From the IMG/VR virus record IMGVR_UViG_3300027909_000053, positions 1 to 30,981 of that record: a stretch of 30,981 bases of DNA; one strand, given 5' to 3'. Position 1 is the stretch's first letter. Each line of letters opens with the position of its first letter. The position numbers and the translations under genes were made by a program. The notes under the pieces were generated by a model. That model was not told where the DNA came from. It did no database searches and saw only the letters and a program-made list of their open reading frames with translations. Positions 1 to 30,981 of the stretch are shown here, piece after piece. This DNA is from a virus.

Positions 1-992
1 CGCTTGTTGGCCTCAGCGAGCCGCTTCTGCTCAGGGCCGAGGAACGAGCCCCAGTCCCGCTTCAGGCGCTCCATCAGGGCGAGCCGCTGGGGCGGCGTCT
101 TCACGTTGTTGATCTGATCGAGCGCGTCATCGAAGGGCGTGCGCGCGGGCCGGGCCGGTTGCAGCGCCTCCACTTGCTCCCGCGTGGCGGTCGCCAGCGG
201 CGAGGCGATGAAGGGGGCGGGGTACGGCTCATGCGTGAACACCGGGGGCGCCAGCACGTGGACCGGATCGCTCGAACCCCCGCGCGCCCACGCCGCCAGT
301 CGCGCGCCCAGCGCCTCATCGATCGGCTTGCCCGGCGGGATCATGGTGTCGAAGGGTTCGCGCATCGCGGAGATCGCCAGATCCGGCACGCCGTGAGCAT
401 ACGCGGGGAAGGTGAGGGTGAACAAGGTCTCGAAGGCGATCCGGTCGGACATGATCGGCACCATCGGGATGACCGTCCACTCCCCGCCCTTCTTCGGGAT
501 GTGCATCTTGTCCTTGGCGCGGAAGCACAGAATGATGTGGCAGTTGAGTTCCAACATCTTGTAGATAAAGTGGTTTTCGTCGGCCTTGACCTGGGCCCAC
601 GCCGGGGCGCTCATCTTCTCCATCCGGCTCTCGTCGCCCTTCGCCATCCGCAGCGCGATCTCGTCCTTGGTCTCCTTGATCCCGCCGATCCCATCCCAGA
701 GGTGGGTGAGCGTGTCGAAGATCAGGACGGCGGGCTTCTCCTGGGCGACGACCTCGAGGGCCTCGATGTACTTCTCGAGCCGGTGCGGGGAGCCGATGTC
801 GGCCGTCTCGTAGGGGAACTGATCCGCGTAGTGGTGCCCGTGCGGCTCGGTGTTGAGCATGATGATGCGGCCCCCGCCGGCCAAGCCGACCGCGAGCCGC
901 AGGGCGCTGTAGCTCTTGCCGCTCTTGCTCGGGCCCGCGAGCCCGATGATCAGCGGCGTGTTCTGGCGTTTCGCCGGGCGGATCGAGATCAT
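1..992 (-). CDS. P-loop ATPase, Sak4/AAA_24-like recombination protein (partial, runs off left edge)
   Basis: An open frame starts at ATG 992 and continues without a stop past base 1, giving about 330 visible residues and no C-terminus. A Walker A motif (GPSKSGKS) lies at residues 20-27 and a Walker B-like strand (AVLIFDT) at about 88-94, which is the layout of phage RecA-core ATPases of the AAA_24/Sak4 type. Such proteins act in single-strand annealing or strand exchange and often sit beside an exonuclease. Here the start overlaps the exonuclease stop by four bases (ATGA), so the two are translationally coupled. After residue 230 the sequence is Pro/Ala-rich and not recognised. ATPase identity is clear from the motifs; the recombination role is inferred from family and neighbour. 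Confidence 0.82.
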   Translation of the reverse strand, partial: MISIRPAKRQNTPLIIGLAGPSKSGKSYSALRLAVGLAGGGRIIMLNTEPHGHHYADQFPYETADIGSPHRLEKYIEALEVVAQEKPAVLIFDTLTHLWDGIGGIKETKDEIALRMAKGDESRMEKMSAPAWAQVKADENHFIYKMLELNCHIILCFRAKDKMHIPKKGGEWTVIPMVPIMSDRIAFETLFTLTFPAYAHGVPDLAISAMREPFDTMIPPGKPIDEALGARLAAWARGGSSDPVHVLAPPVFTHEPYPAPFIASPLATATREQVEALQPARPARTPFDDALDQINNVKTPPQRLALMERLKRDWGSFLGPEQKRLAEANK

Positions 993-1852
993 GGCTGGAG
1001 GAACCGGCGCTCTTCCCAGCGGGTGCGGATCCACGGCGGCACCTCCGCATAGACCGGCCGGGTGGGATAGCCCGGCCAGACGCCCGTGTGGTGACAGTGG
1101 GCCCAGAGGTCCAGGGCGGCCCGCATTCGCTGATGCGCGAAATCCAGGGCCATCGGATCGAGCCCGATCAGGCTCAGCGCATAGGGCGGCTTGGTCTCGC
1201 AGACCAAGAACCGGAACTCCGGCAGTTCGCCGCAGACCTTCTGGACCCCCCGGCTATGAAACGCGGCCTGGAGGTCGTGGCCGTGATCGAAGAGATTCCG
1301 GGTCCACGCGGCCGGCTCGGCGCTCTCGGACGTGGTCTTCAGGTCTTCCGCCGTCCTGAAGTCCACATGGAGGTAGTCGAGCCGGGCCCGGCACCAGATC
1401 GCGCCCTCCTGCCAGAGCAGGACGCGCTCGGCCAGCCCGTTGCGGAGCGGGACGGGCTCAGGGAAGTCTTCGACCTGATACTGGATGGCGTCGGCCATGG
1501 CGCGCACCGTGTGCAGCTGGTACGTGAGGAGCGGGATCTGGCCGGCGGCGCGGGCGTCGGCCCGGGACCGCTTGGCGGCCTTGGTCGTCCAATCCTTCGC
1601 CGCGATCTCGCAGATCCGGTCGGCCCCTTCCAAGACGAGTTCATGGACGACCGTGCCGAGATCGAAGTGGTCGGCGGTCTCGCGGACGAGGGCGGGATTG
1701 AGGCGGGGGTGCGCGAGGCGCGCGTGCATCGGGGACCGGCTCAGGAGGAGGTGGGCGAGCGAGGCATTGAGCGAGGGCTCGGGGGCGGGATCGGCGAGGT
1801 AGTCCTCCAGCCCCATGACGTAGAGGCCGGGGGCCTGGACGGTCAGAACCAC
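989..1852 (-). CDS. PD-(D/E)XK exonuclease (RecB/Cas4/RecE-like, DUF3799 type)
   Basis: A protein of about 287 residues whose N-terminus (GLEDYLADP, then SLNASLAHLLL and SP at about residues 14-41) matches the pattern of phage exodeoxyribonuclease VIII-like proteins. RecB-family nuclease motifs follow in order: GTVVHE (His about 70), RLDYL (Asp about 159), EDLKTT (Asp about 170, Lys about 172) and LQAAFH (Gln about 195). It probably resects double-stranded ends so that the coupled ATPase can act in recombination or replication. GTG 1852 was chosen because GGTGG lies just upstream and the overlap with the preceding 37-codon frame is small; GTG 1879 is an alternative. The nuclease call is strong, the exact start is uncertain. 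Confidence 0.85.
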   Translation of the reverse strand: MVLTVQAPGLYVMGLEDYLADPAPEPSLNASLAHLLLSRSPMHARLAHPRLNPALVRETADHFDLGTVVHELVLEGADRICEIAAKDWTTKAAKRSRADARAAGQIPLLTYQLHTVRAMADAIQYQVEDFPEPVPLRNGLAERVLLWQEGAIWCRARLDYLHVDFRTAEDLKTTSESAEPAAWTRNLFDHGHDLQAAFHSRGVQKVCGELPEFRFLVCETKPPYALSLIGLDPMALDFAHQRMRAALDLWAHCHHTGVWPGYPTRPVYAEVPPWIRTRWEERRFLQP

Positions 1853-1956
1853 GGCAACCACCAGCGCCAACGCCGCCACCCCGACAGGCGCGCGAGGCGC
1901 ACCTGTCCGAAGTGGAGGGCGAGTCGGTAGCTCGGGATGTCGTAGCAGCGGGGCAT
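1843..1956 (-). CDS. tiny Trp/Arg-rich protein (37 aa)
   Basis: A 37-codon frame begins at ATG 1956, where its A is also the last base of the preceding gene's TGA (TGATG). It starts MPRCYDIPSYRLALHFGQV and ends in a Trp/Arg-rich tail (WRRWRWWLPWF) that is amphipathic or membrane-active in character. It fills what would otherwise be a gap between the 58-residue protein and the exonuclease, and its 3' end overlaps the exonuclease start by ten bases. The evidence is the coupling and the lack of other coding content; no family is recognised. It may serve only to couple translation to the nuclease gene. Confidence 0.45.
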   Translation of the reverse strand: MPRCYDIPSYRLALHFGQVRLARLSGWRRWRWWLPWF

Positions 1957-2132
1957 CACGGCGTCTCCAGCATCGTTGTCGCGAAGTTCAGGATGGCGGC
2001 CTGCTTGTGGCGGGCGAAGGGCAGGAGCGAGCCGATGATGACGACCAGCGCATAGACCTCGGGATCCTCGAGCGCCCGCTGGATCGCGGGCGCGTCCTTC
2101 GCCTTGCGGATCTGGACCTCGATCGTCGGCAT
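1956..2132 (-). CDS. hypothetical protein, 58 aa
   Basis: The start chosen is ATG 2132, which shares its A with the TGA of the upstream 31-codon zinc-binding frame (TGATG). The same frame could be read from GTG 2168, but that would overlap the upstream frame by 37 bases. The product has a charged N-terminal half (PTIEVQIRKAKDAPAIQRAL), then a hydrophobic segment (VYALVVIIGSLLPFA) that could form a buried helix or a weak membrane anchor. No family is recognised. It is part of the run of very small genes just before the recombination module. Confidence 0.5.
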   Translation of the reverse strand: MPTIEVQIRKAKDAPAIQRALEDPEVYALVVIIGSLLPFARHKQAAILNFATTMLETP

Positions 2133-2227
2133 CAGGTCTTCGCCTTCGCGTAGCGGCGACACCACCAATGAATGCGCTCAGGCGGATTGACCCCCGCCCC
2201 GCAGACGCGACAGACGGGATCTTTCAT
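2132..2227 (-). CDS. very small Cys-containing protein (31 aa), possible zinc knuckle
   Basis: A 31-codon frame runs from ATG 2227 to a TGA whose A starts the next gene. The peptide has CRVC near residues 6-9, then ERIHWWC with His 20 and Cys 23, giving a CxxC...H..C set that could bind one zinc ion. The start is 17 bases after the previous stop, with a GGGGATG-GAG purine-rich stretch upstream as a moderate ribosome site. Similar mini zinc fingers are frequent in phage early or accessory operons, often of unknown role. The support is the Cys/His pattern and the overlapping junction; function is not known. Confidence 0.55.
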   Translation of the reverse strand: MKDPVCRVCGAGVNPPERIHWWCRRYAKAKT

Positions 2228-2244
2228 CTCAGCATCCCCGCGAC

Positions 2245-2400
2245 TCATCGGGTACAGGTCGTGGCGCACGATCCGCCCAGGCAGCACGTCGTGCAGCTGA
2301 TAATGCGCCCGTCGGTCGTGGCGAGGGTGGTCACGCCGCAGTCGGCCCAGGCGAGGGTGGCGGTCGCGAGGAGGAAGACGATCGTGATGACGCGCAACAT
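2245..2400 (-). CDS. exported Cys-rich small protein, 51 aa
   Basis: The start at ATG 2400 follows CAGGAG with a seven-base spacer. Residues 1-19 form a classic signal peptide (MLRVITIVFLLATATLAWA) with predicted cleavage after AWA, so the mature product is about 32 residues beginning DCG. The mature part has six Cys (DCG, SCTTCC, GSC, TTC) in a CTTCC..CTTC pattern, compatible with disulfides in the periplasm. I recall similar short 'signal peptide plus DGR..CTTCC' proteins from other phages, without known function. It sits next to two lipoproteins, so this sub-cluster appears to modify the host envelope or assist lysis; that role is inferred. Confidence 0.7.
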   Translation of the reverse strand: MLRVITIVFLLATATLAWADCGVTTLATTDGRIISCTTCCLGGSCATTCTR

Positions 2401-2414
2401 GATGGGGCTCCTGT

Positions 2415-2606
2415 TCAGTTGACGGTGAACGCGGGCATCAGCACCCGCAGTTTGAGATGGGCGAGGAACGGCAGCCACGCCCGCATGGCGGGCGGCACCA
2501 CGATCTGCACGCGCTCGCGCACACACTGCGGATAGCGTCGGAGCCCCGTGGACGCGAGGAGTTCGTAGCCGGGGCGCGGGATGTACGGAACGTGCCGCGT
2601 GACCAT
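2415..2606 (-). CDS. hypothetical protein, 63 aa
   Basis: A 63-residue frame begins at ATG 2606 and ends 14 bases before the Cys-rich exported gene. The sequence has basic and aromatic content (RHVPYIPRPGYELLAS) and a C-terminal hydrophobic segment (MRAWLPFLAHLKLRVLMPAF). No Shine-Dalgarno sequence is visible. A promoter candidate ends only nine bases upstream of the start, so the mRNA could be nearly leaderless. No family is recognised and the opposite frames are not convincing, so it is probably coding but not certain. Confidence 0.5.
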   Translation of the reverse strand: MVTRHVPYIPRPGYELLASTGLRRYPQCVRERVQIVVPPAMRAWLPFLAHLKLRVLMPAFTVN

Positions 2607-2615
2607 GGTGCCGTG

Positions 2616-2645
2616 ATTCTAGGTGATCTCTAGGATCCGGCTCAA
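2616..2645 (-). promoter_or_regulatory. candidate sigma70-type promoter reading leftward
   Basis: On the minus strand TTGAGC (2645-2640) and TAGAAT (2621-2616) are separated by 18 bases, one mismatch from consensus in the -10 and two in the -35. This lies in the 98-base gap between the lipoprotein stop and the 63-residue gene, one of the few real gaps in the minus-strand run. It could start a separate transcript for the small genes and the recombination pair. A weak ACCCC/GGGGGT inverted repeat at about 2645-2662 precedes it. Sequence match only. Confidence 0.4.
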
Positions 2646-2704
2646 CCCCTAAATCTGGGGGTCGTCAGCGGCCCCGCCCCAACCGGGCGCGGGTCAGGGC
2701 GCCG

Positions 2705-3238
2705 CTAGGGACACGGGCAGGACTTCTTCGGCGCGGCTTTCGGCGCGGCCTTGGGCGCGGGGGCCTCCGGGGCGACGGGCACCACCTCGATGCGGAGCAC
2801 CACCGGCTCACGCGGCTCGGGCGGGGTCACACTCACGCCCGGCGGCGTCGGCGCCGGGAGGGAACTCGGCGCTCCCGGTGGGCAGGGCGTGAGTGCGACA
2901 GCGGTTGGGCTGACCGGCGTGGCGATCACACATTGGGCCACGGGCTGATCGAGAAAATGCCGCCCGAGCGGCGGGATCACCGGGGCGGCGGCGGCGACCG
3001 GCACATCCGGCGGCTTGAGCTTGCACCCGCCCTGGATGACGGCGACGGGGCCGCTCTTGTCCTTGGTCATGTAGAGGAGGTTCCCCTTCTCGTCGCAGTA
3101 GGAGTACACGTCGGGGCCCTTGCCGCCCGTCGTGTCCGCGACCACCGTCGATCCGACCGGGATCATCCGTTCCTTCGAGGCGCATCCGGTCAGGACGAGC
3201 ACCCCGGTCACCCCGATCACCCATCTACGCGTCCGCAT
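2705..3238 (-). CDS. lipoprotein, 177 aa, Pro-rich C-terminus
   Basis: The start at ATG 3238 gives a short basic N-terminus, a hydrophobic core and the lipobox VLTGC with Cys at residue 19, so the protein should be processed by signal peptidase II and anchored in a membrane. The mature N-terminal half (ERMIPVGSTVV, SYCDEKGNLLYMTK, QGGCKLKPPD) has two Cys that could pair. The second half is Pro/Ala/Val-rich, with PAPKAAPKAAPKK near the end and a terminal CPCP. This suggests an envelope-spanning linker. It directly follows another lipoprotein gene. It could be a lysis outer-spanin analogue or a superinfection-exclusion factor; neither is shown by the sequence. Confidence 0.72.
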   Translation of the reverse strand: MRTRRWVIGVTGVLVLTGCASKERMIPVGSTVVADTTGGKGPDVYSYCDEKGNLLYMTKDKSGPVAVIQGGCKLKPPDVPVAAAAPVIPPLGRHFLDQPVAQCVIATPVSPTAVALTPCPPGAPSSLPAPTPPGVSVTPPEPREPVVLRIEVVPVAPEAPAPKAAPKAAPKKSCPCP

Positions 3239-3240
3239 CG

Positions 3241-3441
3241 TCACTCTCCCACCGGACAGGTCACGGTCACCTTGCCGGTACTGACGCTCTGCTTGTAGGT
3301 CACCTTGGACACGGACGCTTCCTGAAACGTCCCCGTCTGTTCGTTGAAGCAATGCACACTGGGCCCGGTGGTCGGCCGGTCGTCCGAGCAGCCCGAGAAG
3401 CTCACCCCGAGGAACGCGACCGCGAGGAGACATCGCCGCAT
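3241..3441 (-). CDS. small lipoprotein, 66 aa
   Basis: The product starts MRRCLLAVAFLGVSFSGC, a signal sequence ending in a lipobox-like SFSGC with the lipidated Cys at 18 and Asp-rich residues right after it (SDD). The mature 49 residues contain two further Cys (VHCFNEQTG and VTCPVGE) and a central polar stretch (SVSKVTYKQSVSTGKVTV). The size is like Rz1-type outer spanins, but no partner inner spanin with a membrane segment and coiled coil was found beside it. The gap to the next lipoprotein gene is two bases, so they are co-translated. Lipoprotein status is well supported; role unknown. Confidence 0.68.
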   Translation of the reverse strand: MRRCLLAVAFLGVSFSGCSDDRPTTGPSVHCFNEQTGTFQEASVSKVTYKQSVSTGKVTVTCPVGE

Positions 3442-3459
3442 AGACCCTCCTTGTCCCCT

Positions 3460-3876
3460 CTACGGGGGATTCCACCAGTCCGCGAGGGCCGCGAAGTTGG
3501 CGTCGAGATGATTGAGCAGGGTGTTCTGGGCGCTACTCCGAAAGAGGTAGGGGACCGCCGCGCGCCCGCGTGCGGGATCCTGCCACGTCGTCAGCCAGTC
3601 GGCGACGGCCTGGAAGTTCGCGTCGAGCTTGAGCGTCGGCGTCTGGAGGCCCACCTCGGCGAACTGATAGGGCACCGCGAGATCGGCGAGGCCGACCGGC
3701 TTGCGGGCATTGAAGTGGGCGAGCACCGTGCCGAAGTCCACGTCGAGCCAGGGCGTCTGGGCCACGGGCTCCGCGAGCCCGTACCGATACGGGATGATCA
3801 GCCAGTCGGGGTCGCGGTCCCACGCGAGATCCGACCGATCCCACGTGAGCCCCGGCAGATCCCACGCTTCGGCCAT
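3460..3876 (-). CDS. tail-associated repeat protein, 138 aa (three 40-residue units)
   Basis: After a Trp/Asp-rich start (AWDLPGLTWDRSDLAWD) the protein is made of three units. Each begins with a PY motif (IPYRY 28-32, VPYQF 68-72, VPYLF 108-112), has an LDxxF motif 15 residues later (LDVDF, LDANF, LDANF) and ends in an Ala/Trp-rich helix. The period is exactly 40 residues. The 'P(F/Y)xF ... LDaNFaaL' element is familiar at the N-termini of phage tail fibres and baseplate proteins, where it seems to mediate attachment or trimer start; that is from memory. Its place next to the tail fibre and LamG genes fits a fibre-attachment or receptor-binding accessory. Exact role unknown. Confidence 0.65.
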   Translation of the reverse strand: MAEAWDLPGLTWDRSDLAWDRDPDWLIIPYRYGLAEPVAQTPWLDVDFGTVLAHFNARKPVGLADLAVPYQFAEVGLQTPTLKLDANFQAVADWLTTWQDPARGRAAVPYLFRSSAQNTLLNHLDANFAALADWWNPP

Positions 3877-3882
3877 GCGCTA

Positions 3883-4086
3883 CTACTTCGGGCGGGGCGC
3901 GCCGACGCCGTTGGCCTCGATGTGCGCCCGCAGGGTCTGGGCATAGCGGCGCCACAGATCGATCTCGAGATAGAGCGCCCCGACGAGCCGCTGCACATCG
4001 TCCATGTCCAAGGGCTTGGGGGTGAACGGATCCGGCACCATCGACTTCGGCGGCTCCATCGTCGGCGGCTTCGGCTGGTCGGCCAT
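3883..4086 (-). CDS. hypothetical protein, 67 aa, short coiled coil
   Basis: The N-terminal 28 residues are Pro-rich (MADQPKPPTMEPPKSMVPDP) and the rest forms one predicted amphipathic helix (DMDDVQRLVGALYLEIDLWRRYAQTLRAHIEA). The start ATG 4086 is adjacent to the TGA of the preceding gene (4087-4089). It lies between two tail-associated small genes, so it may be a structural linker or assembly helper. No transmembrane segment is present, which argues against an inner spanin. No family is recognised. Confidence 0.6.
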   Translation of the reverse strand: MADQPKPPTMEPPKSMVPDPFTPKPLDMDDVQRLVGALYLEIDLWRRYAQTLRAHIEANGVGAPRPK

Positions 4087-4401
4087 TCAGGGCGCTCCTT
4101 CTGGGGTGGCCTCTGGGGCGGTGTACTCCTCGTACATCCCTTGCGGATCCTCGCGACAGTTAAACCAGAGGTCGGGTTGCGTCGAGCCCGGGGGCCCGCC
4201 GCCGGGATGCGGCTTGGAGGAGTGGGCGCAGCGGTGAGAGGACGCCGTCTCCCCGGGCAGCAACGTCAGCTTCACCGCTTCATACGACTGCCGCGCCTCG
4301 GCGGGAGTCGGATAATCGTCCACCAATCCCGCCGGCCCCTTCACCCGATACATGAAGGGCGCCTGCCCCCCGGGCCCCGGCAGCGGCGTGACCTCGGCCA
4401 T
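4087..4401 (-). CDS. hypothetical protein, 104 aa
   Basis: The start at ATG 4401 shares its A with the TGA of the LamG-like gene (TGATG), which fixes the start and argues for translation. The N-terminal half resembles a small alpha/beta module (FMYRVKGPAGLVDDYPTPAEARQSYEAVKLTLLPG). The C-terminal half is Gly/Pro-rich with two Cys and ends acidic (YEEYTAPEATPEGAP). No known family is recognised. Its location suggests a minor tail or receptor-region protein. Confidence 0.6.
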   Translation of the reverse strand: MAEVTPLPGPGGQAPFMYRVKGPAGLVDDYPTPAEARQSYEAVKLTLLPGETASSHRCAHSSKPHPGGGPPGSTQPDLWFNCREDPQGMYEEYTAPEATPEGAP

Positions 4402-5072
4402 CACGGCACCATCGCCACACGCGGGTGATCGCCGTTGAACACGGCCCCCGTCACGGTGGCGGGCCGACCGTTGCCCGATAAATCGCGCCCGGTCGCCGTC
4501 GGCGACCCCCGCCACCAGAGATACAAGCCCCGGAGGACCGCCAGCGGACCCCGGAGATGCACCAGGGCGATTTCCTCCGGGGCGAGCACGCGCAGCCAGA
4601 TCACCGCTTCGCTGATGAGCCCCTCGAAGGTGCGCGAGAGCACGTCCGCGTTGCCTACATAGGTGGTCGTGGGCGTCTGGGTGAGCGCCCCGGAGCCCTG
4701 GGCCACCTCGACGCGCGCCACCTCGAGCCCCCTGTGGTACAACCGGGGATCGTTCGCGACCACGGTGCCGTCGAAGGTCGCGGCGATGGACTGCCACTGA
4801 TTCAACTGAATGGTGTTATTGGGGAAATTCCATCGCGCTTGCCCCACGCGCGACACGCCGAAGGTCGCGGTGTTGGTGCCGAAGGACGACAGACTCAGGG
4901 CGAGGTGATACCGGGAGCCATCGGCACTCGCGCCCCAGCCGATCACGACCCCCCGATTGTTTTCCCCCCAGCCAGTGGGCTTGATCCGCGCGAAGAACGT
5001 CACGATCAGGCCCAAGGACGTGACGGCCCCCGAGTCAAGCACGTCATCCACGCCGTCGAACGAAAAGCTCAC
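4401..5072 (-). CDS. LamG/concanavalin-like domain protein, probable receptor-binding protein
   Basis: This is a 223-residue protein starting at GTG 5072, which overlaps the tail-fibre stop (GTGA). The sequence has the pattern of a laminin-G/concanavalin A-like lectin fold: FSFDGVDDVLDSG at the start, TFFARIKPTGW, then WQSIAATFDGTV about two thirds through, TTTYVGNA and FEGLISEAVIWLRVLAPEEI. Such domains bind carbohydrates and are common on phage tail tips. It directly follows the long fibre, so it probably adds host-recognition specificity or caps the fibre. A long overlapping frame in another register is a shadow of the fibre gene. The fold call is good, the ligand is unknown. Confidence 0.75.
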   Translation of the reverse strand: MSFSFDGVDDVLDSGAVTSLGLIVTFFARIKPTGWGENNRGVVIGWGASADGSRYHLALSLSSFGTNTATFGVSRVGQARWNFPNNTIQLNQWQSIAATFDGTVVANDPRLYHRGLEVARVEVAQGSGALTQTPTTTYVGNADVLSRTFEGLISEAVIWLRVLAPEEIALVHLRGPLAVLRGLYLWWRGSPTATGRDLSGNGRPATVTGAVFNGDHPRVAMVP

Positions 5073-7732
5073 CGGGCGAACTCCAGCCACGCCATCTCCA
5101 GTAGAACGTCCGCCGTGAGCGCCGGAGTCTGCGCCAGGGGGGCTGCCGTCGCGACACTGACGAACCCCATCCGCCCCGCCACGGCAGTTTGCCCGGCGAG
5201 CGGCTGGCGCACCTCCATCGTCATCGTCGCAGTGGGCGGCACCAGGAGATCGGTAGAGTGGTTCCCCACGACGAGTTGTTCCCAGCCCGCGCCGGCACTC
5301 ATGTCGAGGTGGATGTACCAGTGCCCAAGGACTCGGAAGTAGCCCGCGTTCACGGAGGTGGACCATTTGGTCACCAACGTCACCGCGCCGCCCGCATAGT
5401 CCGGCGGGACCACGAACCGCCAGATCAAATGCTGAAGCGTAGTCATTGAGAAGCTGTACACCAGGGCCACAGGCTTCGGGATATACGTCTGTGTGGGCGC
5501 GTTCTGGGACACGCGCTCCATCGGGCGCGGGAACAGATTGTTCGCCGTTCCATCGGCGAACCGGGCGGCGTCCACGGGCAGGGGCACCATCGTGATGCCC
5601 CCGCCCCCACCCAGCGGGGTCTCCACGCCCGCGTCGTCCTTGGAGTACATCTTCTTGTCGGTCTTCGCGTAGGTGGTGACGGTGCCAGCGGCGGGCGTCG
5701 CGGGAGCCGCCCCCGTCTTGTATGTCGAGGCGAGCGTAAACAGATTCCGCAGCGTGGACGTGGCCCCGCCCAGATCCTGGGTGCCATTCGCCCCCGGCTG
5801 CCAGCCCAAATTGCCGTCGATCCACCACGCCGTGATGTTGTTGCGGACGAGGACGAGGAGATCCGTGCCGGCTGCCGCGAGCGTGAGGTGCCCCGCGCCG
5901 TCGCGGTACAGCCCCGCGCCGGGTCGGGCACTGAAGCTGTAGCTCGGGGCGGATCCGCTCCCGTCGGGCGCGAGGATCGGGAAGCTCACGCCCCCGGAGG
6001 CCCACGCCAGCGCCCCGCCCACCACCGTGAGGACTTGCCCGTTCGTGCCGATCGGCAGGCGCACCGCCGCGCCCGCGACCCCGCCCTTGATCAGATCCTC
6101 GGGGGCGGTCATCGGGTTCGCGAACCCGGCGGGGGTCCACGCGGGGACGCCGCTCGAGACCGTGAGGACATGGCCCTCCGCGCCGATGGCGAGCCGGGTC
6201 GCGGCCCCGCTGGCGCCGCCTCGGATGAGGTCGCCCACGGCGAGCATGGGATTCGCGAGCGCGGTACTCGTCGCCCACGCCGGCACGCCGCCGACGACGG
6301 TCAGGATTTGGCCCGTGGTGCCGACCGGGAGGCGCTCGGGCACGCCCCCGGCGGCGCCCCGGATGAGATCGCCCACCGTCGTCATCGGATTCAGGGGCGC
6401 CCCACCCACCAACAGCTGGCCGCCGAGGTAGAGGTTGCGGACTTGGAGCGTCGGGCTCCCGATGTCGTAGACGTTATCCGCGCCGGGGTACAGCCCCCCC
6501 GTGCCGATCGTCAGCATCAGCAGGCCACTCGCCGCGAACAGAATCTGGTTCGCCGCGTGATAGAGCCCCGTCGTCGGACTGGCCGCGAAGCTGTAGCTTG
6601 GCGCCGCCGCCGTCCCATCCGGCGCGAGGAGCGGCCACGTCACGCCGCCCCCGCCGCCGGTCGGCGCGGCCCACGCGGGCAGGCCGGCGACGAGCGTCAG
6701 CACCTGGGTGTCGGTGCCCTTCGCGAGCCGATTCGCCGCGCCCGCCACGCCGCCGATGATCAGGTCGCCCGCCGCCGTCATCGGGTTGGTCATGCCGCCC
6801 GAGACCGGCGCTTGCCAGACCGGCACGCCGCCGACCACCGTGAGGACTTGCGTGTTGGCCCCCACGCCGAGCCGCTGCGCCGCCCCCGCCGCGCCGCCCG
6901 TGATCAGATCCCCGAGCGTCGTCATCGGGTTGGTCATGCCGCCCGACACGGGGGTTTGCCACGCCGGAACCCCGCCGACGACGGTGAGGACTTGCGTGTT
7001 GCTGCCAATGGGGAGCCGTTGCGCCACGCCGCTCGCGCCGGCTTGAATCAGATCCCCGGCGGTCGTCATCGGGTTGGTGAGCCAGAGCGGGGTGGTCCAC
7101 GTCGGCGTGGTCCCGGCCATCAGGACTTGGCCCGCCGTCCCTTGCGCGAGCCGCTGCGCGAGGCCGCCCGTCCCGCCCACGATCACGTCGCCCACGGCGG
7201 TCATCGGGTTCGCGAAGCCCGGCGTGACGGGCAACGCCGCCCACGTCGGCACGCCGCCGCTCACGGTCAGGACGTGGCCGTTGGTGCCGACCGGGAGCCG
7301 CACCGGATCGCCGGCCGCGCTCCCGCGAATGAGATCCCCGACCGTGGTCATGGGATTGGCAAAGCCGACGCGGGGTTGCCAGGACGGCACGCCCCCGGAG
7401 ACCGTGAGCACCTGGGCCTCGGCCCCGACGGGGAGCCGGGTCGGCGCGCCGCTCGCGCCGCCCGCGAGCAAGTCCCCGAGCGTCGTCAGCGGATTCGGAA
7501 AGCCCGGCGCGGGCGCCCACGCGGGCATCGCCCCCGAGAGGGTGAGCACCGCCCCCGACGCGCCCGGGGCCACGCCCGCGAGCACCGGGCCCGCGCCCTT
7601 GTAGAGGACTTGTCCCGTGAACATGGCACTGAGCGCCGCCATGACGGCGTCGTCCAGCGCCTGGAAATTCCCGCGCACGGGCGCGGACAGGAGCGCGGCG
7701 TTGGTCGGGGGCTGGCTCGGATCCCAGGCCAT
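5069..7732 (-). CDS. tail fibre protein with nine tandem repeats, 887 aa
   Basis: The N-terminus (QPPTNAALLSAPVRGNFQAL) is of the type seen in phage fibre anchors. Residues about 80-580 contain nine units with the pattern NPMTxxGDLIxGG..G...RL..G..xQVLTVxGGVPxW, 45-49 residues each. A second module, APDG...APSYSF...GLY, followed by a fibre-like DIGS...RNLYL or DLGG...RNLFT segment, occurs twice (about 369-436 and 587-670). The last 200 residues are unique and may fold as the receptor-binding tip. No intramolecular chaperone or catalytic motif was recognised. Repeat-built shafts of this kind form trimeric fibres. The gene sits between small structural genes and a LamG-like gene, consistent with host recognition. 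Confidence 0.86.
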   Translation of the reverse strand: MAWDPSQPPTNAALLSAPVRGNFQALDDAVMAALSAMFTGQVLYKGAGPVLAGVAPGASGAVLTLSGAMPAWAPAPGFPNPLTTLGDLLAGGASGAPTRLPVGAEAQVLTVSGGVPSWQPRVGFANPMTTVGDLIRGSAAGDPVRLPVGTNGHVLTVSGGVPTWAALPVTPGFANPMTAVGDVIVGGTGGLAQRLAQGTAGQVLMAGTTPTWTTPLWLTNPMTTAGDLIQAGASGVAQRLPIGSNTQVLTVVGGVPAWQTPVSGGMTNPMTTLGDLITGGAAGAAQRLGVGANTQVLTVVGGVPVWQAPVSGGMTNPMTAAGDLIIGGVAGAANRLAKGTDTQVLTLVAGLPAWAAPTGGGGGVTWPLLAPDGTAAAPSYSFAASPTTGLYHAANQILFAASGLLMLTIGTGGLYPGADNVYDIGSPTLQVRNLYLGGQLLVGGAPLNPMTTVGDLIRGAAGGVPERLPVGTTGQILTVVGGVPAWATSTALANPMLAVGDLIRGGASGAATRLAIGAEGHVLTVSSGVPAWTPAGFANPMTAPEDLIKGGVAGAAVRLPIGTNGQVLTVVGGALAWASGGVSFPILAPDGSGSAPSYSFSARPGAGLYRDGAGHLTLAAAGTDLLVLVRNNITAWWIDGNLGWQPGANGTQDLGGATSTLRNLFTLASTYKTGAAPATPAAGTVTTYAKTDKKMYSKDDAGVETPLGGGGGITMVPLPVDAARFADGTANNLFPRPMERVSQNAPTQTYIPKPVALVYSFSMTTLQHLIWRFVVPPDYAGGAVTLVTKWSTSVNAGYFRVLGHWYIHLDMSAGAGWEQLVVGNHSTDLLVPPTATMTMEVRQPLAGQTAVAGRMGFVSVATAAPLAQTPALTADVLLEMAWLEFAR
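5993..7495 (-). repeat. nine-unit coding repeat array in the tail fibre
   Basis: The repeating element at protein level is NP(M/L)T..GDL followed about 15 residues later by RL and then (Q/H)VLTV..GVP.W. The NP pair starts at residues 80, 126, 175, 220, 268, 316, 448, 494 and 539, so spacing is 45-49 residues except for the insertion of the APDG/SYSF module between units six and seven. Units four to six are the most alike in protein sequence (NTQVLT with VSGGMTNPMT between them), which suggests recent duplication. Unit-number change by recombination would alter shaft length. Confidence 0.85.
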
Positions 7733-7733
7733 C

Positions 7734-7976
7734 TTAGTCGCGACGCATCCGCTCGTCGCGCGCGTCGCCCGCCAGCTGCGCGGTGCCGATCGGATCCGGC
7801 ACGGGCGCGTTGCGGTCCTTGGTCGCGCGATAGGCCTTCGCGCGCACCGGGGGCGTCGGGGAGCCCGGCGGCAGCGGCAGCACGAAGCGGGTCGGGGTCA
7901 TGCCGTGGCCCATGGCCTGCCCCGACGGGCGCAGCAAGGGCTTCCGGTTCAGGTCGGGGATCTCGGGGGGCTTCAT
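7734..7976 (-). CDS. hypothetical Pro-rich protein, 80 aa
   Basis: The start ATG 7976 follows AGGAG with an eight-base spacer. The start site overlaps a 7+7 inverted repeat (ATAGGAG-T-CTCCTAT, 7975-7989) that could pair the ribosome site with the bases next to the start codon. The product is Pro/Arg-rich and hydrophilic (KPPEIPDLNRKPLLRPSG, RFVLPLPPGSPTPPVRAKAYRATKDRN) with no membrane segment or known fold. It lies two bases upstream of the tail fibre gene, so it may be a small fibre-attachment or assembly protein. Function not recognised. Confidence 0.6.
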   Translation of the reverse strand: MKPPEIPDLNRKPLLRPSGQAMGHGMTPTRFVLPLPPGSPTPPVRAKAYRATKDRNAPVPDPIGTAQLAGDARDERMRRD

Positions 7977-7988
7977 AGGAGTCTCCTA

Positions 7989-8249
7989 TTATCCGCGTCG
8001 CCGCCACAACATCGGCAGGAACACCGTCAGGCTGTAGAGCGACGCCGCGCCGATGCGGAGCACATCCGGGTGGAACACGGTGTAGAACCAGATCGCGCCC
8101 GCGCCGAGCGTGACGACCCAGAGGAGCACGCGGTCCTCGAGCACCTGAAGCGCGAGCGTCAGGACCGGCGTCGTCATCGCGCCCCAGCTGCGCGCGTCCT
8201 CCTCCTCGGTGCGTTCGTTGCGGAGCGGCGTCGGCTGGCCGAGTGCCAT
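7989..8249 (-). CDS. small membrane protein, 86 aa (holin-like)
   Basis: A charged N-terminus (NERTEEEDARS) is followed by two hydrophobic segments, VLLWVVTLGAGAIWFYTVF at about residues 42-60 and IGAASLYSLTVFLPMLW at about 66-82, ending in WRRRG. Two membrane helices with a positively charged C-terminus are typical of class II holins, and the gene lies among late structural genes. No endolysin was found near it, and a second membrane protein of similar kind occurs at 20652-20852, so one may be a holin and the other a virion or antiholin protein. The start is one base from the preceding stop. Confidence 0.6.
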   Translation of the reverse strand: MALGQPTPLRNERTEEEDARSWGAMTTPVLTLALQVLEDRVLLWVVTLGAGAIWFYTVFHPDVLRIGAASLYSLTVFLPMLWRRRG

Positions 8250-8250
8250 G

Positions 8251-9909
8251 TCAGGGGGCCTTGTTGATGTCGAGGTTCACTTCCAGTTCCTCCGGGGTCG
8301 CGGGCCCGGCCGGGGCTTGCACGCCTGCGGCCGTCGCGGTGTCAGGCTTGAACCATGAGGGCGGCTCCGGCCGCATCGGGGGCGGCTCGACCACCGGCAG
8401 CCCCCGGTCGGCCGGGCGATCGGCCGGGGGCGGCGTCCCGAGGATGGGCGGCGGCGGGGCCGGCGGGGCCGGCGGGGGCGCCGGCCGATCCATGAGGTGG
8501 GCGGGCCCCTGGGTCAACTCCGGCTTCACCGCGAGCACGGCGGCCTTGCCGAGCTTGCTCGCCTCTTGCTCCCAGCCCGGCAAGGACGGGATCCGCGCGC
8601 CCGTGAGATCCGCCCCCGGATGGACGCCGGTCTTGCCGACCGACACGCGCGCCGACGGGGCCGCGCCGGGCGTCCCGCTCTTGAGGCCCTGGCCCACCTC
8701 ATGGAAGACGGCCCCGGCCAACTCGTCGGCCTGGGCGGTCCCGAGCCGCGCGCGGAGTTCCGGCTGCATCCGCGCCGCGCGGCGCGCGAGCACGTTCACG
8801 CCCTCCGGCGTGAGGGTGCCGCCCGACCCGAGGAGCCGTTTCTCAATCAGTTCCATCTGCTCATCGGTGAGCGCCGCCGGGTGCTCCACGCCGGTCACCC
8901 AGCGTCGCATCAGGTCCGCGTGGTCGAGTTCCTTCGCGAGCGCCCGGTAGGCCTTGGCCTCGCCCGCGCCGGTCAGCATATAGCCCGAATCGATCAGCCA
9001 CTTGCGCGCCTCGGGCGTGCCGTACTTCCAGATCCCCTGCATGGAGGGGACGCCCATGGGATCCAGAATCTTGTCCGCGTCCTTCGGGTGGGCCCCGGCC
9101 GCGATGTTCGCGTGCTTGTAGATGTCGAGATCCTTGCGCGGATCCCAGATTTTCGGGTTCGTCTGGTACTTCTGGCCGAGCTTCCAGATTTCCTGCGTGA
9201 GCCCGTCCACGTCCTCGCCGTTGATCACGCGCCGGAGCGCGTCGCCGGCCGACGCCGCCCCCGGGATCTTCGAGGTGAGCTTGCCGAAGATGGTCTGCAA
9301 GGTCTCGCCGGCCTTGCTCGCCATCCCCTTCACGGTCGGGATCTGGAGCGCGGCCGAGGCGGCCTCGCCGCCCAGCTGGCCGACGCCGCCGCCGATCCCG
9401 CCGAGCGCGGTGGAGGTGCCGATGTCGTGGCCGGTCGCGCCCGCCGCGAGCCCGCCGGCCGCCGCGCCCTTCGCGGTCGCCCCGGCGGCCCGCCCGACCA
9501 GCGGCAGGAACCCCGGCTCGCCGGCCGCGACCCCCTGGCCGACCACCTTGCCCAGCGCCTTGCCGGCCCACGGGGCGACCCGCCCGGCGGCCTTGCCGGC
9601 CACCCCGCCGAGCCCGCCGAGCGGGAGCGTCACCGCCATCAGCGCCGCCTCGACGCTGTTCTGCGGGATGAGGACGCGGCCCGCCGTGCGGAGCCATGGG
9701 TGGAAGGACTCGGTCCCGAGCGCGGCGGCGGCCTTGTTCACCATCCGCTCGTAGGGATCGCCCGCGCCGAACCAGCCGCCGGTCTCGGCCGCCGCCGGCC
9801 CGCCCGGCGTGGCGCGCCCCTCCCGCAGCGCCTGCTCCTGGGGGGCGAGCGCGTCGAACTCCGCGAAGGGGTCGTGGGCCTTCCTCGGCGGCTTCGGCGG
9901 CGGGGCCAT
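8251..9909 (-). CDS. large putative internal virion protein, 552 aa
   Basis: The sequence is Gly/Ala-rich between about residues 90 and 200 (for example GAAAGGLAAGATGHDIGTST) in a pattern of weakly hydrophobic helices that could insert in a membrane. A charged helical middle (EDVDGLTQEIWKLGQKYQ, KDLDIYKHANIAAG, AYRALAKELDHADLMRRW) follows, then a very Pro-rich tail (PAPPPAPPAPPPPI). It starts directly after the TAG of the preceding gene. Proteins of this size and composition downstream of the tail hub in podoviruses are usually ejected internal proteins. No enzymatic motif was recognised, so this is an inference from position and composition. Confidence 0.6.
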   Translation of the reverse strand: MAPPPKPPRKAHDPFAEFDALAPQEQALREGRATPGGPAAAETGGWFGAGDPYERMVNKAAAALGTESFHPWLRTAGRVLIPQNSVEAALMAVTLPLGGLGGVAGKAAGRVAPWAGKALGKVVGQGVAAGEPGFLPLVGRAAGATAKGAAAGGLAAGATGHDIGTSTALGGIGGGVGQLGGEAASAALQIPTVKGMASKAGETLQTIFGKLTSKIPGAASAGDALRRVINGEDVDGLTQEIWKLGQKYQTNPKIWDPRKDLDIYKHANIAAGAHPKDADKILDPMGVPSMQGIWKYGTPEARKWLIDSGYMLTGAGEAKAYRALAKELDHADLMRRWVTGVEHPAALTDEQMELIEKRLLGSGGTLTPEGVNVLARRAARMQPELRARLGTAQADELAGAVFHEVGQGLKSGTPGAAPSARVSVGKTGVHPGADLTGARIPSLPGWEQEASKLGKAAVLAVKPELTQGPAHLMDRPAPPPAPPAPPPPILGTPPPADRPADRGLPVVEPPPMRPEPPSWFKPDTATAAGVQAPAGPATPEELEVNLDINKAP

Positions 9910-11841
9910 CTAGTCCTCCTCCTCCGTCACCGCGCCGGGCAACCGATACTCCACCCCCTCGGCCCCTTCGGTGACGGCGCCGGGCAACGCCCCCGGCGCC
10001 CCGCCCGCCTCCGCGCCCCGCAGGCGCGTCCCGAGCCGCTGGACGTTCCGTTGCGCGGTGCCATGGAAGTCCTTGAGCCGGTCGGCGGCCCGGTTGATGT
10101 AGCCCATCGCGGAATTGAAGTCGAGGTTGTTGCCGTGCAGCGGCCCGAAGGCATCCTTGGTCCGCACGCCGATGTCGTTCCAGAACGTGCGCGCCGTGCC
10201 GATGACGATGTCGGGCCAGAACTGCGCGATGCCCTGCGCGGCGGCCTTCGCTTCCCAGTCCCAGTTCGCCGGGAGGGCGCGCTTCAAGCCGCCGAGCGTC
10301 TCCTCGACCCAGGTCCGTCCCTCGTTCAGGAGCCCCTTGCTCTGGAGCGTCATGTAGTCCCGTTTGAGTTGGGCGAGGCCGGCCATGTAGAAGGGCACCT
10401 GCCCCAAGCGGAGATTCCACTGGCCGTACTCCTTCGCCTCCTGGGTCGCCAGCTGGCGGTCGCTGACCATCTGGTTCTGCACCTTGAGGAAGTGCTGCTC
10501 ATGCGCGGTCAGCGCGTCGATCCGGCGCTGGATGTCGGCGCGCTCGGCCGGGTCGGTCGTCTGGGCGAGCTTCTGTTGCTGGCCCACCAACTCGCCGGAG
10601 AGCTTGAACAGGCTGGTCGGGATGTCACTCCCGGCCTTCCCGAGCTTGGCCTGGATGCCGGCGAGCTTCTCGAGGTGGGTCAGGATGCTCGAGGTCGTGG
10701 TGATCCGGTCCTTCGTCGCCTTCAGCCCCTCCTCGTAGGGCGAGATCGCCGCCTGGAGCGCCTCGTCGTGGAGCTTCAGATCGTTGAGCTTCGACAGGAC
10801 CATCGCGTGCTTCGCCTCGACGTTGTGCGCGTACTCCTTGTCGGCGATCTCGTACTGCTTCAGCGCCACGTCGTTGTCGCTCTTGATCCGTATGACCTCG
10901 GTCTCGAACTGCTTCAGCTTGCTGCTCGCCGCGTCCACCTGATCGCGCCGCCACGCCTCGGCGGTCTCCCGAAAGTACTTCGTCGCGGTCAGCGGGGCCC
11001 TGTAGACGACGCCCGCGACCCCGACCGCCAGCATCCCGAGCGCCTCGGCGATGTAGACGATCGCGTTCTTGCCTTCCGGGTCGAGCCAGGGCCGGATCGT
11101 CATGTCGGGCGCCTTCGGCACCCGCTGGAGTTCAGGGAGGGGCCCCCGCGCCGCCTCCAGGCCCGCCCGATACTCCCGCTGGGCCTGTTCCACCAGCTGG
11201 CGGGCCCGCTCCCGCTCGGGGAGGCTCTTGTGGAGGCGCTCCTGTACGTCGGCATAGGCCTTGGTCTGGGTCTCGCGATCCCGCTGCAACTCCGCGAGTT
11301 CCTTGCCGTAGGTCGCCGTGAGCGCCGCCGGCCCGAGCCGCGCCAGTTCCGGCGGGGGCTCGGGGCCGAACGTCGTCGGCAAGGTCGTCGCGAACTGGGG
11401 ATCCCGCGCCCACGCATCGCGGAGCGGGGGCGGGGCGAGGTGGGCGATCTCGGCGCCGGTCGGAAAGGCCTTCGGCTCGGGGAGGGCCGGCGCCACCGGG
11501 GCGGCCTCCGGGGCGGATTGGGAACCGGGGGGCGGCGAGAGGGTTCCAATCGCCTCCCCAGGCGGGGCCGCCGTCAGGGCCGGGCCCCCCGCCTCGCCGG
11601 GCTCGGCGCCCCCCGCCACGCTGGGCGCGCGGAAGTCGTTCAGCCAGCGCGGGTCGTCGGGCGCCGAGGGCGGCGGATTGCCGATCCGCCCCGTCCCCCA
11701 GAACTGGGGCGGCGCCTTCGTCGGCGGATCCTGGGGCGGGGGCCGCTCGGGCTCGGTGATCGTGTCGCGCGCCATGCCGGCGGCGTCGTTCCGTTGCCGG
11801 GCGTCCCACCAATCCTCGATCGTCGCGGGGCGGTCAGCCAT
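9910..11841 (-). CDS. large coiled-coil virion protein, 643 aa (probable internal/ejection protein)
   Basis: The N-terminal 130 residues are Pro-rich and low-complexity, with an early DWWDARQ motif. A hydrophobic segment (AIVYIAEALGMLAVGVAGVVY) lies at about residues 265-285. Between about 150 and 500 there are long charged heptad-like helices (LAELQRDRETQTKAYADV, SKLKQFETEVIRIKSDND, HEQHFLKVQNQMVSDRQLA). The overall pattern, an unstructured head, a membrane-type helix and long coiled coils, is that of internal proteins that form a trans-envelope channel. It is the largest of a consecutive set of five proteins following the tail hub. No lytic transglycosylase motif was recognised. Confidence 0.6.
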   Translation of the reverse strand: MADRPATIEDWWDARQRNDAAGMARDTITEPERPPPQDPPTKAPPQFWGTGRIGNPPPSAPDDPRWLNDFRAPSVAGGAEPGEAGGPALTAAPPGEAIGTLSPPPGSQSAPEAAPVAPALPEPKAFPTGAEIAHLAPPPLRDAWARDPQFATTLPTTFGPEPPPELARLGPAALTATYGKELAELQRDRETQTKAYADVQERLHKSLPERERARQLVEQAQREYRAGLEAARGPLPELQRVPKAPDMTIRPWLDPEGKNAIVYIAEALGMLAVGVAGVVYRAPLTATKYFRETAEAWRRDQVDAASSKLKQFETEVIRIKSDNDVALKQYEIADKEYAHNVEAKHAMVLSKLNDLKLHDEALQAAISPYEEGLKATKDRITTTSSILTHLEKLAGIQAKLGKAGSDIPTSLFKLSGELVGQQQKLAQTTDPAERADIQRRIDALTAHEQHFLKVQNQMVSDRQLATQEAKEYGQWNLRLGQVPFYMAGLAQLKRDYMTLQSKGLLNEGRTWVEETLGGLKRALPANWDWEAKAAAQGIAQFWPDIVIGTARTFWNDIGVRTKDAFGPLHGNNLDFNSAMGYINRAADRLKDFHGTAQRNVQRLGTRLRGAEAGGAPGALPGAVTEGAEGVEYRLPGAVTEEED

Positions 11842-11845
11842 GGGC

Positions 11846-13027
11846 TCAGGCCGTCGGCGGCTGGGGCGGCGGCGCCATCGGCGTGCGCCCGTAGATGTTC
11901 GACAGCACGTTCGCGACCGCCTGGAACTCTTGCGTGTACGGGTTCATGCCCATCGCCGCGAGCTTCCCGAGGATCTCCGTCATCGAGCCGGCGCCCTGGA
12001 GCCCCTTCATCCCCAACTCGCCCAGCTGGGTGCCGCCCGCGACCATCGCGGTCGCGTGCTTGATGAGCGCGGTCACGGCCTCCTGCTCGACCATCGGCTT
12101 GGCCGAGGCCACGGCGGTCTGGGCCGACATCCCCGCCGAGACCATCGACTGGACCGAGGAGGCCATCATCCGCTGCTTCAGCGCGTTCAGGACCGGCGCG
12201 AGGACCGCCGGCACCTTGCCCTCCTTGAGCGCCGCGATCGCCGGGCCCAGGAGCCCCTGGCTCTGGGCGAGATAGCCCTGGGCCGCCGCGAGAAACTCAT
12301 CGGCGACGCCCTGGGCCTCCTCGCGCGCCGCCGCGAGTTGCCCCTGGAACTCCGTGTTCGCCTCCTCGAAGCCCCCTTGCGCCTCCTTGAAGCTCGCGAG
12401 CATATCCTGCTCGTCCTTGCGGCGCGCGTTGATGTAGTCGGTCTGCGCGTCCACCCACTTCCCGACCTTGTCGTTGTAGTCCCGCATATCCTTCGCGTGC
12501 TGGACCGCGTTCCAGGCGTCGAAGGCCTTGCTGCCGGCCTGCGTGACGGGGCCGACGACGCCCATGATCTTGTCGAGCGTGCTCGGGGCGGGCTTCTCGG
12601 GGGCGCCGGGGGCGCCGGGCATGGCCTTGGACACGCCGCCCCGCCGCGCCTTCTGCAACTCGTCCTCATCGAGCCCGCCGGTCCCGACATTGGGCGCTTG
12701 GTCGATCTCGGGCGCGCTCAACTCCTCGGCGGCGACGCCGCCGGTCCCGACATCGGGCGCCTGGAACGTGGTCGGCTCTCCCCCCATCAGGGACAAGCCC
12801 GTGGGCGGCTCCCACTGGAAGCCCCCCTCGGACCACCCGGTCGGCGCGTCCCACTGGATCGACGGCGCCGACGGCTGGTCGAACTCGATCTGGTTCCACC
12901 AGTCCCCACTGAGCGAGGGAATCCAGTTGCCGCCGCCCCCGCCCCCGCCGCTGTCGCCGATCGGGAGGTCGGCGGTGCCGGTGGAGGGGCCTTCGAGGTC
13001 ACCCAGATCGAGGTCGTACCATGCCAT
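11846..13027 (-). CDS. putative internal virion protein with W(W/Y)DLDLG N-terminus, 393 aa
   Basis: It begins MAWYDLDLGDLEG, closely like the N-terminus of the 445-residue protein at 21954-23291 (AGEWWDLDLGEYGG). A Gly run (residues about 27-33), Trp-rich spacers (GDWWNQ, SIQWDAP, FQWEPP) and a tandem 21-residue element with APDVGTGG and APNVGTGG at 90 and 111 follow. The C-terminal two thirds are helical and Ala/Gln-rich with coiled-coil character (EANTEFQGQLAAAREEAQGVADE split over about 220-245). It lies four bases after a small gene and before the 643-residue protein. A structural role is likely; function unknown. Confidence 0.58.
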   Translation of the reverse strand: MAWYDLDLGDLEGPSTGTADLPIGDSGGGGGGGNWIPSLSGDWWNQIEFDQPSAPSIQWDAPTGWSEGGFQWEPPTGLSLMGGEPTTFQAPDVGTGGVAAEELSAPEIDQAPNVGTGGLDEDELQKARRGGVSKAMPGAPGAPEKPAPSTLDKIMGVVGPVTQAGSKAFDAWNAVQHAKDMRDYNDKVGKWVDAQTDYINARRKDEQDMLASFKEAQGGFEEANTEFQGQLAAAREEAQGVADEFLAAAQGYLAQSQGLLGPAIAALKEGKVPAVLAPVLNALKQRMMASSVQSMVSAGMSAQTAVASAKPMVEQEAVTALIKHATAMVAGGTQLGELGMKGLQGAGSMTEILGKLAAMGMNPYTQEFQAVANVLSNIYGRTPMAPPPQPPTA

Positions 13028-13030
13028 GGC

Positions 13031-13351
13031 TCAGAGCCCCGTCGCGCCGCGTAGGCGCTCATGTTCGATGCTGTGGGCTTGCATGAAGAGCACCCACCCT
13101 TGGCGCTGGGTGAGATCGTAGAGCGAAAAGTCGGCCGGCTTCTCCAGACTGAGCTTGATCGCCAGCTGGTCATGCATCCGCTGGTGGATGTCGCCCATGT
13201 CCTTCAGGTTGTCGAGCGGGTAGTGCGCGATCTCGCCCAGCGTCTTCCCGAGGATCCGATGCCAGTGATCGTGCATCCCCAGAAAGTCCATCTCCCCGTC
13301 CTTGTGCTGGAACGGGAGCCCTTCCCAGAGGAGCGGCGAGATGAGCGGCAT
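13031..13351 (-). CDS. hypothetical protein, 106 aa, His/Met-rich
   Basis: The start at ATG 13351 shares its A with the TGA of the upstream 488-residue gene. The longer in-frame reading extends into that gene and is not preferred. The protein is rich in His and Met (MHDHWHRILG near 26-35, DIHQRMHDQ at 54-62, QAHSIEHERL near the end) and predicted helical. The His cluster could bind metal, but no known motif is visible. It is embedded in the block of large internal-protein genes. No family recognised. Confidence 0.6.
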   Translation of the reverse strand: MPLISPLLWEGLPFQHKDGEMDFLGMHDHWHRILGKTLGEIAHYPLDNLKDMGDIHQRMHDQLAIKLSLEKPADFSLYDLTQRQGWVLFMQAHSIEHERLRGATGL

Positions 13352-14817
13352 CAGCGGTCCCCCCCGCCCCGCTCCGGGGTCCAGCCCGCCGACATCCCCA
13401 ACTCTTGCTGATACTGCGGCGTCAGCGTGTAGAGCCGCCAGAGTTCGCCCTCGCTCGCGGTCGGGTGCTGGGCCTTGATCTGGTCGATGTAGGGCTGGCG
13501 CCACCCCTCGAGATAGCTCCGCTGGTGCGCCATGGTCGGATGGCCGGGGATCACGCCGGGCGTCGCCTCCTGCCCGGCGATGTCGGCCAGCATGATCTCG
13601 CGCGCGATCCCCCCATAGCCCGGCATCTTCGCCAACTCGCCGGTCGGCTCGATCCCGAGCCGCCGCAACTGGTCGGGCGGCGGCAGCTGCCCGGCCTTGG
13701 TCATCTCATGCCACACGTACTTGCCGTGGCCGAGGTACTGGATCATCCGGCCCGTCGCCGGATCGATCGCGGTGCCGCCGACGCCGCGACTGTTGCCGGT
13801 GCCGGGCACCAGCTGGAAGCCCGGCGGCGTGCGGAACGTGTCCTTCTGGGTCAGCCTCGCGATTTGCGGCCCGAGCGCCAGCGGGAGCCCGACGAGGCCG
13901 ATGGCCGGGTTGATCAGCGACCCCAGCCCGATCGCCGTTTGCATCGCCGCGAGGTGGCGAGCCTTTTCGTTGGGGGCGGTCGCGATGTCGTAGGCCCCGA
14001 GGGCCGTCTGGATGCCGGGGATCCCGTACTGGCCGACGGCCCCGAGCGACGCCCCCAGCCCCTGCGCCACCCCGGCCGCCCCCGTCGCCGTCGTGATGCC
14101 GCCGCGCACCCGCTCCTCGGGGGTGTTCGCGGTCGCGAGGTTGTAGGCCCCGAGCCCCATGCCCGCCGCTCCCGAGGCGACGCCGGCCGCATTGATCCCG
14201 CCGCCCCCGCCCGGCGCGGTCGTGGCGTCCAGCTTGGTGTCCATCCCGAGATTGAAGCCCTCGGCGCCGAGGTTCTCGGCGGTCGTGGTCTCGGGGCCGA
14301 CCACCGAGAACTCCTGATCTTGATACCAGGGCACGTCCTGGCCGCCCCCGTAGAGGCTCAGGTCTTGCGGGGCCCACGTCGGCCACGCGCCCGCCGGCTG
14401 GGTGCCGAGCGCGCGGAGCTTGTTGTAGGTGCTCGCGCCGGTCGCGACGGCCCCGAGGCCGGTGGACCACCAGTCCGTCCCCGGCTGGGGTTGCTGGGGG
14501 ATCTCGGGCGGGGCGCCCCGGTCGGGCCGCTCGGGCGGCTCCCAGGACCACTCCGGGGGCCGGAGATCGAAGCGCGGGAACTGCGGCCACGACGGCGGGC
14601 CCGTCGGCTGCTCGCCGCCCGTCCCGGCCTCGGGGGCCGCCGGGCTCGCGGCTTCGGGGAAGGCGACCTCGCCGGCCGGCTGCTGGACCGACACGTCCGC
14701 GCCCAGGACCGGGGTCTTGCCCTCGTAGAAGCTCGGGTCTTGGACGCCCGGCTTCTGGGCCTGCGCCTTCCGGCGGCGCTCGGGATCTTCCTGCATGAAC
14801 GGATCCTGCGCGGCCAT
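13351..14817 (-). CDS. large putative virion protein, 488 aa
   Basis: The true start is ATG 14817, fixed by the TGATG overlap with the tail hub stop; the much longer open frame upstream is a shadow of the hub gene. The first 200 residues are Pro/Trp/Glu-rich (DLRPPEWSWEPPERPDRG) with GTDWWST and DVPWYQD, related in flavour to the other W-rich proteins. A Gly/Ala-rich helical section follows (NAAGVASGAAGMGLGAYNLA), then GQYGIPGIQTALGAYDIA and a hydrophobic stretch LINPAIGLVGLPLALGPQ. The C-terminal 150 residues are a more ordinary globular sequence ending in GGGDR. It is probably an internal or tail-tip protein. Confidence 0.6.
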   Translation of the reverse strand: MAAQDPFMQEDPERRRKAQAQKPGVQDPSFYEGKTPVLGADVSVQQPAGEVAFPEAASPAAPEAGTGGEQPTGPPSWPQFPRFDLRPPEWSWEPPERPDRGAPPEIPQQPQPGTDWWSTGLGAVATGASTYNKLRALGTQPAGAWPTWAPQDLSLYGGGQDVPWYQDQEFSVVGPETTTAENLGAEGFNLGMDTKLDATTAPGGGGGINAAGVASGAAGMGLGAYNLATANTPEERVRGGITTATGAAGVAQGLGASLGAVGQYGIPGIQTALGAYDIATAPNEKARHLAAMQTAIGLGSLINPAIGLVGLPLALGPQIARLTQKDTFRTPPGFQLVPGTGNSRGVGGTAIDPATGRMIQYLGHGKYVWHEMTKAGQLPPPDQLRRLGIEPTGELAKMPGYGGIAREIMLADIAGQEATPGVIPGHPTMAHQRSYLEGWRQPYIDQIKAQHPTASEGELWRLYTLTPQYQQELGMSAGWTPERGGGDR

Positions 14818-17261
14818 CAGGGCGCGAACGTCCACTCGCCGCCGAGCCCGACTTCCATCGCCACGCTGCCGATGATGAGCGGCACCGAGCGGCGGCCGAA
14901 GATGTGGGCCGACAGGAGATTCCCGCTGAATTTCGTTTCCGCGAGGAAGACGAGAGTGCCGATGGCGATCCACGTCACCGGGGCGCCGTGGGTATTGATC
15001 CAGGGGGTCTCCTGCCCCGCATCGTTCAGCCACGTCAGCTTGCCCGTGAGGATCCCGCCGACCACGGCGGCCGACGCGCTCTCGTTCTCGACCTCGACTT
15101 GGAGATCGGGCCGGAACTCCGGCGTCGGCGGGATGATCTCGGCCTGGACGGCGATCCGCCGCAGCGTGTCCCGGCGCGTGAACATCTCGAAGTCGAAGTG
15201 CTTCAGGCGGATGTCGTAGTCGCCCTCGGCCCCCGCGAAGAGTTGCCGGATCGTGGTGCCGTTCGTTCCCCAGCACTGGATCCGGCCATCGATGCGGACC
15301 ATCGTCGTGATCCACTGGAGATCGGTGCCCTGCTCGCCGATGAGCCACGTCGGGCGCGAGTAGATCAGGAGCCGCCGCTGGCCGGCGAGATCCACCAGCA
15401 CCGCATAGACGAGGAGCGAGTTCAGGTTGAAGACGGCGGCGGGCCCGGTGCCGACGGGGAGCACGTCGGGCATCAGCCCGTCCAGCTGGTCCGACAGCTT
15501 CTGGGGCGTCGCCCCCAGGATCGCGTAGACGCCGGGCGGGGACAGGAACACCATCGTGCGGAAGAGCGCCGCGACCGAATCGGCGCTCGGCGTCCCGGCC
15601 CCGGCGACGAGGTTCTCGTTCTGGAAGGTCGTGATCCCCGCCACGATCTGCACGTTCGAGATCGTGTTGATCCCGCCGGGCCCGAAGATCCAGAGGAGTT
15701 GGATCGCGGCGCGGATCGTCGTGATCGGGCCCGGGAAGACCGAGTCGGGCATCGTGGTCGCTTGCCCCGCGTAGACCGGCCCGAAGGCGGTGAAGGAGCC
15801 GGGCCCCGAGAAGACGAGCCCGCGCGGCCCGAGGACCAGCCAGACCCGCCCCTCGAAGACCGCCACATCGCGCGGCCCGGCCGACTCGGAATCCGCGAGC
15901 GTGCCTTCGGGCACCCCCGCGCCGACCGTGACCGTGATGGTGCCGGTCGCGGTCGCGTTGAACCGCATGATGAAGGTCGGCTGCATGGTCAGGACGACGG
16001 CGGTGCCGGTCGCGGTCGCCTTCGCGGAGAGTTCGATCGTCGGGCCCGTCGTCAGCGCCACGCCCACTGCCGTCGCCGTCGCGTTCTTCGACAGGGTCAG
16101 GGTCGGCCCGGTCGTCAGGGTCACGCTCGCCGCCGTCGCGGTCGCGGCCTTGCTGAGGGTGATCTCGGTCCCGACCACCTTGCTGACCATCGTGTTGGCC
16201 GGGATGCCGGGGCCGATGACGAGGAGCCCCGCGACGATCTGCGTGATCGGGGTCGCGCCGCCCAGGTAGGTGAGGGTGGCCTTCGCGCTGGTCGTCTTCG
16301 CGGTGAAGGTCGCCCCCGCGTCCAAGTGGTGGCCGGTGACGCCCACGATGGTCGTCCCGGCCGGGATCCCGGGGCCCACCACGCGGAGCCCCGTCTCGAG
16401 ATCCGTCGCCGGGGTGAGGCCGCCCGTGTAGAGGAGCCGGCTCGAGGCGCTGAAGGTGTTCGCGGTGAACGGCGCCGCCGCGCCGAGGTCGCGCCCGACG
16501 ACCGACAGGACCGTCACGTTGGGCGGGATCCCGGCGCCCGTGACCACGGACCCGACATCGATGTCGGCCGGGCCGGTCGGCCCGGCCGCCCAGAGGAGCG
16601 TCGGCCACAGGTTGACGGTGTCGGCCGCGAAGGTGGCGGGGGGCACCAAGTCCTCGCCGCCGACCCCGTCGATCACGTTGCCCGCCGGGATCCCGACGCC
16701 CGACACCGCCATGCCCGCGTGGATGCCCTGGGCCGGGATCGGCCCGTCCACCCAGACGAGGGCGGGGCTGTCGGTGGTGGTGGACGCCTCGAATGTGGAC
16801 GGGTACGTGATGAAGGTGGCGCCGTCCCACGACGAGAGGCCGGTCGTCTTCCCGGCGAAGAGCACGTGGCTGTCCTGCCACATCGTGACGCGCGCGGCCG
16901 GATCGACGCCGCCGGCCGGCGTGATCGTGTCGCTCTCACCGGTCTCGGGATCGATCGCCAGCGCGGACCCGTCGGTCAAGATCGCGATGAGCCGCTCGAC
17001 CTCGAGCCGGGCCACCCGGTCGATCTGGATGATCACGCCCCAGAGCGAGACGACCCCGGGCGTGATCGTGGCGATCGACGGGGCCGGATCGGTCAGCGTG
17101 ATGATGTGGCCGGGGCCGATGACTTGCGCGTTCAGCGACTGCCAGAGCCCGTCGGGCGGGATCCCGTCGCGGGCGCCCGTCCGCATCAACCCCTTTTTGA
17201 AGTCGCCAAACTGGAGCGTCTTGCTGGGGAGGGGCCCCTCCTTCCCCTTCACCATCGGCAT
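14817..17261 (-). CDS. large tail hub/nozzle protein with inserted Ig-like repeats, 814 aa
   Basis: The gene follows the adaptor with a TGATG overlap and has the length and position of P22 gp10/T7 gp12-type tail hub proteins. Conserved-looking outer parts are residues 1-160 (GDFKKGLMRTGARDGIPP and GLWQSLNAQVIGPG) and 460-814 (RDVAVFEGRVWLVLG, PITTIRAAIQLLWIFG, RRLLIYSRPTW, IDGRIQCWGTN, FDFEMFTRRD). Between them lies a repeat insertion: four units of exactly 54 residues, each with G.xVxGxGIP (Gly at 183, 237, 291, 345), followed by four units of 21 residues centred on ATAT. The fold match to hubs is from context and sequence style; no active site is seen. Confidence 0.75.
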   Translation of the reverse strand: MPMVKGKEGPLPSKTLQFGDFKKGLMRTGARDGIPPDGLWQSLNAQVIGPGHIITLTDPAPSIATITPGVVSLWGVIIQIDRVARLEVERLIAILTDGSALAIDPETGESDTITPAGGVDPAARVTMWQDSHVLFAGKTTGLSSWDGATFITYPSTFEASTTTDSPALVWVDGPIPAQGIHAGMAVSGVGIPAGNVIDGVGGEDLVPPATFAADTVNLWPTLLWAAGPTGPADIDVGSVVTGAGIPPNVTVLSVVGRDLGAAAPFTANTFSASSRLLYTGGLTPATDLETGLRVVGPGIPAGTTIVGVTGHHLDAGATFTAKTTSAKATLTYLGGATPITQIVAGLLVIGPGIPANTMVSKVVGTEITLSKAATATAASVTLTTGPTLTLSKNATATAVGVALTTGPTIELSAKATATGTAVVLTMQPTFIMRFNATATGTITVTVGAGVPEGTLADSESAGPRDVAVFEGRVWLVLGPRGLVFSGPGSFTAFGPVYAGQATTMPDSVFPGPITTIRAAIQLLWIFGPGGINTISNVQIVAGITTFQNENLVAGAGTPSADSVAALFRTMVFLSPPGVYAILGATPQKLSDQLDGLMPDVLPVGTGPAAVFNLNSLLVYAVLVDLAGQRRLLIYSRPTWLIGEQGTDLQWITTMVRIDGRIQCWGTNGTTIRQLFAGAEGDYDIRLKHFDFEMFTRRDTLRRIAVQAEIIPPTPEFRPDLQVEVENESASAAVVGGILTGKLTWLNDAGQETPWINTHGAPVTWIAIGTLVFLAETKFSGNLLSAHIFGRRSVPLIIGSVAMEVGLGGEWTFAP
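15924..16766 (-). repeat. 54-residue and 21-residue coding repeats within the tail hub
   Basis: The first array has four copies of the pattern (T)xxxG(M/S/L).V.G.GIP.(G/N).x.xVxG, with the first Gly at residues 183, 237, 291 and 345, an exact 54-residue period (162 bases). The second array starts at residue 369 with LSKAATATA, then LSKNATATA at 390, LSAKATATG at 411 and a diverged MRFNATATG at 432, a 21-residue period (63 bases). Exact spacing with diverged sequence suggests duplication followed by selection for beta-structured, Ig-like modules exposed on the tail. Confidence 0.85.
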
Positions 17262-17944
17262 CAGCGGACCCCTCGCGGGAGATCGCCGCCGGGATTCGCG
17301 ACGGCGAACTTGCGGATGCCGAAGCCCAGCTGCATCAGGCGCTTCACGTAGGTGCCCTCGAATTGCTGGGCTTCATCGAACCGCTGCATATTCTCTTTGG
17401 CGATGCTGGCGGCCAAGTAGGGGACCGGGTCGTTGTACGGATCCACCATCGGCTCGGGATCCGCCATCTGCACCAGATCCGGGTAGTTCCCCACCAGATC
17501 CCACTCGGCCGCGTAGTCCTGGGCGGGCGGCGGCGCGAGCACGATCGTGCTCCAGCCGATGACGCCGTAGACCGTCGGATAGGACGGCCACGACGTGGAG
17601 GTGAGATAGGCGACTTTCGAGTAGGGCTGGCGCCCGAGCGGATAGCGGAGGCCCATGCCGCCCGCACTGCCCCCGGTCGGGATCGCGTAGATCGAGACGA
17701 TGTCGCGGGCGTTCGCGAAGTTCGCGTCGCCGCGCACCATGGGCCCCGCCGAGACCGTGGCGAGGTCGTAGGTGCTTTGCTTGGCGATGAGCGTGTAGCT
17801 CACCACCTTGCGGACGAGGCGGGTGTCGTAGTCGCGGAGGTGCCGCGCCTCGTTCACCCACGCGATTACGTCGCCTTGGTTATAGAGCGTCCCCGTATCG
17901 CGCAGGAGCCGATACGTTTTGGTGACGTAGTCCTGAAGTGTCAC
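17261..17944 (-). CDS. head-tail adaptor (P22 gp4/T7 tail tubular A-like), 227 aa
   Basis: A protein starting at GTG 17944, MTLQDYVTKTYRLLRDTG, followed by WVNEARHLRDYDTRLVR, the helical N-terminal pattern of short-tail adaptor proteins that bind under the portal ring. The middle has beta-rich segments (YPTVYGVIGWSTIVLAPPP) and the C-terminus returns to helices (AASIAKENMQRFDEAQQFEG). It lies between the capsid and the hub, which is the usual adaptor position. No Shine-Dalgarno is obvious ahead of the GTG, so translation may depend on coupling with the capsid gene whose stop is about 16 bases upstream. The adaptor call rests on sequence pattern and context. Confidence 0.72.
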   Translation of the reverse strand: MTLQDYVTKTYRLLRDTGTLYNQGDVIAWVNEARHLRDYDTRLVRKVVSYTLIAKQSTYDLATVSAGPMVRGDANFANARDIVSIYAIPTGGSAGGMGLRYPLGRQPYSKVAYLTSTSWPSYPTVYGVIGWSTIVLAPPPAQDYAAEWDLVGNYPDLVQMADPEPMVDPYNDPVPYLAASIAKENMQRFDEAQQFEGTYVKRLMQLGFGIRKFAVANPGGDLPRGVR

Positions 17945-17960
17945 GCGGGGCCATCGGGCG

Positions 17961-19007
17961 CTAGATCGTGAGGGCCCCGGTCCAGCCCGTCATCAGGGAC
18001 TGCGCGTTCCGCTTCGAGCAGACGGTTTCCAGCAAGGACAACATGACCATCACGTAGCCCAGCTGGTACTGGGGCAGGAGCGACTCGGGGCCGATCACGG
18101 TGAACGCGGCGTCTTGGTGAATCTTGTACTGGAGGTAGTTGTAGTTCGGCCACCCGATCGTGGTGTTGTCGGGCCAGTACACGTCGGAGTAGATCGCGCA
18201 CCCGCCCACCCGCAGCGCCGGGAACGCGATCGTGGGCCCCTCGCCGACCTCGCCGTAGCTCCCCTCGGGCGTCACGGTGTACCGCTCGGCGCCGATCACA
18301 TCGGCCGCGAGCGCCATGAACGCCCCAGGACTCATGAGCCCGCAGGAGGGCGGCTCCCCGCCGGAGTTCTTCTGGGCCCAGTGGAGCGAGGCGAGCACGC
18401 CCGCCCGCGTGATCGTCGTGAGCGCGCTGCCGCCCACGTTGAGGGAGGAGATCGGCGCGTTGTTGCCCTTCCACCACGCATTGCTCACGGGAATGTTGCC
18501 GAGGGCCCCTTGCGCGGGATCGGTCGCGGCGAACACATCGGCCAGGGAGAACGGCTCGAGCCCCGTGTTCGCGGAGACCGGCGCCATGAGCTTCGTCGCG
18601 AGGACATCGCTCGCGACATTTCCGGCGTCATTCATTCTCGCCCAGATGATCGGCACTAATTCTGCGTCTTGCTGGATGAGGCCCTCGAAAAGGTAATACG
18701 GGATCCACGTGGTGAACGCCTTCAAGTTGTATTCGGCGTTCATCAGGCCGGGCTGCACCGTCGGCGCGGAGCCGGCGCCGGAATAGTCCACGAACTGGCC
18801 GGTGACCATCCGCGTGCCCTGCACGGGAATGGTGACCGGCGAGACGCCGCCCTTCACGGGCTCGGCGGCCGAGAGCATCGCGGAGAGCGTGGGCGTCGCC
18901 CGGCCCAGCTGGACGACGACGGCGGGCATCGCGGCGCGGCGCGTGACTGCTTGCAACTCCGTTCCAACAGACCCTCCGGGGATGATGCCAAAATTCACCA
19001 AGGCCAT
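17961..19007 (-). CDS. major capsid protein, 348 aa
   Basis: The product has features of HK97-fold coat proteins: an N-terminal arm (GSVGTELQAVTRRAAMP), a central helix and beta-strands, a P-domain-like middle (TIPVQGTRMVTGQFVDYSGAG) and a C-terminal segment where the chain is well ordered (QYQLGYVMVMLSLLETVCSKRN). It lies right after a scaffold-like gene and a small protein, and before the adaptor, which is the canonical order. Its size fits capsid subunits of podoviruses. The start at 19007 is preceded by AAGAGGAG with an 11-base spacer. No other gene here is a better capsid candidate. Confidence 0.86.
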   Translation of the reverse strand: MALVNFGIIPGGSVGTELQAVTRRAAMPAVVVQLGRATPTLSAMLSAAEPVKGGVSPVTIPVQGTRMVTGQFVDYSGAGSAPTVQPGLMNAEYNLKAFTTWIPYYLFEGLIQQDAELVPIIWARMNDAGNVASDVLATKLMAPVSANTGLEPFSLADVFAATDPAQGALGNIPVSNAWWKGNNAPISSLNVGGSALTTITRAGVLASLHWAQKNSGGEPPSCGLMSPGAFMALAADVIGAERYTVTPEGSYGEVGEGPTIAFPALRVGGCAIYSDVYWPDNTTIGWPNYNYLQYKIHQDAAFTVIGPESLLPQYQLGYVMVMLSLLETVCSKRNAQSLMTGWTGALTI

Positions 19008-19037
19008 GGCTTCACGCGCTCCTCTTGCCCGGTCGGG

Positions 19038-19379
19038 TTACTGGATGAAGATGCGGATGTCGGCCGCGTTCCCGGCGATCACCAGCCGGAAGGTGTTCGC
19101 GGTGTCGAGATAGACCATCACGCCGACGCCGGCCGATGCCAGGGGCACGGCGGGCAACCACGTGCTGCCGTTGTCAGCGGAAATCTGGAGGAGCGTCCCG
19201 GCCGCTGCCGTGTTGTTGTGGATCAGGGCCAAGCAGGGCAGATACGCGCCGAGCCCCGCGAAGTTCGTCTCGTTCAGGTTGTAGTTGCCGATGCCCTTCG
19301 CGAGATAGGTCAGGATCTTCCGGTAGGCCGCGCCGCCCGATCCCGCTGCCGCCCCCGCGACGGTGACTCGATCTCCCAT
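19038..19379 (-). CDS. hypothetical small structural protein, 113 aa (possible capsid decoration)
   Basis: Located between the scaffold-like gene and the capsid gene, a position where head decoration proteins often lie. The sequence is beta-rich and Gly/Ala-rich (RVTVAGAAAGSGGAAY at the start; LLQISADNGSTWLPAVPL, VMVYLDTANTFRLVIAGN, ADIRIFIQ at the end), and short enough for a trimeric decoration protein. No Cys pattern or enzymatic motif. It does not look like a transcription factor. The decoration role is an inference from position and composition only. Confidence 0.6.
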   Translation of the reverse strand: MGDRVTVAGAAAGSGGAAYRKILTYLAKGIGNYNLNETNFAGLGAYLPCLALIHNNTAAAGTLLQISADNGSTWLPAVPLASAGVGVMVYLDTANTFRLVIAGNAADIRIFIQ

Positions 19380-19388
19380 GGTGCGCTC

Positions 19389-19919
19389 CTAGGCCACCGA
19401 CCGGCGGCGGCGCGATTCGGACAGGATCTTGTTGGCTTCCTTCTCGTACCACGCCTTCGGATTCTTGTAGAGTTCCTTGCGCGAGTCCTCGCTGAGATGC
19501 GCCGACGACTGCGTACCGCGCGGGCGCCCGAGTTCGGCTTGCCGGTAGTACTCCAGCGCCGTGTTCGGGTCGCCGATCTTCTTTTCCTTCGCGAACGCGG
19601 TCACGGCGGTGAGTTCGTCGTCATCGACGCCGTTCGCCTCCTGCCAGCCGCGTTGCTGGATCGAGTGCTCGAGGCGCCCGAGCCGATCGACCAGGGTCTT
19701 GTTCTCGTCGCGGAGCGGCTTGAGTTCGGTCTCGACCTTCGCCTCGGTCGCGCGGGCCACGTCGAGTTCGGGGATCGGGACATCGGGCGCCGCTGCGCGG
19801 ATCAGGCCGAGGATCTGGTGGCGGTACTGCGGATCCTTCCCGAGCACCGCCATCAGCTGGCCCAGCTGGACGACGTTCGGATCGACGGGCGGGGCCCCGA
19901 CGCCGGATGCGTTCGCCAT
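19389..19919 (-). CDS. candidate scaffolding protein, 176 aa
   Basis: A small helical protein ahead of the capsid gene. Residues 50-95 form a charged helix with coiled-coil character (DVARATEAKVETELKPLRDE, NKTLVDRLGRLEHSIQQR), an acidic DDDELTAV segment follows, and the C-terminus is a basic helix (YEKEANKILSESRRRRSVA). Phage scaffolds typically have a central coiled coil and a basic C-terminal coat-binding helix, which is what is seen. Size is at the small end. It could alternatively be a head protein of unknown role, but the position and charge pattern favour scaffold. Confidence 0.68.
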   Translation of the reverse strand: MANASGVGAPPVDPNVVQLGQLMAVLGKDPQYRHQILGLIRAAAPDVPIPELDVARATEAKVETELKPLRDENKTLVDRLGRLEHSIQQRGWQEANGVDDDELTAVTAFAKEKKIGDPNTALEYYRQAELGRPRGTQSSAHLSEDSRKELYKNPKAWYEKEANKILSESRRRRSVA

Positions 19920-19922
19920 GGG

Positions 19923-20159
19923 TTACCGGCCGCGCCCGCGATCGGAGATCGGGCCGACCGCGTCCTGCCCGTCGCCCTGGACGCCGATCCGGCGGGGCTT
20001 CCGGGTGCCGGCCTGGGTGTAGGGGCCGGGCTCGCCGCCCAGGTAGAGGAATCTCGGCGGGTTCCAGAACATCCCCTTCCGCTTGCTGGTGTCGTTCCGG
20101 GGATCGCGGATCCCGCTGGCGCGCGGCGCGAACTTGTTCATCGAGACGTTCGAGGCCAT
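19923..20159 (-). CDS. hypothetical basic protein, 78 aa
   Basis: ATG 20159 shares its A with the TGA of the gene before it and has AGGAGGA just upstream, so it is preferred to the in-frame GTG at 20162. The protein is basic and Arg/Pro/Gly-rich (NKFAPRASGIRDPRNDTSKR, MFWNPPRFLYLGGEPGPYTQ, RKPRRIGVQGD). It may be a minor head protein. No known family. Confidence 0.62.
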   Translation of the reverse strand: MASNVSMNKFAPRASGIRDPRNDTSKRKGMFWNPPRFLYLGGEPGPYTQAGTRKPRRIGVQGDGQDAVGPISDRGRGR

Positions 20160-20605
20160 CACATTCCTCCTGCACCCTGATCCAGACCGGGGATCGGCGC
20201 GGGGCCCATGCCGATGCCCGTCGCGCTCGCGGGCGACGGCGGGCGGGGACCGATGCCGCCCCCGGGAGCCCCGGTGTTCGCGCCCGGTCGCGCGCCGGGG
20301 CCGGGGGCGGCGGTCTGCGCGCTCGCGAGGAGCGCGCGGACCTCTGATTGACTCACGCCGTCGTCCACGTCGGGCGTGACCTTCTCGAGTTGCTTGAGGG
20401 CCGCGAGGACGGCCCGCGCTTCGTCGGAGCGTACTTCCTTCAGCATCCCCAGGACGCGGATCAGCGACTTCGTGATGTTCGCGAGTTCGACGCGGACCTG
20501 GGCGGTCATGCCGGCCCCGATCTCTTGCATCGGGGGCGTCGCCATCGGCGGCGGGGTGAGCGGGCCCGCTCCGGCCGGCGCTGGCGGCGGCATCAGGGGA
20601 GGCAT
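20159..20605 (-). CDS. hypothetical Pro/Gly-rich protein with central helix, 148 aa
   Basis: The first 30 residues are Pro-rich (PPLMPPPAPAGAGPLTPPP), the middle is a single long helix (TAQVRVELANITKSLIRVLG, then MLKEVRSDEARAVLAALKQL), and the tail is again Pro/Gly-rich (PGPGARPGANTGAPGGGIGP). Such helix-with-disordered-arms proteins are often minor head or scaffold-associated factors. It is the first gene of the capsid block, immediately downstream of a promoter candidate. The start could be ATG 20605 or 20593; neither has a good ribosome site. Confidence 0.6.
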   Translation of the reverse strand: MPPLMPPPAPAGAGPLTPPPMATPPMQEIGAGMTAQVRVELANITKSLIRVLGMLKEVRSDEARAVLAALKQLEKVTPDVDDGVSQSEVRALLASAQTAAPGPGARPGANTGAPGGGIGPRPPSPASATGIGMGPAPIPGLDQGAGGM

Positions 20606-20616
20606 AACTGGGTCAG

Positions 20617-20645
20617 CGAATAACGCGATTGCGCGATCCTGTCAA
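20617..20645 (-). promoter_or_regulatory. candidate promoter ahead of the capsid gene block
   Basis: Minus-strand TTGACA (20645-20640) is a perfect -35 element, and after exactly 17 bases TATTCG (20622-20617) stands in the -10 position, with only its first three bases agreeing with consensus. It falls in the 46-base gap between the membrane-protein gene and the 148-residue gene. Placing a promoter here would boost scaffold, capsid and adaptor transcripts, which are needed in high copy. Support is sequence match and location only. Confidence 0.45.
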
Positions 20646-20651
20646 GTTTCC

Positions 20652-20852
20652 CTAGAAGAACCACGACAACGACCAGAAGAACAATCCCAGGCCGATCGCG
20701 TTGATCCGGCTAAACGGGGTCGGCTCCGGCGACAGCGGCCAGAACGACGCGAACGCCGAGAACGCGAAGAAGATGCACGCGAGAATCAAGAGCACCAAGT
20801 GGATGCCGACGTGCGCCTGGGTCGCGGCCTGGAACAGCATGGGGTGTGGCAT
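20652..20852 (-). CDS. small membrane protein, 66 aa (holin candidate)
   Basis: Two hydrophobic segments are clear: IHLVLLILACIFFAFSAFAS at about 17-36, and AIGLGLFFWSLSWFF at the very C-terminus (52-66). A Pro/Ser/Arg linker lies between. The start is preceded by GAGGAGGG on the minus strand. The IGLGLFFWSLSWFF ending is a style I recall from many small phage membrane proteins that are annotated as hypothetical or holin. Its position in the middle of the head genes is unusual for a holin. Membrane location is well supported; lysis role is a guess. Confidence 0.68.
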   Translation of the reverse strand: MPHPMLFQAATQAHVGIHLVLLILACIFFAFSAFASFWPLSPEPTPFSRINAIGLGLFFWSLSWFF

Positions 20853-20865
20853 TGAGGCCCTCCTC

Positions 20866-21954
20866 TCACTCGATCACCTGAAAGCCCTTCACCTCGCGCA
20901 GCTGATCCGCGCGATTCCGGCCCGCCTGCTTCAGGATCTCGGTCAGGCGCGAGTCCTGCCCGGGGCCGCGAATCCCCGCCCACTGGCCCGCCTGAAACTG
21001 GTTCGTCTTCAGCCGCATCTTCGGCGCGATCTCGCGGGCGCGCTGGGTCGCAATCGCGCGCTCGGTGTCGGTGAAGAGGCCTTCGGGCGGCCAGTGGATC
21101 CGGCCCATCCACCGATCGACGGGGTAGGCGTCGGGATCCCCGCCCATCGCGAACTTGTACGGGCTGATCTTCGGGCCGCCGGCCTCCCCGCCGGCCGCGA
21201 CCCGGCGCAACTGGTTGAGGAGGTTCGGGCGGCTCTCGGGGGCGATGGCCCACATCTTCCCCGTGGCCGGATTGCGCGCGGCCTCGAAGACCGTGTCATC
21301 GATCGGGATCCCGAGCTTGTGGCGCCGGTAGGCCTCGAAGCCGATCGCGGCCTGGGCCTTCGGCTCGGTCCCAATCGCGGACGCCGCCTGGAACTCGAGG
21401 GCCAGCTGGTAGTCGGGGTCGCCGACCATCTGGCCGAGGACGCGGGGCACGCCCGTGTAGAAGTCCTTCCCCTCTTCGCCCGCCTCGAACAGCCGCCGGC
21501 TCTTCGAGAAGTCGGGGAGGGTCACGTTCTCGCGCCGCCGGGCTTCCTTGACGGTCGCCTGCTCCTCCGGCGTGAACGCGCCCCGATGCTTGAAGAAGTC
21601 GCCGATGACCGGGAGCCCGCCCGTGCCGACGGTGGGCGCGAGGTAGCCGCCCTTGACCAGCGCCCGAAGGATGTCGCGCATGGAGCGCGTGCCGACGCCC
21701 TTCGCCACGCCCCAGGCGGTGCCGGCGCCGGGGTTCGCCACCATCTCGGCGGGGTTGCCGACATCGGGCGGCTCGAGCGGGAGATCGGGGGCGCCCGTGT
21801 AGGGCGTCTGCATCTGGAAGCGGAGCGCGCCGCTGCCGCGCGCCGGCTGGGGCTCGGGCTCCGGGGGCGCGGGCATCGGGCCGCCGGAGAGCGGATCGGG
21901 GAAGCCGATGTCGAGCGCGGCGAGGGCCCCGCGCGCGGGCTCGGTGGCGGCCAT
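20866..21954 (-). CDS. hypothetical protein, 362 aa (possibly DUF7178-like)
   Basis: The start ATG 21954 shares its A with the TGA of the preceding zincin-motif gene. Residues 1-110 are low-complexity and Pro-rich, with APTVGTGGLP at 106-115 echoing repeats in the 393-residue protein. The folded part (about 140-362) includes KDFYTGVPRVLGQMVGDPD, FQAASAIGTEPK, PKISPYKFAMGGDPDAYPVD and RWMGRIHW. The 'I.PYkfA..GDpdA.pvDrWM.R' pattern is reminiscent of a phage protein family annotated DUF7178 that looks like a degenerate glycosylase-type helical fold; that link is from memory and tentative. Virion or DNA-associated role not established. Confidence 0.6.
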   Translation of the reverse strand: MAATEPARGALAALDIGFPDPLSGGPMPAPPEPEPQPARGSGALRFQMQTPYTGAPDLPLEPPDVGNPAEMVANPGAGTAWGVAKGVGTRSMRDILRALVKGGYLAPTVGTGGLPVIGDFFKHRGAFTPEEQATVKEARRRENVTLPDFSKSRRLFEAGEEGKDFYTGVPRVLGQMVGDPDYQLALEFQAASAIGTEPKAQAAIGFEAYRRHKLGIPIDDTVFEAARNPATGKMWAIAPESRPNLLNQLRRVAAGGEAGGPKISPYKFAMGGDPDAYPVDRWMGRIHWPPEGLFTDTERAIATQRAREIAPKMRLKTNQFQAGQWAGIRGPGQDSRLTEILKQAGRNRADQLREVKGFQVIE

Positions 21955-23291
21955 CAGCGGGTCGCCGGCACGCCCTGGGGGCCCGGCGGGGTGAGGGCCC
22001 GGGGAGTGAGGAACTGGCGCAGCTGTGTGAGGTCAGCGGTGGGCGCGAGGCCTTCCGGCCACCGCTCCCGCACCATGCGATTGGCGTCGCCCTCGATCAG
22101 CGCGTGATAGTACCCGTCGGGTTCCTGGCTGTAGTGGACGAGCTTCTCGGGCGAGAGGTCGCCGGATTGCACCAAGTCGTTGATGCGCCAGTTGAGTTGC
22201 TCCCGGGTCATCCGCTCGCCGTAGGGGCTCATGTGCTGGAAGACATTGGTCGTGTGCTCGGCTTCATGGAGCACCGTCTCGAGTTCCGACCGCAGATTCG
22301 CGTTCTCTTGCCCCACCATGATGTAGGCCTCGGGCACGGACCCTTTGGGATAGGGGTTTCCCCCTTGGCCCGTCAGGCCGAGGCGCTTGGACACGTCCCA
22401 CGGCGGAATCGTTTCCCCGGCATACCCGCCCTTAATCGGCACCCCGCGTCCCACCCCGATGACGGTCTTCATCTCATCGAGCGGCTGGGTCACCTCGGGG
22501 TAGAGTTGGCGCGTCGTGTCGAGCATCTCCTGGCTCTGTTGGTACTGTTCGGGGGTGGTCCCGTAGGGCGTGAGGATGCTCGCGCTCGGGCCCGCGATCC
22601 CGCCGCTCTCAAGCGTCTGGCCCCCGAAGTAGTCCCACGCTTCCCGCCCGGCGGCCCGCGCCGCGCCCCGGAGCCCCGCCCGCGCGCCGGCCTTCACGAT
22701 GTTGGTGATCGAGCCCCGGGCGCCGACGGCCATGTCCACGGGATCGATGTCGGGCTCGGCGAGGCCCGGCTCGGCCTGGGACTGCATCGCGAACCGCTGC
22801 ACCGGGGTGATCGTCGGCTGGCTGTCGGTCGGGGTCGGCGCCCCCATCGGAAACCCCGAAATCGGATCGTTGAACATCTCGGGGCCCGCCCCCATCGCGG
22901 CGACGGCCCCGCGCTTCAAGGCGTCCTCCTCCTCCGGCGGCGGGGCGATCGGCGCGGCTAGCTCGGGCGCGGCGGCCGGGGCCGGGGGCTCGACCGGGCC
23001 GGTCGGCGGGGTCATCTCGGGCGCGGCCATCTCCGGCGCGGGCGCTTCGGCCAGCGACGGGGCCGGCGGCGCCTCGCCCTCGGGGGCGGGCCCCGGGGTC
23101 ATCTCGGGCCCGGCGGTCATCGTCATCTCCAATTCGCCGCCCGCCGGGGCGCCGAAGCTCCACCAGCTGGGCTCCCCGCCGAGATTGAACGGCCCGGTGT
23201 CCCACCAGTTCCCGCCGGCCGGCGCCGTGTCTCCCGTGTCGCCGCCGCCGCCGTACTCCCCGAGATCGAGATCCCACCACTCGCCGGCCAT
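21954..23291 (-). CDS. putative virion protein with zincin HExxH motif, 445 aa
   Basis: The N-terminus MAGEWWDLDLGEYGGGGD resembles that of the 393-residue protein downstream. Residues 55-120 are very Pro/Glu/Ala-rich (a likely flexible linker), 190-222 form a Gly/Ala-rich helix, and a compact C-terminal domain spans about 240-415. In it, VLHEAEH at 340-346 is an HExxH zinc-binding motif, preceded by a helix (NANLRSELETV) and followed about 55 residues later by a Glu/Asp-containing EGDAN (E400) that could be the third ligand. This suggests a gluzincin-like peptidase carried in the virion. Activity is inferred; no propeptide or signal sequence is seen. Confidence 0.66.
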   Translation of the reverse strand: MAGEWWDLDLGEYGGGGDTGDTAPAGGNWWDTGPFNLGGEPSWWSFGAPAGGELEMTMTAGPEMTPGPAPEGEAPPAPSLAEAPAPEMAAPEMTPPTGPVEPPAPAAAPELAAPIAPPPEEEDALKRGAVAAMGAGPEMFNDPISGFPMGAPTPTDSQPTITPVQRFAMQSQAEPGLAEPDIDPVDMAVGARGSITNIVKAGARAGLRGAARAAGREAWDYFGGQTLESGGIAGPSASILTPYGTTPEQYQQSQEMLDTTRQLYPEVTQPLDEMKTVIGVGRGVPIKGGYAGETIPPWDVSKRLGLTGQGGNPYPKGSVPEAYIMVGQENANLRSELETVLHEAEHTTNVFQHMSPYGERMTREQLNWRINDLVQSGDLSPEKLVHYSQEPDGYYHALIEGDANRMVRERWPEGLAPTADLTQLRQFLTPRALTPPGPQGVPATR

Positions 23292-23380
23292 CAGCGGGAG
23301 GTCTTGCGCGTTCTCCGGGGCGGGCGCGCGAAACGGTCTTGTTTGCCGGCGCGCTCGAGGGGCTTCCGCTTCGGCGCCAT
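23291..23380 (-). CDS. possible tiny basic peptide, 29 aa
   Basis: A 29-codon frame from ATG 23380 ends with a TGA that shares its A with the start of the next gene (TGATG). The peptide is very basic (MAPKRKPLERAGKQDRF, then ARPPRRTRKTSR). Longer in-frame reading upstream would overlap the portal gene. The gap between portal stop and the next gene is about 127 bases and would otherwise be empty. It may be a real small DNA-binding or head peptide, or just a coupling frame. Ribosome site is weak (GGA at nine bases). Confidence 0.42.
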   Translation of the reverse strand: MAPKRKPLERAGKQDRFARPPRRTRKTSR

Positions 23381-23418
23381 CGAGCGCACATCCTTCGACG
23401 TGTAGGTGCGGCGGCGTC

Positions 23419-25161
23419 TCAAGAGCCGACCGGACGGCCCGGCCCGAGCCGGGAGGCCTTCCGCTCGATCCGCGCCGCCGCCAGCATCATCAGTTGCTTC
23501 TGGTTCTCGGCGCGGCCCTCCGCGAGGCGCCGCGAGGTTTCTTTCATTTCCTCGCGGTGCGGCGGATCCATGAGTTCGATGAGCCACTCGCCGTCGATCG
23601 CCCCCGCTTTGAAGAGTTCGAGCGCCTTCATCTGCGTCTGCTCCGAGAAGATCGGGCTCGCGGAGTGCGCGGACACTTGGAGGGACAGCCCCGCCGGCAG
23701 CTGCGCGAGGATGAACCGCTCGCCGCGCGTCGATTCGTAGGTCTGATCGTCGGAGTGCTGCAAGATGCGGAACCCGAGCGTCGCCATGGCCGAGAGCACC
23801 GACTCCAGCTGGAGCGCCATATGCCTGATGCGCCCGGCGCCGATCCCAGCAAGGGAGATGAGTTGATCATTGGATCGGACGCCGGGCATCTGCTGGCCCT
23901 GGAGCGTCGGCGGAATGCCCGACTGGTCATCGAACATCTGGTCGATCTGGCCGAGCATCGCGAACGCTTCCTGGCCCACCTCGACTTTGATGGTCTCGAA
24001 TTTGACGTTCGGATCGCCGGTCCCGTAGGAGCCGCCGATCGAAGACATCGCGCGCCCGGCCTCCTCGTAGTCGCTGAGGCCGATGAAGAGCTTCGCGGGA
24101 TCCAGCTGCCGGAGGATCACCTCGTCCATCGCGCGCACGTGCCGCTCCCGCCATTGCTGGAGCGCGAGGAGCGAGGCGAGTTCGGAGCGCCCCCAGAGGT
24201 AGTTCGGCATCGGGCGGGGCGCGAGGATCCCGAAGGGCGCCTGCCCCGGGAAGATTTGGCCGGTCGGCGTCTTCATCCAGGGCAAGATCGGGTTCCGGCG
24301 CCGCACCAGGGGCTCCGACCCGTCCACCAAGCACGTCGTCACGCGCCAGTCCTCAAACGGGCCCGCGAGCGTGTCCGCATAGGCGTGCCGCTCCCAGACA
24401 TCGACCAAGACGACGACCGGCTCGACCACGTTCGCCTCGAGCAGATATGTCCCGTCGTGGGCGTCGCCCGGCATCGCGCCGGTCACGACCGAGTTCGGGA
24501 AGGTGCCCGTGAGCCCCGAGATGACGAGCCGCGTGAACCCGGAGCCGCCGGCCTGGGGGGACGCGCGGCGGGACGCGAGCGTGATCATCTCCTCGGCGCG
24601 CGGGTGGCCCTGGACCCAGCGTTCAAACTGCGGCATCGAGAGCGAGTACCAGTGGCAGTAGACATCCTGATCGGAGAGCGACGGCTGATCCTCGCGGGTG
24701 ACGCCGAAATCCCATGGGTCGATCGCCGTGATGACAAAGCCCTTCTGGGGGTCTTGCTGGATCTTGAGCGGGCTCGAGCCGTAGACGAGCGCCCATTCGA
24801 GCGCCAGCGAGATCGCGAGGTCGGCGCCGCTGTTCGACCAGACCATGCGGAACTCGTCGCGCGCCGTCTGGGCGCAATCGAGCCACTCTTTCCGCGTGGC
24901 CGGCGGCAGATGCACGCCGAAGCGGACGCTGTCGGGGGACCAGATGTAGCTCGAGAGCCGATCGAGGTGGGCCTTCAGCTTGTTGTACCGGGCCCCGTAC
25001 CCGTCCTCGGTCCCGGTCTCGTACCACTGCCGGAGGTTCGAGCCCTGGACGCGCCGCTGGTCCCGGGAGATCCCGGCGCGCGTGATGTAGACCGTCAGGA
25101 GTTCCCGCGCTTCGTCCCGCCGACGGCGGGCCTCGTACTCGGCGCTCCCCTTCCAGGCCAT
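23419..25161 (-). CDS. portal protein, 580 aa
   Basis: The protein has the helical start (SAEYEARRRRDEARELL), a typical early segment (RQWYETGTEDGYGARYNKLK), a stem-like middle (SGIPPTLQGQQMPGVRSNDQ, where GIP..LQG..P is a hallmark of podovirus portals) and a C-terminal barrel/helix region (FSEQTQMKALELFKAGAIDG, EMKETSRRLAEGRAENQKQL). Length and position just after terL fit. It forms the dodecameric ring at one capsid vertex through which DNA passes. A gap of four bases separates it from the preceding zinc-ribbon gene. Confidence 0.88.
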   Translation of the reverse strand: MAWKGSAEYEARRRRDEARELLTVYITRAGISRDQRRVQGSNLRQWYETGTEDGYGARYNKLKAHLDRLSSYIWSPDSVRFGVHLPPATRKEWLDCAQTARDEFRMVWSNSGADLAISLALEWALVYGSSPLKIQQDPQKGFVITAIDPWDFGVTREDQPSLSDQDVYCHWYSLSMPQFERWVQGHPRAEEMITLASRRASPQAGGSGFTRLVISGLTGTFPNSVVTGAMPGDAHDGTYLLEANVVEPVVVLVDVWERHAYADTLAGPFEDWRVTTCLVDGSEPLVRRRNPILPWMKTPTGQIFPGQAPFGILAPRPMPNYLWGRSELASLLALQQWRERHVRAMDEVILRQLDPAKLFIGLSDYEEAGRAMSSIGGSYGTGDPNVKFETIKVEVGQEAFAMLGQIDQMFDDQSGIPPTLQGQQMPGVRSNDQLISLAGIGAGRIRHMALQLESVLSAMATLGFRILQHSDDQTYESTRGERFILAQLPAGLSLQVSAHSASPIFSEQTQMKALELFKAGAIDGEWLIELMDPPHREEMKETSRRLAEGRAENQKQLMMLAAARIERKASRLGPGRPVGS

Positions 25162-25165
25162 GGGG

Positions 25166-25639
25166 CTAGGTGGGAATCGGGACCACGCGACGCTTGATGT
25201 GCGGGAAGATGTGATTGCGCGAGTCGGCGCGGGCGATCGGGCTCACCATCCCGAGGTTCGCCTGGGACTGGGGGAGCCACCGGACGGGGCCGCCCTGGAG
25301 GGCCTCGCGCATCGCGGGGCGGGCCGGCTCCGGCGCGAGCGCGATCGCCCGCTCATGGTCCTCGGCCAGCTGCCGCGCGCTCTGCCGCGCCTGATCCTGG
25401 GCCGCGTGCTGGCCGTTGATCTGGGGCTCCATCATCTTGTCGAGCACTTGCGCGACCCGGTGGCCCGTCGTGGAGACATTCACGGCGTCGAACCGTCGGC
25501 GGAACCCCTTCTTCCACCCACAGACGGGGCACCGCGTGCTCTTCACCGGGAGATCCTCGTAGACGACGATCTGGGTCGCCTCGGGTGCGAACTCGACTGC
25601 CGTGCAGTGGGCGCACTCGAAGTTGGCCCGGGGGCCCAT
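25166..25639 (-). CDS. zinc-ribbon protein, 157 aa, unknown function
   Basis: ATG 25639 shares its A with the TGA of the Acb2-like gene, so the true start lies inside the longer open frame. The N-terminal 50 residues have FECAHC (CxxC) and, about 32 residues later, RCPVCGW (CxxC), a zinc ribbon, followed by KKGFRRRFDAV. A polar helical middle (QINGQHAAQDQARQSARQLA, EDHERAIAL) and a basic C-terminus (FPHIKRRVVPIPT) follow. It lies between a counter-defence protein and portal; it may be a packaging accessory, a DNA-binding factor or another host-interaction protein. No family recognised. Confidence 0.65.
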   Translation of the reverse strand: MGPRANFECAHCTAVEFAPEATQIVVYEDLPVKSTRCPVCGWKKGFRRRFDAVNVSTTGHRVAQVLDKMMEPQINGQHAAQDQARQSARQLAEDHERAIALAPEPARPAMREALQGGPVRWLPQSQANLGMVSPIARADSRNHIFPHIKRRVVPIPT

Positions 25640-25854
25640 CAGACGCCGCCGCACGCGATCGCCGCATTCGCGGTCATCACGGCCTCGCGGATCTTGCGGA
25701 GCGCGGCGGTCTGGTCGGGGCTCTCGGGCGTGTTGTCGCGGATCACGGTCGCGAACTCGAGCGCGGCATCGCGGATCAGCAAGTACTTCGCGGCGTCGTC
25801 GGGCGACGGCGGATGGTACGTGAACCACGTCAGGAGCATCCCGTCGGTGATCAT
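25639..25854 (-). CDS. Acb2/Tad1-like cyclic-nucleotide sponge (predicted anti-CBASS/anti-Thoeris)
   Basis: This 71-residue protein begins 14 bases after the TerL stop and overlaps the next gene by TGATG. It has a YHPP start (13-16), a first helix (KYLLIRDAALEFATVIRDN), a turn NTPES (41-45), and a second helix (DQTAALRKIREAVMTANAAI). This helical hairpin with its 'RdAa..fA..I...tPeS.dqt.AL.K..EAvM.ANaAIA' pattern is that of the Acb2/Tad1 hairpin family, which forms oligomers that bind cyclic nucleotides made by CBASS, and in some cases Thoeris signals, and so block host defence. Family assignment is from memory of the pattern. The start could also be ATG 25839. Confidence 0.75.
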   Translation of the reverse strand: MITDGMLLTWFTYHPPSPDDAAKYLLIRDAALEFATVIRDNTPESPDQTAALRKIREAVMTANAAIACGGV

Positions 25855-25868
25855 CGCCCGGGAGTCTA

Positions 25869-27713
25869 TCACCGTCGGCCCAAAGTGCCGAAAAACTCTT
25901 GGATCGTTCGGCCCTGGACGGTCGTCGCGGGCGCGCCCCGCGTCCGGTAGCGTTTCAGGGCCGGGTACAGCTGCGAGATGTAGCTCTCGACCGCAAGCGC
26001 GCCCGCTTGCGCGCGATGGCCGCGCGGGGTCTCGCCGGTCGGATCGTAGCCGTCCCCGCGTCCCTCGAGCCGCGAGAGTTCGTGCGCGAGCCACTGGGAC
26101 CGCACCGAGACGGCCCCGCGCTGGATCTGGTCGCGGAACCGCTGGAGGACCGTCGCCTGGGTCTCCGCGTTCGACTTCCACTGGTAGGCGCCGCGCATCG
26201 TGAGGGAGTCGGGGCGCCGCCAGATGTAGTGACGGACGGACCCCAATACGTCCAAGAATCCCGGCGTGCGCGTCGTCCCATAGCCGGAGCGGACGAGCCG
26301 CTGCACCTCCGTGAGGACGCCCGCGCCCAGGCCGCTGATCTCGAGGATGAAGGTCCGATGTTGCGCGCCGTAGGCGCCCGCGAGATGCAGACACACCCAC
26401 GTGAACGGCTGGAGCCCGATATTGGCTTCCGTCGAAAACTCGGCGACTTGCTCGAGCTTGTCCTCATCGAGCGCGGCAGCCCAGACCGACACGACCCAGG
26501 AGGGATCGTCGGGCATCGCGGAATGCGCCGGCACCGCCGCGACGACGACCGGGCGCGTGTCGGGCGGCGTCCAGACCCGCAGCATCGGCTCGTTCAGCCC
26601 GGCGGGCTCGGGGCGCGTCGTTTCCATCGTCGTGCCCCACTCGTAGCGATAGCCGGCGGCCGGCTTCGCGATCGCGGCCTCGATCCGTTGCTGGGTGAGG
26701 GTATCGAGGAACGGGCGCTCCTGGCTCGCGGAGAACGCATCTTCCCAGACCGTCGGCATCTCCTGATCGGCGAGCCGGTGGGAGTTGGCCGCTTTCTCCG
26801 CGACGTACCAGCGGCGCCACGCCCATTGCTCCGTGTCGAGCACGACCTTGTCGCGCTTCCGCAGGAGGGTGTCCCACTCGCGCTCTTTCGGCGTGAGGCT
26901 CGGGGAGCCGTAGGCGCTCCACAGCTTCTTCTGCTTCGGCAGGATCCGGTTGTCTTCGCGGAGCCACCAGCTGATGAACACCGCGCGCATCGTTTTCGCT
27001 TTTTGCGCGGACAGCCAGAGATCGTAGAACCAGTTCTTGCCGCGCGCGGTCCCCTCGAGCACGTAGAGCGCGGCCGGATTCACTTCCGACCATGCCGCGC
27101 GCAAGTAGGTGACGGCCTTCCCGCCGTTCGGCCAGAGCGGCACCTCGGTCCCGTGGGTGAACGAGAGCCCGCGTCCGACGCCGAGCCGGGTCCATGTCTG
27201 CCGCCCGCACGTCTGGAGCAGGAGGCGGCTCATGTTGTTCCACGTAATCTGGACTTGGTTGCGCGCTCGCGTTTTGTTCGGATCCAGCGGGCGCTCCTCG
27301 ATCGCCGGTTTATCGGGATCGTCGTCGGCCGCGTGGCGCAGGGCGAGTTCATCGATCATCCCGAGGAAGAGGTCGCGGAAGTACTCCTTGTTCTCCGGGG
27401 AATCGGTGATCGTGACGCCCTGGAGGCCGGGGAACCGCTGCATCCAGAGCAAGGTCAGAATCAGCATGAAGGTCGAGAGCCCAACCTGCCGGGCCTTCAC
27501 GATTAGGAACTGGTTGACGCCGTCGCGCTTCCCTTCCAAGATCGTCCGCAGGGCCGCGCGCTGCGTCCCCCACGGCGTGATCGGCTTGATGCCGAAGTCT
27601 TTCGTCGCGAGGGGGACTTGGAGGGCGTATTTCCACACGTCGGCGTCGGACGGCAAGCGGATCAACGACACGCTCCGTGCTATATTCCCGCCCGACGAAA
27701 AACGCAACCCCAC
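25869..27713 (-). CDS. terL: terminase large subunit (TerL), 614 aa
   Basis: The ATPase half has a Walker A-like KARQVGLST (residues 73-81), the form typical of terminases, then a Walker B region LSFTHGTEVPLW (183-194) and a motif III-like LEGTARG (219-225). The C-terminal half has the nuclease-type segments WVVSVWAAAL and FILEISGLGAGVL. It powers DNA entry into the prohead through portal and cuts concatemers. The longest frame starts at GTG 27713, but GGAG at 27675-27672 would suit TTG 27665 (residue 17), so the N-terminus is uncertain. A clear small terminase was not found. It begins the packaging-to-tail run of minus-strand genes. Confidence 0.88.
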   Translation of the reverse strand: MGLRFSSGGNIARSVSLIRLPSDADVWKYALQVPLATKDFGIKPITPWGTQRAALRTILEGKRDGVNQFLIVKARQVGLSTFMLILTLLWMQRFPGLQGVTITDSPENKEYFRDLFLGMIDELALRHAADDDPDKPAIEERPLDPNKTRARNQVQITWNNMSRLLLQTCGRQTWTRLGVGRGLSFTHGTEVPLWPNGGKAVTYLRAAWSEVNPAALYVLEGTARGKNWFYDLWLSAQKAKTMRAVFISWWLREDNRILPKQKKLWSAYGSPSLTPKEREWDTLLRKRDKVVLDTEQWAWRRWYVAEKAANSHRLADQEMPTVWEDAFSASQERPFLDTLTQQRIEAAIAKPAAGYRYEWGTTMETTRPEPAGLNEPMLRVWTPPDTRPVVVAAVPAHSAMPDDPSWVVSVWAAALDEDKLEQVAEFSTEANIGLQPFTWVCLHLAGAYGAQHRTFILEISGLGAGVLTEVQRLVRSGYGTTRTPGFLDVLGSVRHYIWRRPDSLTMRGAYQWKSNAETQATVLQRFRDQIQRGAVSVRSQWLAHELSRLEGRGDGYDPTGETPRGHRAQAGALAVESYISQLYPALKRYRTRGAPATTVQGRTIQEFFGTLGRR

Positions 27714-27733
27714 CCCGCCAGAGGAGGGCTCCG

Positions 27734-28081
27734 ATGGTGATCGCGAAGGACGAGAAGGACGACAAGGCCGCGCACGATCCGCACACGCGGGAGGCGCACG
27801 GGAAGCAGACCACCAAGGACGTGGAGCCCGATCCTGAACTCGCGAAGATCGAGGCGTATCACGGCAAGGTGATCGGGGATCTCGACGCCAAGAAGGCGAA
27901 CCTCGAGGCCCAGCGCGAGGCGCTCGGCCCGCAGATCGAAGCCGTGGACAAGGAGAAGGCCGCGTTCGAGAAGAAGATCCTCGAGCAGAAGGCCGCGCTC
28001 GCCGAGCAGCGGGCGCGCGAGTGGAAGGCCGAGCACCCCGACAAGCCGCACGCCGAGGAGCCCGCGCCGAAGACTCGGTGA
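27734..28081 (+). CDS. charged coiled-coil protein, 115 aa (plus strand)
   Basis: The start ATG 27734 follows GAGGAGGG (27721-27728) with a five-base spacer, a strong ribosome site, and begins 20 bases from the divergent TerL start. The product is Lys/Glu-rich: DEKDDKAAHDPHTREAHGKQ, then from about residue 38 one continuous heptad-like helix (KANLEAQREALGPQIEAVDK, EKAAFEKKILEQKAALAEQR), ending in a charged tail. Its position by TerL and its coiled coil could suit a packaging accessory or scaffold, but it is on the opposite strand from the late genes. TATATT at 27681-27686 could be part of its promoter. Confidence 0.68.
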   Translation: MVIAKDEKDDKAAHDPHTREAHGKQTTKDVEPDPELAKIEAYHGKVIGDLDAKKANLEAQREALGPQIEAVDKEKAAFEKKILEQKAALAEQRAREWKAEHPDKPHAEEPAPKTR

Positions 28082-28303
28082 GTGGCGCGCGAACCCTCGG
28101 TTTCGGATGATCAGGTCGAGCGCCTGGATCGCCCGATCTTTCCCGGCGCCGATAGCCTGTCGCTGAGTCAGGCGCCTCCGCGCTGTCCTCGGTGCGGGGG
28201 CGTCTGGCAGCTGGATCCCGAAGGCTACGCGTGCCGCGCGTGCGGGAAACGCTGGCGCACCGTCGAGAATCTCACGGCGCTGCGGGCGCACGGGCGGCCC
28301 TAG
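28082..28303 (+). CDS. zinc-ribbon protein, 73 aa (plus strand)
   Basis: It starts at GTG 28082, directly after the TGA of the coiled-coil gene, so the two are probably one transcription unit. Residues 35-58 hold PRCPRCGGVWQLDPEG and YACRACGKRWRTV, that is CxxC...CxxC spaced 16 residues, a classic zinc ribbon. The N-terminus is acidic (SVSDDQVERLDR). Its 3' end overlaps the oppositely oriented HTH gene by 32 bases, so the transcripts would be complementary at their ends. DNA- or protein-binding is likely; specific role unknown. Confidence 0.65.
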   Translation: MAREPSVSDDQVERLDRPIFPGADSLSLSQAPPRCPRCGGVWQLDPEGYACRACGKRWRTVENLTALRAHGRP

Positions 28304-28529
28304 CCTTCTGGGCCCGGTAGTTCTCCCACTTCTTCCGCGCGCCCTCCCGGCCGGCCCGCTGGCGCCATTCAGGGATCGTCGCCACATAGGCGGTCAAATC
28401 CCGCGTTTTCACTCGGATTTCGAGCACGGGCACGGTGATGGCCGGCAGCACCCCTCGCCGGATCGCTTCCAAGAGCCCTTGCTGGCTCACGCGGTAGCGT
28501 TTCGCCGCAGCGGGGATGCTCAGTTCCAT
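28272..28529 (-). CDS. small HTH-like protein, 85 aa
   Basis: ATG 28529 shares its A with the TGA of the preceding HTH gene (TGATG), so the long in-frame extension upstream is rejected. The N-terminus ELSIPAAAKRYRVSQQGLLE followed by AIRRGVLPAITV has the layout of excisionase/HTH_17-type winged helices (SIpAAAkry.VS...l..aI.rGvLp). The C-terminus is a basic helix (EWRQRAGREGARKKWENYRA). It could control replication or act as a small DNA-binding factor; a small-terminase role cannot be excluded because none is otherwise found. Convergent overlap with the plus-strand zinc-ribbon gene is notable. Confidence 0.66.
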   Translation of the reverse strand: MELSIPAAAKRYRVSQQGLLEAIRRGVLPAITVPVLEIRVKTRDLTAYVATIPEWRQRAGREGARKKWENYRAQKARAARAPAAP

Positions 28530-28819
28530 CAGGCCCTCCGGCGCCGCGCTCGCGCGCTCGCGCGGCCGGCGGCTTGGTGGGTGGGGCTCGCCGAGTAGCG
28601 TTGGACCTCCCGGCGGCGCACGACGACCCGCTGGGCCCCGCCCGCGACCGGGCAGAGGTGCCCGTGCTGAATCGCGTACTCGGCGAGCTTCCGGTGGCAC
28701 CGGGCGCAGTATCCAGGCAAATCGCCCCGCCAAATCGCGGCTTTGAGGCTCCCGCGCGCGATCTTCACCTCCCGAGCGGCCTCGGTGAGCGTCAGCCAGC
28801 CGTCCGACGGGATTCTCAG
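28529..28819 (-). CDS. excisionase-type HTH protein with Cys/His insertion, probable CTG start
   Basis: The HTH_17 pattern WLTLTEAAREVKIARGSLK followed by AAIWRGDLPG begins before any ATG in this frame. The only in-frame codons before the upstream TAG are GCC, then CTG at 28819, and GGAGG lies at 28834-28830 with a ten-base spacer, so CTG is the most likely start. GTG 28768 would delete the first helix. After DLPG the wing carries an unusual insert with CARC (38-41), H52/H54 and C56, compatible with zinc binding, before RVVVRRREVQRY. The family includes phage excisionases and regulators. It is coupled to the second HTH gene. Confidence 0.6.
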   Translation of the reverse strand: MRIPSDGWLTLTEAAREVKIARGSLKAAIWRGDLPGYCARCHRKLAEYAIQHGHLCPVAGGAQRVVVRRREVQRYSASPTHQAAGRASARARRRRA

Positions 28820-28920
28820 GGCCTAGGAGCCTCCAGGGGCTCCGGGGAGGGGTAGGAGGCCGGGGGAGGCCAGAAAACGCGCTGGAGACCGGCCCAGCGC
28901 CCCACAGAGCGCATTCCGCG

Positions 28921-28970
28921 ACGGTTCCGACGACATGGACACGGTTCCGACGGCATTCCGACGGCATTCT
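28921..28970. repeat. short direct repeats (ACGGTTCCGACG and GACGGCATTC)
   Basis: ACGGTTCCGACG occurs at 28921-28932 and again at 28941-28952, exactly 20 bases apart. GACGGCATTC occurs at 28949-28958 and 28960-28969, 11 bases apart. The spacings of 20 and 11 place copies on about the same face of the helix, as for protein-binding sites. Confidence 0.65.
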
Positions 28971-29038
28971 AGCTCGACTCTGGCTCAGAGGGCGACTTTG
29001 GGGGCTTTTTGGGGGGTGTGACACCGGGGTGGGACACC

Positions 29039-29055
29039 CCTATCCTACGGATAGG
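29039..29055. promoter_or_regulatory. inverted repeat CCTATCC-TAC-GGATAGG
   Basis: Two perfect seven-base arms with a three-base loop. On the plus strand the right arm is directly followed by AGGAATC and ATG 29063, so a hairpin would tie up part of the AGGAGG ribosome site. As double-stranded DNA it could also be an operator for one of the HTH proteins. Confidence 0.5.
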
Positions 29056-29062
29056 AGGAATC

Positions 29063-29113
29063 ATGCGTCCCACCCCCCTTCCTCCACGTATCCGTGAAAT
29101 GGATTCCGAATAG
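29063..29113 (+). CDS. possible 16-residue leader peptide
   Basis: ATG 29063 has an excellent ribosome site (ATAGGAGGAATC ends right before it). The frame reads MRPTPLPPRIREMDSE and then TAG. The strong site in front of so short a frame is unusual and suggests a regulatory leader or simply chance in a purine-rich operator. No downstream plus-strand gene was found to be controlled. The reading frame itself is plain; its use is uncertain. Confidence 0.25.
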   Translation: MRPTPLPPRIREMDSE

Positions 29114-29131
29114 GGCCAAGGTCAACGGGTT

Positions 29132-29150
29132 TGTCCCAGGGGGTGGGACA
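29132..29150. repeat. inverted repeat TGTCCCA-5-TGGGACA
   Basis: TGTCCCA (29132-29138) and TGGGACA (29144-29150) are a perfect inverted pair separated by five G. The same heptamer occurs singly at 29030-29036 (as TGGGACA) and in each unit of the tandem array downstream, so it is a recurrent binding element of this region. Confidence 0.65.
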
Positions 29151-29185
29151 CGAATGTTTGCATATTCATTGCGTAGTTACGAATC

Positions 29186-29218
29186 TTGTCCCACCCTTGT
29201 CCCACCCTTGTCCCACCC
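29186..29218. repeat. three perfect tandem 11-base iterons (TTGTCCCACCC)
   Basis: TTGTCCCACCC is repeated exactly at 29186-29196, 29197-29207 and 29208-29218. An 11-base period puts copies one helical turn apart, as in replication-initiator or partition binding sites. The array ends eight bases from the stop of the RepA-like ATPase gene and is next to an AT-rich stretch. Confidence 0.75.
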
Positions 29219-29226
29219 CCCCACCC

Positions 29227-30441
29227 TCACACCGACCAGACTTGCGGCGCCCCGGGTAGGACAGCCCCTGGGCGGAATGGCCCATCGGGTAGCCGGTGCC
29301 GGTTGAGGTGCCGACGCACGGTTTCGACGGGCTCCCCGACCTCCTCGGCCAGCTGGGCGATGGTCGAGGGGCCGATCTGGTTCAGGGCCCGCTGGAGCCG
29401 ATCCCGAAGGCGATCCGGTGGGGGCTCGGGGATGGGGAGGGGGGCGGGAAGGATCGTGGTCCGGTCCCCCTCGTCCGTCAGCTGGAGCGCGAACGGGAGG
29501 GGTTTCCGGGGGAGGTTGTTCGCCTTCACGCAGGCGAAGCTGATCAGGCCGGGGGTCGTCTCGTCGCGGAGGGCGGTCCAGATGAGCCGGGGCCCGGCGA
29601 AGGCGAACTGGCCGCCGAAGGGGCGCGAGGGCCGGCGCTCCCGGGCGTCCTCGTTCGTGGTGTGGGTGATGGTGAGGGTCGCGGCGGGGTCGAAGAGCTT
29701 CAGGGCGTTCCAGAACTCGGCCTGGGCCTCATGCCAGTGGTCGCTGGGCGGGAGCGCGCGGATCTGGCTGTCGAGGACGACCAGCACGACGTGCCTCTTC
29801 GCGCACTCGGCCGCGAGGGTGCGGACGGCGCCCACCAGGGGGCCGCGCATCTGGTAGAACCGGATCGGCGGCGCCGCGATCCCGAAGCCCCGGCAGAGGA
29901 GCCCCAGTCGGGTGTTCGTCGTGGGCCCCGGATTCTCCCAGTCGAGCCACGCGACCTGACCGGCGCGCGTGGGGGCGAGCCCCGGGATGAGGGACTGGCC
30001 GGTCTGGACGCTCACGGCGAGGGCCAGGGCCGTCCAACTCTTCCCGGTGTCCCCGTCGGCCGCCAGGAGGGTCGGCTCGGCCGCGTAGAGCCAGTCGGGG
30101 AGCAGGCCGTCGCTCGGCGGGGTGATGGTGCCATCCAGATCGAAGCCGGGCTCGCCGGCCCGGTGCGCCTCAATGAACCGATAGGAGGCGTCCTCGAGGA
30201 TCTCCCGCCAGTTGAACTCGGGGGCGGCAGCGGTCAGTTCCTTGGCGAGCGCGGTGCGGGCTGAGACGGAGGAGAACTTCCATTCGCAGTGCGTCAGGCG
30301 CTGCCCGTTGAAGATGGCGACCTCGCCATGGACGCCGCCATCGCGGCTGTCTCGGGCATTCTTGAGGATGAAGGTCAGCTGGTTGGGGTAGACGAGGTAG
30401 TAATCGAGTCCGTATCGCTTGAGCGACGGCTCAGGGATCAC
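29227..30441 (-). CDS. RepA-like AAA_25 ATPase/replication protein, 404 aa
   Basis: Counting from GTG 30441, Walker A-like AADGDTGKS lies at 127-135, Walker B HVVLVVLDS at 217-225 and a sensor-like ITHTTN at about 258-263, the order seen in hexameric RepA/AAA_25 helicase-type ATPases. The C-terminus has a winged-helix-like segment (GPSTIAQLAEEVGEPVETVR, about 357-376). The N-terminal 110 residues (YYLVYPNQLTFILKNARD, ECEWKFSSV-like) are not recognised. GTG 30441 overlaps the TGA of the zinc-ribbon gene by GTGA; a longer GTG 30495 start is possible but less likely. The nearby iterons suggest that it works at an origin. It may unwind DNA or load helicase. Confidence 0.78.
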   Translation of the reverse strand: MIPEPSLKRYGLDYYLVYPNQLTFILKNARDSRDGGVHGEVAIFNGQRLTHCEWKFSSVSARTALAKELTAAAPEFNWREILEDASYRFIEAHRAGEPGFDLDGTITPPSDGLLPDWLYAAEPTLLAADGDTGKSWTALALAVSVQTGQSLIPGLAPTRAGQVAWLDWENPGPTTNTRLGLLCRGFGIAAPPIRFYQMRGPLVGAVRTLAAECAKRHVVLVVLDSQIRALPPSDHWHEAQAEFWNALKLFDPAATLTITHTTNEDARERRPSRPFGGQFAFAGPRLIWTALRDETTPGLISFACVKANNLPRKPLPFALQLTDEGDRTTILPAPLPIPEPPPDRLRDRLQRALNQIGPSTIAQLAEEVGEPVETVRRHLNRHRLPDGPFRPGAVLPGAPQVWSV

Positions 30442-30620
30442 GGGCGCGGGTACTCGCCGTACCGGCCGGCGGTGAGCCAGCGCCCGCACGCGCACTGGTA
30501 GGGGGAGTTCGGGGCATCGAGGGGATTGACGGCGCGGCAGACCGCGCAGAGATCGTCCCAGGGTTCCCGGTCGCGGGTCTTACAGCACGGGCAGGACTGC
30601 GCTACACTCGGGGAAGTCAT
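30438..30620 (-). CDS. small zinc-binding protein, 60 aa
   Basis: The start ATG 30620 has GAGGAGG just upstream on the minus strand (30633-30627), so the longer open frame is not used. Three Cys pairs are visible: SCPCCKT (CPCC), LCAVCRA (CAVC) and YQCACGRW (CAC), spaced to hold one or two zinc ions in a ribbon-like fold. The product overlaps the ATPase start by four bases and probably is translated together with it. A role as a DNA-binding or replication accessory is plausible from the neighbour, but no family is recognised. Confidence 0.68.
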   Translation of the reverse strand: MTSPSVAQSCPCCKTRDREPWDDLCAVCRAVNPLDAPNSPYQCACGRWLTAGRYGEYPRP

Positions 30621-30854
30621 CGGCGGCCTCCTCGATCGAGGACGGTGGTGATCAGGACCGGCTTGCGACGTTCGATCGCGGCCGGTCCGTTTCTTTTTGT
30701 TCCGGCTGCGCCTCACGGTACTCCCGTCGCGAACCCGATCGCAAGCGGCTCGACGCGCAAGAAAACTTGACTTCGTCGCCGCGCATGATGTTGAGCAAAT
30801 CGCGGCAACGGATTTCGCCTGATTTCCCGCAGTAAGTCGCGTGTCGTTGTCAAG

Positions 30855-30920
30855 TACTACGGGTGGTATCTCGAGACGTGGACACCACAACGGGTAGTGT
30901 ATGTGCCACCACGGGTAGTG
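30855..30920. repeat. three helically phased repeats (CCACxACGGGTAGTG)
   Basis: CCACAACGGGTAGTG (30885-30899) and CCACCACGGGTAGTG (30906-30920) differ at one base. A third, diverged copy has TACTACGGGTGGTA (30855-30868). The ACGGGT cores start at 30859, 30890 and 30911, spacings of 31 and 21 bases, close to three and two helical turns. They lie directly upstream of a leftward TTGACA, as activator or repressor sites would. Confidence 0.65.
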
Positions 30921-30957
30921 CGGGCGCGAGGCGCGCGAGCGAGCGGGTGAGCCCTGC

Positions 30958-30981
30958 TTCCTAGCTTTTAAAAGCTAGGAA
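30958..30981. repeat. perfect 24-base palindrome at the window end
   Basis: Two 12-base arms, TTCCTAGCTTTT and its exact complement, meet with no loop between 30969 and 30970. It is AT-rich in a GC-rich setting. It ends exactly at the last base of the window, so a full element may be longer. Options are a terminator stem, an operator, a hairpin telomere or an assembly fold-back; the sequence alone cannot decide. Confidence 0.7.

Follow-up and report, generated by a model that had tools for sequence, protein, structure and literature searches.

A predicted Acb2/Tad1 hairpin sponge gene with a varying position in the head-gene cluster of an uncultivated phage

Two members of the Acb2/Tad1 hairpin family, T4 Vs.4 (the protein of 7uq2) and PaP2 p26/Acb2 (the protein of 8h2j and 8ixz), are cyclic-nucleotide sponges of solved structure. 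Vs.4 contacts cGAMP through Y8, H11, K23, R79 and F82, and its hexamer interface is formed by L29, A66, A73 and A77 (PMC10097602). Acb2 is weakened by Y8A and by T68M, the latter lowering binding (PMC12657230), as well as by F82C (PMC12657218). Genes of a similar kind in cultured phages have already been annotated as encoding cyclic-nucleotide sequestering proteins (PMC13348362, PMC11953737). The sponge family is thus already known, and what we add is one more sponge gene with good support, this one from an uncultivated phage.

The acb2-like gene and its family

The gene is located on the minus strand at 25639..25854 of the window, by which we mean the whole stretch of DNA analysed, a complete virus record of 30981 bases. 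The ORF begins with an ATG at 25854, ends with a TGA at 25639 and encodes a 71-residue product, MITDGMLLTWFTYHPPSPDDAAKYLLIRDAALEFATVIRDNTPESPDQTAALRKIREAVMTANAAIACGGV, a predicted immune-signal sponge in which the Acb2/Tad1 hairpin domain spans residues 12–68. Upstream, 14 bases (25855–25868) separate the ATG from the end of the terminase large subunit gene (terL) at 25869; downstream, the acb2 stop and the start of a zinc-ribbon gene share one base at 25639 in a TGATG overlap. An earlier note had placed the gene between terL and portal, 14 bases behind terL, and coupled to the zinc-ribbon gene; the location is confirmed and the coupling takes the form of translational coupling.

The window protein matched the Pfam model PF24729 (Acb2/Tad1 hairpin) with an E-value of 4e-13 and 49.8 bits against a cut-off of 27, over profile positions 1–58 of 58, and matched phrog_1454 in PHROG (7.9e-14). 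The same Pfam model picks up the control proteins T4 Vs.4 (6.8e-20) and PaP2 p26 (3.2e-18), and all 64 relatives in our alignment A1 match PF24729 and no other family. Searching the PDB by sequence, with either the window protein or the A1 profile, retrieved no Acb2 or Tad1 chain, and the link to the solved sponges therefore runs through the Pfam model common to T4 and PaP2 Acb2, together with structure, rather than through plain sequence search. No match was found in PADLOC or NCBIfam, as expected for a counter-defence gene. Relatives were found in 153 stretches of viral contigs and in 81 annotated phage records, which together with the PF24729 match indicate that the ORF is not a chance one. 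On these profile matches the window protein is a member of the Acb2/Tad1 hairpin family, and the family call of the earlier note, which an HMM search was to check, was right. A scan of a genome collection returned 11 loci, of which almost all came from MAGs (Planctomycetota, Acidobacteriota and others), and indicated no host for this phage.

The predicted fold agrees with this assignment. An AlphaFold2 model built with alignment A1 as input has a pLDDT of 95 and consists of a short N-terminal helix (residues 4–11) followed by two long helices (residues 18–41 and 46–67), the helix order described for Acb2 (PMC10419184). The two long helices form the hairpin that had been anticipated, and no other fold was predicted. 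The best match among solved structures was Acb2 homolog 43 in complex with 3'cADPR (9ptq), in which residues 11–70 of the window protein fit residues 2–61 of the homolog (60 aligned, 1.6 Å, 25% identity, Z 7.2), followed by T4 Vs.4 (7uq2, Z 6.6) and Tad1 (7uav, 7uaw), whose C-terminal helix pair fits the window hairpin over 46 residues (Z 5.0). Unlike Tad1, the all-helical, 71-residue window protein lacks an N-terminal β-sheet. When Foldseek was run against the predicted viral proteins of BFVD, the top 12 matches were all Acb2/Tad1 hairpin proteins, with TM scores up to 0.92; against the PDB its E-values were not significant (top match 1.5). For a helical hairpin a Z of ~7 is modest, and the fold lends support to the family assignment but would not be proof by itself.

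Pocket, assembly face and candidate ligand

Pocket residues were compared in alignment A5, which consists mostly of tblastn hits plus T4 and PaP2, with only L004 coming from peptide-pattern retrieval. We relied on A5 because the near-perfect conservation of REAVMTAN in A1 is partly an artefact of fetching relatives with peptide patterns such as EAVMTANA. In A5, Y8 and K23 of T4 Vs.4 correspond to Y13 and R28 of the window protein, so that the stacking tyrosine and a basic contact are kept, as they are in PaP2 Acb2, and nearly all relatives retain both. The interface residues L29, A66, A73 and A77 correspond to F34, A51, A58 and A62, preserving the small-residue face. In contrast, three contacts of Vs.4 are not kept, H11 being replaced by P16, R79 by A64 and F82 by A67. 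PaP2 Acb2, which retains the R79 equivalent, itself has Ala at the F82 site, and the H11/R79/F82 set therefore does not define the whole family.

A further difference lies at the T68 site of T4, which is R53 in the window clade. Arg also occupies this position in Tunturi_1, ScoobyDoobyDoo and Myrna, whereas Thr is found in T4, PaP2, Schomber, Daredevil, Pahemo, S-2L, StellaBean and homolog 43. Among these, the proteins of ScoobyDoobyDoo and Myrna (Myrna-type mycobacteriophages; L106:1468–1911 and L107:1459–1953) carry a C-terminal extension of ~75–85 residues after the hairpin. Gordonia phage Schomber gp23 resembles the window protein in matching PF24729 (2.2e-20) and in sequence (43% identity), but its pocket is of the Thr type (LTKLDEC).

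As read from A5, the window protein retains its assembly face and one half of its pocket, and the other half is altered. The changes at the R79, F82, H11 and T68 sites mean that the ligand could differ or that binding could be weak. We regard the window protein as a predicted sponge whose ligand may not be cGAMP.

An alternative within the same family and fold is that the protein is a short-hairpin anti-Thoeris sponge, its ligand being chiefly a Thoeris signal (2' or 3'cADPR) and not a CBASS cyclic dinucleotide. The nearest solved structure is that of homolog 43 with 3'cADPR, which aligns over 60 residues with equal spans, has the same short loop and shares E57 and A58 of the helix; the loops of T4 and PaP2 Acb2 are ~20 residues longer (Vs.4 has 88 residues in all), and R79 and F82 of Vs.4 are not kept. 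However, a common fold does not reveal the ligand, and the known ligand is that of the homolog, which has Thr where the window protein has Arg53, as do T4 and PaP2, and Phe where it has Met60. Moreover, these sponge families can bind several signal classes (PMC12043709). We consider a chiefly Thoeris-type ligand a reasonable possibility, short of an even chance.

Gene position among close and distant relatives

The terL gene (25869..27713, minus strand, 614 aa) matches phrog_2 (3.9e-8) and annotated terminases (3e-67 and 1e-60; 29–30% identity over 88–95%). The portal gene (23419..25161, minus strand, 580 aa) had no PHROG match, its profile comparison to L014 and L041 was empty, and an AlphaFold2 model from three sequences reached a pLDDT of 34; its identity is settled by tblastn to two annotated portals (1e-63 and 5e-52; 27–30% over 89–90%). 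The zinc-ribbon gene (25166..25639, minus strand, 157 aa), which has a CxxC...CxxC pattern and no match in Pfam, PHROG or NCBIfam, is a conserved core gene between terL and portal.

Close relatives were represented by five viral contigs (L088–L092), in which terL is 84% identical. The order in the window is terL, acb2, zinc-ribbon gene, portal; in L089–L092 it is terL, zinc-ribbon gene, portal, acb2; and L088 also has terL, zinc-ribbon gene and portal in succession but carries acb2 at neither of these sites. The L088 contig, of 5.8 kb, gave no PF24729 match, and acb2 could lie elsewhere in that genome. Identities of L089–L092 to the window are 67% for acb2, 90% for portal and 91–92% for the major capsid protein; the zinc-ribbon gene is 64–71% identical in L088–L092 and is coupled to acb2 only in the window. 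The junctions are clean. In the window, acb2 separates a TAGACT box from the start of the zinc-ribbon gene; in L088 and L090 the box stands 8 or 9 bases ahead of the zinc-ribbon start. At the other site, acb2 of L090 comes straight after the portal stop, and the window and L088 have no acb2 there. Among close relatives acb2 is a small cargo gene, one that is gained, lost and relocated. In a protein tree of ~70 columns, a common clade of the window and L004 copies is acceptable by the AU test (p 0.78), and so few columns cannot tell a move of these copies within the lineage from two gains.

Junction alignment places the TAGACT box at 25863..25868 (minus strand), 8 bases before the acb2 ATG. The window has a single TAGACT-N8-ATG arrangement, against none in 100 shuffles. 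The box is a possible −10 element of a leaderless transcript, which acb2 may have taken over from the zinc-ribbon gene. TAGA(A/C)T boxes also lie 8 or 9 bases before an ATG at 28966–28971 and 2616–2621 (minus strand); no Shine-Dalgarno sequence was seen at acb2, and such boxes could be leaderless promoters of this phage lineage.

The interval between terL and portal also accommodates other genes. At L089:6946–7453, and again at L004:5738–6245, the zinc-ribbon gene and portal are separated by an insert of 508 bases that carries an HNH endonuclease ORF (HNH_3, 9e-16). The insert is missing from three contigs that are otherwise >99.9% identical, and the adjoining end of the zinc-ribbon gene is different as well, as co-conversion would produce. 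Two distant relatives have other genes behind terL, one for a methyltransferase in MW202825 and one for an unknown protein of 132 aa in MW202753, and a zinc-ribbon-like gene still stands ahead of portal in both. With acb2, HNH, methyltransferase or unknown genes variously present, this interval behaves as a cargo slot.

The same comparisons bear on the neighbouring genes, for which a part in host takeover had been suggested. The zinc-ribbon gene keeps its place between terL and portal even in relatives whose acb2 is elsewhere or at neither site, and with its zinc-ribbon-like counterparts before portal in the distant relatives this leaves that suggestion without support. The plus-strand pair, opposite terL at 27677–28303, comprises one gene for a charged protein of coiled-coil-like character and one for a small protein with a zinc ribbon. 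This small zinc-ribbon protein is present at 57% identity in all close relatives, including L088, which has no acb2 at either site, and a takeover role for the pair is likewise unsupported.

Across the wider set of relatives the neighbours of acb2 are mixed and include polymerase, helicase, HNH, integrase, terminase and portal genes. Contact with packaging genes recurs: portal precedes acb2 in L014 and L004, terL precedes it in L041 and follows it in L037, L070 and L074, and the Schomber gene also touches portal. Distances to terL were counted in 27 of 46 contigs, those in which terL was mapped by the four families tried. With a limit of 1 kb from terL there are three of the 27 relatives against an expected 1.2 (p 0.11); with a limit of 3 kb there are eight against 3.6 (p 0.017, without correction and one of four thresholds tried), all eight on the terL strand. 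There may be a weak pull towards the packaging genes, but being next to terL is not the rule, its frequency being not clearly above chance. In L041 (378–4665), acb2 follows terL with an overlap of 8 bases, and next come a small ORF and a gene of portal size (598 aa); this is nearly the window order and apparently arose by an independent insertion. In Schomber (L085:8004–10292), the sponge gene overlaps the portal end and is followed, unlike in the window, by RNA ligase and ADP-ribosyltransferase genes, possibly a small counter-defence cluster in the head region.

These positions raise the question of whether the sponge is purposely timed to accompany the head genes, being expressed late (or carried in the virion) to match defences that are triggered by the capsid. 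This lineage has two arrangements that place the gene in the head cluster, several unrelated phages also have it there, and the same-strand excess within 3 kb of terL points the same way. ThsB1 of Thoeris recognises the major head protein (PMC12043709), and escape from CBASS is affected by mutations in the major capsid protein (PMC10419184), so that a timing advantage is conceivable. However, T4 vs.4 lies outside the head cluster, in a non-structural region, PaP2 acb2 (p26) is encoded on the strand opposite the structural genes, and most relatives are distant from terL; deliberate timing is accordingly somewhat doubtful. Late expression, the other inference that the note drew from the position, is possible; the earlier reading of the position as a sign of co-packaging was not upheld, since acb2 follows portal in L089–L092 and is at neither site in L088. 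An accessory role of the product in the head or in packaging, such as that of a terL or portal partner whose helical hairpin is coincidental, is suggested by the gene's place between terL and portal and by the copies in L014, L041, L037, L070, L074 and Schomber that touch one of these genes, but is very improbable given its absence from both sites in L088 and its place on the far side of portal in L089–L092 despite 84–90% identity of terL and portal, the mixed neighbours of its relatives and the near-chance count within 1 kb of terL.

Proposed role

Taken as a whole, the locus is probably a mobile anti-CBASS/anti-Thoeris sponge gene that occupies a cargo slot within the head-gene cluster. Its family, predicted fold, kept interface with part of the pocket, and varying position are directly supported. 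From these we infer a hexamer, its ligand, an anti-immune action and a time of expression, as follows. A small accessory gene would encode a hairpin sponge that probably assembles into a hexamer through the small-residue helix face of A51, A58 and A62. A cyclic-nucleotide-type immune signal would be bound between protomers, Tyr13 stacking on a base and Arg28 touching a phosphate. With CBASS or Thoeris signals held in this way, the effectors would stay silent and the cell would not be killed before the phage is completed. The gene would occupy the variable slot just behind terL, probably using the former start signal of the zinc-ribbon gene.

A more specific proposal can be made, although we think it rather unlikely in full: that the window protein belongs to a widespread clade of short-hairpin, Arg53-type sponges (consensus RK(V/I)REAVMTANA(A/S)IA) with a pocket unlike that of Vs.4, which would hold a signal other than 3'3'-cGAMP, perhaps one new to the family, and which by cargo exchange would come under head-gene control and appear when capsid-sensing defences fire.

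The split between Arg53 and Thr53 poses a biochemical question, namely whether the two pocket types hold different immune signals. The three states compared within one phage lineage indicate that a counter-defence gene can be exchanged in the head cluster without disturbing the cluster, and the interval between terL and portal is a practical place in which to seek unknown counter-defence genes.
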